From the NCBI GenBank assembly GCA_000151295.1, contig GG745329.1, forward strand, positions 2,085,880 through 2,149,879: DNA of 64,000 bases, written 5' to 3'. Below the pieces are notes generated by a model. The model made no database searches, had not been told where the DNA came from, and saw only the letters and a list, made by a program, of their open reading frames with translations. Shown here one piece after another: positions 1 through 64,000 of the stretch. The stretch comes from Allomyces macrogynus ATCC 38327 (lineage: Eukaryota; Blastocladiomycota; Blastocladiomycetes; Blastocladiales; Blastocladiaceae). Every line of letters starts with the position of its first letter. The stretch's first letter is position 1. The position numbers and the translations under genes were made by a program.

Positions 1-585
1 TCGGGCACGGGCACGCCGCTCACGGCGCCCGCGGCGGTCGGCCCGGACCTGGCGGCCGCGCCGCTTGGCACGCCCAAGTTTCACCGTCGGCGACTGTCGC
101 CGCCGATGCTCGCCCCGCCGTCCCCGTCCCCGACGCCCGCGACCCCCGCCAACGGCGGCACCGGCGCGCGCCGGTCGTGGTTCGCGTCGCTGTTCCACTT
201 CCGCCCGGAATCCGTGGTCGCGATCGCGCCGTACGGCTCGGCCGAAACCATGGCGCACGTGCGGCACGCGCTGGATGCGCTGGATGTGCGCATGCAGGAC
301 GGCCGTCGCGGCGGGATCAAGTGCAAGGCCGTGGTCCCCGCAAACCCGGAGTCGGCGCCTGGTGGGCCGACGCGCGATATCAAGTTCCGCATTGATGTGC
401 GCGACGTGCCCGGCGCGACGGTGCAGGCGGAATTGACGTTTGCGTTGCAGAATGGGCCGTTGGCGGGGATGGACTGGATCGTGCATAAGTTGGTCGCGAA
501 GCACGTGTGTTTTGCGCCCGCGGCGGCGGCGGGGACGGCGGCCGTGCCGGCGGGTGCGACGGGGACGACGACGCCGACACCGTGA
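1..585 (+). CDS. C-terminal fragment of a probable Ser/Thr protein kinase (KA1-like domain)
   Basis: The reading frame is open from the window edge to TGA at 583-585, so only about the last 194 residues are seen. A low-complexity Thr/Pro/Ala linker with an arginine-rich patch (RRRLS, about residues 29-33) precedes a segment starting WFASLFHF. That aromatic opening followed by roughly 100 residues of alternating strand-like sequence (DIKFRIDV, ATVQAELTF, DWIVHKLVAKHVC) resembles the kinase-associated KA1 fold that ends SNF1/AMPK- and NIM1-related kinases, where it binds acidic lipids or the kinase domain. The catalytic domain lies outside the window. The tail after the domain is Ala/Gly/Thr-rich. 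The assignment rests on this short domain only; any KA1-bearing protein would fit. Confidence 0.5.
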   Translation, partial: SGTGTPLTAPAAVGPDLAAAPLGTPKFHRRRLSPPMLAPPSPSPTPATPANGGTGARRSWFASLFHFRPESVVAIAPYGSAETMAHVRHALDALDVRMQDGRRGGIKCKAVVPANPESAPGGPTRDIKFRIDVRDVPGATVQAELTFALQNGPLAGMDWIVHKLVAKHVCFAPAAAAGTAAVPAGATGTTTPTP

Positions 586-1020
586 TGAGGGAGAGTGGGT
601 GGACTGCATGAGTGAGGACTTGTCGAGTGAGGACTGGTGGGTGGGTCGGTGCTGCTGCAGAGAATGGATGGATCGAGGCGCGTTTACCCCTGGCGATCAA
701 CTAGTTGCGAGAGATGCACATTCAAGGACAGACACGACGCGGGTGGGGGAAAGAGACCGGTATATTTTTTTTCCGGGGATGCAAGGACACGACAGGCAAA
801 CAGGAGGGAAAAGGGGTAGCAAAAGGTGACAGGGACACGGACACGGACACGGCAAAAAGGAACGGAACGAGGCTACGGTAAGTGGAGGAAGGGACACGGC
901 AGAACACAACAGCAGAGGACCATCCGGCGATGGTTTCAACAAACGCAAACATAAACGCGAGCGAAGAGCAATCAATGCAAGAAAGAGCGCGGGTGGAATC
1001 GGGCGGCAAACCGACACCAA
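586..1020. other. Convergent intergenic region
   Basis: This lies between the plus-strand kinase fragment and the minus-strand membrane-protein gene, so it carries two 3' ends. It contains a short hexanucleotide run (ACACGG, about 3 units, near 834-852) and purine-rich sequence. No convincing gene was seen on either strand. Confidence 0.5.
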
Positions 1021-3291
1021 CTAACCTTGGCGCGCGACCGACATCGACCGCGACCGCATCGACGTCGACCGGCGCAGCGACGGCGTGCGCGCGCCCGTCG
1101 AGGCCCCACTGTCCGCGCGCGCGCGCATCGACGACGCCGAATCCCCCTGCAAGATGCGCATCAGGACGAGATCCGAGTCGTCCTTGCCGCCATCCGTATC
1201 GAGGTGCAGTGGGCGCATGCTGGAGATACTTCCCGATGTGCGCGGCCGCGTGAGTGCGGGCGCCGCCGCCTCACCGCCAGTCGACGGCCGCGGCGCCGTG
1301 GCCGGACGCGTCGTCGCGGGCGCAACGAGCGACATGGCCAGTGAGTCGTGGTCGGTCGTCGACCGCTGTGCGACGGCTGCGTGGTTACTGAGTGCCGCGA
1401 GAGTGCTCGCCGTCAGCGGCATCACCGACGGGGTCGTGAGCGGTGCCGGTGCGTCGAGTTTCGGCTTACTGATATCGGCGGCACTCGACGTGGCCGCTTG
1501 CGAGTTGGCGACGGCCGCGCGCAGCAGCGGGCGCGGCGAGGGCATGTAGAGCGGCATCGCAAACACCGAACCCGGACCAAGCAGATCCTCGCTACTTTGC
1601 GCTGACGCCGTCGCCACTGTGGGTTTCGCGAGCTTGGCCACCGGTTTCGCCGTCGCCTTCGCCGTCGCCGGGGCCGGCTTGGGCGGACTCGCTGCCGGAA
1701 TCGAAGTCGACGACGGCACCGGCACGCTCCCGAGGCCGAGCGACCCGAACGGATCATCGTCATTCGACGGAATGAACAGGAAACTGTTGAACGCGTCGGC
1801 CAAGTCGCCCAGGTCCGGCAGGTCGAGTTTCGGTGCAGCCGATGGCAGCAGGTGCATCGACGCGGCCGAGCCCACCGAGTCGATACTGCCGAGCCGCGCA
1901 CGCGACGACGTGGCGACGGTGGGTTGCACGGCGCTCACGCTCGTGCGCGACACGGACGCGCGCGACATGCTGTTGGAGCGCACGACGGCTGGGGGCGCCG
2001 GGATCGGCGAGGCGTCGCGCGCCGGAGCAGGGGCCGGGGTCGCTGTGGCGGGAACAGCGGCGGGAGCAGGCGCGGAGGAGGAGGAGGAAGGGGCGAGAGT
2101 GGGGGCAGCAGCCGGGGTAGAGGTTGGGGCAGGAGGATCAGCGACGGCAAGAGCAAGGACGGGCGTGGGCCCGCTCTGGAGCGATCCAGCATGTTTGGCG
2201 GTATGAAGCGGACCAAGACTGCGGGGCCGGAACGAGAACGACTCACGCGACGGCGGCTTGTGGAGTGCCGGCGCTGCGGTCGGCGGTGCCTTACTCGGTG
2301 CGGGCGCCACGACTGGCGTCGGGACGGAGACTGGTGCGGGTGCAGCGAGCACGGGTGGATCAGGTCGCTTGAGCGGCGCAACGGCGGGCGCCTTGGGCAG
2401 CAGAACGCGCTCTTCCTCGGACTTTTGCGTCGGCTCGACAGGCGACGTGCTGCGGTCAGCCTGCTTGGTCAGATCAGCGTCAATGCTCTCGGCAACGAGC
2501 GTGGCGGGCGAGAGTACGTCGTCGGTCTCGACCACGCGCACGGGCGCGGCCGTGGCCACGGCGGGCACGGTCGGGTGAATGACCTTGGGCATCAAGGGCG
2601 GCGCGAGATTGGGGTGCTTGACATTGTCATTGTGAGGGTCGTGTGTCAGATCAGCTGGCGGCGTGAACGGCGGCGTATCCGAGTCGGGCGTGACGCCGTC
2701 GTCTGACGACGACGACGAGGATGACGAGGAAGTGGAGGGCACGCGCGCCAAGGGCGGCTTGGCACCGGACTGGTCGAGTGGACGGGTGGCGCCGTGGTCT
2801 GCGGGGGGCACGGTGGCGTGCAGCAGCTCACCAGCGGCCGTCGTGGTCGTGGTCGGGTTGACTATGGTCGGGTTGGTGGTCGTGGTTGTGGTCGGGTTGA
2901 TCGTTGCTGTGGCCGTCTTGGATCCCAGCGTGAACGCGAGGGGCGGCGTTGAGTCCATCTCGCCGAGGTCGCCACTGCCGGGCGATGTCCGCACACCGGC
3001 ATTGCCCGCGCCGGCACCCGTGGAGCGAGCAGCAGCCATGGTGGCCGCGACGGGCTGGCGCACGGCCAAGTCGGGCATGGCGAGCGGAGCCGGCGCGCGT
3101 ACCGGCGCGCGCTTACGCTTGAAGAGGCAGAGGCCGACGCCGAGCAGGACGACGGCAGCCGCGGCCGCGAGGCCGAGGGCGAGCGGGAGCACGGGCGCGG
3201 CCGCGGACGTAGGTGCGCTGGCGGAGATCATGATGGAGGGCGAGGAAGTCGCAGCGTCGGCGATGCCCGACGGGTGCGGGAACGGCGCCAT
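1021..3291 (-). CDS. Single-pass membrane protein with long low-complexity tail
   Basis: A single open frame of 756 codons. The ATG at 3291-3289 is the first in-frame ATG; the frame stays open about 260 nt further upstream but has no ATG there. After about 33 Ser/Thr/Ala-rich residues comes one hydrophobic helix (VLPLALGLAAAAAVVLLGVGL) followed at once by a KRKR stop-transfer cluster, the pattern of a type I/III single-span protein. The remaining roughly 690 residues are Pro/Ala/Ser/Thr-rich, with poly-Thr and poly-Ser runs and a Ser/Arg-rich C-terminus. A short acidic-hydrophobic island (LDLPDLGDLADAFNSFLF) is the only ordered-looking part. No enzyme or receptor domain is recognised. The arrangement recalls fungal wall-stress sensors and signalling mucins with a short ectodomain, but no cysteine-rich WSC module is present, so function is unassigned. 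Confidence 0.6.
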   Translation of the reverse strand: MAPFPHPSGIADAATSSPSIMISASAPTSAAAPVLPLALGLAAAAAVVLLGVGLCLFKRKRAPVRAPAPLAMPDLAVRQPVAATMAAARSTGAGAGNAGVRTSPGSGDLGEMDSTPPLAFTLGSKTATATINPTTTTTTNPTIVNPTTTTTAAGELLHATVPPADHGATRPLDQSGAKPPLARVPSTSSSSSSSSSDDGVTPDSDTPPFTPPADLTHDPHNDNVKHPNLAPPLMPKVIHPTVPAVATAAPVRVVETDDVLSPATLVAESIDADLTKQADRSTSPVEPTQKSEEERVLLPKAPAVAPLKRPDPPVLAAPAPVSVPTPVVAPAPSKAPPTAAPALHKPPSRESFSFRPRSLGPLHTAKHAGSLQSGPTPVLALAVADPPAPTSTPAAAPTLAPSSSSSAPAPAAVPATATPAPAPARDASPIPAPPAVVRSNSMSRASVSRTSVSAVQPTVATSSRARLGSIDSVGSAASMHLLPSAAPKLDLPDLGDLADAFNSFLFIPSNDDDPFGSLGLGSVPVPSSTSIPAASPPKPAPATAKATAKPVAKLAKPTVATASAQSSEDLLGPGSVFAMPLYMPSPRPLLRAAVANSQAATSSAADISKPKLDAPAPLTTPSVMPLTASTLAALSNHAAVAQRSTTDHDSLAMSLVAPATTRPATAPRPSTGGEAAAPALTRPRTSGSISSMRPLHLDTDGGKDDSDLVLMRILQGDSASSMRARADSGASTGARTPSLRRSTSMRSRSMSVARQG

Positions 3292-4136
3292 GGCGACGTC
3301 GAGTTGCGGGGGAGAAGGTGCAGCGTGCGCGCGCCAGGTGCGCACGTCACGGTCGGTCACTGGTGGAGCAAGAAGAGCGAGCGAGCGAACGTTGGGCGCG
3401 ACAGAGTTGGCGTGGGCCCGACGTGGAGGTTGGTCAGTTGCGCAAAAGGGGGCGTCGGCAGGGCACGCAGGAGAACACAGTGATCCGACGCGAGTGACCG
3501 GCTGTGCCAGCAATCGGCGGTGCGCTCGAGCTTGTGTCTGTGGAGGCAACGGCGGCGGTTCGAATGCAACAAGTTGCGCGGCAGGTCCACAATCGTGGTC
3601 GCGCAGCTCGTGGTGATGAAGTCGGGAGTCGGCCGTTCGGCGCGACGGCGACGGTGGAGCGACGGTGAGCCCACGGTGAGCGCCCGCGGTGAGCCGGCCA
3701 GCAGCGGGGCGACAGTGGAGACAGTCGGCCAGGCTATCACGTGCCTGGCGCCGCTGCGGATCTGGGCTTTGCTCTCATCGTGGCGTATTTGACGGAAGAT
3801 GCATCAGATGCCGTCATCATCTGCCTTTCGCCTAGTGTCACACGTCTCGCACGCGGCAGCGACCGCTGAGCTGGCGGGCAACCACCGCTCGCTGTCGAAC
3901 GGCGAGCCGTTTGACTTTGCCAACGACGACGGCGACAGCCTCCACGCTCCAACGACGATCCCTCTCAGTCGACGCTCCGACTCTCCGACTGAACCTCGTA
4001 TCGCTCGCACGCGCTCGCCGACGCCGCTGCCGCCGCCGTCGTCCCTTGCTGCAACACCGACGGCGCGCGCCTCCCGTCCACGCCCATCCCTGCTTCCACC
4101 TGTTGCAACACTTCCACGACACGACACCGCATCAAG
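3292..4136. promoter_or_regulatory. Divergent intergenic region shared by the membrane-protein and ARF genes
   Basis: About 845 bp separate two divergently transcribed genes, so both promoters should lie here. No clear TATA box is seen. Part of the left side may be 5' UTR of the minus-strand gene, because its frame remains open. A tRNA B-box-like string near 3553 was examined and not accepted. Confidence 0.4.
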
Positions 4137-5101
4137 ATGGGCGCCAGCTTCTCCAAGCTCCTCAACAAAATCTTTGGCAACAAGGAGATGCGCATCTTGA
4201 TGCTCGGCCTCGACAATGCCGGCAAGACCAGTCCGTGCCGCCCCTGCTCGCTTCCACACTTGCTACATCGAAATGGAAATTTGACCATCACCACCACCAC
4301 CACCACCACCACCACCAACCGCACGGCATGAACGATTGCGTATCCGTCAACGGTCATCGACGTAGCCATTCTTTACAAGCTCAAGCTCGACCAGCACGTC
4401 CAGACCATTCCGACCGTTGGGTTCAACGTTGAGTCGGTCACTTACAAGAACGTCAAGTTCAACGTTTGGGTACGCTCATACCATGCCGTCGCCATATTTG
4501 TTGACCATGTCGTCCCTGATCGTCTCGCTTTCTCCTCATGCAGGATGTCGGAGGCCAGGACAAGATCCGGTACGCGAGAGACGCCTCCACTCCCGCACTG
4601 CCTGCCTGGCTGCTCCTCACCCGTCTGTCCACGCAGCCCGCTCTGGCGCCACTACTACGCCGGCACGCAAGGGCTCATCTTCGTGATCGACACAGCCGAC
4701 CCAGACCGGATTGAAGAGGCCGCGTCCGAGCTGCACCGTATCCTCGCCGACCCGGAAATGAAGAATGCGCTGCTCTTGATCTTTGCCAACAAGCAGGACA
4801 TGGACAACGGTACGTCACATTTCGTAGCTCGTCGAGCATGTGGTGCCGGGACTGATTGGTTTCTCCCGGGCGTAGCCATGTCCCCTGCCGAAGTCACGGA
4901 ATTGCTCGGCCTGCAGCGGCTCAAGGACCGCATGTGGTACGTCTTTGCGCCGATTGGCGCCGTTCGCCACTGTCACGCGCGCGCACCAACTGACTTGACC
5001 CCCTGATCCGTAGGTACGTGCACCCATCGTGCGCGACCACGGGCGAGGGTCTGCTCGAAGGGCTCAACTGGCTCAGCACCAACATGCCCAACGGCAGCTG
5101 A
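4137..5101 (+). CDS. ARF6: ARF-family small GTPase, ARF6 type
   Basis: Six exons: 4137-4230, 4366-4469, 4544-4569, 4637-4809, 4876-4936, 5014-5101. They splice in frame to 181 residues, the usual ARF length. Gly2 is available for N-myristoylation. The P-loop GLDNAGKT (residues 24-31), the switch I threonine in [10 protein letters not shown], the switch II motif [14 protein letters not shown] for guanine recognition and SCATTGEGL are all intact. [14 protein letters not shown], the KLKLDQ stretch and the [12 protein letters not shown]-terminal region favour ARF6 over ARF1. Family knowledge places this GTPase at the plasma membrane and endosomes, recruiting effectors for endocytic recycling and cortical actin. 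Introns are 66-135 nt, and the first contains a CAC-trinucleotide run. It reads away from the membrane-protein gene. Confidence 0.93.
4284..4318 (+). repeat. CAC/CCA trinucleotide microsatellite inside an intron
   Basis: An imperfect run of about eleven CAC units lies in the first ARF6 intron (4231-4365) and makes it the longest of that gene. It is intronic, so it is not translated although it would read as polyhistidine or polythreonine. Confidence 0.8.
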
Positions 5102-5503
5102 GCGTCGCACGCTGAGCGTCGCACGCACGCTCTTTTGTTCCCCGGCTCGTTTGATCTCTGGTTCCGTCCCTTTCTTGATTTCTTGTTCCCGTTTTGTCCG
5201 TCGGTTCCACTCGCTCGGCGCCTCTCGATTATCGTGTCGTTCCCGTTAGTTCGTAACTTTCGCTGGTCCCTGTATTATGATTCCCAGCTCCCCTCCGCTG
5301 CCGCGCAACTTGTGTCCTCGTGCGGCGCCTTTAGAAATCGAATACGCGTCGTTGATGATGATTGTTGCTGGCTTGTCGTGAGTGAGCCGCCAAGTGCCAG
5401 GACAAGCATGTGCGATGGTTGAAGCCCAGTTGATTCATTTTGATCAGAAACCACGCCCACGCCTTTCCCTCCCTCCTCCCCCACAAACTCGCAGTCCCAT
5501 GCA
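5102..5503. other. Convergent intergenic region
   Basis: This holds the 3' ends of the ARF6-type and acyltransferase genes. It is pyrimidine-rich on the plus strand around 5150-5260. No gene or terminator-like hairpin stands out. Confidence 0.5.
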
Positions 5504-7980
5504 TCATACCGCGGCCTCGCGCGGCTCCGGCACGTCCGCAACTGCTGCCGCCGGCACTCCATTCGCCACCACCGCGACGGGCGCCGGCGGAGACGATGGC
5601 GACGGTGCCGCGACCACAGCAGCCGCAGACTTCATCACATCCGCGGCCTTGACAACGACTAACCCATCGTCGTCGTCGCTGCTCTCTTCACCCGTATCCT
5701 TCACCGGTACCCGTCTCGCCGGGCTCGGCGAACTCGGCGCCGGCATCCTCGGCGACCCCGCCCCCGTCGGAGACCTTGGCGACGCGACCCCCGTCGAGGT
5801 CGGCGACGCCGCGTGCGAATGTGGCGCGGAAACGAAGAACGGGGTCAGGTCCAGCTGGTCCGTTTCAGCGGACGGCGAGGTGGATGCGGATGAGGTCGCG
5901 GCCATGACGAGGTTCGCGGCGCGCGCGACGACGGCGGAAGTCGCGAGCTGTAATCCTGATCGCGACGAGGACACGGCGGCGGCGGCGGCGCCTGCGGGTT
6001 GCACGAGCCACGAGGTCACCCAGGAGGAGACGCGTTGCAGGCCCGCGGCGGATTGCTGCGCGGCGGGGATTTCGGTGTCCTGGACGGTGGAGCGGATGGA
6101 GGGGTGAGCGGGCGGAGAAAGTGGGTGGAGAGGATTGGGGGCGGACAGTACCTTGAGGAAAAAGGTCTTGAAGTCTGGGAACAGTGTCGGTCCTGTGCAA
6201 AGCGAGTATTGACGATGATGAACACCACGCCGAATCACCCTCCCCACTCCCAATAACCAGACGTACCCAAGTCATTGACGACATCGTTCAAGTCGCGTTC
6301 GAGCTGCCGACGCACCTGGCGCAAGTTATGCGACGACGTCCACCGCGTGGGCAACACCGAATACAGCAACGGCGCGAGCGACTTGTAGATGTCCGCGCCC
6401 GTTTCGCCCCACGAGACGGCGACGAGCGACAAGTACGGCAGCGCCGTGAGTTCAAACAGCGGCACAAACCACGTCCAAGGCGCGGGCCACTGCACGACAA
6501 ACCGCACCACGACCCACGTGAGCAGCGTGTACAGGATATGCACGAGCGGGACCAGACCGAGCGCGACGAGCAACTTCCACGTGGCCAGCACGTCGCGACC
6601 CTCAATCTTGACCGTCGACGCCGCCAGTGCCTCCTTGGCCTTGCGCTTGGAAATGCGGCTCGCGGCCACGGCAATTGGCGCGTTTAGGATCGTGCCGGGC
6701 AGCGCGACGAGGCCCATGAGCGTGAGCAGTGCGAGCCGGTACATGAGCAGGCCGAGCGCGCGCATCCCGCCAATCGCGGTGCGCTCCACCTGGTGGTCCT
6801 GCAGGCCGTGGTACCGCAGCAGCTGGTTGTAGTAGAGCACTTTTTGCTCGAGGTCCTTGACACGTGGATCCGACTTGTAGTGCAAGTACCCGCGCATCAG
6901 TCGTCGCGTGAGCTCGAGTTTCTGCACGAGTGTGAGCTTGCGGTTCAGCGGGCGGTAGAGCCGGCGCACGGCCTGGATCACCTGCAGCGTCGCGTAATCC
7001 GGCGCGGTGACCGTCACGTTGGCGACCGCCGCCTGCACCAAGTCCAGCACGTTCTTGCACGCCGCGCGCTTATCCGCGCCACCCGCGCGGTACATCTCCA
7101 CCCATTCGCGCGGCACTGAGATCGGTGCGCCGTACTCGACGACCGCGCGTGACCGGAACCGGTGCGCGTGGAAGTAGCTCAGGCCGACGGGCACGAGCTT
7201 GACGTCCAAGTCCGCGTACTTTTCCATGGCGCCGAGCGCCATGATCGCGGCACCCGCCTTGAACGGCAGCAGCTCCGACCGGTCGTGCGACCCGCCCTCT
7301 GGGAAAATCCCAATACATTCGCCCGTGTGCAGACGATCGTAAACGGCCTCGTACATTTGCGCATAGTCAACTTTGGGCGCAACACGCGCGGCAAGGCCCG
7401 TCGGCAGCAACAGCGCGGTCACGACGTCCGTGTCGGTCACGGCGCGTCGTAACCGCAATCGCGTGGCACCCTCGACCGCGGCAATCTCGAGCGTCACGTC
7501 GGTCCCCGGTCCGGACGCGCCCGCGGCGGGCGGGATCACGAGCAGGAGCGAGTGCCCGGGAGCGATTTTCCCGAGTTTCGCCCAGTGTTCGAAATCGACG
7601 TCCGCACCCGTGGAGCCAGGCACGGCCTCGAGCAAGTCGGGCGCGTTGGCCGGGTCGGGCAACCAGATCCTCGCGGGCAATTTGACGGCAATGTCGATGG
7701 CGCGCGTGACGCCGATCGCGCCGAGCGCCTTGATGAACGTGCCGACGTAGCGGCGGTCCATGGATTTCTGCGCCGAGAGAAACCCGACGCGGCGGCGCGC
7801 GGTCCGGATGAGCATGAGCGGGTCGACGAATTGGTTGTGGTGTGGGGCCGCGACAAAGATGACGGGCCCAGTCTTGGGGATATGCTGGGATCCGCGCGCG
7901 CGGATTTCGCGGAAGAAGATGCCCACGACGAACGAGAAGAGCGCGGCGAGGACATCGTAGAGGAAGGCGTTCATGGCCAT
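5504..7980 (-). CDS. GPT2: Glycerol-3-phosphate/dihydroxyacetone-phosphate O-acyltransferase (Sct1/Gpt2 family)
   Basis: Three exons on the minus strand (7980-6267, 6192-6152, 6079-5504) give 776 residues, close to yeast Sct1/Gpt2. Reading straight through the first donor (GTACGT at 6266) would end the protein early; splicing restores a long C-terminal tail. The enzyme makes the first acylation of glycerolipid synthesis in the ER. The acyltransferase core is visible: the HX4D motif in HHNQFVD (about residues 47-53) and FPEGGSHDR (226-233). An N-terminal hydrophobic helix (residues 7-23) and several C-terminal spans after about residue 410 fit a polytopic ER protein. The tail is Ser/Ala/Pro-rich with an acidic EESSDDDDG patch, a plausible phosphoregulatory segment. 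ATG at 7980 is chosen; a second ATG two codons later is equally possible. Confidence 0.9.
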
Positions 7981-9097
7981 GGTGACGGGATGGTATCAGG
8001 GTGGTTGGTGGGCAGGGGGGTCTTCTTGGTTGACAGCAACCTTGAGCAGCACTGCTGGCCGCACTCGCACGCAGCAACTCGGTACTCGATGACAAAGTGC
8101 GTGCACGCGTCCGTGTCCAATCCAAAGCAACGGCGACGGGAGACGGAGCGGGGAACGGGACGCGCACGGAGACGAGCGTGTCGACGCAAGCGCTTGCGGT
8201 GCGCGTCCGAGCTTTATACGAGCAGCTCACGTCGACGTAACGCGCGCGCACAGCACACGGTAACGGCACGGCACGGTACGGCACGAGACGCGCCACTGAT
8301 CCGGCCACTTGCAGCGATATTGACGTTGTGTGCACGGTCCCGAGTCCCCGACTGATTTGTTGGGCCGGTTGGGGTGCGGTGTGCAGCACGATTCGTGTCC
8401 GTTCGCGCTGGCTCCTTGGATGCACGGTGCGGGACGTGGGTCGCGCACACGCGCGGGCGGGACGGGTCGCGCGCGCTCGTCGTCAGCGCGTGAGTGTTGC
8501 CCAACGGCAGCAGGAGCAGCAGGACGGGTCAGGAGAGAGGACGAAAGCGGGGAAGGTATGGAGAAGCAGGCCGGCTTGTTCTGATCGGCCAGGCTTGCGA
8601 GAAGAGTGCGAGGACGCGCCATACGCACGCCACGTGCACCATTTGTCGGCATTTGCGCGACCTTCGCCCCGCTGCACGACCGTCTCGCACCGTCTCGCGC
8701 ACCCTGGCCGGCGTGTCGCGCGCTCCTGGCAACGGCACACGTGCAGTCCCCAGCACAAGGAGGCGAAGGCGGAGTTTCCTGCCTCCACAGCCAGCCAGCC
8801 TGGCAAGCGAATGCTCTTTGTCGCTACGGCAACGCCAACACCACGCACTTCAAGTTGCTGTCTTTGTTGACCACGCGAGTCTTACAGCTTCCGCGTCTCC
8901 TTGTGGCGCGCCAAGTTTTAACCTCGGCGAAGATCTCTGTCTTGTTGCTGGCTTTATGCGCTCCTGGATCATATTCGACTCCATAACGTGCGTCGCGCAG
9001 CAAGCAGTCTACAAAATGTATTTCATAATGACAATATCAAAAGGGGCAGGTATCGCGCACTCGACTCGACTCGGGCGCGCTCGCTGGAAATCTTGAT
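7981..9097. other. 1.1-kb intergenic region upstream of the acyltransferase gene
   Basis: This holds the 5' flank of the acyltransferase gene and the 3' flank of the next minus-strand gene. A TATAAA string on the minus strand (plus 8213-8218) lies about 230 bp upstream of the acyltransferase ATG and could be its TATA element. Short CGGCACGG-type repeats occur near 8262-8285. No convincing coding region was seen. Confidence 0.4.
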
Positions 9098-9784
9098 TTA
9101 CGCGGACAATGCCGGCACTATCCTCGCGGCGGGCATCGGCACCGAGTCGGCTCCAGAACCCACTTGCGCCAACGTCGTGCGCGCTGCAGAAGGTGGCACC
9201 TCGTCGTCGGGAATGTCGAGCGGCACGAGCACGGCGGGGCTCGGTGGCCCTTGGTCATGGAATCCAGCTCTCGGACCCGGAAGCGCGGCTGGTAACGGCA
9301 CCGTGGGTCCCGGCAGGGGCGTTAGCGGCGCGGCCGCGTCCATCTCCACCGGCGAACTTGTCCTTGGCAATGGCGTCGGCTCCCCCTCTGCTGGTACCAC
9401 CACGGGCTCCCCCACCTCCAATCGCACCGTGCCATCGGGCCCCGCCCACGGCGTGTACGGCGGCAATCCCGGCGCGCTCGCATCAAGCGCGTCTTGTCCG
9501 GACCGCCACTTCTCAACGTCGAGCACGACATACCCGCGTGTGCGTAATTGCCGCGCGATCGTGGCGGGCGGCGGTGGAGCCGACAGCGCCGGTGGAGAAG
9601 GCGGTGGCGGCGCGCTGCCCGTCCATCCGGGCGGTAGGTACCAGATGGACCGTGATGGGGCCTCAGCGAGATCCTTGGCGCGCAGTCGCCGCCGGCCGCG
9701 GCGGCGTGCGATGCATTGTACGATCAGCCCGGCCACAAGCGAGACGAGGATCGCGAGGACCGAGATGTCGAGCAGCGTGACCAT
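9098..9784 (-). CDS. Small single-pass membrane protein, unidentified
   Basis: A 228-codon frame starts at the ATG at 9784-9782. A hydrophobic helix sits at the very N-terminus (about residues 3-24, DISVLAILVSLVAGLIVQCI) and is followed by a dense basic cluster (RRRGRRRLRAK). This predicts a signal-anchor or type III protein with a cytosolic tail. The tail is Pro-rich and contains one ordered-looking stretch (TIARQLRTRGYVVLDVEKW). No known domain is recognised. The frame is open about 20 codons upstream of the chosen ATG; the helix position favours the downstream start. Confidence 0.5.
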   Translation of the reverse strand: MVTLLDISVLAILVSLVAGLIVQCIARRRGRRRLRAKDLAEAPSRSIWYLPPGWTGSAPPPPSPPALSAPPPPATIARQLRTRGYVVLDVEKWRSGQDALDASAPGLPPYTPWAGPDGTVRLEVGEPVVVPAEGEPTPLPRTSSPVEMDAAAPLTPLPGPTVPLPAALPGPRAGFHDQGPPSPAVLVPLDIPDDEVPPSAARTTLAQVGSGADSVPMPAARIVPALSA

Positions 9785-10318
9785 TTGGCGTGCGGACGTG
9801 GAGTGCTTGTGAGGGTTGGGTCGGGCTGCCGCTGTTGGATGCAAGGGACTTGGTGGCGCCGGGCCTGTCGCTGAACAACGTAGCTGCGGGTGTCGAGTGT
9901 TGTCGTCGGATCCGTGCTATTGTCGATGGTGCTGGTCACGGACTGCTTGCGGCGTTGGGCGGATGCTGCTGCAGGTGGCGACGGCGTCGGCGTCGTGCCG
10001 AGAGAGTCGGCCGCGTGTTCATTGGTGCGATTGTGGAGGCCAAGACAAGACAAGACAAGACAAGACAAGACAAGACGGTGGACGTGGACGCCGACGCAAG
10101 GGACCTGCAGTCCACGTCATTCCTCATGAACGGTCCGCTTCGGCCCGCCCACAACGCCCACCACGCCAATACAACGACCACAACGCAGCGGGGATCACAT
10201 CCTTATCGCTCATGACAGCCATGGCCGTCATGACGCGAGGCCGAGGGAGGGGATAGAGAAGATACACATTTACTAAATGGACGCCCACTGTTGGCACGAC
10301 GAAGCGGCACGACCCAAT
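9785..10318. other. Intergenic region with pentanucleotide repeat
   Basis: This holds the 5' flank of the small membrane-protein gene and the 3' flank of the EF-Ts gene. The only structure seen is the CAAGA repeat listed separately. Confidence 0.5.
10042..10076 (+). repeat. CAAGA pentanucleotide tandem repeat
   Basis: About seven perfect units of CAAGA (equivalently AAGAC). It is noncoding and a probable length-variable microsatellite. Confidence 0.9.
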
Positions 10319-11326
10319 CTACTGCTGCCCGAGCTGCTTCTGCACTTCGGCGGCAAAGTCCTCCTCGGCCTTTTCAATCCCTTCCCCAACCTCGAACCGC
10401 ACATAATCGCGCACGCTCACTTTGGCCGCGCCCAGGACCTTGGCCACGGTCACGTCCTCGACGCCATCTGCTTGGAAGAAGGGCGTGGCAAAGACAAACG
10501 GTGCCGCATCTAATTCGCGCGGCGTCGGCGGGTTGTATCCGACGACAATCTGCGCGATTTGCCGCGCGAGCTTGGCGTGATCACCCGTCAACTTGGCATC
10601 GCCGTTCGCCTGCAGGACCGCGACTGCCCCCATCTTGCCGAGCCCTTGGTCGCGCAACGCCTTTTCGCCGTGCACGTAGGCGCCCGCGACCTGGTTCTTT
10701 GCGGTCGCGACGAGGGCGCCGCGACGCAGCGTCACGTTTTCGCCAACCTTGCCAATCGTCTCGACGATCGCGTCGCGCACCGACTGCTGCGGCGCCGCGG
10801 CCGCCTCGGCCGTCGCGTCGCGTGCCGGCAACAGCGGCGCCTGCGCGAATTCGGGCACGTTGAGCGCAACGACGGATCCGGTGGTCGTGGCATTCGCGGC
10901 CTCGAGCACGTGGGCGGTCATGGCGAGCCGGTGCACGACGCTCAAAAACAGCGGATTGCGCGCAACAAAGTCGGTCTCGGCATTGACCTCGACCATGGCC
11001 GCGCCCGACGGAGCATCAATCACGCCGACAAGCCCGTCTTTGGCGACACGGCCCTCGACCTTGGCCGCCTTCTTGGCGCCCGTGGCGGCCGCGTGGTCGT
11101 TGAGCCATTGGATGGCGGCGGCCAGATCGTTGTTTGACGCGACGAGCGCCTGCTTGGCGAGCGTGATCGGCACGCCTTCGACGTCCTTGCGCAGCTGGCC
11201 CAGCAGCTTGATGTTGGGCTTGACGGCGGCGGCCGAGTAAGTCCGCGCGGCAGCTGCCGATGCGGCGGCGCGGGCGGGCCGCAGGAGCGCGGCGGAACGG
11301 CGAGCAATGGCGGCCGTGGCGAGCAT
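10319..11326 (-). CDS. TSFM: Mitochondrial translation elongation factor Ts
   Basis: One exon of 335 residues. The first roughly 32 residues are rich in Ala and Arg with no acids, a typical mitochondrial presequence. A UBA-like N-terminal domain follows (IKLLGQLRKDVEGVPI through AAIQWLNDHA, about 39-79). The EF-Ts signature NAETDFVARN (115-124) is intact. The dimerisation/core regions follow, with GENVTLRRG and LARQIAQIVVG. EF-Ts is the nucleotide-exchange factor for mitochondrial EF-Tu. Saccharomyces lacks it, so its presence fits an early-diverging fungus. It is divergent from the protease gene to its right, with about 535 bp between the start codons. Confidence 0.93.
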   Translation of the reverse strand: MLATAAIARRSAALLRPARAAASAAAARTYSAAAVKPNIKLLGQLRKDVEGVPITLAKQALVASNNDLAAAIQWLNDHAAATGAKKAAKVEGRVAKDGLVGVIDAPSGAAMVEVNAETDFVARNPLFLSVVHRLAMTAHVLEAANATTTGSVVALNVPEFAQAPLLPARDATAEAAAAPQQSVRDAIVETIGKVGENVTLRRGALVATAKNQVAGAYVHGEKALRDQGLGKMGAVAVLQANGDAKLTGDHAKLARQIAQIVVGYNPPTPRELDAAPFVFATPFFQADGVEDVTVAKVLGAAKVSVRDYVRFEVGEGIEKAEEDFAAEVQKQLGQQ

Positions 11327-11861
11327 GGTGGTGCGGTTGCTGGTGGACGGGAGCTTGCAACGTGGAGCGCGAACAGCAATCGGAGCAAGCTGGGCAGCGC
11401 GATCAGCGATTGTTGCGATGGCTCCACTTATGTGCGGTGAGAGCGGTCACGCTTGGTGGCGTGATCGCGTCCACCGCACCACATCATGTGCGAACAGCGA
11501 TCACGGCAGCCGCTGAGCTGACCAGCGGCTGACAGCCGACACGACGGCTGCATGCAATCCTTCACCACGACTGTCGCGACGACGCTGACGAGTGACGGCG
11601 GCAAGCTGCGACGCGATCCTACGCGTCTGCCACACGCCTGCCGCACCAGGACTGCTCCGGGCACGCCGCCCTATGCGCGCCGCGTGCCAGCTCGCCATCC
11701 TGAGAAGTCTCGCCACTTCCTCGACGCCGTTCTGCCCTGCCGGTCCCTTCACGGCAACCACGCCCTTCACACCGCTCCTCCCGCCGACGCCGTATTTGAA
11801 CCTCTTGTGCCCGCCGCGCGCGCTCTCCCTGCTCCTCACTCGCGCCGCGACCTTCTCCACC
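11327..11861. promoter_or_regulatory. Divergent promoter region between EF-Ts and the IDE-type protease
   Basis: This holds both 5' flanks. The protease frame is open without a stop back to an ATG at 11592, so part of it could instead encode an N-terminal extension. No TATA box is evident. Confidence 0.4.
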
Positions 11862-14800
11862 ATGTCAACCCCGCCTCGCGCCGTGCCCTACACGGTTCTC
11901 GCCGACACGGCGCAACTACGGCGCCCAGACCTCGACGAGCGTGCCTACCGTCTGATCCGGCTCGACCATTCGGGTTTGACGGCACTCGTCGTTTCGGACC
12001 CCAAGACCGACAAGGCAGCCGCCGCGCTCGACGTGCATGTCGGGCATTACCAGGACCCGGACGACTTGCCGGGGCTCGCGCACTTTGCCGAACATCTGAG
12101 CTTTATGGGCACGAAAAAGTACCCGCGCGAAAATGATTACGGCGATTATTTGGCCAAGCATGGCGGGCACTCGAACGCCTTCACGTCGAATTCGCACACG
12201 AATTACTATTTTGGTGCGTTGATGTTGTTGTTGGCTCCAGCTTGGACAGGATCAACCAGAGAACCAACACACTCCGTGGCGATGGCGGACATAATCGTGT
12301 AGAAGTGCACGCCGACCACCTCGATGGCGCGCTCGACCGGTTCGCGCAATTCTTCCACGCGCCGCTCTTTTCCGAATCCTGCACCGACCGTGAGCTGCGT
12401 GCTGTCGACTCCGAGAACAGCAAGAACCTTCAGGTCGATTTATGGCGGCTCAGCCAGCTGCGCAAGTCGTTGTCGGACCCAAACCACCCGTACCACAAGT
12501 TTGGCACCGGCAATCTCGACACGCTCTGCACGATCCCGGCGCAGCGCGGGATCGACGTGCGCAAGGCCCTGCTCGATTTCCACGACAAATACTACTCGGC
12601 CAACCTGATGCGCGTCGTTGTGCTAGGCAAGGACCCGCTCGACACGCTCACGCAGTGGGTCGTCGACAGATTTGCGCCCGTGCAGTCGACCAATGTGCCC
12701 GTCCCGGCCGACGCGATCACGGCACACCCGTGGGATAACAAGGAACACAATTACGCGGGCCATCTCGTGCGCGCAAAATCGGTCAAGGACACCAAGCAGC
12801 TCGTATTGCGGTGGCGGTTCCCCGCGGCCTACGCGCACTGGCGCGCGAAACCCGACTCGTATCTGTCGCACCTCGTCGGGCACGAGGGCCAAGGGTCGCT
12901 GCTCTCGCTGCTCAAACACAAGGGGTGGGCGACCGACCTGTCGGCGGGAGCCGAAGGTGTCGGGCACGCGTTTGATTTCTTCAGCGTCACGGTCGTCCTG
13001 ACCGAGTCGGGGTTTGCGCAGTGGCACGACGTAGTCGCGGCTGTCTACCAGTACCTGGCCGTGTTGCGGCAGGCGCGTCCCTTGCCAAAGTGGATCCACG
13101 ACGAGTTGCAAGTCATGGCCGATATCCGGTTCCGGTTCCAGGAATTGGGGTCGGTCTCGAGCTGGGCGTCGCGCATGGCCGGGCTGATGCAAAAGCCGCA
13201 AGTCCCACCAGAACTCGTGCTCGCCGCGTCGACGCTCGTCTTGGATTGGCGCCCAGAGTTGATTGAGCAGGGGCTCGATGCGCTGCTCACCAAGGACCCG
13301 CTCGTCATGCTGACCGCGCCGGCGTTTGGCGAGTCGTGGGTGCCGTCGGCCAAGGAAAAGTGGTACGGGACAGAGTACTCGGTCGAGAAGCTCGACACGG
13401 CGCGGTTCGACCATTGGCGTGCTCAGACCCCCGATGTGGCGCTGTCCTTGCCGGCACCGAACGCGCTCCTGCCCAAGAACTTGGACGTGGTGCGGCACAC
13501 GACCAAGCAGCCGCACCCGCACCTGATCAAGAACACGCCGCTCGTCCGGTGCTGGGCGCAGGTGGACGATACGTTCTTTGTCCCGCGCGCGTCTCTCGCC
13601 GTGCGGTTCAAGACGCCCGTCATCAATGCGAGCCCGCGGCACTATGTCCTCACAGAACTGCTCGTCGAGTACGTCGAGGACGTGCTCAACGAGGACAGCT
13701 ACAACGCGCACCTCGCGGGCCTGTCGTCGAGTATTTCCATGGGCCCAGACGCCGTGCGCATCAGCCTGTACGGTTTCGCTGATAACCTCGACGTGCTCCT
13801 GCTCAAGATGGTCGACGCCCTGCTCGACCCGCGCAAGATCGCTGCCGTATTTGACCGGCTGCACCGCAACAAGCTGCGGCGGCTGCGTAACTGGGACCTC
13901 GAGGCGCCCTACCAGCACGCCATGTTCGACTTGCACGTCGCCCTCGAGGAAACCGTCTGGTCCCCAACCGACCGGCGCGCAGCCATCGAAATCGTGACCG
14001 CCGCTGACGTGGCCTCCCATGCACGCTCCTGGCTCGCGTCCGGGCTGCTCGTCGAATCCTACCTGCTTGGCAACGTGCCGAGCGACAAGTACCTCACGTG
14101 GATGGACGCTGTCGTGACCCGGATCCAGACCGCCGTGCCCACGATCCTGCCGCTCACGCCGCACCAGCGCACGGCGCGCCGCGCCGTGCACTTGCCCGTC
14201 GGCAACGCCGTCGCGTCGCGCGCCGTGACCCACGCGCAGAACGTGAACTCGGCCGTCGACTGGTACGTGCAGGTCGGTCCCGCGACCGACTACAAAGCGC
14301 GCGTTCTCGCGGGGCTCGTCGTGCACCTTGCGCGTGAGCCGGCGTTCAATATGCTCCGCACGCAGAGGCAGCTCGGGTACCTGGTCTTCACGGACGTGCG
14401 GCGGCAGGCGAACACTGTCGGCGTGCGCGTGCTCGTGCAGTCTGAGTACTCGCCGGCGCACGTGGAGGAGTGTATCGAGGCGTTTTGGCGCGATTGGGGG
14501 AGGGATACGTTGCCCAAGATCGCGGCCGACGAGTGGGCGCGACATGTCGGCGTGTATGTGGATGGGTTGCTCGAGAAACCCAAGAACCTCGCGCAGGTGT
14601 CGGCCAGGATGTGGGGCGCCGTCGCGTCGGATCTCTACGACTTTGATTCGCGCGAGCAGATGGCGGCGATCGCGAGGGGGGTCGGGCTGGCGGAGGTGGT
14701 TGCGTTTGTCGCCACGCATCTCGCGCCGTCGAGCCCGGGAAGGCGCAAGCTAGCGGTGCATTTGGTGTCGCAGGTGCCGAGCAAACAGGTGCCCGACACG

Positions 14801-14911
14801 GACGAGGCGCGGGTCGACGTGACGGTTGCGATGCCGACGGTCGAGATTGTGGATGTCGTCGAGTGGAAGTCGAGGCAGGCGTTGCTGCCGACGGCCATGG
14901 TGAAGCTGTAA
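11862..14911 (+). CDS. STE23: Insulin-degrading-enzyme-type M16 zinc metallopeptidase (Ste23/IDE)
   Basis: Two exons (11862-12213 and 12303-14911) separated by an 89-nt GT-AG intron encode 986 residues, matching the roughly 1000-residue IDE family. The inverted zinc motif HXXEH appears as HFAEH (residues 74-78), within GLAHFAEHLSFMGTKKYP. The second exon carries the tandem catalytically silent M16 repeats, and the C-terminal RQLGYLVFTDVRRQANTVGVRV is typical of IDE. Such enzymes degrade small amyloidogenic or signalling peptides, and in yeast take part in pheromone processing. ATG at 11862 has a good context (CCACCATG). Upstream in-frame ATGs (11592 and 11673) would add a Ser/Leu/Arg-rich leader that could target a mitochondrial isoform; sequence alone does not decide. 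Confidence 0.92.
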
Positions 14912-15561
14912 AGGGACCCGCAGCGAGCGAGCGTGGGTGGAGAGTGTTTGCAAATCCGTGCTTCTGCATTTGTTGTTGATCGTTGGCCTGAGCGAGGCTC
15001 TGGATGATGTTGTGGATACATAAATTTGATGCAAAAAAGTCTGGCCATGGGCCAGGCCCCAAAGTATCCGACAACGACAGAAGCATGACACCATGTATCT
15101 ACTCCCTGCAAAACCACCCTAACAAGTGCACGTCCGCGCTCTCCACCGGAATTCATGACCATCAAGCTTGTGGGCTCGGGCCGCGAGTCGACCGTCCTCG
15201 TCCACCCGCTGCTGCCGCGTCGTCTTGAAAGCCACGCGCCACGAATCGACGAACGGCACACAAGCTCTCGCCGCGGCGAATGGCGAGATCGTCGACTGAG
15301 GCATCAAGAGCAAGGCGGACGATGACGCCGAGACGATGACGTCGAGACGATGACGCCGAGACGTCGGGCAAGACACGACGCCGAGACGATCAGTGTCATG
15401 TCGTATGCTCATGCTCGCTTCCGGACACGATCCTGACACCCGATGCTGAAGGGACGAGGAAGACCTGAGCCGCCGAGACCATGCCACACCCTTGCCGGCG
15501 CGGTCCTGCTGTCGCGGTCGCGCGCATACGCCGTGGAAGCTGTCGCGCCGACACGAGCGAT
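14912..15561. other. Intergenic region with short tandem repeats
   Basis: This is the 3' flank of the protease gene up to the outer edge of the palindrome's left arm. A degenerate 15-nt tandem repeat (units like GACGATGACGCCGAG) runs about 15316-15390. No convincing gene was seen. Confidence 0.5.
15316..15390 (+). repeat. Degenerate 15-nt tandem repeat
   Basis: About four to five units related to GACGATGACGCCGAG, with C/T variants and one interruption (TCGGGCAAGACAC). It lies just outside the large palindrome and is not part of a recognisable gene. Confidence 0.7.
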
Positions 15562-15568
15562 CGCGCCG

Positions 15569-15575
15569 TATAAAA
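15569..15575 (+). promoter_or_regulatory. TATA box of the left-arm secreted-protein gene
   Basis: TATAAAA lies 141 bp upstream of the chosen ATG (15710). The same element is present at the matching place in the right arm (minus strand, 23648-23642), so the duplication copied the core promoter but not the sequence upstream of it. Confidence 0.6.
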
Positions 15576-15709
15576 CCCACGCCGCGCCCGTCGCTCCAAC
15601 CCGGCAGCCGCAGCTCGCTCGCTCACGCATCTCCTCTCCTCTCTCCTCCGCTCCGGTCCAAGTCGCGATCACGCTCTACTCGACTCGACTCGCGCTCGAC
15701 TGCCCGACC

Positions 15710-17002
15710 ATGTCCCGCACGCCCGCTCCCGCGCCGCGCCGCCGCCCGCTCCTCGCGGCGTTTGCTGCGGCCGCCGTCCTTGTTGCGCTCGCAGCCCTGC
15801 TCGTGGGTCCCGGTCGCGAGTCGGCCGTGATTGCGCGCCCGATTGCTGCGCCGGTCGCCGCTGTCGACGGCCCGGGTTTCTTCTTTGCCCCACACCACGT
15901 CAAGCGCGACGACGCCCAGGTGCTCGGTGCCGCTCCCGAGAACGGCGGCACAGAGGCCGCGCAGGACGAGATTGACGCGGGCGACGAGGCCGACGCGCTC
16001 GATGCCGCGGCGGCCGGCGACGACCAGGAGGCGCTCGACGACCAGGAGGATATCGACGATGCCGAGGCGCTCGACGACAAGGATCTCGCCGAGGTCGCCG
16101 ACGACGAGGACGCGTCGCTCGACGCGCAGGCGCGCCGTCGCGGCGGTCGCGGCAAGGCGCGCGGTCATCACCGCGGTCGTCGTGGCAAGGGCAAGTCGCA
16201 CCGGCGCCGTCGTCGTCGTCGTGGCGGCAAAAAGTCGCACCGCCGCGGCAAGAGCAAGAAGCCGGTCGCGCGCAAGCACAAGCTCATGAAGAAGAAGAAG
16301 AAGGTGACGACCGTCACGGCCACGGTCACGCAGACGGTCTCGCCGCCGCCGGCGCCGTCGCCGCCCGAGACGAGCGAGGTTCCCGCGCCCACGGAGACGA
16401 GCGAAGTCCCGGCGCCCACGGAAACGAGCGAGGTGCCGACCGAGGGCCCGACCGAGGCGCCCACCGAGGCTCCCGCGCCGACCGAGACCGAGACCGAGAC
16501 CGAGGCTCCCACGCCGACCGAGACCGAGACCGAGGCTCCCGCTCCGACTGAGACCGAGACCGAGGGACCCGTGCCGACCGAGACTGAAGGGCCCGCGACG
16601 ACGGAAACCGAAGCACCCGCGCCGACCGAGACGAGCGAAGTGCCGACGCCGCCCGAGACGACCGAAACCGAAACCGAGGCCCCGACGACCGAAGTGCCGG
16701 CGCCGACTGAAACGAGCGAGGCGCCGGCGACCATGACCAAGATCAAGAAGGGCCGCAAGAAGCACGGCAAGAAGGGCAAGAAGCACGGCAAGAAGGGCAA
16801 GCACGGCCACAAGAAGTACGGCAAAAAGCACCGGCTCTATGCGCGCCAAAACGACGACGACGGCACGCCCGAGCCGACGCCCGAGCCGACGCCCGAGCCG
16901 ACGCCCGAGCCGACGCCCGAGCCGACGCCCGAGCCGACGCCCGAGCCGACGCCCGAGCCGACGCCCGAGCCGACCGAGACGCTCCCGCTGCGGCTCGCGT
17001 GA
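15710..17002 (+). CDS. Secreted or wall-associated Lys/Thr/Pro/Glu-rich repeat protein
   Basis: A 430-codon open frame from ATG 15710. The N-terminus has an Arg-rich start and a hydrophobic helix (about residues 13-30, LLAAFAAAAVLVALAALLV), read as a signal peptide or anchor. A Lys-Arg pair before acidic sequence (HVKR/DDA, about residue 66) looks like a Kex2 processing site. Next come an Asp/Ala-rich acidic segment, a very basic Arg/Lys/His block (about 140-200), PTETSEVPA and TETEAP repeats, a second Lys/Gly/His block (KKHGKKGKK) and nine PEPT units near the C-terminus. There is no catalytic domain. Alternating acidic, basic and Thr/Pro blocks suggest an O-glycosylated, polyelectrolyte-like wall or matrix protein; this is inference. 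A damaged copy lies in the right arm. Confidence 0.7.
   Translation: MSRTPAPAPRRRPLLAAFAAAAVLVALAALLVGPGRESAVIARPIAAPVAAVDGPGFFFAPHHVKRDDAQVLGAAPENGGTEAAQDEIDAGDEADALDAAAAGDDQEALDDQEDIDDAEALDDKDLAEVADDEDASLDAQARRRGGRGKARGHHRGRRGKGKSHRRRRRRRGGKKSHRRGKSKKPVARKHKLMKKKKKVTTVTATVTQTVSPPPAPSPPETSEVPAPTETSEVPAPTETSEVPTEGPTEAPTEAPAPTETETETEAPTPTETETEAPAPTETETEGPVPTETEGPATTETEAPAPTETSEVPTPPETTETETEAPTTEVPAPTETSEAPATMTKIKKGRKKHGKKGKKHGKKGKHGHKKYGKKHRLYARQNDDDGTPEPTPEPTPEPTPEPTPEPTPEPTPEPTPEPTPEPTETLPLRLA
16866..16973 (+). repeat. 12-bp coding tandem repeat (Pro-Glu-Pro-Thr)
   Basis: Nine near-perfect copies of ACGCCCGAGCCG encode PEPT units at the end of the secreted protein. The array lies inside the 336-nt stretch missing from the right-arm copy. 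Confidence 0.85.
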
Positions 17003-19026
17003 AGGTCGTAACTCGCGTCGGTCGGTCGCGCTTGCTGGGTGGTGATGCCGCGCCAGTCCTTTTCATTTGTCTCTGTTTACCCACTCATTTCCTTTTCGCT
17101 GCTCGAGTCTTGCTGCGTTCCCCTCCCCGCTCGCACTCTGATTCCCTCCTGACACGCTCATTTCCATTCCATTCTTACTTGTTGTTTGCTGAAATCCATG
17201 GCTGTCGATGATACCCCTCCACCCATGTTCGAGTATGAAATATGAATGAAAACCGTCAGTTCTCCTTGATCCGCTTGTCATGTCGACCGACTTTGGTGCC
17301 GCTCGACCCCATAGCTCTTGACCACGCGTCGCCACGGGCCACCAACAGCGCCAAAGTATGAGCCAGAACAGATTCAAACCGTTTCCACCTCTTCGTCATT
17401 TCTTCACCTCGCCGCGTACCGCCATATTGTTCATCGTGACTGCGGCAGCAGTGCCGACAATCGACGTCCAGCGCGAGCGACGTTGAATTCCTTGCTCATT
17501 GCTCGATGCCTGCTCGTTTCTTACCTCCCAAGCAAAAGACAAGCGGAAAATGAACCGCGGTCGTGCTTGCAAAACGTACACATCGGCTTGCTCAACTCAC
17601 ACACGAACATGAGAATCGTGCCATAGTGAGGAATAGCAGAGGGCATCTCGAGTGCTCATGAAGCTGGGCCCATCGTCAAGTTCTAGGGCCAAGAACCAGC
17701 TGGTACTGTTGACTAAGTCCGCAAAACTGTACAAGTTATCGAAGGCTTCAATGCTTCACGATCCCAAAGTACTACAACCGCCCATTGTGCCCCATTCTTG
17801 CACAGTGGTGCTCACAAATTCATTTTTCGCACGCAAATCTGTATGGTGTTTGACCAAACGACATGATGTCTGAACCGGGAACCAAGATGGTCACATGCGT
17901 CAAAGCCACAGTTGCTTCATAAATGAAATTTAAGCACGCCACTCGTGCACCTTCACCATCCATCCCATTGTGCAGCAATGCTGATCGCAAGCTTGGCACG
18001 TACTCAATTTCATAGGTGTTGCTTCAAGTTGCAAATCCGTTCTCACAAATGCATCATGGCCATCCCATGTTGTGACCCCTAGATCCGGGTCATTTCTGTG
18101 TTTGGGCAAGATGCTTGATCACAAGTCGCTTTTGAAAACTTGTGCATTTGGAGAAGCATGAAGACCTAAAATGCAATACACTATATATAAACACATTATG
18201 ACAAACAAGCGCGCATCAACAATCAGAGCGTGTGTGTTGTGTAGGATGCACTGAAGCAAGTGCACTGACAATGGCCAAAAACAAATCAGGCGATTTGAAA
18301 GCCACTTTGAGCATCTGTCACATCAAGGATAATGTTGAGGCTTGACATCTGGGCTGTGACGCTGCGCATTGCTGTACCAACAGTCTTCAACAACCCACTT
18401 GACAATCAGCACCAAGGCACATGCTTGTTGTTGTGGGAGTCGTCAATCTGCATGGCAAACTCTGTGCAGCAGTACTCCTTGATCATTTGGAGAAACCTGA
18501 GACACTGTAGGTGCAAGTTGATGCATGGGAGCTCAAACGCGCCAACCTCCAATATGCCACACATGTAGACACATGACCTTTTCCAACTTGAGGTCATGCA
18601 TGCTGTTACACAGGGCAGCAATGACTTTTGGCGTCAACTTGTAAGGCTCAGCCAGCATTGGCAACATTGGTACCACAAAATGTTGGTTTCCAGTTCAATC
18701 AAGGAGCAACAAGGAGACAGAGCAATTTGCAGTGAAGTCACCCACAACCTGGTTGATCCTGGACATGAGCTTCTCCAACTGTCCCAGAGGCATGGCTGTC
18801 GAGTATGCATGCTGTGCCAGTCATGGAAGAGCAGCGTCGTGTACATGGGCTGTTTGAGCAGCCACTCACCACCACATGACAGTTGCATCGCCACAAGAGA
18901 CTGCATTGCATGACTGAGCAGGGATGCTGGCAATGGTGTTGTGATTGACATGCTTCACATCAGGTTGAACGATTTGACACGATCCTTGGGCGTGTCAGGC
19001 TCACAGCCAGCAAACAAGTTCTTGCG
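17003..19026. mobile_element. CpG-depleted, degenerate mobile-element-like DNA (left arm)
   Basis: About 2 kb without a credible gene, with base composition unlike its surroundings. CpG becomes rare from about 17640: lines 18601-18960 contain only 5 CpG in 360 nt while TG and CA are abundant, whereas flanking genes are CpG-dense. Read on the minus strand, short frames interrupted by stops give protein-like fragments (for example LEKLMSRINQVVGDF and the segment around VKWVVEDCWYSNAQRH). The last is about 70% identical in DNA to a better preserved open frame at 31980-32153, so this is a dispersed repeat. Transposase class is not identifiable by eye. Confidence 0.6.
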
Positions 19027-20522
19027 GCAGTATACAGCCACAAACAAGTCCATATCCAGCCACTTTAAGTTATTTCCCTGGTTGTACACATAGGCGTGAC
19101 ATATGCCATGTACAAGTGTGACCCATACACAAGGATGTGCAAGGGCACACATGGTTCCACAACTGCATCATTGTTGGCCTGCTGGAGCTTGTAATGAGCA
19201 GCGTGATAGCATAGAGCGGATTCACGAAAATCGGGTCCATCTTGGCGAGCTTGGCCTTGGCAACATGCACCACGTCCAAGGACATTCTTGTCACCAGTGC
19301 TGCAGCCACTGGCTCAATCTTGCCATCATGGCAATCAGCCCAGGTCTCCTAGATGTATCCACATGCTAGGACAATATCTTTGAACACACGATTTGCAGCA
19401 AGCACTTGCACCATGATATCCTGACCTGGCTCATACATGCTGCATGTTGGTCTTGCTGAGTTGGTTGTCTTCAACCCAACTCTTCAAGTGGTGACAGATT
19501 GGTGCTGTGCATGGGCTCACCCAACTCATCAGCATCATTGTCATGTATGGCATCATGCTCAGTGACACATGCTGACTGGACTGCACCCATTCTCACGCTT
19601 GTGCTCATGGACCACAGCAGCACCAAAATCCCAATGATGCACTTGAGCATGCCAATGAAATACTCGTGTTTCGCATCTTTGTCAGCCACATCAGCTGACA
19701 AGATGTCCTGGAACCACTTGGCACACGCCTGGCATGATTTAATTGCACATGTTGCCCACATCAGGACCTTGGTTAGGACCACAGCATGTGCATCAGTGAT
19801 AAACTGAGCCAACTTGGTAAAATCACTCATCTGCACAACAATAGGTGATGGTGCTGCCAGAGCGCCTGTGGATGTGGACATGTCAGCAGTTGATGGCATT
19901 GTGATCACAGTTGCTCCTGACATCATTGACATCACAGCCTGCTGCTACTCTTCTTGCGCTTGGCCCCATGCAGCATAGGCACCAGCTGTGCGAGCTTCTT
20001 CTTGACAGGTTTGAAAGGCGGCTTGGGCAGCAATACTGGAGTTGATGCCAGCATCATGATGCTATGCTGTAACCAAGCAATGCTGCTTTTGCTGTGATCC
20101 AGGTCATGAGACGGTTGTATCAGCCTTGTATTGATGGCCACTGTCAAGGAGAGATTTCAGCAGTTGGGGCCCAGCATTGGTGGCTGCAGCATTGGTGCCA
20201 GGTGGACGTGATGCTTGCATGCTGGCTGCTGTCAAATATTGGTTTGAGCACAGCAACTGAAATGCAACTTGTTGTGGTTCAACAGCAGGTAAGTGAAGAC
20301 TGGTTTGGCAACAGTGCCCGAATTTGTTTGATTGGTTATTTGTTGCTTGGAGTTGGTGACAGCTACAAGAGGCCTCAAGCAGCTTCAAGATGAGAGGCTG
20401 AGTGACAAACATCACATGCATGGGCCATAATAATTGACAGTGGGTCAATGCTTCATGAGCACTCCCTTTTGCCCTCTGCCATTCTGGTCCCATTCTCCTG
20501 CGCATTGTGAGATGGCCAACAT
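19027..20522. other. Unique spacer at the centre of the palindrome
   Basis: 1496 bp not duplicated between the arms, also CpG-poor. Minus-strand open frames (154 codons at 19935-19471; 71 codons at 20147-19932) are full of Met, Ser and Cys codons made from CA/TG-rich DNA and resemble nothing known. The minus-strand frame 19152-18955 runs uninterrupted across the left junction, whereas the sequence breaks at the right junction. This suggests that spacer and left arm are the original contiguous piece. Confidence 0.5.
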
Positions 20523-22547
20523 CGCAAGAACTTGTTTGCTGGCTGTGAGCCTGACACGCCCAAGGATCGTGTCAAATCGTTCAACCTGATGTGAAGCATG
20601 TCAATCACAACACCATTGCCAGCATCCCTGCTCAGTCATGCAATGCAGTCTCTTGTGGCGATGCAACTGTCATGTGGTGGTGAGTGGCTGCTCAAACAGC
20701 CCATGTACACGACGCTGCTCTTCCATGACTGGCACAGCATGCATACTCGACAGCCATGCCTCTGGGACAGTTGGAGAAGCTCATGTCCAGGATCAACCAG
20801 GTTGTGGGTGACTTCACTGCAAATTGCTCTGTCTCCTTGTTGCTCCTTGATTGAACTGGAAACCAACATTTTGTGGTACCAATGTTGCCAATGCTGGCTG
20901 AGCCTTACAAGTTGACGCCAAAAGTCATTGCTGCCCTGTGTAACAGCATGCATGACCTCAAGTTGGAAAAGGTCATGTGTCTACATGTGTGGCATATTGG
21001 AGGTTGGCGCGTTTGAGCTCCCATGCATCAACTTGCACCTACAGTGTCTCAGGTTTCTCCAAATGATCAAGGAGTACTGCTGCACAGAGTTTGCCATGCA
21101 GATTGACGACTCCCACAACAACAAGCATGTGCCTTGGTGCTGATTGTCAAGTGGGTTGTTGAAGACTGTTGGTACAGCAATGCGCAGCGTCACAGCCCAG
21201 ATGTCAAGCCTCAACATTATCCTTGATGTGACAGATGCTCAAAGTGGCTTTCAAATCGCCTGATTTGTTTTTGGCCATTGTCAGTGCACTTGCTTCAGTG
21301 CATCCTACACAACACACACGCTCTGATTGTTGATGCGCGCTTGTTTGTCATAATGTGTTTATATATAGTGTATTGCATTTTAGGTCTTCATGCTTCTCCA
21401 AATGCACAAGTTTTCAAAAGCGACTTGTGATCAAGCATCTTGCCCAAACACAGAAATGACCCGGATCTAGGGGTCACAACATGGGATGGCCATGATGCAT
21501 TTGTGAGAACGGATTTGCAACTTGAAGCAACACCTATGAAATTGAGTACGTGCCAAGCTTGCGATCAGCATTGCTGCACAATGGGATGGATGGTGAAGGT
21601 GCACGAGTGGCGTGCTTAAATTTCATTTATGAAGCAACTGTGGCTTTGACGCATGTGACCATCTTGGTTCCCGGTTCAGACATCATGTCGTTTGGTCAAA
21701 CACCATACAGATTTGCGTGCGAAAAATGAATTTGTGAGCACCACTGTGCAAGAATGGGGCACAATGGGCGGTTGTAGTACTTTGGGATCGTGAAGCATTG
21801 AAGCCTTCGATAACTTGTACAGTTTTGCGGACTTAGTCAACAGTACCAGCTGGTTCTTGGCCCTAGAACTTGACGATGGGCCCAGCTTCATGAGCACTCG
21901 AGATGCCCTCTGCTATTCCTCACTATGGCACGATTCTCATGTTCGTGTGTGAGTTGAGCAAGCCGATGTGTACGTTTTGCAAGCACGACCGCGGTTCATT
22001 TTCCGCTTGTCTTTTGCTTGGGAGGTAAGAAACGAGCAGGCATCGAGCAATGAGCAAGGAATTCAACGTCGCTCGCGCTGGACGTCGATTGTCGGCACTG
22101 CTGCCGCAGTCACGATGAACAATATGGCGGTACGCGGCGAGGTGAAGAAATGACGAAGAGGTGGAAACGGTTTGAATCTGTTCTGGCTCATACTTTGGCG
22201 CTGTTGGTGGCCCGTGGCGACGCGTGGTCAAGAGCTATGGGGTCGAGCGGCACCAAAGTCGGTCGACATGACAAGCGGATCAAGGAGAACTGACGGTTTT
22301 CATTCATATTTCATACTCGAACATGGGTGGAGGGGTATCATCGACAGCCATGGATTTCAGCAAACAACAAGTAAGAATGGAATGGAAATGAGCGTGTCAG
22401 GAGGGAATCAGAGTGCGAGCGGGGAGGGGAACGCAGCAAGACTCGAGCAGCGAAAAGGAAATGAGTGGGTAAACAGAGACAAATGAAAAGGACTGGCGCG
22501 GCATCACCACCCAGCAAGCGCGACCGACCGACGCGAGTTACGACCTT
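20523..22547. mobile_element. CpG-depleted, degenerate mobile-element-like DNA (right arm)
   Basis: Inverted duplicate of 17003-19026. In this orientation the plus strand shows the decayed element frame; the region 21140-21330 aligns with 31995-32230 in the third copy. No intact gene is present. Confidence 0.6.
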
Positions 22548-23507
22548 TCACGCGAGCCGCAGCGGCGTCGGCACTTCGCTCGTCTCGGTCGGCGCGGGTG
22601 CTTCGGTTTCCGTCGTCGCGGGCCCTTCAGTCTCGGTCGGCACGGGTCCCTCTGGTCTCGGTCTCAGTCGGAGCGGGAGCCTCGGTCTCGGTCTCGGTCG
22701 GCGTGGGAGCCTCGGTCTCGGTCTCGGTCTCGGTCGGCGCGGGAGCCTCGGTGGGCGCCTCGGTCGGGCCCTCGGTCGGCACCTCGCTCGTTTCCGTGGG
22801 CGCCGGGACTTCGCTCGTCTCCGTGGGCGCGGGAACCTCGCTCGTCTCGGGCGGCGACGGCGCCGGCGGCGGCGAGACCGTCTGCGTGACCGTGGCCGTG
22901 ACGGTCGTCACCTTCTTCTTCTTCTTCATGAGCTTGTGCTTGCGCGCGACCGGCTTCTTGCTCTTGCCGCGCGGTGCGACTTTTTGCCGCCACGACGACG
23001 ACGACGGCGCCGGTGCGACTTGCCCTTGCCACGACGACCGCGGTGATGACCGCGCGCCTTGCCGGGACCGCCGCGACGGCGCGCCTGCGCGTCGAGCGAC
23101 GCGTCCTCGTCGTCGGCGACCTCGGCGAGATCCTTGTCGTCGAGCGCCTCGGCATCGTCGATATCCTCCTGGTCGTCGAGCGCCTCCTGGTCGTCGCCGG
23201 GCCGCCGCGGCATCGAGCGCGTCGGCCTCGTCGCCCGCGTCAATCTCGTCCTGCGCGGCCTCTGTGCCGCCGTTCTCTGTAGCGTCACCTGAGCACCTGG
23301 GCTGTCGTCGCGCTTGACGTGGTGTGGGGCAAAGAAGAAACCCGGGCCGTCGACAGCGGCGACCGGCGCAGCAATCGGGCGCGCAATCACGGCCGACTCG
23401 CGACCGGGACCCACGAGCAGGGCTGCGAGCGCAACAAGGACGGCGGCCGCAGCAAACGCCGCGAGGAGCGGGCGGCGGCGCGGCGCGGGAGCGGGCGTGC
23501 GGGACAT
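22548..23507 (-). pseudogene. Broken copy of the secreted Lys/Thr/Pro/Glu-rich protein gene
   Basis: Starts at the same ATG (23507-23505) and ends at the same TGA (22550-22548) as the left gene. Compared with the left copy it has these changes: two inserted T bases plus substitutions around 23278-23310; an inserted G near 23201; a deleted base near 22970; an inserted base near 22653; and a 336-nt deletion that would by itself be in frame, joining VPTP to LRLA and removing the second Lys block and all PEPT units. The frame is lost about 70 codons in. The indels sit in GC-rich or repetitive stretches, so consensus error is a real alternative to true decay. Confidence 0.8.
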
Positions 23508-23641
23508 GGTCGGGCAGTCGAGCGCGAGTCGAGTCGAGTAGAGCGTGATCGCGACTTGGACCGGAGCGGAGGAGAGAGGAGAGGAGATGCGTGAGCGAGC
23601 GAGCTGCGGCTGCCGGGTTGGAGCGACGGGCGCGGCGTGGG

Positions 23642-23648
23642 TTTTATA
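23642..23648 (-). promoter_or_regulatory. Duplicated TATA box of the right-arm gene copy
   Basis: TATAAAA on the minus strand, 135 bp upstream of the copied ATG, identical in context to 15569-15575. The sequence beyond 23655 differs from the left side, so upstream control elements were not copied. Confidence 0.55.
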
Positions 23649-23955
23649 CGGCGCGTGTGCCGTGTTGGTCGAGCACTGCGGGCTTGTCGGCACGCTTTCT
23701 CGCGATCCCGACCGTGACTCGGTCGACGCGCGCGACCGCGGCAGTACGAACGTGCTGGCGAGGATGGTACGGTCTCGGGGACGCACTCTCAGACGGTTCC
23801 GCAGGGGCCGGTGTCAGGATCGTCGTGAGCACTTCGTGCTTGGGCCGGGTCCCAGATTCAGTTGGATGCAGTCGGCGCCATGTCGCGGCGTCGGCCCATG
23901 GTCATCGGCAGGCCCAACGCTCTGATCGGGCTGCCATGGTTGGGCGTCATGTCGT

Positions 23956-25278
23956 GTGGCAGTGCTCTTGCTGGGGTCGTGGCGCACGTCGGGAGGTCAG
24001 TTCCGGGAAGCTCGGTGGTTTCGGCGTGTTCTGGCCGCAGTTTTGCGCGGCGGGCCCGACATTGCGGCGAGTTGCGACCGTCGCGTCCTCCACGATTGGG
24101 CTCGGGGAGACGTTGCGGAGGACGAGGATGCTGATGCGTGCGGCTGGAGAGCGGTCGCTCATTGCGCGGTGGTGTCCGACCACGTCATTCAACTCGCAGA
24201 CCGGAGGCGTCCACGTGCGTCCAGCTGGTGGTTGGACGAACGCGCGTCACCGGGCGGACATGGCCCGGACATACTTGCCACCGCCACCTTTCGCTCCGAC
24301 TTGTCGCCGGGCATTCTCAAAATCCTGCACGCGGGCTACGGTGATGCGTACGCGCTGATGCGACAGTTTGATCTTGATCTCGGCGCGTTTGTTCTCGACA
24401 CGCAAGTCGCCTACGACCATTGGCGCGCTCTGTCGGACCGCGTGCTCGCGCACTACCAGCACGTCGCGGCCAAGACCCCGAGTACGACCGCACCGCTCCT
24501 CCCACTACGCACTGACCTTGTCCACCCGAAATCGAATCCGCGCGGCGCCAGTGCCGCCGGAGCGGGGGACCAAACGTCGATGGCGCCGCTCATGGCCGTG
24601 GACGGCACGAATCTCGACCAGGCGGGGCTCAACGACGCCTATGCCGCGTGCCGCTTTCCGACCAACGACTTGAAATCACGCACCTCGCGGTCGGACGCGG
24701 CGCAGACGCGGTATGCTGTGCGCGACGTGGCGTACCTGTGCCAGACTTCACAACACATGCAGATGGCGATTGCCTACCTCGCGCACTGGGCGGCCATGCT
24801 CGACTCGCACGGGCTGTTGCGGTCGCTCTTACCCTCTCTTGCGGACGACACGGCCTCGTCTTCAGCTGCCTCGAATGCTGACCCGAACGCCAGTGTCGTG
24901 CCTGCTGACGTCCCGCTCGTCTGGGCCATGGCGATGGTGTTGCACGCCACCGAGGAATTACGGCTCGCGCTCGGGTCTGCGGGACGCACGGCGCTCAGTA
25001 AACGCGTCGGTGGGGTGCGCCAGATCGCCGTTGATTATCCACGCGTGTTCCGGTTCCTGCGCGCGCACCCCAACGCGATCGATCCGGCGGGCGGCGCAGG
25101 CGCGCTCTGGACCGCGGCGCGGGTGGAGCTGGCGGTCTCGATCGAGTCTGTGCGCAAGACGCTCGACGATCCGCCGTCGACGGGCGCCGCTGGAGGAGGG
25201 AGGTCGGGATCAGTGCGAGATGCAGTCGCGTCGAGGAAACCGGCGGTTGATATGAACGCTGTTCTCACCGACCTGTGA
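23956..25278 (+). CDS. Unidentified protein, 5' end unresolved
   Basis: An open frame of up to 440 codons ending in TGA at 25276-25278. It begins without an ATG; the first in-frame ATG is at 24358, and protein-like composition starts slightly earlier (about 24290, RSDLSPGILKILHAGYGDAY). A 5' exon or start is therefore missing from this model. The C-terminal two thirds look helical and globular (YAVRDVAYLCQTSQHMQMAIAYLAHWA and VWAMAMVLHATEELRLAL), with a disordered Ser/Ala insert and a Gly/Ser-rich linker near the end. No motif of a known family is recognised. The gene starts within about 700 bp of the palindrome's outer edge, so its natural promoter may have been replaced by the rearrangement; this is speculation. 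Confidence 0.5.
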   Translation: MAVLLLGSWRTSGGQFREARWFRRVLAAVLRGGPDIAASCDRRVLHDWARGDVAEDEDADACGWRAVAHCAVVSDHVIQLADRRRPRASSWWLDERASPGGHGPDILATATFRSDLSPGILKILHAGYGDAYALMRQFDLDLGAFVLDTQVAYDHWRALSDRVLAHYQHVAAKTPSTTAPLLPLRTDLVHPKSNPRGASAAGAGDQTSMAPLMAVDGTNLDQAGLNDAYAACRFPTNDLKSRTSRSDAAQTRYAVRDVAYLCQTSQHMQMAIAYLAHWAAMLDSHGLLRSLLPSLADDTASSSAASNADPNASVVPADVPLVWAMAMVLHATEELRLALGSAGRTALSKRVGGVRQIAVDYPRVFRFLRAHPNAIDPAGGAGALWTAARVELAVSIESVRKTLDDPPSTGAAGGGRSGSVRDAVASRKPAVDMNAVLTDL

Positions 25279-25338
25279 TCCAATCCATCAAAATACAGAG
25301 ACCTCCTTTCACTCGCCATTCAATTTCATTTCAACCGT

Positions 25339-27562
25339 CTACAAACTGCCATTACTCCCATAACTCCCATAAAACCCGCGCAGGCGATCAATCTCCGCGC
25401 GCAGCCGGCGGTTCTCCTCGGCAATCGCGCGCACGCCCGCGACTTCAGCGACCATCGCCTCCAAGTCGGCGCGCTGCTCGTCAAACAGCCGAATCAGCTC
25501 GACGTGCATGTTCATAATGTCGGCGCGCACAAGTTGCTGGAAATCGCTGAGCGCGTCGCGCACCGTGCGGTCGAGCACTTGTTGGGAGAATCCCGCGGCA
25601 GATGGGGGTGCGGTTGCGGCGGCAGTGGCGCGTGTTGGGGATGGCGGAGCGGGAGATGAGGTGGCAGGGCCGCGGTCGGTCCACACGTTGCTGTCGACGA
25701 CGGATGCGGCGGCTGCGGGCTCAGCGTGCCGCGACGACGAAGGGATTCTCGGCTCCGGCTCGCGCAGTGGCCCGCTCGGTGGCGGCACGGTCTGGTCCGA
25801 CCCATCGCGCGAACGTCGCGGACGCACGTCGTCCACCACCATCATCTCCTCCGCGTCTCCCACCCACGCCGCACGCCTCGGCGCAGCTGGCTCGGCCGCA
25901 CCGGGCTCCGGGACCGGCGTCATGGGTGGCGCCGTCGACCGCAACGACGGCCGCCGCGCCGCATCGCGAGCAGACGAGGTGCGTCGTGGTATGTCCGTCT
26001 CGGGCGGGATGTCGGAGCCACGCCGCCGCGGCGGGGCTGTGCGTGTCGGCGTCAGCGGGACACTCGAGTCTGCGGCGGCTGGCGGTGGTGGCGGCACGTC
26101 GCCCGTGACCGGCGAGAACATGGCCAAGTCGAGCGTCCCACCCTGCGCTTGGGGTGGTGCGTCGGCCATTTCGACGTCCGCGGTGGGCGCTCGCGCCGCC
26201 GCAGCCACGACCGCCGATTTCGGCGGTTTCGGCGCGCGTCGGTCCGCAGCCGTCGCGACGGTACTGGGTCGGTGGAACGCGACGCACGGCACGTGGCCCG
26301 TATCAGCCGTGGGTGTGACTTGAACCGGGTGCGTGGGTTTCGCGAGCGAGACTATCACGAGGTCGCCGTGCGTCGTGCCGAGCGCGAGCGTGTGGCCGTC
26401 GTGCATGTAGGACATGCAGGTGATGCGGTGCGGTGGGAAGGAGAAAGTTTTCAGAATGCTATCGAGAGTGGAATGTGAACCAGAGGTGGAATGAGGGCGG
26501 AACGAGCAGGGAATAGGCGTACCGCGTCTTGACGAGATCATATAGCGCGACCGTGCCGTCCGTCGAGCACGACACGAGCGTGATCTTGTTGAGCGGCGAG
26601 AACCCGATCCCCGTCACTTCTTCGTTGTGCGCGTGGAACGTGACGAGCGGATCGGTCGATGCGGATTCGAGATCGAACAGCGCGACGCGGCCGTCCTCGC
26701 ACCCGACCGCCATCAGCGACGCTGAGTAGAAGGAAAAGGCGATGCGCGTGATGCGCAGATGGAATGGCGACGTGAGCTGCACGACCAGCTGCTGCGGGCG
26801 GTAGAGCGCGTAGATGTCGCCGCCCTGGTTGCCGACGGCGAGCCACGCGGTGCCAGAGTCGTTGCTGGGCGCGAATGCCGTTGGTGCGAGGATCGTTGGT
26901 GGCTAGAGCACGCTTGCAGAGTAAGCAATCGATCCGCGACGTGTAGGTAGAGGGTGACAGACGAACGCACCTCCCACGTCTCGACGAAAGCGCGCCGGTC
27001 CAGGTCGTAGACTTGTACGAGCCGGTGCGTGCCGCACATTGCAACCTTGCGGCCTTCGTTCAGGAATTCGGCGGCAATCAGCTCGTCTGAGCGCTAAGAG
27101 GGCAGCTGGTAAGCACCAAAATCCGCACGCCCCGCTAGCGCTTCTCCACCGAGCAAGCAGCCCAGCGCACGCACCAGAAACGAGTCTGGGCTCGGCGCGA
27201 TCGTCATGTACGGGTTCCCCGCCGGATCGTGGACCGTGACGCGGTCCTTGGCCGTCAGCGCCAGCAGTGGGCGGTCTAGTGCACGAAAAAATCACTCCCG
27301 TCAACTCGATTGCCGAGAAACGAGCCAAGCATCGATGTTGCCCACCTTGCGAGTGCGACCAAGCCGCGTAAACGGGCGGTGCGACTTGACCATTGTCGAA
27401 TGCGCTGTAGAGCGTGTAAGTAAGGTGGGTGCTGGTGCTGTCGTGTGTGTCCGAGGCAGCGCTTGGACGGCGGCTTGGTGAGTTGGGTTTCCAGATGCGC
27501 ACGTCGCCGCCGAGCGTGACAAGGAAGGCCGGCCCGGGGCGCGTGCTGGAAGTGTCGCTCAT
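25339..27562 (-). CDS. NEDD1: NEDD1-like WD40 gamma-tubulin-complex recruiting protein
   Basis: Five exons (27562-27346, 27275-27150, 27086-26971, 26902-26523, 26458-25339) splice in frame to 652 residues, close to animal NEDD1. The N-terminal half is a WD40 propeller: FLVTLGGDVRIWKPNS, VAMCGTHRLVQVYDLDRR, TAWLAVGNQGGDIYAL, HNEEVTGIGFSPLNKITLVSCSTDGTVALYDL and MHDGHTLALGTTHGDLVIVSL are successive blades. A long Pro/Ser/Ala-rich linker follows, then a short C-terminal coiled coil (FQQLVRADIMNMHVELIRLF through ENRRLRAEIDRLR). That coil resembles the NEDD1 tail that binds the gamma-tubulin ring complex. Expected site is centrosome or basal body. Introns are 63-70 nt. It lies head-to-tail behind the enkurin gene. 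Confidence 0.85.
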
Positions 27563-28054
27563 GGCGGACGCAGTGCTGGTAATCGTGATGCTGTTGTCGG
27601 TCCGCGAAAGGGTAAATGGCGGTCACGTACGAGCAAGAGAGCGAATGAAAAGAGCGGTGGGGCCGATCAGCGGTCATGCCGCGAGCGGATAGTTCTGCCA
27701 CTGCGGTGGGCCGTTCAAACGTGACCGCGTTGCAACGCCCGAGATCGAAGTGTTCCGAGCAAACAAAGCAGCTGCCAAGTGCCAACGACGACGACGACGG
27801 CGACGACGCATTGGCGTCGACCTTCGACCGCGATGCCGACGCCCGACCGACGATGCTAACGGCCGTGAACGGCGATGCTGACGAACGCCGCGCTGCCATC
27901 CGTCCAAATCCGGTGTAAACACAAAGGTACATTTGCCAGCTGCCTGCAGCTATCGTCGCCGTCCCCGCTCCCTCAAAGTCCATGTTGATGTGATGCGTCG
28001 TCACCGCCAATCTGCACCCCTCCTCGTCCGGTATTGCGTGTGGCGCACCAGGCG
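27563..28054. other. Short intergenic region between enkurin and NEDD1 genes
   Basis: 492 bp holding the 3' flank of the enkurin gene and the 5' flank of NEDD1. No gene, TATA box or repeat was identified. Confidence 0.45.
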
Positions 28055-29289
28055 TCACATCTTGGTCATGAAGACGCGCTCCTGGCTGTAGACGTCGATG
28101 CCCTTTTCGATCTCGCGCAGCTTCTCCTCCACCTCCTGCTTGCGCTTGTACCGCTGCACGTTGCTCGGCTGCAGCGTGATCGGGAACCGCGAGAGCTCGA
28201 GCAAGAGGGCCTTTTGTGCTAGAGGAGCCAAAACACGGTGGGTAAGTGCAAATGGTCCAAACGGGGATCGTAAAAAAACACGGCACGAGAGCGTACATTG
28301 TTGGAGGTAGGCAAGCGTCGACAGGCGCTCTTCTTCGGGCACGGGGACCGTTCCTGGTGGCCACGTCCTGCTTGCGTCGTCAGCACGACCGAACAGCCGG
28401 TAGTGAGCGAAGCGCAACTCGCCATAGAGACGTACTCTTGCTCGATTTGCCGCTGCCGCTTCTCTTCTTCCTCGCGCGCCCACTCCTCCTTGCGCTGCGT
28501 CAAGCTACCGTGAGCACATGCGTGAGCGACTGCTGCGGCGACCGAGCGAGCCCAGTCGAATCAAACCGGGCACGTACTATTTCGGCATCTTGCCAAGTGC
28601 CGTCTTACGCTCCGGCACCGCAGCCTCGGTCGTGATCGACCCGGAGGACGCCGACCGCGTCATGCCTGCCTTGGTCGATGGTGCCGCCGCGCGGCCCGAC
28701 GTGTTGAAGTTCGGCTTCACGGGCGCCTTCTACAAGCATCCACTGTCAGCCGCCACCCAACCCCTTGAAATTGATGCGCAGGTCCAACGTACAGCACGTG
28801 TAGACCCGCCCGACGACGGCGCCGACCCCAACGCCGATGCGGACGCCGGCGTGGCACGCGTCCCCGCCGACCCGGTGCTCAGGTACAGCCGGCTCGGCAC
28901 GTGCGTGAACTTGTCGGCCGACCCGGTCGCGCGCGTCTTCTTCTGCTGGGCCTCGAGCTCGTCCTGTGGTGCAACTCGCGCCGTCAGCAAATGCAGAACG
29001 AGAGGCACCGACGGTCCCACGCCAACGCACCGACTGCTTCTTCTGCTTAACTTTTTCCTGCAGCACCTTGAGCTGCCGCTGGTTCTCGCGGAAATGGTTC
29101 TTAGGGACACCGCCCTTGCGCGTGATTTCATCCCTGGGCCAAGGGAGGGACGGGCGTCAGCCCCGTGCACGGGATGGGGAGAACGCGGCGCGGACGCACG
29201 CACCGGATGCCGCGGACTGGGTTCATGGCGTCGTGGATCGCCGACGACGAGCTGTGCTTGCGGCCAATGGACTGCGCGTTTTGCAGCAT
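28055..29289 (-). CDS. ENKUR: Enkurin (flagellar microtubule-associated protein)
   Basis: Seven small exons (29289-29204, 29133-29031, 28963-28793, 28729-28578, 28504-28436, 28367-28297, 28218-28055) splice to 271 residues, near animal enkurin. Family landmarks appear in order: KNHFRENQRQLKVLQEK; FTHVPSRLY; GKMPKYLTQRKEEWAREEEE; PPGTVPVPEEERLSTLAYLQ; and the C-terminal enkurin domain LLLELSRFPITLQPSNVQR... EKLREIEKGIDVYSQERVF. Enkurin is a calmodulin-binding axonemal protein inside doublet microtubules, found in organisms with motile cilia or flagella. It is direct evidence that the organism makes swimming zoospores. Introns are 63-78 nt. The donor after STRA (GTACGT, 28792) was chosen because it alone keeps phase with the next exon. 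Confidence 0.9.
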
Positions 29290-30241
29290 GGTGCGAGTCG
29301 TTTGGGGTTTGGGGAGGGACAGATTCGAGGAGAATGGAGATGGCTTGGCCGGTCGGGTCCAAGTGAAGTGGAGTGTCGAGAATTGGCGGCACGACAGGCG
29401 GCGGAGACGAGAGTTGCGAGTGGCCAGAATGCTGGTGCGCCGAATGCGGGTAGTGGAGCTGGGTAGTGGACGAAGTCTGGCGCTGCGGGGAGGAGATTAT
29501 TATTGGTGCGGGGTCGCGCGTCCTTACACCGTTCTGGGTTTGCAAATGATTCTCCGCAGTGCGAACATTCCACGAGCCCAGCAGCTTGTGCCAAGAGTTT
29601 GCTTCAAGTCAGGTAGACTGAACCTGACTTGGCAACATTTGCAAACACTTCAGACGTTTGAAGTCACCAAACAAAGACCGTTGTGCACTGACGCACGAGT
29701 ATTACTTGTTCGCGGCATGTAGAGAATAATGCGTAGCGGCAGGAAGAAGCCGGCCGCAGCACGCCTGCCGCTCGATTCGGGTCAATGGCGCCCGCGCTGT
29801 CAGTTCAGCCAGAAAAGAACATCTATATCAAATGGGTGGACGACGACAGGTGCAGCGAAGTGCGATTGGCGAGCTCGAGCACACCATCGTTCCATTTGGA
29901 AAACGATGCTGCGTTTGCACTTCATGCTCGCGCGTTGATTTGCGCTGATACCTGTTCGTCCGGACTTTGTGATGCCCTCCACCCAGGAACCCAAGCGTGG
30001 GTGAATTACCGGAACTTATTCATGCACATAATGGTGAGCATGTCGAGCCAGGACAAAACGCTTGGTGCGGAGAAAGCAAGGGCCTGAATGCATACGCCAT
30101 TCACATAACTCTGAAAAGAAGCCCAAGATAACTGACCGACAAAGACAAGCAAGCAGGGAATCAATTGACAAAGTGCTCAATCACAGCACGAATCCTCAAC
30201 ACCAACCGCTTCGCGCACCGCACCATCATGGACGGAACCGA
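29290..30241. other. Intergenic region, lower GC, with one strong hairpin
   Basis: This holds the 5' flank of enkurin and the 3' flank of the next minus-strand gene. From about 29530 the DNA is less GC-rich than its surroundings. A perfect 10-bp inverted repeat is listed separately. No credible gene was seen. Confidence 0.45.
29605..29631. repeat. Perfect 10-bp inverted repeat (hairpin)
   Basis: CAAGTCAGGT and its exact complement ACCTGACTTG are separated by the 7-nt loop AGACTGA. The stem is embedded in noncoding DNA. It could be a factor-binding palindrome or an RNA hairpin; nothing nearby decides. Confidence 0.7.
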
Positions 30242-30991
30242 CTACGAAGACGCAGACAGCGTCCTCTTGTCGGCCACGTCGGCCATGACTGGTGCCTCCA
30301 CTGCCACCATCGCGTCAGAGGTGCCAAACTCCTCAGCGGCGGGTGCAACAGCGGCGCATTCAGTCACGGAAGGAATCAACTTGATGATGGGCTCGACGTA
30401 AACGACTGCCGGACGCGGGTAGTGCTTGGGCAGCGGCAAAACACGAGCGCGCGCTTGCTGCCGCACCTGGACCTTGGCCGACAATCCGACGGGAGCCGGG
30501 ACCGGGGCCCAGGTGAACCATTCCTCGACATCAAGCAGACCGCCCATGTCAATCGCCGCGTCGACCAGGTCGAGCTCGGGCAGTGACGCAAGCGGCGCCA
30601 CGGGCCCGACAAACTCGTAGTCGGCGGGCAAGCGCGACATGGACGGCATAGACGGCAGCGGCACGTGGGGCGACTTGAGCGAGAGCAGACGACCGGTCCA
30701 AGTAGGAGGGTACTCGGGCGCCGGGCGGGCCATATAATCGGCAACACGGGATACCATTGCGCGAATAGAGCCGTCCATGGGAGCGCGCACGTAGCTCGAC
30801 ACGAAGGCGGTGGCGGCGGTGGTCTCATCGGACTTGTCGCGCAGTTCGCAGACAGCAATGCCGTCGGCGACGGACGTCTTTTTTTTGCAAAGGCCGAGAG
30901 ATGGAGAGAGAAAGCGAGAGCGAGAGAGTTGGTTGTTGTCGCACGAGATGCGCAAGCTGAGAGCCGGAATGATGAGCAGCAGCGAGGTCAA
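30242..30991 (-). CDS. Unidentified protein, 5' end unresolved
   Basis: An open frame of 249 codons. Position 30991 is not an ATG; the first in-frame ATG is at 30778 (MDGSIRAMVSRVADYMARPA), but the frame looks protein-like upstream of it (VADGIAVCELRDKSDETTAATAF), so a 5' exon is likely. The pyrimidine tract and CAAAAAAAAG near 30886-30895 resemble a 3' splice site. Composition is Pro/Ala/Val-rich with an ordered patch (LPELDLVDAAIDMGGLLDVEEWFTWAPVP), of which only fragments are quoted. No known domain is recognised. Confidence 0.45.
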   Translation of the reverse strand: MTSLLLIIPALSLRISCDNNQLSRSRFLSPSLGLCKKKTSVADGIAVCELRDKSDETTAATAFVSSYVRAPMDGSIRAMVSRVADYMARPAPEYPPTWTGRLLSLKSPHVPLPSMPSMSRLPADYEFVGPVAPLASLPELDLVDAAIDMGGLLDVEEWFTWAPVPAPVGLSAKVQVRQQARARVLPLPKHYPRPAVVYVEPIIKLIPSVTECAAVAPAAEEFGTSDAMVAVEAPVMADVADKRTLSASS

Positions 30992-31519
30992 GACGATGAC
31001 AGCAGCTACGGGTGAGGACCATGAATGACGGTCAGCTCATGGTCGACGGTACGGGAATTGGTGCGCGAAAACAGGTGGAGGGTGTCTGTACCTGTTCGAT
31101 AGACAGGCAAGGGGTGGAGAGAAAGGGAGGGCAGCGGGACCTGTCGTTAATTGGCTGGTTAGCGATGCCCGTTTGGCGGCTCCAGCTCTTGAGCAATCGT
31201 TTTGCTCATCGTTGCGGCCTCAGTCGTGCGCGCAACGTGGACAATTAATCATTGCGCCGAGTTGCTGGTGTCTTTTGCGAGGCGTGCCAATGAAGGAACC
31301 AGGTCAGGAATTTTCTTTGGTCGCCCGACCATTCATATTTTGCGCCCGTTTTGTGTATCGCCTGCGCTGGAGAGCAGAAAATGAACCATGGCCATGCTCA
31401 CAACATGCACCATCAATTCGGCGAGTGCCATTCTTTTTTCCACCTCACACTCAAATACCGTGCGAGAACAAGACCATGACAAATGGCAGAGGACATCGTG
31501 TGCTCAGCTGCCCCCTTTG

Positions 31520-31556
31520 TCTTTTATTTATTTATTTATTTTTATTTATTTATTTT
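31520..31556 (+). repeat. TTTA tetranucleotide microsatellite
   Basis: About nine units of TTTA with one T insertion, inside the AT-richer repeat region. Noncoding. Confidence 0.9.
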
Positions 31557-31979
31557 GGTCAAGTACAGGCAGGGCACCTGCTCATGCCAGCTCCACTGCT
31601 CTTCTATTCTCCCCACGTCTTCTTGCCTTTTCTGCGATGGGAGAAAATAGGGAACATTGCTTTCGCATCATTTTCACCAATCGGCGTCGTGGCGATGTTG
31701 GTAAATTGAGGGTTTCGATGCTCGATGGCATCAAACTTTGGTTGCACCACCGTCACGGCGTTATGATGCGTGCATGTGACCCAGTCGACCGCACAATCCG
31801 GCAACAACAGAGAAGGATAAAACCATCGAATAAAGTTGCAATAGGACATGAGGGATGGAGATTGGTCTCTTTTTATCGCTCCATTCAGCATCGGTTGATG
31901 CTCGACAGCATCACAACCAGGGGAAAATCTTAGTTCCCCTGTCACAACAGTGTAGGACGGCTCCGAGGCGACGGTTGTG

Positions 31980-32153
31980 ATGCGTGACAAGCCACAGCCG
32001 CCCTCTCAGCGTGTCAAGTTGGTCCTTGAAGATTGGTGGTTCAACGATGCGCATCGGCACGGGCCATATGTCAAGAGCCTCAACGCTATCAGCGACCCGA
32101 AGGGGTTCCTCGAAGCATTTTTGAAGAAGTTAGGGATGGTTCCGATTGAATAG
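31980..32153 (+). CDS. Short open frame, best-preserved coding remnant of the dispersed element
   Basis: A 57-codon ATG-to-TAG frame with the core VKLVLEDWWFNDAHRHGP and the ending KKLGMVPIE. The matching DNA in both palindrome arms encodes a related peptide (VKWVVEDCWYSNAQRH) but is interrupted soon after. Conservation of reading frame between two diverged copies suggests it derives from a real protein, possibly the C-terminal end of an element-encoded protein. Family unknown. Confidence 0.4.
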   Translation: MRDKPQPPSQRVKLVLEDWWFNDAHRHGPYVKSLNAISDPKGFLEAFLKKLGMVPIE

Positions 32154-32774
32154 CAATTCGGCCATGGTCAGTGCGCTGGCTTCAGTGCATCCTCATCCAT
32201 CTGTGTTTGTCTTGATTCGTTCTTATATGGTGTAATGAATTGTGGGACCTCGTGTATCCAGCAGCATTCAGCTGGCGGTGAGGTCAAGTCTAGCCCAAAT
32301 CTTTTTTTCCATGTCTCAGCTTGTGCTGAGGATCTGGACGGCATGAGACGTCATTACTGCCGTACTTTCGCATCACCGCCGCTCTGCTGATGCATATTAT
32401 CATTGGTTTCACAAAATGAGCGCTGTTGACACATTCACGAATACGATGCAGGCATCCACACTCAAGAAGCACAGGCGTTGGCTCGCTTGTTGCGCTGATA
32501 CATTTGACCACTTGGACACATACGACCACTTGGTTTCGCGATTGAAATGGTCCTCGCGTTCATTCGGCAATGTTCATGTCGGTGTGTCGGCAAACATTCT
32601 TGTTGTGCAGGCCTGCTGTCGTGTGACTGTCGTGAGAGCGGAGCACTATTGATGAGCTCCGAGGAAGCGTTGATCATCTGCAGAGCTTTGGAGGATCTGA
32701 GCAGCATCGTTTGGCTTGAATAAACGTACGGCGCAAATCTATTCCCCGTCCTACGAGTCAAGTCCCATATATCT

Positions 32775-35700
32775 TTACCCCAGTCTGCTCCCCGTCACGA
32801 ACCCGCCTGTCGCTGCAGCATACGACGCCGGCCGACCCACTGCGGTCGCGTTCGACGCGGCTCTCGACACCGGAACCGCGCTCGACGGTGGTGCAGCGGG
32901 CGCGCTCGACGTCGTCACTGCCGACTCGGGCCCCGCGGCCGCCGCCCCGGCGTCGTCATCGAACAGCGCCGGGTTCACGTGCTTGTCGACGTGATTTTTG
33001 GCATTGCGCAGCGCGAGCACCCACTCCTTCATACTCGCCTGGTCCTCGGTGCAGAAAAAATGAATGTAGCTCGCCTCGAGCGGCTCGTCGTGAATGCCCA
33101 GTCGATGCTGCGCCTTGACCGCAAAGCAGTACCGCGTCGGCGCACGCTTGCGCGGCGCGATCGGCGTATACACGTCGTAGTGCGCGAGCGTGCAGAGTAC
33201 CGTCGCGGGCTTGTCCTGCGCCGACCGCACATAGAGAGTCGCGACGCCATCGGTCGAGTTGGCGGGACTCCCGCCGGGCACTTCGGCGCCGGGACGCAAC
33301 TCGACGTACCGCTTCTTGAACTGGCCGCGCTTGGCCTCCCAGTGCAGCCAGCCCGCGACGGGCGGGTAGAATATCTTGAGCGCGTTCGGCGTCAAACTCG
33401 ACTTGTACCCGTACCGCCTGAGCAACAGCGCGTTATCCGTATCGCGCTCCCAGGTGCGCAGCACGTCCGTGACCAGCTCCCAGTTCTTGAGCGGCCGCTC
33501 CACGCCCAAATCGTGGAACAGCTCGAACAACGTCCACTGGTCGGCCTGGTGCCGGTCGAGATTCGCCTTTTGGACGACCCACTCTGTCACGAGCTCGGCG
33601 GTCATGAGCGATGTGAGCATCAATGTCTTGGCTTGGCTCGTATCGCCAATGTAGATCTTGGCGGCCACGCGCTGCACGCGCGCTTGCGCGAGTTTCTCGA
33701 GCGCGGAAGCGACGCGAGGGTCCGACGGGTTGATGCCCATGCTCTGCAACAGCTCGCGCTGTTTCTTCTCTTCGGCACGCTGTGCCCGCTCCCACTTGTC
33801 CTCGGCCGCGGTCAGGTGCGGACTGCTCAGCGACAACTTGCCGAGCGCCGACACCGCGCCGGGTTTGCCCGCGGGCGCAGGTGCTTGGACCGACGGCGCT
33901 GGGACGGTGGCAGGCGCAGCAGCCATCGACGGAACCGATGGCGGCGGTGCGACCGGCGCGCGGTCCGCCAGCACTTCGTTCGGGCTCGGGAGAAGTGGCA
34001 CCGCCGGCAATCCACCCCCGGGCGTCGGGCACCGCGACCCGTCGCGCGTCGACGCGGCCGACGCCGACCGGTGCCGCAGGAGCGTCGCGAGCTGTCCCGC
34101 CGCCTCGCCACGCACAAACAGCGACTCGAGGTCAGCCGCAAGCGTGTTGATCGTATCAATCACGTCGATTTCCTCGAAGACCACCGTGTGCGCTTTCGGC
34201 GCCATGGGCTTCAGCTGGTCGGTGCTGCCGAGCGCGTCCTGGCTCACGAGCGCGTTCGTGCTGCCGCCGAGCTGGTCGGTGCTCGTGCCGAGTTGCGCGA
34301 GACTTGCGACGCTCGCGGCGCGGTTGGGCGGCGCGTTGTACTCTGCGCGCGTCAGGGTGTCATGGTGCGATGCGGACTGGCGCATGTCTGAGTAGGCAGT
34401 CGCCGGTGACGGGGCGCAGATCGGGAATGGATGTGATGTCGCAGTGGAGTTGCCGGAGCCGTCGAGATCGCCCACGAGCTCGTCGAGCATTTGCGTGATC
34501 GAGATTGACGTCGACACGTGCAGGTTATGGCTGTGATGGTGGTGGTGGGGCGCATGCGGGGCCGTTGCCGGAGTGGACGGGACGGCAGGCGGCGGCGGGA
34601 GCGGAATGACGGGGGCCGGGCCGGGTGCAGCTGGCGTCACTGTGGTAGCCGTGGGCGGGAACGCGGTGCTAGCCGCCGAGATCGACGACCGACGTTCGGG
34701 CACACCAGCGAGCTCGTGCAGTGACGGGCGGCGCTGGCCCGTGCTGGGAGCAGCAGGCGGGACGTCAGGTTGACCGCTTGCCGCCGACAAGGATGACCGT
34801 CGCGGCGGTGCACCAGCGAGCTCGTGCAGCGATGGCCGCCGGCCGTTTGGTCCAACCCCGGTCGTTGATGCGACTGGCTCTGCAGCGGGCCCCGAGACCG
34901 CGGTCGGCGGAGGCAGCGGAACGGGCACAGCTGTCCTCGGCAACGTCGGTGGGAGCGGCGACGGAATCGGTGGCGGTTTCGACGGCGGCCCCGCCGACCG
35001 GCTCGCAGTCGAGTGCGCCGACGATGCGTCCGAATCAGGTTCCGCATCGATGCGCTCCATGTGCAGGACCGGGTGCGACGACCGTCTCCGCATCGAGTTG
35101 ACCGTCATCGGGATCGGCGCGTGCTGCGCCGGCCGCAACCATGGCGCCTGGCCGGTAGTCGATTCATTTCTTGTCGGCGACGATGGCGAGCCCCCGCGAC
35201 TTGTCGACTTGGTCGCACTCTCCGCGAGCGCGGCCGAGGCCGCGTCCACAAACTGGTCCTGCGAGTTCTCTTCTTCGACCGTCTCCGTCGACCCCTGGCA
35301 CGATTGCGGAACCGACGACGGTGCCGGCGGCTCAAACAGCGACGTCATCGACTTGACCTTGGACGCGGGCATGTCGGCGAGCATCGGCATGCTGCGCGAG
35401 TTGGCATTGTTGATGTTGCTGCTGTTGCTGCTGCTCGACCGCTCGTGCACATTGCGCGCGAGCGGCAGCGCGGTGGGGCTCGCGGCAACCGACGTCATCG
35501 ATTGGTGGTGATGGTGCTTGCCGAGTCCCGAGCGTGTATCAGCGGCCGTGCTGGCCCGGTCGGACCGCAGCTGCGTACGAGCTCCGCTCGGCGGTGTGCG
35601 GACCCCGCGTGGGACGACGGATGGTGAATTGCCGGCGGCGTTGGGCGCATCGAACCGTGCGCGCAGCGCCGAGACTTTCTTAATCGCAGCGACCTGCTCG

Positions 35701-36515
35701 ATCCGATCAATGACGGGACTGTCCTGCTGGTTCTGCTCGTCGTCGGCGTCCGGCCGGGACGGTGCCGCAACCATGGGACTCAGCTGCAGCGGCATTTGCG
35801 TCGGGCTCGTATCGCGGAACCCGCCGCGCGTCGGGCTCGTATCGCGGAACCCGCCGCGCGTCGGGCTCGTATCGCGGAACCCGCCGCGCGTCGGGCTCGT
35901 ATCGCGGAACCCGCCGCGCGTCGGGCTCGACGGCGCCGTCGAGGTCGCTGTCGAGTCGGTCGCCGCCGGGGAAACGGCCGTGAGCGGTGGCAGCGACGGT
36001 TGAGCCAGCGCGCGATCGAGTGGCGGGACGTCGTACAACGACGTTTTGGTCGGTGGTGGCGCGTGATTCGCGGCGAGTGCCGACGTAAGCGACAGCTTGC
36101 GCTCGCGCGAGATGGGTGACAGCTGGCTCGAGCCGGTGCTGCTCGCAGAGTGTGCGTCGAGTGGGCCGGCAAGCTCGTCATGGTCAGCGTGCAGGTGCAG
36201 GTCGATGATCGACGCGCCTGCACCGTGGCCGTCCTGGGATCCGGTGGAGAAATGTGCGGGTGAGCTGTCAAAGGTGCAGATCACGGGAAGAGAGCAGAAC
36301 AGGACACTTGCGTCGGCCCGGCGGAGCGATAGCGGCAAGAAGGCACGTGGGTCAATGGCGGGCGGGTCGGACGTGCGTGCAGCGTTTGGTGGGTCGCTGG
36401 CATGGTCGATCGGAGACGTGGGCGCGGCAGGGAGCGGTATTGGAGCGTCGGGTTCCTTGGAAATGGCGTCGAGCTCAGCCAGGAGGCGATCGAAATCAAT
36501 CTGCTTGGACGCCAT
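32775..36515 (-). CDS. RA-PH adaptor protein resembling the MRL (RIAM/lamellipodin) family
   Basis: A single open frame of 1246 residues from ATG 36515. The C-terminal third contains a Ras-association domain (about 951-1050, opening KIYIGDTSQAKTLML and closing around RYGYKSSL) followed directly by a PH domain (about 1053-1173, GWLHWEAKRGQFKKRYVEL through EWVLALRNAK). This tight RA-PH unit is the hallmark of MRL adaptors, which link Ras/Rap GTPases and phosphoinositides to actin regulators. The N-terminus has an LD-like helix (FDRLLAELDAI, about 8-18), and similar helices recur further in (ITQMLDELVGDL, DTINTLAADLESL). Proline-rich tracts, which recruit Ena/VASP or profilin in animals, fill the middle. 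It contains four 10-residue tandem repeats. The Grb7/10-type RA-PH family is the main alternative. Confidence 0.75.
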   Translation of the reverse strand: MASKQIDFDRLLAELDAISKEPDAPIPLPAAPTSPIDHASDPPNAARTSDPPAIDPRAFLPLSLRRADASVLFCSLPVICTFDSSPAHFSTGSQDGHGAGASIIDLHLHADHDELAGPLDAHSASSTGSSQLSPISRERKLSLTSALAANHAPPPTKTSLYDVPPLDRALAQPSLPPLTAVSPAATDSTATSTAPSSPTRGGFRDTSPTRGGFRDTSPTRGGFRDTSPTRGGFRDTSPTQMPLQLSPMVAAPSRPDADDEQNQQDSPVIDRIEQVAAIKKVSALRARFDAPNAAGNSPSVVPRGVRTPPSGARTQLRSDRASTAADTRSGLGKHHHHQSMTSVAASPTALPLARNVHERSSSSNSSNINNANSRSMPMLADMPASKVKSMTSLFEPPAPSSVPQSCQGSTETVEEENSQDQFVDAASAALAESATKSTSRGGSPSSPTRNESTTGQAPWLRPAQHAPIPMTVNSMRRRSSHPVLHMERIDAEPDSDASSAHSTASRSAGPPSKPPPIPSPLPPTLPRTAVPVPLPPPTAVSGPAAEPVASTTGVGPNGRRPSLHELAGAPPRRSSLSAASGQPDVPPAAPSTGQRRPSLHELAGVPERRSSISAASTAFPPTATTVTPAAPGPAPVIPLPPPPAVPSTPATAPHAPHHHHHSHNLHVSTSISITQMLDELVGDLDGSGNSTATSHPFPICAPSPATAYSDMRQSASHHDTLTRAEYNAPPNRAASVASLAQLGTSTDQLGGSTNALVSQDALGSTDQLKPMAPKAHTVVFEEIDVIDTINTLAADLESLFVRGEAAGQLATLLRHRSASAASTRDGSRCPTPGGGLPAVPLLPSPNEVLADRAPVAPPPSVPSMAAAPATVPAPSVQAPAPAGKPGAVSALGKLSLSSPHLTAAEDKWERAQRAEEKKQRELLQSMGINPSDPRVASALEKLAQARVQRVAAKIYIGDTSQAKTLMLTSLMTAELVTEWVVQKANLDRHQADQWTLFELFHDLGVERPLKNWELVTDVLRTWERDTDNALLLRRYGYKSSLTPNALKIFYPPVAGWLHWEAKRGQFKKRYVELRPGAEVPGGSPANSTDGVATLYVRSAQDKPATVLCTLAHYDVYTPIAPRKRAPTRYCFAVKAQHRLGIHDEPLEASYIHFFCTEDQASMKEWVLALRNAKNHVDKHVNPALFDDDAGAAAAGPESAVTTSSAPAAPPSSAVPVSRAASNATAVGRPASYAAATGGFVTGSRLG
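35801..35929 (-). repeat. 30-bp coding tandem repeat
   Basis: Four essentially identical 30-bp units plus a partial fifth encode SPTRGGFRDT repeats in the RA-PH protein. Near-perfect DNA identity indicates recent expansion. Each unit carries a Ser/Thr-Pro site. Confidence 0.9.
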
Positions 36516-37254
36516 GATGCACGGAAGTAGTGGTGCGATGAGGGGTGGGGGGGCGTGCAGGCCGTGCCGAGGGTCGTGCGGTCAGGTAGCCGGAAGTGCC
36601 CAAGTGCAGATAGCTCGACGGGCGGTGGGAGTGGCAGGGTTGGCGATGGGCCCCGTCAGGGGATGACGGGCGAGGGTCGACAAGCAAAGCGACGGGCGCG
36701 GCTGGCGTGAACTGCAGCAGGTAGCGAGCAAATTGGGCGGCAATAATCACAGCAATTTCGAGATTCGAGCGTTTTTGGCTGCAGCGCCGACGCGACCGAA
36801 TTGCGCGCCAAGGTGGTTGTCTCGCGCTCGAAGTGGGAGACAACCGCGCATCACGCGCGCTGCTGGTGGACGCACGTGCTGGGCCGCAGGCGTCGGCGTG
36901 CTGTTTGGCATGGCCGAGTCGCAGCGCCATTGCAAACGACGCCCGCGGCGGCCAAAATCGTCCTCGTCCTCGCGCTGCACCCGCACCCGCCGCGACCACC
37001 GCTGCCGCGCGCGCGATTCGACCCGCGCTGACGTGCCACTTGCCGCACTCGCCCCGCGACCGCCGCGCCGTGCCCGCGCCGTGCCGTTCACCGGCCCGAT
37101 CGCTCGACCTTCGACTCGTGCTGGACCGTGCCGCTGCGCCGTGAGACCGCGACCGCCAAGCTCGAATCTCAGCGCCAAGACGCGTCAACTCCAGCCGATC
37201 ATCAAGAGGAGCGTTTACGACCTCGACCCCCGGCCCACCCCAAGCTACGCGTCC
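36516..37254. promoter_or_regulatory. Divergent promoter region between RA-PH and coiled-coil genes
   Basis: 739 bp carrying both 5' flanks. The sequence is GC-rich with overlapping non-ATG open frames on both strands; no TATA box was found. Confidence 0.4.
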
Positions 37255-40011
37255 ATGGCTCAGGTATGCGACCGACCACACGCTCGCACTGTTGTCAATG
37301 CTCGCTACGGATCCGCCGGCCGGCCCGTGGGCGCCGGCCGCGTCTCCACGCGTCGAATCCACGTCGCTCGGCCGTTGTGACCTTGCCGCGCTCACCACCG
37401 ACTCGGTCCTGCGCCGTCTAGCCCAAGAAGAAACCGGCAACGGCCCCGCCAGCCGCCGCCGCGGCCACCGCGCCGAATCCACCTCCGGCGTCAAGCGACG
37501 CTGGCCCACCCGTGATCCCAAATTCGCCCGTAAGCCGCGCCGTGCAGCCCAAGGACGTCAATGTACGGTCGATCTCCTGGTTTGACGGCAGCCGCACTGG
37601 CTCACAGATTCCTTTACGCGCCTGTCTGCACCCCATCCGCTTGATCAACGCTCATCACTCACTCCGGCTGACCCAATTTCTTTGTTTCTAGGACCTGACG
37701 ACCCTCGATGAAATGATCCCGTCGACGGCCTCGTCTGCGACCGCCGCGTCCTGCGACCCGGCGCACGTGACGGCGGCCGTGGCCCCGCTGCGACGCGAGA
37801 TCCAGGCGCTTTCCGTAACCCTGGCCATGACGCGCAAGGCCGCGCGCCGCCTGCTCGATCTCGGCCAGCAGCTCGAGATCGACAAAGCCGAGTCGGACCG
37901 CGCGCTCGCCGCAACTTCGCACACTAACGACCTGCTCACGGCCGAAGTCGTGGTGTTGCGCAAGGACGTCGCCGACTGTAAAGCCACGCTCGGGTCGCTG
38001 CGCAAGGAACTCGAGCTGTGTCGCGACGAACTCACGCGCCGCCGCAAAATGGAGGCCGACTTTGTTGCGTTGCGCACGAAGTTCTTGACCGATATGAGCG
38101 CCATGGAGGGCGAGTCGGCCAAGATGCGCGACCAGCTGGCGAGAGTGAAAGCCGAAAACGCGAGACTCGCGCCGTCGCTCGAGGCCGCACAGAAAAAGGT
38201 CGCCAAGCTCGAGCAGGAACTGACGACGGCGCGGCAGCAGGCGATTGCGCACGACCAGGCGCGCGCCAAGGCCGAGTCGTCGCTCGCGCAGTACCAGCAG
38301 CAGCTGCAAAAGTTGCAGCAGCAGCAACAGCAGTACCTGCAGCAGGTCGAGAAGCAGCGCCAGCAGCAGCAGCAGCAACTGGCCACGTCGATGGCGGCCC
38401 GCGCGGCCGTCAATGCCGCGCTCCCGCCGCCGCCGCCACCTCCGCCGCCACCCCCGCTCACGCAGTTCCAGGGCCAGGCCAAGATCATGCGCAAGCCCGG
38501 ATCGCACGCGCCCTTGAACCCGCTGCGCAATATGAGCACCGAGTTCTCTGACACCGGGTCGCTCGCCGACGACGTCGACTTGGTGCCGCCGCCCACGCCA
38601 GCCGCGTTTACGGGAACGCCCGTCCCGCCGGCGCCGCCCATGTCGCCCACGAAAGCGACCGTCGCAGCCGCCAAGTCGCCCGCGACCGCGAAATCGCCCG
38701 CTACGGCGAAATCGCCGACGTCGGCGACGAGGGCGCCTGTTGCCGCTGCTGCTTCTGCCCGCCCGGCGGCGCCGGCCACGACCGCCGCGCCCGCCGCGGC
38801 TGCGCGCCCCGCATCCCCCGCCAAGGCGGCCGCACCATCGACCAATGGCACGCGCGCTGCCCCTGCGGCTCACGCCCCCGCGGCCGCAGCTCCTGCCGCT
38901 GCCGCTGCTTCCACCCCGAACGGGAAACCTGCCGGTCCCGGACCGCATTACGACGACTACGACGATGACGAGGACGGCGACGACGATGAGGAAGAGTACA
39001 ACGACGGCGACGACGTGCCTTCGCTCGATCCCGCCGCCGCGGCGCCGGCTCAATCTGTCATCGCAGCCCCGCCATCCTCGGACGGGACCGTCACGGCCGA
39101 GCCCAAGTCGTACAATGAGCTCGCGCGCGATTTCCTGCGGTGCTTGGAGCTTAAGGACTATGCCGGCTTCTGCTCGAACGTCATTCACCTCGCGCAGTTC
39201 TCGCAGGCGCAGAGCGTCAACGACTGGAACGCCCTCGCCATGGGCGCACTCTGGCTGATTGGGCTCGCGGCTGAGAACCATCCGAGTATGTGGATCGCTG
39301 TCCGTGCGCGATCGATCCCGGCTCGAGGACGACACTGACCCCAACCACTTCCCCTCCACCCACGCAGACACTGCCGTGCAGGGCGTCATCGACTCGCTGC
39401 CGCAAGTGCGCGAAAAGCACGACTGGGTGCGCAAAGTCGCGCAGCTGAGCACGCACGCGGGCCAGTACGCGGTGCGCGACTTTTACGCGACGCTCGAAGA
39501 CATTATGCAGTCGACCATGGTCAAGCAAGTCTCGCCGCTGCGCGATATCCTCAACGCCCTGCGCATCCTGCAACGCATTCGGTTCCTCAACAACTTCATC
39601 GCGCACGATAACCGGTACAAGCGGTCGAACCAGGTGTCGTTGCGCATGGCCGTCTTTAAAACCGATTTCCGCGACGTCGCGCAACTGCGCCAGTGGCTCG
39701 AGCGCGAACTCGAGCCGGCGTCGGCGAACCCTGTCGTCCCGGCACCCGCGGCCGCCGCTGCGCCTGTGGCTGCGGCGGACGGGACCGCGGCTGCGGCGAC
39801 GACGGCTGCGGCAGCCGCCGCTCCGGCACCCGTGAGTTCCGGCGTGCTCACGCTCACGCAAGGCGGGAAGAACTTTGCCGAGGCGCGGTTCGTCAAGCAA
39901 AAGCTCACGGAAAAGCTGCGCGGCGCGGAGAACACGTACAAGAAGGCGCTCGAGTCGCTCACGCTCGCGCGCCCGCCGGCGACCCCGGGCGAGCACCTGC
40001 GCCGGCATTGA
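37255..40011 (+). CDS. Coiled-coil, proline-rich protein of unknown function
   Basis: Modelled as three exons (37255-37263, 37692-39285, 39368-40011), 748 residues. The 9-nt first exon (Met-Ala-Gln) is supported by a good donor (CAG/GTATGC) and acceptor (TTTCTAG/G), giving an unusually long 428-nt intron; a later ATG at 37713 is the alternative start. Residues about 30-240 form a long coiled coil ending in polyglutamine. Then come a run of ten prolines, a Ser-Pro-Thr/Ala linker with AKSP repeats, and an acidic patch (DDDEDGDDDEEE). A globular, helical C-terminal domain (about 500-640) spans the last intron (SYNELARDFLRCLELKDY through LRQWLERELEP). The ten-proline run suggests profilin or actin association. 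The C-terminal domain is not recognised. Confidence 0.65.
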
Positions 40012-40524
40012 CTCGGCGTGCCTACGCGTCGAGCAATTGGTTGGTCAAGGGAGACAAAACAGTTGTTGAAGCAGTTCGGGAGGCCGTCCGTTTGTGGGAT
40101 TCGGGTCGGCGACGGATCGGCGCGTTCAATCTTGCGGCGCGCTGATTGGGGAAGAAATCGGAAATTCGTTCTGGAGCTGGTCTCGTTCTTACCTTTTGCC
40201 TCTTACCAACCAACCAAAGACCCTCCTGCATATTGAGTGCCGTCTCCCGCCGCTGGACTCTCCAAAAACGAACATTCCACTACCGAGAATGTCGGATGAT
40301 TTTCTGAGTGTGACGAGTCGTCGATCACACGACTGTGTGCCGGCAGATTACGCTGAGACAAGGTGCTGAGGCCCGAACCTCACATGGAAGCCAAGTGGGC
40401 GCTTTTCCTGTGATCCACTGCCGATTCACGGAAAGAGTGCGACCCGATACAGTCTCGCGAAATTGTGATGATGACCAACTATCGCCACCCCGTTGCCAAG
40501 TCACTCCACCCAGTCCTCTACAAC
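40012..40524. other. Convergent intergenic region
   Basis: This holds the 3' ends of the coiled-coil gene and the first receptor gene. No gene or distinctive repeat was seen. Confidence 0.45.
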
Positions 40525-43500
40525 TCACAATCCCGACTCGGCGTTCCTCCCCTTCCCAGCGTCCACGTCCGACGCATTTCTCGCTGTCCCCGCCGCCTGC
40601 GACCCGCCCAACAATCCGCGCGCCGGGTCTGTCGGGCTCACCGACGAGCGCCATCGTGTGACCGCCGGTGGCATCGCAGGTGAGCCCGCGTCCGGCGACG
40701 CGCGCGACTTGGATGTGACAAAAGTGGTGGAAATGGCGTGAATCCACCGCCGTGCCTCGGTCGCGTCGCGACATTGAATGACAGTGGCGTGCGGCGCAGG
40801 CGACAATGCGTGGGTGACGAGCAGGAACTGCGCTTGGGTGAGCGGAGTGCCCGACTCCGGAGCGACGGCGCGCGCGTCGATTGACACGGTGTCGCGAAAA
40901 ACGTGGTGGTGCGGGCGCGTGGCCTAGGCCGTGAATCCAGCCGGTCAAAAAAGCGCGAGAGGGGTTGACAGAACACGGCGACAGACGCACCCACGGATCG
41001 CAATCGAGCACGAGCAGCGTCTGCAGCGGCGTAATCAGCACGAGCGAGACGGCCTGCCACGGCGTCCACCACCACGCGCGCGCATCGCGCCGTCCCATGT
41101 GTGTGCCGACGAGTACGGGCATCCGACACGCGACCGATTGCCGGATGAGCTTGCCGATCCCACGCCACGCGATCGCAACAGCCTGGAGCGCCGCGGCCAT
41201 GGCCTCGTCCGAGACGTCAGCGACCGGTACGCTGCCATCAGCGGCCGAGTTGCTGGGATCGTTACGCGTCGACTCGAGACCCAAATCGTCGAGACTCTGG
41301 TTGACGAGCCTTGTGAGCGCGCCGACGTTGCTATTCGGTATCCGGCGCGTGCTCGAATCGACGATGCTTGCGATCCTGGTCGGGTGTGTACTCGCGCCAC
41401 TTAAGTGCAGGATGGGCGCAAGTAGGAACTGGGATCCGCGCGCCACGATGAGACCCAGCGGACGCATCGAAATGGCGGCAGAACCAATGAGCAAGCTCAG
41501 GAGAGTGAGAACCGAGTAGGCAAACACGATCAAAAACGGGTCCCCTGGTGTAAACTGAAGCATCGCTATGAACACAGTGGGTAACGTCACGCCGGACATC
41601 GCGACCATGGTCGCGGTTGACTCATTGTTGAGCACGGCGAGCGACCGGATGCGGTGCGCGAGAAAGAGACCGAAGCCGGCGAGCGTCCAGTGGTAGAGGA
41701 CGATCAGGGTGACGATCGCCATCGCAGCCAACTCGGGAGGGCCCAGATCCATGCGTGATCCGCACCGGTACGTGAACGTGGTCGAGCTGGCAATCACTTG
41801 CACGGGCTGAGGCACCGCAATCACAATCCAGAACGCCACGAGCAGAGCATATACGGCGAGAGTGAGCCCGCCGAGCCCCGCGAGGTGCGCGTTGCTAACG
41901 TTGAGCCGAAACAACTGCCCGGCGACGACAAGCGAGAGTCGGAGGTTCGAGAAAATGTAAAACACGCGCCACGTCTTGGCAAGTAGCGCTACGAGGACGC
42001 TGCCGAGCCCCAGGATCAACATGGCCGTCTTGACCGCACAGAGAGCCGGGGTCAGATCTGTTGCAAAAGGAAGGTCGAGCGAGCTACCGAGCCCACCCAT
42101 CAGCGCGCCGAGATTGACGGCAGCAACGAGGGCCGGCGACTGGATGCGAATCAGCGGGTCGCTTCGGAAGCGCGCCAATCCGGCGATCGAGAGGAGGTTG
42201 ATGACAATGAGCAGGGCGAGGAGTGCGAGTGCAATGGCAAACGGCGTAGTTCGGCTCCGAACTGGCACCAGATTCTTGACTAAACCAACAAGGAGCACGA
42301 TGATGAGGAAATGCAACGCGTTGGAGCACGGGTCAGAGTCAAAATGCGCAGCACCGTAATCACTTGGCGGCGGCGGGATCCATGACCTCCAAACATGTTC
42401 GTTCTGACGCGTCCATGCGCAGGCCGCCATGGCCGTGCCCTCGGCAATGGGCAGCGCCGACAACATGTCCGCAATATCCGTGTCGCGAATCACAAGGTTG
42501 TGGAGCAGTGTATGGACGGGAGGAACGCGCTGCGTTACGGACACCGAGGCAAATTTTTGGATCACGTCTGTCTCCCAATCGCATCGCCACGAGGTGCGAA
42601 TCGATGGGGCGACCGTCAGGTTGAATTCAGCCAAGCAGTCGGGTGTCGCCGGCGGGAAATGGACCGGTTGGAGCAAGTACCGACTCGGCAACGTTTCCGG
42701 AACCCAATGGAAGAGCAAACACGTCGAATTGCTCAACTGCCGCTCGATGCACGCCGAGACGGTCGGAATGAAAGCTGGCCCGAGGTACACGACGACGAGC
42801 GGGAGGCCAAAGTCGAGAATGCGTTGCTCGCTCATGCCAGTGCTGTACTCGGGCATGACATGCCAAAACTCGCGGCACGATGAGTATGCAGCGCCTTGGC
42901 ACTGTGGCGGAACGTACTCGCCGTTCTGGCAGTACCACGAGCTGCACAGATACGATCCGTCCGACGTGCGCTGAGGTAACGTCGTGCCGGCACGCGGTAA
43001 AAGCCGGAGCAAGTTTGGGTCGAGCATCGAGCCCCACGACGAGAAAATGATATTCGGATTCAGGTCGGCAATGTAGGCTGGGAAATACCACGAGATGCGG
43101 CCCACGTAGCCGAGGGCGCCGGTCATGGCAATGAGCTGCTGCTTGAGAACGAGCTGTGATCGGCATCAGCGATAAGTGGGTCTACAATCGAGTCTGCGTT
43201 GGCAAACAAGGGTATGACTGTACCTCGCGAATTTCGCGCGCCTTGTTGTTTGGCCACATTTCGAGAGACACGTCACTTCGCCCCGATGCGAGCCTTGCAA
43301 GAGCTCCATCCGAGCCCGGATACTCGATGATCGTCACGTCAATTCCAAGGACTTGCTGAATGAGAATTGCTACCACGTAGTTGGACAATTTCGAGCTTGT
43401 TGGCGTAAATTACCATGAGGGTCAAGAGGCGCCCCAACATGCAGGTCGGAGAGAAGCACTCGTTTGGCCGACACGCACCTTGACCATGCATTCGACTCCA

Positions 43501-43765
43501 AGACGATGCGGTCGTACTTGGACCGGATGATCGTCGAGGATTCCGGCATGACCCAGCCGTACGATGTGGAAACAGAGGAGAGGAGGCACGACGGCACAGC
43601 TCGAACGGTCTGCGCTGACACAATCACGTTGAGGGACCAGGTTCCAACCAGCAACACGACCACAGCAAGCAGAGCAAGTGTTGGAGTCGCTGGAATGCGT
43701 TGGTCTCGTTGTCGCCTGCCGCGATAGTGACCACGGCCAGCGCGAGAATCAATGATGAGCGTCAT
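40525..43765 (-). CDS. OpuAC-type binding domain fused to class C (GABA-B-like) 7TM receptor with C-terminal PH-like domain (paralogue 1)
   Basis: Five exons (43765-43479, 43395-43224, 43153-42355, 42279-40991, 40923-40525), 981 residues. An N-terminal hydrophobic helix (about 25-50) is followed by an ectodomain that reads as an OpuAC/ProX substrate-binding protein: VLGIDVTIIEYPG, LARLASGRSDVSLEMWP, ISWYFPAYIADLNP, HWVPETLPSRYLLQPVHFP and the C-terminal ACAWTRQNEHVWRSWI. Seven helices follow (about 431-699), with AKTWRVFYIF (about 520) after helix 3, matching the GABA-B receptor AKTWRVHAIF region. About 805-905 resembles a PH domain, with the final helix EARRWIHAIS. Proposed role: a plasma-membrane receptor for betaine, choline or a related osmolyte, signalling through G proteins. 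The 75-nt third intron has no stop, so an unspliced reading is possible. Confidence 0.8.
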
Positions 43766-44682
43766 CGTGGAGTATTTCCTGGTCCTTGATCATTGGTCGG
43801 CGGGAATGGTTGGAAGTGGCGGTCGCAATCGACAAACTTGAATTATCGAGAGGAGTTTCGTCAGCCGATCAAGAATCGTTTGCCGTTAGTTGTGACAAAT
43901 GCAGAGCCGATCAGAACTGATTTACGCTTTGCGCCTGCCGTAGTTGCCAGTCGCCTGTGTTGTGATCTATGTTGGCGAGACTTGGATGCAAGCGCTGGAA
44001 TGCATTGTAGTCACGTTGGCGCTGCAAACACCCCAGTGTCCACCGCCAAAAGCCGGCCGATCATGAATTGCCGATAGTCGTTAAGCCAACGGGCAGGCGG
44101 GAAATAGATCACCCGACCTCCATTTTCCGCCTGAGCCCGAGGAATCAAGGCTGACACTTGTTGGTCGGCCCTCCCATGCTCCAAGAATCCATGACATACA
44201 TTTCAAGTTGTTGCTTTGCTGCATTCATGATCGTGAGCTCCGCTGAGTCGTCAGACAGGAACCACTTGCGAACGAAATTCCTTGGAAGGCGGGAGTAAAC
44301 CGCGCCCTTCCCTTGTCGGGATTACCGCTCGCTACGCGGCGACGCTTGACGGTACATCTTGTGGCGGGCATGCTGTCCTGGCTCTGTCCGTGGCGGAACA
44401 ACCGTTGTATGGGTTTCTAAAGCAAATTGAGGGGATTTTCGAGTTAGTTGATCGCGCGCATGCATGCGCTGGTGGAATCGGACTGGTGGGGAAAGGGCAA
44501 ATTGTTCTGGGCCCCGTGTCGTTTGTTCTCCATGCTTGGACTTGACAGCCACATTGCTCAAACGCATCGTGCTTTCTGCCATCGAGACTCTCCACCTTTA
44601 AACGTGACGAAAAGAAATCCACTAGCTCGGAAAATATATGCACCCTCACCCCTTTCGCCAAGTCTCTTTACCCTCCCTTGCC
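43766..44682. promoter_or_regulatory. Region between the two receptor genes
   Basis: 917 bp with the 5' flank of paralogue 1 and the 3' flank of paralogue 2. It is less GC-rich than the genes. No extra gene, TATA box or repeat was identified. Confidence 0.4.
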
Positions 44683-47600
44683 TCACAGTCCCGACTCGGC
44701 ACTCCTCCCCTTCCCTGCCTCCACAGCGACCGACGCGTTTCTCGCCGCACCCACGGCCCGCGACCCACCTGCCGATCCGCGAGCCGGGTCCGTTGGACTA
44801 ACCGACGCGCGGCGCCTCGCTCCCACCGACCGCACCGCCGTGGAACCCGCATCCGGCGATGCGCGCGGTTTGGATGCGGAAAAAGTGGTGGAGATGGCGT
44901 GAATCCACCGCCGTGCCTCGGCCGCGTCACGGCATTGGATGGTGGTGACGTGCGGCGACGGCGATGATGCTTGGGCGATGAGCATGAACTGCGCTTGCGT
45001 GAGCGGCGTAGTGCCAGTGACGGGCGGCGTGGCTCGCACATCGATGGCGGTGCCACGGAGAATGAGATGGTGCGTGTGCGTGGTCTAGGGCGGGAATCCA
45101 TCAGTCTTTGGACTGAGAGAAAGGGGGACAGCGCAAGGCAATAGACGTACCCACGGATCGCGGTCGAGCACCAGCAGTGTCTGCAGCGGCGGAATCAAGA
45201 CGAGCGAAACGGCCTCCCACGGCGTCCACCACCATGCCCGCGCATCGCGCCGGCCCATGTGCGTGCCGACGAGCACGGGAAACCGGCACGCGACCGACTG
45301 CCGGGCGACCTTGCTGTTCCCATACCACGCGTTCGCAACGACCTGGACGACCGCGGCCATATTATCGTCCGAAACATCTGCGACGGCCGCCAGGGTGCCT
45401 TCGACGGCCGAATTGGTGGGATCGTTGTGAGTCTCGAGTCCCATATCGTCAAGACTTTCATTGACGAGCCTAGTGATCGCGCCGACGTTGCTGTTGGGTT
45501 TCCGGCGTGTGCTCGCGTCCATGATGGTCGCGACCTTGCTCGAGTGCGAGTGCGAACCGGCACCGCTCAAATGCGCTGCGGGCGCGAGCAGGAACTGGGA
45601 CCCGCTCGCCACGATGAGAATCAGCGGGCGCAGCGATATGGCGACGGATCCGACGAGCAAACTGAGAATTGCAATGATCGCGTTCGCAAACACGAGCAGA
45701 AACGGGTCGTCGGTGGCAAACTGGAGCACGGCAATGAACACGGTGGGCAGCGAGATGCCCGCCATGGCGACTATGGTGGCGGTCGACTCGTTGTTGAGCA
45801 CAGCAAGCGACCGAATGCGATGCGCGAGGTAAATCCCGATCCAGGCAAGAATCCAGTGGTAAAACACCATGAGGTACGCGAGCACAAAGTCGGTCGTCTC
45901 GCGAATTCCCAGGTCCATGCGCGTCCCGCACCGGTAAGTGAATGTGGTCGGACTGGCAATCGCTTGCACGGGCTGCGGCAATAAGGTGACAACCCAGAAC
46001 GTCTCGAGGATGGCGTAGACTGCCAGGATGAGCCCGCCTAGCACCGCGAGGTGCCTGTTGCTCACATTGAGCCGGACCAGCCGCCCAGCGACAACGAGCG
46101 AGAGCCGCAAATTCGAGAAAATGTAGAAGACGCGCCACGTCTTGGCAAGAAGGGCCACGAGCACAATCCCGAGCCCCAAGACCATCATCACCGACTGGGC
46201 CGCACAGATAGCTGGAGTCAGGGCTTCTGTGAAAAGAGCGTCGACCGCACTCCCAAAGCCACCGATCAGTGCGCCGACATTGACGGCGGCAACGAGGGCC
46301 GGCGACTGGATGCGGATCAGCGGGTCGCTGCGGAAGCGCGCCAATCCGGCGATCGAGAGGAGGTTGATGGCAACGAGCAGGGCCAGCAGCGCAAGTGAAA
46401 TGGCAAACGGCGCGGTTCGGCTCCAAACCGGCACCAAGTTCTTGACTATGCAATGAAGGTGAGCGGAAGGAGTTGGGGCACGCGTTGCAGAAACAGCGCC
46501 AGGATTGCAGTACCATAGTCGCTTGGCGGCAGCGGGATCCACTGTCTCCAAATCTGCTCGTTCTGCTGCAGCCACGTGCACGCCGTCGCGGCCGTGCCCT
46601 CGATGTCAGGAAGCGCCGACAACATGTCCACAATATCCGTGTCGCGAATCACAACATTGAGCAGCAGCGTGTGCACGGGCGGAACGCGTTTTGTCATGGA
46701 CACCGAGACGAATTTTTGGATCACGTCCGTCTCCCAATCGCACCGCCACGAGGTGCGAGTCGACGGGGCGAGCGTCAAGTTGAAATCGGCAATGCAATCG
46801 AGCGTCGCGGGTGGAAAGTTGACCTGCAGAAGTGGGTACCGACTGGGCAACGTTTCCGGGACCCAGTAGAAGAAGAGACATGTCGAGTTGCTCGACTGCC
46901 GCTCGAGACACGCCGTGACTGTTGGGAGAAACGCAGGGCCGAGATAGACGACGACGAGCGGCAAATTGAAGTCGAGAATGCGCTGCTCGTCCTTGCCCGG
47001 GCTGTACTCAGGCATGACGTGCCAAAACTCGCGACAGGTCGAATAAGCCGCACCCTGGCACTGTGGCGGAACGTACTCGCCGTTCTGGCAGTACCTGTCG
47101 CTGCACAGGTACGACCCGTCCGCCTTGCGCTGCGGCAACGTTGTGCCAGCGCGCGGCAGGAGCTGGAGCAGGTTCGGGTCGCGCATCGACCCCCACGACG
47201 AGAAGATGATGTTCGGATACAGGTCGGCAATGTAGGCCGGGAAGTACCACGAGATGCGGCCCACGTAGCCGAGAGCGCCGGTCATGGAAATGAGCTGTTG
47301 CTTAAGGGCGAGCTATTGTCGATGCCCGCGATGAGAAAGATTCAACCCCATCGTTTGACCGAGCCGTACCTCGCGAATATCGCGCGCCTTGTCGTTTGGC
47401 CACATTTCGAGAGACACTTCGCTCTCGCCCGACGCGAGCCTCGCAAGCGTGCCAGACTGCCCCGGGAACTCAACGATCGTCACGTCAATGCCGAGAACTC
47501 GCTGGACGAGAATCGCTACCACGTAGGTGGACAAATTGGAGCTTGTTGGCGACAAGTTACCACGCGGGTCAAGACGCGCTCAACCATGTCCAATGCAAAT

Positions 47601-47923
47601 CGCGCGTGGCCAATCACCAACCGGTGCCCTATCGACACGCACCTCGACCACGCATTCGACTCGAGGACGACACGGTCATACTTGCGCCGAATGACCGACG
47701 TGGATTCCGGCAGGACCCAGCCGTACGGTGCCGAAACAGACGAGTTGAGGCACGAGGGGGTCCCTCGAATGGTCTGCGCCGCAGCGATAAGAGTGGGTGT
47801 CTGGGTTTCTGCCACCAGCGCGGCGAGGACAAGAAGACTGATTGATATTGCTGCGCAGTTGCGACGGCGTTGCCTTGTGTGATCACGACGACGGCAACCG
47901 GCAGTATCAAGAATGAGCGTCAT
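44683..47923 (-). CDS. OpuAC-type binding domain fused to class C (GABA-B-like) 7TM receptor with C-terminal PH-like domain (paralogue 2)
   Basis: Five exons at positions equivalent to paralogue 1 (47923-47643, 47541-47370, 47312-46514, 46445-45151, 45084-44683), 982 residues. An apparent frameshift near 46.5 kb vanishes once the 68-nt intron 46513-46446 is removed. Signatures match paralogue 1: VLGIDVTIVEFPG, LARLASGESEVSLEMWP, AYIADLYPN, HWVP-type segment as YWVPETLPSRYPL, AKTWRVFYIFSN and the PH-like end EARRWIHAIS. Differences concentrate in the signal segment, the ligand-domain loops (PGQSGT against PGSDGA) and the linker before the PH domain. The same tandem orientation and intron sites show duplication from one ancestor. 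The ligand pocket may differ between copies. The start is taken by analogy with paralogue 1; the frame is open 32 codons further upstream. Confidence 0.8.
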
Positions 47924-48291
47924 GATCTTGCTCGATGGACTACGCTCGTTGAACCGTTCTGAGAGGTGGTCGAGTTGGTTCAAGTTGACCAGAGTTGGCA
48001 CGCTGGTCCTGCTCGACATCGTCCAAGATTGGTTTGCTGCAAGTTGTGACTCGACGTAGTGCTGGTCGGGTCGGGTTCGTTGGCACCGGCGTGGGCGCCA
48101 CCAGGAGTTGGTGATTAGCGACCGTCGCGGTCACGTTGCGGCCTCTGGAAACCGTCCAGCACCCACGTCTATTCATCCAAAGCGAGTATGATACTTTGCT
48201 CGCGCAGATTCACGTCTATATATTTGTCAAACCGACCGGCGCGCAATCTCTACGTCGCTCGATCACCATTCTCCACCAGCGCCCGAGACAT
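47924..48291. promoter_or_regulatory. 5' flank of receptor paralogue 2 and 3' flank of the App1-type gene
   Basis: 368 bp between two minus-strand genes. No TATA box or other element is evident. Confidence 0.4.
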
Positions 48292-49625
48292 CTACGGCTT
48301 GCACTTGCCGCCTGCGACGTCAATCGTCATGAGCTGCGCCGGATCGTCAAAGACGAACCACTTGTCGGCCGGAATCCCCTGAAAGGCTGTCATGAACCGC
48401 TCGGGCTTGTTGAGATCCTTTTCCTTGTCGGCGTTCACACCGGTGACGCGGCGAATGAAAATGCACTTGATGGTCGTCTTGGTCACAGGCGCGAGCGACC
48501 GCCACGCGTCGCCATAGACTTCCGGGTCCTTTTCCGTCGAGTCGCCAATCATGACCCACTGACGCCGCGGCGCTGCAGCAAACAGTGCCGAGATTTGCTC
48601 GCGCTTGTGCGCGGGCGTGCCCGCCCAAAAATCGAGGTCCACCAGGCCAAACGCGCGCGGGTGCAACGAGCCCTCAGGGTAGAGCTGCGCAATGAACGTC
48701 GTGAGCGGCGCGGCGAGCTGGTGGACCGACCCGGTCACGTAGTGGAAGGAGACCGGGTTGGCGTCGCCTTGCGACAGCGTCTGCTTGAGCCGCGCAAAAA
48801 AGTCGGGCATGCCGCTGACGGGACGGAACGGCTTGACCAACGTGTTTTTTAGCGCCTTCGACTGGTCGTTGACTTCGGTGACGCGAATCTGTACATTTGC
48901 ACGGGCAGAAACGTATGAGCGAGCCGGTCAGCCATGACCAACAGCAAGAATGTCGCGGCGAGAGCAAAAAAATGTACGAACCGTGTCGTCAATGTCCGAG
49001 ATGACGGAGAACCCATTAGCCGAAACGACCTGCACCTTGCCCGCAAACCCGGGCTTATTTCCCGAGATCGACAGCCAGTTGGTCGAGCACGGCACCGTCA
49101 GCGAGAAGGGCGCCGTCGCCAGGCCGTGGTCGGCTGCGGGCGGCGTCGTCAAGCTCACCGAGGTGTTGCCCACGATGGAAAACGGGAACGTGGCACCGTC
49201 GGACCCCTTTTGGTAAAAGTACGCCGACATGGTCTGGAGCCGCTGCCGATCCTCCTCGGAACCCGCCGCGAGCGGCGCCACGACCTTGAGCAGCGTCGAC
49301 GCGGTCGCCTTTACAATGGCGTTGTAGTGCGTGGCTACACGATGATTTACGTTGGGATCGGGATCAGGTTCAAGTATTCGCGGATCGCTGACATGCAAAC
49401 CGGCGTGAGAGCGTACCGCGAGCCACAAAGTTGCCCTGCACTCGGCACATGTTGCCGCCAGGGGTCAACGGATCGGAGCGAATGCCAATCGCACGCAACG
49501 GAGTCACAATTTCGACGGGCGACGGGCCAAAGATACCACGTTCACCGACTGTTTGGTGCAGGTGCTGCATGTGCAAGAGCAACCAGCAGAGCCAGGGTAA
49601 TCGCGAGCTTCAGCGTCGTTACCAT
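48292..49625 (-). CDS. Secreted App1-type phosphatidate phosphatase-like protein
   Basis: Exons 49625-about 49417, 49334-48982 and 48888-48292. The last two splice in frame across an intron placed inside the catalytic motif: ISDIDDT ends one exon and IRVTEV starts the next. The HAD-type App1 signature DIDDT, the following KPFRPVSGM and the second motif MIGDSTEKDPEVYGDA all match App1 (DUF2183) proteins, Mg-dependent phosphatases acting on phosphatidate in yeast. The first exon starts with a clear signal peptide (MVTTLKLAITLALLVALAHA), so the product is probably secreted or vacuolar, unlike cortical-actin App1 of yeast. The signal-peptide frame stops at 49545 and the next coding-like frame (IFGPSPVEIV) is shifted by one base. 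No intron fits cleanly, so an indel or misread is likely there. Confidence 0.75.
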
Positions 49626-51105
49626 ATTCGATGAAGTCTTGGGGTGCGTCTATTTTGCTCGCGCAGCAATGGGGATGAAAGAGCACCACGAGAGAGGGGG
49701 CAACGTCAGCTTTATAGCGTGGTGACGCGGCCCTGGTCCACCCTGCTCTCTGGTGGCCAAGGGTATCATATCCGCCATCGACCCGACGCGTTTTACGCGT
49801 TGGGCGTCAGTTTATGCCGGGCATGCCGCGGGCGCTCATGCCTTGGTTTGGCCCGTCGACACTTCAAACGTTGTGCAAGCAGAGAACTGTTCTAGATGCA
49901 GCAGCTTTGACATCCGCACGCATGTTGGTGCGACTAACACGTTGATTTGAACGTGCATGCCAGAATCCAGATGCTCCAGGAAGAGGGGAATGTATTGAAC
50001 TATTTCCGCCACGCGACTGAAAGCCACGGTCCAGTGCGCTGGTGCCAACAGGCATCAGCACGACCCTGCGGCGCCGCCGACCCACATGTTTCACCTAGTC
50101 CGTTCATGTTCGTTCATCGCTCCTAAAATAATGAAATGCTTGCTGTTTGCAGAGCCGCGGTTATTGAAACGTTCGCGCCCACGGTTTGTGACAATATATA
50201 AATACGTGATCCGCATATTCGGTGCTCGCGACAGTCCAAGTCTTCATTCGCAAATGATTCGTGCCATGGGGTGGTGATCCTCGTTTTCAGCCGCGATCAA
50301 GCAGCAAGCGTCGAGCAACGCCAGAGAGAAAAAGTGGCAAGCAGCACACGCACCTCTCCGACCCGACAACCGAAGTCGGAGCAACAACTTCTTAGTCGAC
50401 GCAAGTTGTTTGTTGCTGATAGAAGGGCGGCCGTGGTGCCACGCGCCAACCGCACGGCAAGCGCGCGTTACTCAAGAAGGCGCGGAAAACGTGCGCGGTG
50501 TTGTCACAACGGTGCCATAGTGAACATTGTTTGAGTTCTCACGGTCGCTCGCAAGCCGAGTTGCATGCTTGGGCGGCCTGGAAACGAACGCAGTGGGCCA
50601 CGTTTATATGTTTGGTGTGGGCCTTGGCCTGGACGCGGCCAGGGCCCAATCAAAAATCCATTGTTCGAGCGACAAATGCAAAATGGTGATTGGTCCGTCA
50701 ATCCAAGACTAGAGAGGAAGCCAAGGATGATGACGGCAATTTCCGCCAGCTCAACAGGATGGCACGCAAATCTGAGCGGCGATGCGCGGCGATGGGGAAT
50801 CGGCGCCAATCGTGACGAAGGCGACAAGGAAACAGCAAACGGACGTCAATGAAAACGCAACGGCGACGGCAAAAATATACGACAGCGGCAACGACAGCGG
50901 AAATCCGCGCGTGGCGCACAGCAAACGAACGACAACGACTATATACGGGCGTCAACGACAACCACAACAGCAACAGCAAAACCCAAGGGAATCGGACAGG
51001 AAGAGCAACAGCTCGCCTTCGACCTCGGGGGCGGAGAGCACAGTCGGGGCCCCACCGCCCGGTCGTGCAACGCATTTTCGACACGCCAAGCAAAAACGTG
51101 TCGAT
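49626..51105. other. Intergenic region upstream of the App1-type gene
   Basis: About 1.5 kb with the 5' flank of the App1-type gene and the 3' flank of the myosin gene. A TATA box is listed separately. From about 50080 to 50280 the DNA is AT-richer. No credible gene was found. Confidence 0.45.
49711..49716 (-). promoter_or_regulatory. TATA box of the App1-type gene
   Basis: TATAAA on the minus strand, 86 bp upstream of the signal-peptide ATG, in a GCTATAAAGC context. Spacing is compatible with a core promoter. Confidence 0.5.
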
Positions 51106-54100
51106 CTATGCAAACTTGAACAGGAGCACGACGCGCGGCAGGTCCATTTCCAGATCGGACGGCAGATACTTTTCGACGCCGAGAATCTTGCGCGGCTCGG
51201 GTCGCGAGAACCACGAGTTGTCCGAGTCGGGCGTCGCCTCGAGCAGCAGCACGTCGGACCTGTCGGTCGACACGGATCGGCTCGCAACGGCCTTCAAAAT
51301 CTCGGGCGAGATGGGGTTCTCGAAGTCGGCCTAGAGAACATGGGTATGGTGAGGATGACGGGTCGTGTACGACGGGAGACGAATGTGCAAGCGTGGTTGG
51401 GTCGTACCACCGTGTAAATGGACATGAGCTTGGAGATTTGCGTCGGCGAGAGCAAGAAGCACACGTCGAACAGGTCCTCGATGTAGAGCTCGAGGTTGGT
51501 CGGCGTTGCTTTGTTGAGCTGCAAGAGCTTGGCCGCCTGCATGAGCCGCTCGAGATGCAATGATGCCTCGTTGAGCGAGTGCTGCGAGCACCACTCAGTG
51601 AGCCGGCTCACGTTGTACTGGATCTGCATGCCGCGCTTCCACGTCGCGAAGTTCTTGCGCATGATCAGGTGGTTGAACGCAATGACGCCGACCATCTTGA
51701 AGATCTCCGACATGGTCTGGCGGATGATGGCGTCGTCGACGTAGTAGTACTTGTGCACGCGCCACACTTGGCCAATCGCGTCAAGCAACTGCTCGATCGT
51801 GTAGGTCGGTTGTGTCGAGACAAACTTCCTGAAGAGCGAAGACGAGTCTTTGGCGACGAACCCGGGCAGCGACTGGTTCTCGATCACGCACGGGATGATG
51901 AACTTTTGCATGCGCTTCTTCACGAGCCGCACCCACTGGAAGTAAAGGTTCGTGAACGCGCGCTCGACCTCGACGACCGTCTTGTTGAGCAGCCGCTCGC
52001 CCTCCATGTAGATGGACGTGCGCCGTGCCGCGGCCAAGGCGGCGGCACCCGGCGACGCGCTGCCGGCGAGCCCCGACGTCTTGAGAATGCTGAGCAGCTC
52101 GAGCAGGTTTGACATCCAAAAATTGGTCACTTCGTCGTCGAAATTCGAAGCCACGACGCGCTCCTCGATAGCCTGCGTCGCGTTCTTGAGGAACGAGGCC
52201 ATGTTGCTGTTCATTCCGTGCTGCCAGGCCTTGATCGAGTAGAGCCCGAGAATGTGCGCCGGGAACACAATTTGTCGCCGGCTCGAGTCTTGCGTCGCGT
52301 GCTTGGGGATCGGCAGGTTGCGAATGACGCCGTCGAGAATCTCCGACTCGAGTTTCGGGTCCTGCAGCAGCGAGAACGTGTGCTCCTGCTCCATGATGGC
52401 CTCCTCGACGGTGCGTGGTGGCGTGTGCCCGCCGTTGAGCAGGTTCACGGGATCGACCTCGACCATGGCCTTCATTTCCTCGGTCCAGACCTCGACCGAC
52501 GAGTGGCGGCGCAGGCGCTTGAGCGCGTCAAACGACCCACGGGACGTCATGCGTTCGGTCGGCGAGACTTGCGACAGTGGTGTGACTTGCCGCCGCCACA
52601 GTGCCTCGGGCGGCAGCGTGTCGACCGACGGTCGTCGCGGCCGTGCTGTGGCGAGCTCGTGCTTGGCCTTTTCGTCCTCGAGCTGCTGCTTGAGCGAAAT
52701 GACCTCCTGCTTGAGCACATTGATCTGCGTCGACTCTTGGATGAGCGCCTCTTGCCGCGCCAAAGCCGCGATCCGCTCGCGTTCGCGGTCCTGCTGCTCG
52801 GACACCTGCTGTTGCTGGAGCTGCTCCTGTTGCTGCAACAACTGCTGCTGCTGCTGGTCGCGGTCGCGCAACTGCCGCTGTGCTGTGGCCTTGAAGTTGG
52901 CGAGCGACTCTTGCAGCGCGGCAATCTCAGCGTCCTTGCTGCGAATCACGTCGTTGGCGGCATTGAGCTGCGACTGCAATCCCTTGTTCTGCTGCATGAT
53001 CGCCTCCATTTCGCGGCTCGACGACCCCGCGTCCTGCAGCTTGTCCTTGAGCTGCTGCTGGTTCGACTGTGCCTGCTCAAACTTATCGCGCCACTGCTTG
53101 GTCTGGGCCTCGAGCGTCTTGACGACGTCGTTGAGCTGCCGCACCATCTTCTCCTTGCCGTCGAGCGACTGCGTGAGTTCGACGACTTTGTTTTCGAGCC
53201 GGTACGAGATCTCCTTGTAGTGGTTGACCGATTTGGCCTCGAGCTTGAGCGCCTTGAGTTCCTTGCGCGCGCGGTACCGGCGAATGCACGACTGCGCGAG
53301 AATAACGCGCCTGCGCGCCGTCGCATACTGCATGCGCGCGCGGTACCCGCGGAACGCCGCCTGGATCTCAATCGCCGCCTTCTCTTCACGCAGCCGCTGC
53401 AATTCGCGCCGCGCGACATACGACCGCCACGCGCACTGCAGCGTGACGACGGCTGACCGCGTACGTGCAAACTCGCGCTGCGCGAGGTACCGCCGGAAAC
53501 ACGCCTGGATCACGGTTGCGGCCTTGGCCTCGCGAATCGCGCGCGCCTGCTTGCGTGCGTACACGCCGCGCACGCGCGCCTGCAGCGAGATCACGGCCGA
53601 CCGCAGCTTCAGGTACCGCTTGCGCGCGAGCGCGCACTTGATGTTCTTTTGGATCATGACGACGCACTCGTTGAGCCGCTGCGTGCGCAGCTTTTCCAGG
53701 TACGCGAGCTGGCCAGCGCGGAAAAAGATTTTGGTCATGCCGATCTGGTACTTGTCGGTGTCCGGGATCGTGCGCGTGAGCAGCTTGGTGCACAGGCCGC
53801 GAATGTCCTTGAACTGCGCCCATTCCTTAGACGGCAGGAGCAGGTAGTACCGCTCGACGAATTCGACAAACGTCCATCGGCCCGGGTAACCGGCGGTCGA
53901 GATGCGGATCGTCTCGAGGACACCGCACGCGCGTAATTGCGAGAGCACCATTTGCGGCTCAAACTCGAACGGTTTCTTGGCCGAGTTCGACTTGATGCAT
54001 CGAATATAGCTGACCTCGGTCGCGTTGATCGTGTCCATGAGCTGCGTGAGCGACTGCTTGAAGACCGACCCGAGAGTCGGCTTCGACAGCTTGCCGCCGC

Positions 54101-56666
54101 CGCCCATACTGCGTGCCATGATGGGGCTCGTGGCTCGACTCGACACGGGCGAGGGCTTGTTGATCTTGTGCGCCGAGATCACGTCGTGCAAGTAATCAAA
54201 CTGCGCGTTGTTGAAGAGCGCGAGCAGTTCGTCGGGCACCGTGTCCTTGTTCTTTTCAATGAACCCGTCAATCTCGTACTCGACATTGTGCGCGAAATGG
54301 TGCACGATAAACGACGTGTTGGAAAACCGCGGCTTGCCGAAAAATTTGTGCTTCTTGTCAAACTGGTTGTAGAACTTGGCAATTAGCGTCTTGTCAGACC
54401 CGGACGGTAACCGCGACTCTTCGTCGAGCAGCGACAGCAGACCCATGCGGCCCTCGATCAGCTCAATGCACGGCTTGTTGTCGTTGAAGTCGATAAACGA
54501 CCACTTGATCTGCTCCTTGACGTACTCTTCCTGCTCGAGCTTGAAGACGTGCTGGTTAAACTCTTGCTGCAGCTTTTCGTTGGCCCAGTTGATGCACCCT
54601 AAAGCGGTGGTGGGTCGGACGTCAGCGACCAGTGGGCCTTGAGCTAGCGGTGGCAGTGGAGAAGGTCAACGACGGCGTACACTGCTCGAACGAGTTCTTC
54701 TTGAAGTGCTCGAAGCTAGAAACGGCGCAGCGTTAGTTTTCGTATTCAAGAGCCGCGGATCGCGCCACCACCGCATTGATAAAAACGTACCCGTAGATAT
54801 CCAGCACGCCAATGAAGCTGTGGAACGAGCTGGCGACTTCGGGCGGGCACAGCGACTCGTTGGTCTTGTCGACGAGCCACTCAAACAGCCCCGCATACAA
54901 GAACTTGGCGACCGAATCCCGAATCGCGATCGCGCCGACCATATTGACGTTCGTCACGATCTTTTCGAACCGCGTGACAATCTGCTTCTTGACGAGCCAC
55001 TTCTTGAACTCGGCCACCTCAACGCCCAACAGCTTGCACGCCTGAGCCATGGCCGCGTCGTCGTCGGCAATGTAGGCCTCGTCGTTGCGCAGGTTCGTGA
55101 TCTGGATGTTGCCAATGTGCAGCAGCGCCGCGAGCAGCCGGAACAGTTTCCACTGCACGGTCACCGACACGCCAATCGTCGACAATGCGCGCTGCGTGAT
55201 TTCGAATTCGGCCGCGTCGTCGACGCCAGGGACCGTCCCGGACCCACCGCCCTGGTTCAGGTAGTGGAAGTGTGAGTGCGGCTGCAGACCGAGCTCCTTG
55301 CGCTCGGCCGCGGGCGCACCGGCGACCAGCTGGTAGAAGATGTGGTAGTTGCGCTCCGTTTCGGGCTGGTAGATGACGCGCGACCGCTCGAGCAGGTAGG
55401 TGCGGATGCGCGCGCCAATGATTTTGGCGTGTTGGCTGAACAGCAGCTAGGAGGGTGGGCTTGATGCGTTAGCGCGACTGACCCGAAGGATGGGATGGAT
55501 GGACGGTCACTGAGCGGAAACAAATAGAGTCAAAGGCGAGCAAGCGGATCCTATATACCTCAATGTACTTGCCAAACCGCGACGAGTTGTCGTTGCGCGT
55601 CGTCTTGGCGTTACCAAACGACTCCATGATCGGGTTCGTCGCTGGAAGCGGTGAACAAGGTTCCCGTCAGTTGGCCGTGAACAACAAGGAAAAATCGGTC
55701 AAGCATGAGCAGCATGACATACCGAGAACCTGCTGCTCGACCTCGCTCATGCCGGCCGCGTTGGTTGGCGACGTGACCTCGGCGGCCTGGAAAGAGTCCT
55801 CACCAGACTCTCCTGCGTCGGCCATGGCAAAGTAGCGCTACAACAATTCGCACGACCTCGTCAGTCGTGCACCTACGGACTCTCCACCCGTCCAATAACC
55901 GTGTACCATGATGTACTTGGCCGAGACCGTCTTACCCGCTCCCGACTCGCCGGAGACGATGATACTCTGGTTCTTCTTTTCGCGAATCATGCCGCGGAAC
56001 GCGTCTTCGGCGACGGCAAACAAGTGCGGCTCGAGCTCGCCGCGACGCTTGCCTGAGTAGGCGCGGACCACGTCCTGCGTGTAGAGCTGCACGCGCTGGA
56101 ATGGGTTCATGGCAATCAGGACGATGCCCGAGTAGGTGTAGATGTTGTGCTGCGAGTAGCGCGTGCGAATGTTGTGCAGGACTGGTCGCGGGGTGGGGAA
56201 TCATGGTCAGATCCATGCAAGTCGGATCGGCTGGTGCGGAGCTCTTCGCGAGCGGAGAGCGTACCAGCAGGCTCGTGCAAGTAGGACAGGTTCGTCAAGT
56301 CCTCGATGCCCTCGAGCATGGGCGGGTTCTTGAGCGGCGGCAGCTCGTAACTGTCTTTGCTCGCCGCAATCTTGGCAATGGTCGTCGACGTGGTCACATC
56401 CTGTGCAAGGTCAAGCGATGATCGTCAGTTTTCGATCCACTCCGCGACCCATCACCGCATCCCCAGCACCACAAATTCGCGCTTCCTCTTACCTTGCCCA
56501 AAGCGTCGGTCACCTTGACGGTGACAGCATCGCCGCTGCGTACGAGCGATTGCACAGATGCGACGCGCCAGCCCTCGACCACGTCCTGCACCCACACTTT
56601 AGTGCCGGGTGTGTAGGCCACAAGCAGCGCCTCGGCGGCCGCGACCGGATCTGTGGGGGCGGTCAT
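51106..56666 (-). CDS. MYO2: Class V myosin heavy chain
   Basis: Nine exons (56666-56493, 56400-56265, 56181-55907, 55837-55723, 55641-55559, 55446-54791, 54715-54681, 54598-51411, 51330-51106) splice to 1628 residues. The start gives an N-terminal SH3-like segment ([18 protein letters not shown]). The motor has the P-loop GESGAGKT, switch [10 protein letters not shown], switch II DIYGFEHF and the actin-binding and converter regions. About six IQ motifs follow ([10 protein letters not shown]..., [12 protein letters not shown] and so on), then a Gln-rich coiled coil, then a C-terminal DIL cargo-binding domain (about 1230-1560, including [14 protein letters not shown]). Class V myosins carry secretory vesicles and organelles along actin. 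A 35-nt exon (54715-54681) encodes part of the relay region. The 80-nt last intron reads through a distinct tail if unspliced. Confidence 0.93.
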
Positions 56667-57529
56667 GATGGCGAGACGCGTCGCGCGATCAGACGAAACG
56701 TTGGTGGTGTTCTATCGAGCACGTCGAGCGGGACGTGCGGGGGGCTGCCAGGGGGGAGGGAACATGGCCACAACAAGGTCAGCCCATGCGTTGGCGAGCG
56801 GGAATCGGTGTCCTTCGCGAGCGGGAGGAAGCGCGCATCGAGCCATGCGCAAGATACACACTTGCGAGCAGAACGACGTGGTGGGCCGGGGTTGCGGGCA
56901 GCGAGAGCGTCGGGCGGACCGAATTCGGGCCAGTCGCGTGGTTGTTGACTGAATTACAAGTCGAGGGCTCGACGAATCGGGCTTGTCCAGGGATCGGCCA
57001 GCGTCCAGGACAGCTGCCGCGGAGTCGGGAGCCAGCAACGGTACGCAGCGGGTCGACTGTCGCGGGAGATGCGCTTGCAGCTGCAGAGAGGCCCGAGCCT
57101 GCAGGGTCGAGACAGCGTGCACAGCAGGGTGTTGCCAGTGTGATGCGGGCGCTGCTGGTCGGCAGCGTAAGGCCGCTGCTGTTGTCGTGGTATGCGTGCG
57201 CGGCAAAGCGCTGGCAGGCGACGCCGTCGAGCTTGGAGAGAGCTGGAGGTCGTCGGAAGCGGCAATAGCGGCACCACGGCCATGGCCGTCAAGGAGCCAG
57301 GTCAGTGTGCGGCCGTGACGCCCTTGCACAGGCCCTTGCCCCCTGGGGCAGATCGGTCACGCGACACGATGATGCGCGGTTTGCCGCTGGCTTGCATTTT
57401 TTGAGGTCATGAACGTGTTTTGTCGTGTTGCACTTGACCGCCACGCCCCGCCACAACGCGTCCCTGTGTCACCCGCTTCTCCACCACGATGCACGCGGCC
57501 ATTCGACATGTATATTGACGGCCAGCAGC
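56667..57529. other. Intergenic region between myosin V and LEO1
   Basis: 863 bp with the 5' flank of the myosin gene and the 3' flank of LEO1, both on the minus strand. It is GC-rich with overlapping open frames of no recognisable product; no TATA box was seen. Confidence 0.4.
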
Positions 57530-59185
57530 CTAATACTCGTCGTCCTCGTCGCTCATCACGGCGCGCCGCTTGCTGCGACGGCTGCGGCTCGTGGCCGCCG
57601 CCGCATCGTCCTCATCCTCATCCTCGTCCATCATGTCACCGTACCCGTCGGCCGCTGCGGGCCCGCGCATGCGCGCCTTGCGCTCCTCGAGCGCACGTTT
57701 GGCGCCGGCCGCCTCGCCCGCCGACCGGCGCGACGACAAACCCTGCGCGTACTGGCGCTCCTCCTCCTCGTCGTGCTCGTCGTACTCGACCAGGTCCTCC
57801 TCGTCGTCGACGACAAACCCATTGAGATCGTCGTGCGCATTGGACCGGCGCGCGCCGCTCGCCGCCGCACTCAACGATCCGGCGCCATAGTCGTCGACGT
57901 CGTATTTATCGTCATAGGCGCCGCCCACATCGTCCTCCTCTTCCGAGTACCCGCCGCCGTCGCCGCCGCGCGAACTGCCGCTGCCACCACGCCGCACGCC
58001 GTACCGCCCACTGGCGGCACGCTGACTCTTTTCGAGTTTCTTGCGCGACCGTTCGGCCTCTTGAGCAGCGGCAATCTTTCTCTGGCGTTCGCGCTCCGGG
58101 TCTTTCGTGACGTGCGTGACCTTGACGCGGTCGGTGCGTTTGAACCGCATCGCCAACGCCGCCGCCATTTTCTTGTGCGTCTTGGACCGCGCCCCCATGG
58201 GCTTCACAACCAGCTTGTCGTCGAGCGCGCGGTGCACGTGCAGTGTGTTCGACGAGTGGTTGGCGCCTGTCAGGTACTGGTAGGGGGCCACGGGCTGCGT
58301 CGTCACGTCAAAGTACTCGTCGCCGACGAGCAGCGAGTAGGTGCCGTCCGACCACTTGACGAGCTGCGCGTTCGACTGCACGGTCATGCGGTCCGGGTGG
58401 GCGTCGTTCTGGATGAACCGCCACCGCATCGTGTTGGCCACGCGCAGGTCGACTTCGTGCTGCTTGAGTTCCTCCGGGTCGCCGGCGTCGTAGTGGTCCG
58501 GGTCGAACGGCATCGAGTCGAGGTGGAGAAAGTTGGGCATGTCAAGGAGGTATGTCTAGTGGGGAAAGGGAGTCAGCACGACAGCGAAAATGGTTCCGTC
58601 CTCCAGGGTGCCGAATTCGTCTGGAGGGCGTACCGGCTTTTCGGACGGGAACGGGATCATGGGAATCGAATCAATAGCCAAAGAATGGTCGCCGTCGTGG
58701 TCGAACATGTCGCCGTCGCCGACGACGTCGTGGTGGCGGTCGTCCAGGTGCTGCGAGCTACCGCGGCGGCCCAGTTCGGCGTCGTCCAGATCCATGTGGT
58801 CCTCGGCCGGCTCGTCGCCCGTCCCAAAAAGCTCGGCCTCGTCCCCTGCCGCATCCTCGTCGCCAAACAGCGCAGCCTCGTCGTCGTGCGCTTGCGGCTG
58901 CGCGTCGGCTCCAAACGCATCGGCGGCGGAGCCGTCGTGGTGGTCGTGGTGGTCGTGGTCATGACGTGGACTCTCGTCGCCAAACAGCGCAGCCTCGTCG
59001 TCGTGGGCGTCATCGTGCGCGGCAACGGGCGGCTGGTCGTGGTGGTCGGCGTTCCACGCCTGGTCGGCGGTCGTGAAGTCCTCAAAGTCGCCCTCGTCCT
59101 CGGAATCGGCGCCGGTACCAGCGACGTGGGCAGTAGCGGGCGGCCGCGCACGCGCGTCGTGCCAATCTTGGTCCATCGGGTCCAT
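57530..59185 (-). CDS. LEO1: Paf1 complex subunit Leo1
   Basis: Two exons (59185-58634 and 58555-57530), 525 residues. Splicing joins FPSEKP to TYLLDMPNFLHLD, reconstituting the conserved Leo1 entry (yLxxlPNFL). The core continues with FDPDHYD, NTMRWRFIQND, NAQLVKWSDGTYSLLVGDEYFDV and THKKMAAALAMRF. Both termini are highly charged. The N-terminal exon has Asp/His-rich repeats including DDEAALFGDE three times. The C-terminus is Arg/Ser- then Asp/Glu-rich and ends DEDDEY. Leo1 works with RNA polymerase II in elongation and in histone modification. ATG 59185 is the first ATG of the frame. The gene is divergent from the V-ATPase gene, with 442 bp between starts. Confidence 0.9.
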
Positions 59186-59627
59186 TGCGGGCGGTGGTCG
59201 CGAGCTCTGTGCAATCGTCGTCAAGGACGGTCGGTGCGCACGGCAGATTGGTCGTGATCAGGGGGCAGTGCGGGGGCAGCGAAAGATCGTATCCGCACGT
59301 GACGGCTCCAGGTTCAGAGCGGACCCGTCAGCCCTGTCGACACGCATCCGCAACGCTTGGACGCGCTTCTCAGTCGCTTGCATGCTTCCACCACCGCGAC
59401 GCACAAGATCACGACCGTGACTGCTGCACGTCCGCGCTCGCGCTCCTGCCGCGACGCCCATAGCTCTGCGCCACTGGCCGCACTTGGACCTGCGCGCCTC
59501 GCCTGTACTGATCCCGCGCACCCGACCCGCTCCGACGCGACCAACGGCCTGCGCTGACCACCACGCCCCGCCGGCCCTCAACCTTTCCAGGCCGCTCGTT
59601 GCCCGCCCCGGGCCAATTCCCGCCACC
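59186..59627. promoter_or_regulatory. Divergent promoter region between LEO1 and the V-ATPase a-subunit gene
   Basis: 442 bp serving two housekeeping-type genes. No TATA box is seen, as is common for such genes. The right-hand start has a strong context (CCGCCACCATGG). Confidence 0.45.
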
Positions 59628-62588
59628 ATGGCTGATCCGGGCGCCGACACCGCCTACGTGCGGTCCGAGCCCATGTCGCTCGTGCAGCTCTACATTCCGC
59701 TCGATATTGCACAGGCCACCGTCTCGGAGCTCGGCGAATTGGGCGTTGTCCAGTTCCGCGACGTACGGATCGCCGCTTCTCTGTGCCCGTATGGCTGGAT
59801 CCTGACCTGCTCCGGGACATTCTGCAGCGCAACCCGGACGTGAGCGCGTTCCAGCGCACCTACGTCTCCGAGATCCGGCGTCTCGATGAAATGGACCGTC
59901 GCCTGCGTACGTTCCTGCGCCCAGCCCCTGTCGCCTGCACTCGCAATCTCACCTCTCCACCTTCCATACAGGCTTCCTGTGGCAGCAAGCCGAAAAGGCC
60001 AACGTCACCATCAACACGACGCGCCGCGGTCCTTCGCCCAACTCGGCGCGCCGCCAGCAGGAACTCGACGAGCTCGACGCGCTGCTGGCCGATACCGAGG
60101 CGCGCATTCTGCAAATGAACTCGAGCCAGGCCGCGTTCAACAAGACGTTCCTCGAACTGACTGAGCTGCGCCATGTGTTGCGCGAGACCACGTCGTTTTT
60201 CGAAGAGGTGTGTCGCGTCCTTGTTCCCTTGAAGGTGTTTGACGGCGCGGATTTCTCACGCTTGCGATTGATACCACTAGGCTGAGGCGCATCAGAGCGA
60301 AATCATTGGCAACGCCGGTGGAGTCGAGGACACGCTGCTCGGCGCTGGCCACGACGTTGAGGCCAACGAGCAAATGGGCGGGCACACGATCCAGATCGGG
60401 TACGTCCCCATGCACCAGCATCCACCCCGCCCATTTTTCTTCGCACTTATTTCAAAATTTGTCCACCAGCTTCGTCGCCGGGGTGCTCGACCGCAAAAAG
60501 GCGCTGGCGTTTGAGCGCATCCTGTGGCGTGCGCTGCGTGGCAACCTCTACCTCAAGTCGGCCGAGATTGAAGAGCCCATCACCGACCCGACCACCGACG
60601 AGCAAGTCTACAAGAACGTGTTTGTGATTTTTGCGCATGGGAACGAGACGCTGCACAAGATCCGCCGCTTGTCCGAGTCGCTTGGCGCCACGCTCTACCC
60701 GGTCGACGCCAACTCGGAAAAGCGTCGCCAGGACGCGCGCGCCGTGCTGTCGCGGCTCGAGGACCTGAACCAGGTTTGTGCTTTCGCGTTCTCACCTGAC
60801 ATGATCCGAAACAAGCGTGAGCTTACTCCGCCTCTCGATTCAACTGCGTAGGTACTCTTCAACACGTCGACGACGCGCCGCCACGAGCTCAGCAAGCTCG
60901 CCGACCAAATGGGCACGTGGAACACGCTGATCCAAAAGGAAAAGGCTGTCTACCACACGATGAACCTGTTCAGCACTGAGGCCAACCACAAGGCGCTGAT
61001 TGCCGAGGGATGGGTCCCGACTGCCGAGATTGCGCGCGTGCAGTCGGCATTGGCCGTGGCGCGCGAGGCGGCGCGCGGCATGATGCCGACGGTCCTGAAC
61101 GTGGTCCCGACGGCGCGCGAGCCGCCGACCTACCACAAGGCTAACAAGCTTACGGCCGGTTTCCAAGCGATTATTGACGCGTACGGGATCGCGCGGTACC
61201 GCGAAATCAACCCGGGCCTGTTCACGGTGATCACGTTCCCGTTCCTGTTTGCCGTCATGTTTGGCGATTTCGGGCACGGGATTATTGTCGCGCTGGTCGG
61301 CGCCTACTTGTGTCTCAAGGAGGATCAGCTCAAGATCGCGGCTAAGGGGTCCGAGTCGATGGCTACGGTCTACGGCGGCCGGTACATGATCTTGCTCATG
61401 GGCCTGTTTTCCATGTACACGGGGCTCATCTATAACGATGCCTTCTCGCGCATGATGTCGTTGTTCCCGTCCGGGTGGGCGTGGGTGCCCGACGCGCACG
61501 AGCCGAATGTGCTCGTCGGCAAGCAAGTCGGCACTTACCCGTTCGGGCTCGACTGGGCGTGGCAGTTTGCCGACAACAAGCTGATTTTCGGCAACTCGTA
61601 TAAGATGAAAATGTCGATCATTTTCGGCGTCATTCACATGACGTTTGCCACGATCCTGTCGCTCTTCAACCACCTGCACTTCAAGAAGAAGATCAACGTC
61701 TACTGCATGTTCATTCCGCAGATCTTGTTCATGCAGTGCATCTTCGGGTACCTCGTCGTGTGCATGATCTACAAGTGGCTCGTCGACTGGTCGCAGCCGG
61801 GCATGACCTCGCCGCCCGGGTTGCTGAACATGCTCATCTTCATGTTCCTCTCGCCGGGCAAGGTCAAGAAGGGCGAGGAACTCTTCGCGGGCCAAGCGAC
61901 CGTGCAGATGATCCTGCTCGGCATCGCCATGATCTGCGTCCCGTGGATGCTCTGCGTCAAGCCGTACCTGCTCAAGAAAGAACACGACCGCACGATCGCG
62001 CAAGGTTACGCGACGCTGCACGTTGCGCACGGTGACGACGACGATGAAGACAACGTCTCGGACCACGCGCTTATGGGCGGCGCCGTCCCCGCGACGGCCT
62101 CGTCGTCGAACCACGTCGCGCCCTCTCCCGCCGCCGCGCCGGGCGCGCCTGCAGCCATGGTCATGTCCCCCGTCTCCGACGCCGGCGGGCACGGCCACGG
62201 GCACGACGGCGAGCCGTGGGACTTTGGTGCGCTCGTGATTGACCAAGTGATTCACACGATCGAGTACTGCCTCGGGTGCATTTCCAACACGGCCAGTTAC
62301 CTGCGGCTGTGGGCGTTGTCGCTCGCGCACGCGCAGCTGTCAGAAGTGCTATGGGACATGACGCTGTCCGGCCGGTTCGAGGCGGCGACGGGGTCGTGGG
62401 GGCAGGCCATCGCGCTGGTCCTGATTTTCCCCATGTGGTTTGGCTCGACCGTGTTTATTTTGCTGCTCATGGAGGGGCTCTCGGCGTTCCTGCACGCGCT
62501 GCGTCTGCATTGGGTCGAGTTCGACTCCAAGTTTTACGAAGGGTCCGGGTACAAGTTTGAGCCGTTTTCGTTTGCCGAGATTGAGTGA
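59628..62588 (+). CDS. VPH1: V-type proton ATPase 116-kDa subunit a
   Basis: Six exons (59628-59762, 59828-59906, 59972-60207, 60281-60399, 60470-60773, 60852-62588) give 869 residues, typical of subunit a. The N-terminal cytosolic half shows family motifs: MSLVQLYIPLDIAQATV, ELGELGVVQFRD, NPDVSAFQRTYV, and FVAGVLDRKKALAFERILWRALRGN. The C-terminal half has eight membrane spans with GDFGHGIIV and NAFS-type YNDAFSRMMSLFPSG. The essential proton-path arginine lies in YLRLWALSLAHAQLSEVLW. The subunit forms the half-channels for proton entry and exit and directs the pump to vacuole or Golgi/endosome. The loop near residues 680-720 is Asp/His/Ala-rich and long. The last 1.7 kb are a single exon. 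Introns are 65-78 nt. Confidence 0.95.
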
Positions 62589-63115
62589 GCGAGCGGCGCG
62601 GGCGCGGTCGAGTGCGCGGGCGCGCGAGGTTGGCCGTGCCGCGTCGTGTCGCATCGCACGTCCGCACTCGTCGTGCTCGGCCGCGTCACGTTGCATGTCC
62701 GTGCTCCGGGCGGCATGAGATGGGTTGCTGGTGCCGTTCGTACGTCGTGTCATTCATTTACCCGCTTTGTTTCAACGATACTTGTTGGATTGGTTGGCTT
62801 TCGATCTTGGGCTGGTTGGGACAGGAGACATGTGTTACTGGTTCCAAACGAAGCAGCGACGCTCACAGACACAAGGAATTCACCGTCGGGACACGTGAAA
62901 GAACAGAGTGCAAGGAGGGGTGGAGAAGCAACAGACACAAATCAAGAACCGAAACCAATGCAGAAATGACAGCGACAATCGATGGGTACACAGGAGAAGG
63001 GACAACAAAAACGAATTCCAAAGGGCGGGAAATGTACAAGATGGGTTCAACGACACGCGACAAAAAGAAACCCGATCAACAGGAACAAGCGAGCAAATGC
63101 CAACGAGCGCGTCGA
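62589..63115. other. Convergent intergenic region
   Basis: This holds the 3' flanks of the V-ATPase gene and of the truncated minus-strand gene to its right. Purine-rich on the plus strand from 62870 to 63100. No gene was seen. Confidence 0.45.
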
Positions 63116-63244
63116 CTACGTCTCGTCGTCGTCACCCGTCGAATACAAGTGCCGCGCCGGCTCGGCGTCCGTGAACCGCACGCGATTCACCGTCCGCTGG
63201 CCGCCAGTCGACATCGTCGACGGCGGAGTCGGTGGGTAGTGCGC
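63116..63244 (-). CDS. C-terminal end of an unidentified protein, interrupted by the gap
   Basis: The last 42 codons of a minus-strand frame are visible, ending RVRFTDAEPARHLYSTGDDDET before TAG. The segment is polar and charged with a repeated-looking RTVNRVRFTD element. The rest of the gene runs into the N gap, so neither start nor domain content is known. Confidence 0.4.
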   Translation of the reverse strand, partial: AHYPPTPPSTMSTGGQRTVNRVRFTDAEPARHLYSTGDDDET

Positions 63245-63828
63245 NNNNNNNNNNNNNNNNNNNNNNNNNNNNNNNNNNNNNNNNNNNNNNNNNNNNNNNN
63301 NNNNNNNNNNNNNNNNNNNNNNNNNNNNNNNNNNNNNNNNNNNNNNNNNNNNNNNNNNNNNNNNNNNNNNNNNNNNNNNNNNNNNNNNNNNNNNNNNNNN
63401 NNNNNNNNNNNNNNNNNNNNNNNNNNNNNNNNNNNNNNNNNNNNNNNNNNNNNNNNNNNNNNNNNNNNNNNNNNNNNNNNNNNNNNNNNNNNNNNNNNNN
63501 NNNNNNNNNNNNNNNNNNNNNNNNNNNNNNNNNNNNNNNNNNNNNNNNNNNNNNNNNNNNNNNNNNNNNNNNNNNNNNNNNNNNNNNNNNNNNNNNNNNN
63601 NNNNNNNNNNNNNNNNNNNNNNNNNNNNNNNNNNNNNNNNNNNNNNNNNNNNNNNNNNNNNNNNNNNNNNNNNNNNNNNNNNNNNNNNNNNNNNNNNNNN
63701 NNNNNNNNNNNNNNNNNNNNNNNNNNNNNNNNNNNNNNNNNNNNNNNNNNNNNNNNNNNNNNNNNNNNNNNNNNNNNNNNNNNNNNNNNNNNNNNNNNNN
63801 NNNNNNNNNNNNNNNNNNNNNNNNNNNN
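63245..63828. other. Assembly gap (584 N)
   Basis: Undetermined bases. Open frames spanning it are artefacts of translating N. Confidence 1.
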
Positions 63829-63865
63829 CAGGCCAAATCGGGCGGTGCAAGCTAATCTGCGATAC

Positions 63866-64000
63866 GTTGTACCCCGGTGGGGCTGCTGCGCGAGACTGAT
63901 GACCGACGACGACACGTGCGCGCCGAGCTGACGCTGCAGCGTATTTTGTCGGCATTTGACGACGTCCGGCTGCTTGCGACCGACGCGGATGGGATCCGGC
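63866..64000 (+). CDS. Possible partial exon at the window edge
   Basis: After the gap, one plus-strand frame is open to the window end and reads ELTLQRILSAFDDVRLLATDADGI near its end, which looks more protein-like than the other frames. An in-frame stop just upstream means it would need a splice site near 63866-63890. The minus-strand continuation of the truncated gene is an alternative. Confidence 0.25.

Follow-up and report, generated by a model that had tools for sequence, protein, structure and literature searches.

The window, a 64,000-nucleotide stretch of the Allomyces macrogynus ATCC 38327 genome, carries two tandem genes on the minus strand, A and B, whose outer ends after splicing fall exactly at positions 40525 and 47923. 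Gene A (40525–43765, inferred to be AMAG_01750) and gene B (44683–47923, AMAG_01751) are separated by a gap of 917 bases, comprise five exons each in the splice model, and encode, once the introns are removed, proteins of 981 and 982 residues, respectively, that are 74% identical to each other. Splice model, Pfam matches and database records agree on one architecture for both, an OpuAC-type binding domain joined to a class C GPCR core with a PH-like tail. The exons of A lie at 43765–43479, 43395–43224, 43153–42355, 42279–40991 and 40923–40525, and those of B at 47923–47643, 47541–47370, 47312–46514, 46445–45151 and 45084–44683. As an earlier note on this DNA had predicted, each gene has four introns: all eight run from GT to AG, measure 57–101 nt, and interrupt A and B at coinciding sites with differing lengths. 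Intron 1 (A 43396–43478, 83 nt; B 47542–47642, 101 nt) lies within the binding domain, intron 2 (A 43154–43223, 70 nt; B 47313–47369, 57 nt) splits the binding domain of A, intron 3 (A 42280–42354, 75 nt; B 46446–46513, 68 nt) falls at the junction between ectodomain and seven-helix (7TM) core, and intron 4 (A 40924–40990, 67 nt; B 45085–45150, 66 nt) lies within the PH-like tail. Comparison of A with B yields an overall dN/dS of 0.25; of the regions compared, the binding domain has the lowest value (0.19), followed by the 7TM core (0.23) and the PH-like part (0.35), whereas residues 1–48 reach 0.70; the domains are thus under purifying selection, the N-terminus much less so.

Database models of both genes lack the 5' end. 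P0001 (881 aa, annotated as 'hypothetical protein, variant', A. macrogynus ATCC 38327) carries the sequence of A from residue 105 onward, behind four other residues, and P0006, which is AMAG_01751, equals B letter for letter from residue 140 to the end; missing from these records are 104 residues of A and 139 of B, including one tryptophan of the ligand cage discussed below. The record name of P0001 carries no number, and we equate A with AMAG_01750 because it adjoins AMAG_01751 and carries OpuAC. The 5' exon model is supported by the Blastocladiella emersonii protein P0012, which has the same AQT-R--P-C start and N-W-S motif as A. The N-terminus of A (residues 1–48; 43622–43765, minus strand), whose start is common with P0012, appears signal-peptide-like when judged by eye, with a hydrophobic stretch at residues 31–49. 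The corrected 5' ends matter practically for cloning of A and B, since constructs built from the database records would carry a truncated binding domain.

The binding domain spans residues 80–416 or thereabouts in A (42365–43528, minus strand; split by introns 1 and 2) and about 78–414 in B (46524–47692, minus strand). Pfam searches of the spliced proteins placed OpuAC (PF04069) above its curated cut-off of 21.2 bits in both, at residues 86–187 of A (35.5 bits, E 1.1e-8) and 84–184 of B (31.1 bits, E 2.3e-7); gene B is therefore also OpuAC-type and is re-typed here from LysR_substrate. These matches span profile positions 2–101 and 2–100 of 257, the first half only, so that the complete OpuAC domain described in the earlier note holds only when other evidence is added. 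For the second lobe, residues 292–412 of A match residues 211–331 of TmoX (4xz6; E 8.8e-4 for the block), the relative P0013 matches residues 186–309 of DmpX (7yle; E 2.5e-4), and a weak OpuAC match in the Catenaria protein P0014 (E 0.089) covers profile positions 172–257. The first-lobe block of A scores E 0.48 against 4xz6, which is weak alone, and E 1.2e-4 against 7yle. Between the aligned blocks lie 98 residues in A versus 61 in TmoX, a stretch that holds conserved cysteines. The second-lobe matches, to binders of TMAO and DMSP, support a two-lobed domain, and the alignments support placing the ectodomain in the betaine/TMAO/DMSP/choline class with the two lobes ordered as in TmoX and DmpX; belonging to the OpuAC family does not in itself determine the ligand. 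AlphaFold2 models of P0002, an A. javanicus relative of A, and of P0013 are uninformative on the ectodomain fold (block pLDDT 22–55 and 25–53, mostly below 50).

The seven-helix core occupies about residues 425–700 of A (41438–42265, minus strand) and 423–700 of B (45598–46431, minus strand). Within it, 7tm_3 (PF00003; curated cut-off 33.5 bits) matches residues 431–682 of A (65.1 bits, E 1.1e-17) and 428–683 of B (68.8 bits, E 7.5e-19). The core is GABA-B-like, as the earlier note had it: the best solved relative is human GABA-B2 (E 4e-8 with a single sequence, and E 3e-25 with a profile, versus E 2e-13 for GABA-B1), and the core contains an AKTWRVF motif that lines up with AKTWRVH of GABA-B2. 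The AlphaFold2 pLDDT of the 7TM block is mostly 53–89 in P0002, with a loop at 37, and 45–83 in P0013. Both models match class C receptor structures in Foldseek and VIA searches, with a designed GPCR-like fold tying at the top of the VIA list; these lists are filled by the 7TM part, hold no PH or binding-protein row among the matches listed, and are uninformative on those parts.

Behind the core, the PH-like tail comprises residues 797–918, approximately, of A (40717–41149, minus strand; split by intron 4) and 796–919 of B (44875–45312, minus strand), for which Pfam PH on the excised tails gave E 0.017 and 0.1, respectively, both below cut-off. Of five excised tail segments, four matched PH at E 0.0028–0.1, the best at 18.6 bits against a cut-off of 25.1 (PF00169). 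As complete proteins, A and B lacked a PH match up to E 5 and P0013 up to E 10, and P0012 had one at E 0.11. The order hydrophobic N-terminus, OpuAC, 7TM and PH-like tail given for both genes in the earlier note holds, the last part weakly: with Pfam, OpuAC (first half) and 7tm_3 score above cut-off in the spliced proteins, and PH scores below it in the excised tails. A profile of seven tails searched against the PDB found as best matches three TIAM1 chains (E 0.17–0.32), over a part that we take to be the PH domain, followed by two MutL chains (E 1.1–1.2). In models of whole relatives, as distinct from A or B, the tail of P0002 folds into seven strands and then a helix at 831–844 (block pLDDT 50–78), and that of P0013 also has seven strands, interspersed with a short helix, before a C-terminal helix at 798–811 (block pLDDT 58–83). 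The invariant pattern of alignment columns D-A--A--W---I---F presumably corresponds to the helix that closes a PH core. We use 'PH-like' for the tail, a weak call that stops short of claiming a PH domain. Searches with two tail queries detected matches (E≤0.001) at 15 of 18 loci that combine OpuAC and 7TM (four each at C74 and C70, five at C41, and one each at C33 and C53) and not at the remaining three, C8, C75 and C57. We know of no PH-like tail on human GABA-B2.

Genes A and B belong to a larger set. The ectodomain of A matches at least 19 loci in the A. macrogynus genome, with 42 exon-level matches as a lower bound. Stops occur in the unspliced ectodomain matches at 13 of the 19; B is among these, so introns explain at least some of them, and we term no locus a pseudogene. 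Relatives occur in Blastocladiella and Catenaria at 30–47% identity, and for this reason the fusion is probably older than those genera.

The fusion of OpuAC with a GPCR was already published in 2012 and is not new. The earlier note knew of no described receptor with this architecture, yet six glutamate-family GPCRs of A. macrogynus (AMAG_01750, 04252, 14324, 14326, 15836 and 17562) already appear with OpuAC in Krishnan et al. (2012; PMC3251606), who assign LysR_substrate to AMAG_01751 and 04246. Organism and Pfam pair are those described here, with AMAG_01750 being gene A by the argument above, whereas gene B appears there as LysR_substrate, and the accessible text of that paper mentions neither the PH-like tail nor the pocket residues. 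Their count of six OpuAC and two LysR_substrate receptors was obtained by a different method, and perhaps not from the same assembly, as compared with our 19 loci. What we add is small: the re-typing of B, the corrected 5' ends, the tally of at least 19 loci, the PH-like tail and the reading of the pocket. Apart from Krishnan et al., a search of the literature for OpuAC and GPCR together found only an unrelated methods paper, and a further open-access search brought up no paper whose title or abstract opening describes a PH-like tail on a fungal class C GPCR. According to a 2025 census, Blastocladiomycota and Chytridiomycota are enriched in class C receptors; the word 'periplasmic' is absent from its main text in the form available (PMC12842992).

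Class C receptors typically carry an ANF-type module resembling amino-acid-binding proteins, and anaerobic gut fungi are reported to have class C receptors of which almost half bear sugar-type binding domains (PMC5168858). As in A and B, the class C 7TM core of the latter is joined to a type II binding domain that replaces the ANF/Venus-flytrap module; the gut-fungal binding domains resemble the binding proteins of sugar uptake, whereas those of A and B are of the betaine class. Human GABA-B2 likewise shares a 7TM core with the AKTWRV motif but has the ANF-type ectodomain that is the class C norm (PMC5168858), as opposed to the OpuAC type. Together with the gut-fungal sugar-type receptors, A and B show that fungi have joined other bacterial binding-domain clades to the class C core.

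Turning to the pocket, the closest solved comparisons are TmoX and DmpX, marine bacterial binding proteins for TMAO and DMSP that share the binding-domain class of A and B and are free components of ABC importers. TmoX cages TMAO with W55, W102, W177, W222, F106 and F220 and binds its oxygen through E131 (PMC8918994; a table in PMC10087775 prints E122 in its place), and the DmpX pocket comprises W35, W84, W152, W202, Y200, T64, A153 and E113 (PMC10030565). In HMMER alignments, W94 of A corresponds to W55 of TmoX and W35 of DmpX, W143 to W102 and W84, and I173 to E131 and E113; against TmoX, W303 further corresponds to W222, F301 to F220 and K147 to F106. W250 of A, which lies outside the HMMER blocks, is probably the counterpart of TmoX W177, judging from order and invariance. 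All four cage tryptophans are kept in both A and B, W143 and W303 of A being W141 and W301 in B. Across the 19 loci, A included and with the letters of locus C70:1157k uncertain owing to its overlapping matches, the position of W94 holds Trp at 15 loci (unreadable at three, Arg at one), W143 Trp at 17 (unreadable at one, Asp at one), W250 Trp at 16 (Tyr at three), W303 Trp at 17 (a stop at one, Val at one), F301 Phe at seven (Tyr at 11, Ile at one) and K147 Lys at 12 (Arg at three, Met at two, Ala at one, unreadable at one). The position of I173 is Ile at 17 loci, A and B among them, and Ser at two, never Glu; outside the A. macrogynus genome, P0005 has Val there, and P0012 and P0013 have Thr. 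P0002 has Arg at the W303 position, and the Catenaria protein P0015 has Glu at the K147 position.

As a control, we counted all ectodomain tryptophans of A, and 11 of the 13 recur at 13 or more of the other loci that could be read; the cage residues are thus not specially conserved, and we rejected their conservation alone as evidence. The retained aromatic cage is consistent with, and not proof of, quaternary-ammonium binding. With the pocket Glu of TmoX and DmpX absent at 19 of 19 loci, TMAO itself is an unlikely ligand, and the ligand may differ altogether. Compared residue by residue, the pocket points toward quaternary ammonium or sulfonium solutes and away from TMAO.

Chemoreceptors of zoosporic fungi are, to our knowledge, largely unidentified, and the pocket comparison turns the Pfam label of 2012 into a short, testable ligand list for these organisms. 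We propose, at about an even chance of being right, that A and B are tandem Blastocladiomycota class C GPCRs that serve as chemoreceptors for a small quaternary ammonium or sulfonium solute; on the pocket residues, the osmolyte or choline sensing suggested in the earlier note is a reasonable inference; the results speak neither for zoospores nor for hyphae as its site. The ligand would be glycine betaine, choline, carnitine, DMSP or a similar compound, caged between the lobes by W94, W143, W303 and probably W250. The lobes would close on the solute, and the 7TM core, presumably within a dimer, would receive this closure and activate a G protein; the PH-like tail may bind a membrane lipid or a signalling partner. 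As a guess by analogy, K147, four residues after W143, could steady the carboxylate of a betaine-like ligand, in the manner of H69 of ProX, which we take to lie four residues after cage residue W65. In ProX, a betaine binder, H69 steadies the carboxylate (PMC10087775).

It is a substantial possibility, if somewhat on the improbable side, that the binding domain has instead been retuned to a different class of ligand, be it an amino acid, an amine, an organic acid or a mating signal, and that the OpuAC label then records ancestry only. Such retuning would suit the lack of the pocket Glu at every one of the 19 loci and the residues that stand in place of F106 (Lys, Arg, Met or Ala), and also loci C8, C75 and C57, where Tyr takes the place of W250 and a PH-like tail was not detected. 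It would also suit the distance to bacterial proteins: tblastn against plasmids with a related ectodomain returned five bacterial records, of which the three covering at least 80% of the query, all binding proteins, are only 21–22% identical to it. The three aligned cage tryptophans, however, are retained by most paralogs (33–51% identity to A for the more distant ones), and the solved relatives found belong to the quaternary ammonium/sulfonium class.

The tandem arrangement raises a different thought. GABA-B2 is the signalling partner beside the ligand-binding GABA-B1, and one or both of A and B might likewise be a ligand-independent or heteromeric subunit, a non-binding partner, as their greater 7TM likeness to GABA-B2 than to GABA-B1 could suggest. 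We consider this unlikely: the binding domain has the lowest dN/dS (0.19), A and B keep the four cage tryptophans, and 7TM likeness to GABA-B2 says nothing about an empty ectodomain. Far less probable still is that each gene is a misjoined pair of neighbours, a binding-protein gene and a 7TM gene. Intron 3 lies at the very junction and is open in frame in A, so the join there rests on splice prediction; its counterpart in B is not open in frame, and intron 3 of A accordingly reads as an intron. P0001 and P0006 join ...SDY-VKN... across it as the splice model does, and even unspliced A reads in frame through the junction. At 18 of the 19 loci a 7tm_3 match lies directly downstream of the ectodomain, the 19th (C56) running into N, and both Pfam domains occur together in individual database proteins from A. 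javanicus, A. arbusculus and B. emersonii (P0012 for the last). On these loci and proteins we rejected separate genes, and the single-gene structure of the earlier note holds; the single chain of P0012 and the dN/dS of 0.25 between A and B further argue that the fusion is no chance event.

Extending the chemoreceptor reading beyond the pair, we suggest tentatively, and with more doubt than belief, a Blastocladiomycota-wide family that would descend from one ancestral fusion of a TmoX/DmpX-type domain, a GABA-B-like core and a PH-like tail, its members being quaternary ammonium/sulfonium osmolyte GPCRs and possibly coincidence detectors of external osmolyte and internal membrane lipid. Support for a recent transfer from a sequenced bacterium was not found by three methods, all of which are biased toward near relatives. 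A profile search with the ectodomain returned three proteins at E≤1e-6 among 8000 candidates, all fungal; a two-pattern scan of genome contigs gave 32 pattern matches and no confirmed relatives; and the tblastn against plasmids gave the five bacterial records described above. NCBIfam gave nothing over cut-off for three relatives. P0003, which looks like two genes run together, was left out of A3, and P0003, P0007, P0008 and P0009 were left out of A1 and A5. A 7TM tree of 46 rows included 25 other 7tm_3 loci of many and, as relatives, P0012, P0013 and P0014 only, C56 being absent because its 7TM is unreadable. A weakly supported branch (63/60) has the 21 OpuAC-type rows on the same side, and the tree carries long-branch warnings; given these and the 25 other loci, the tree is compatible with a single origin of the fusion and no proof of it. 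Within the tree, each of the four C74 genes has its own partner among four C70 genes, on starred branches, a pattern suggestive of a block duplication.

Two further OpuAC-type GPCR genes lie a short way beyond the window end, at positions 2155170 and 2159146 of contig C74. Together with the tandem receptor genes A and B inside the window, they bring the C74 complement to four genes, which cover about 34 kb. Another A. macrogynus contig, C70, carries a set of four OpuAC-type GPCR genes (C70:1125327-1156174) that pair one-to-one with the C74 four. Among database relatives, P0003 from A. javanicus and P0007 from A. arbusculus look like products of an annotation that merged two tandem receptors into one protein.

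The loci at C75:96k, C57:84k, and C8:58k constitute a distinct OpuAC-type receptor subfamily. In these receptors, Tyr occupies the position of W250, the gene A ectodomain tryptophan assigned as a putative cage residue, and a search of all three for the PH-like tail, the C-terminal segment that falls below the Pfam PH cut-off in genes A and B, detected none. A 7tm_3 gene at C70:102256-103809, in which the ectodomain of gene A finds no match, seems from sequence similarity to bear a weak relative of this tail (E 9.2e-5).

Turning to the window neighbors, an APP1 phosphatidate phosphatase catalytic domain (48292-48927, minus strand; E 1e-25) is encoded upstream of gene B. Also on the minus strand are a myosin head with IQ motifs and a DIL domain (51294-54665), the domain make-up of class V, and a 1268-aa open frame (32775-36581) that carries a Ras-association domain together with a match to PH that does not reach the cut-off. 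An insulinase-type M16 peptidase is encoded on the plus strand (12137-14911).
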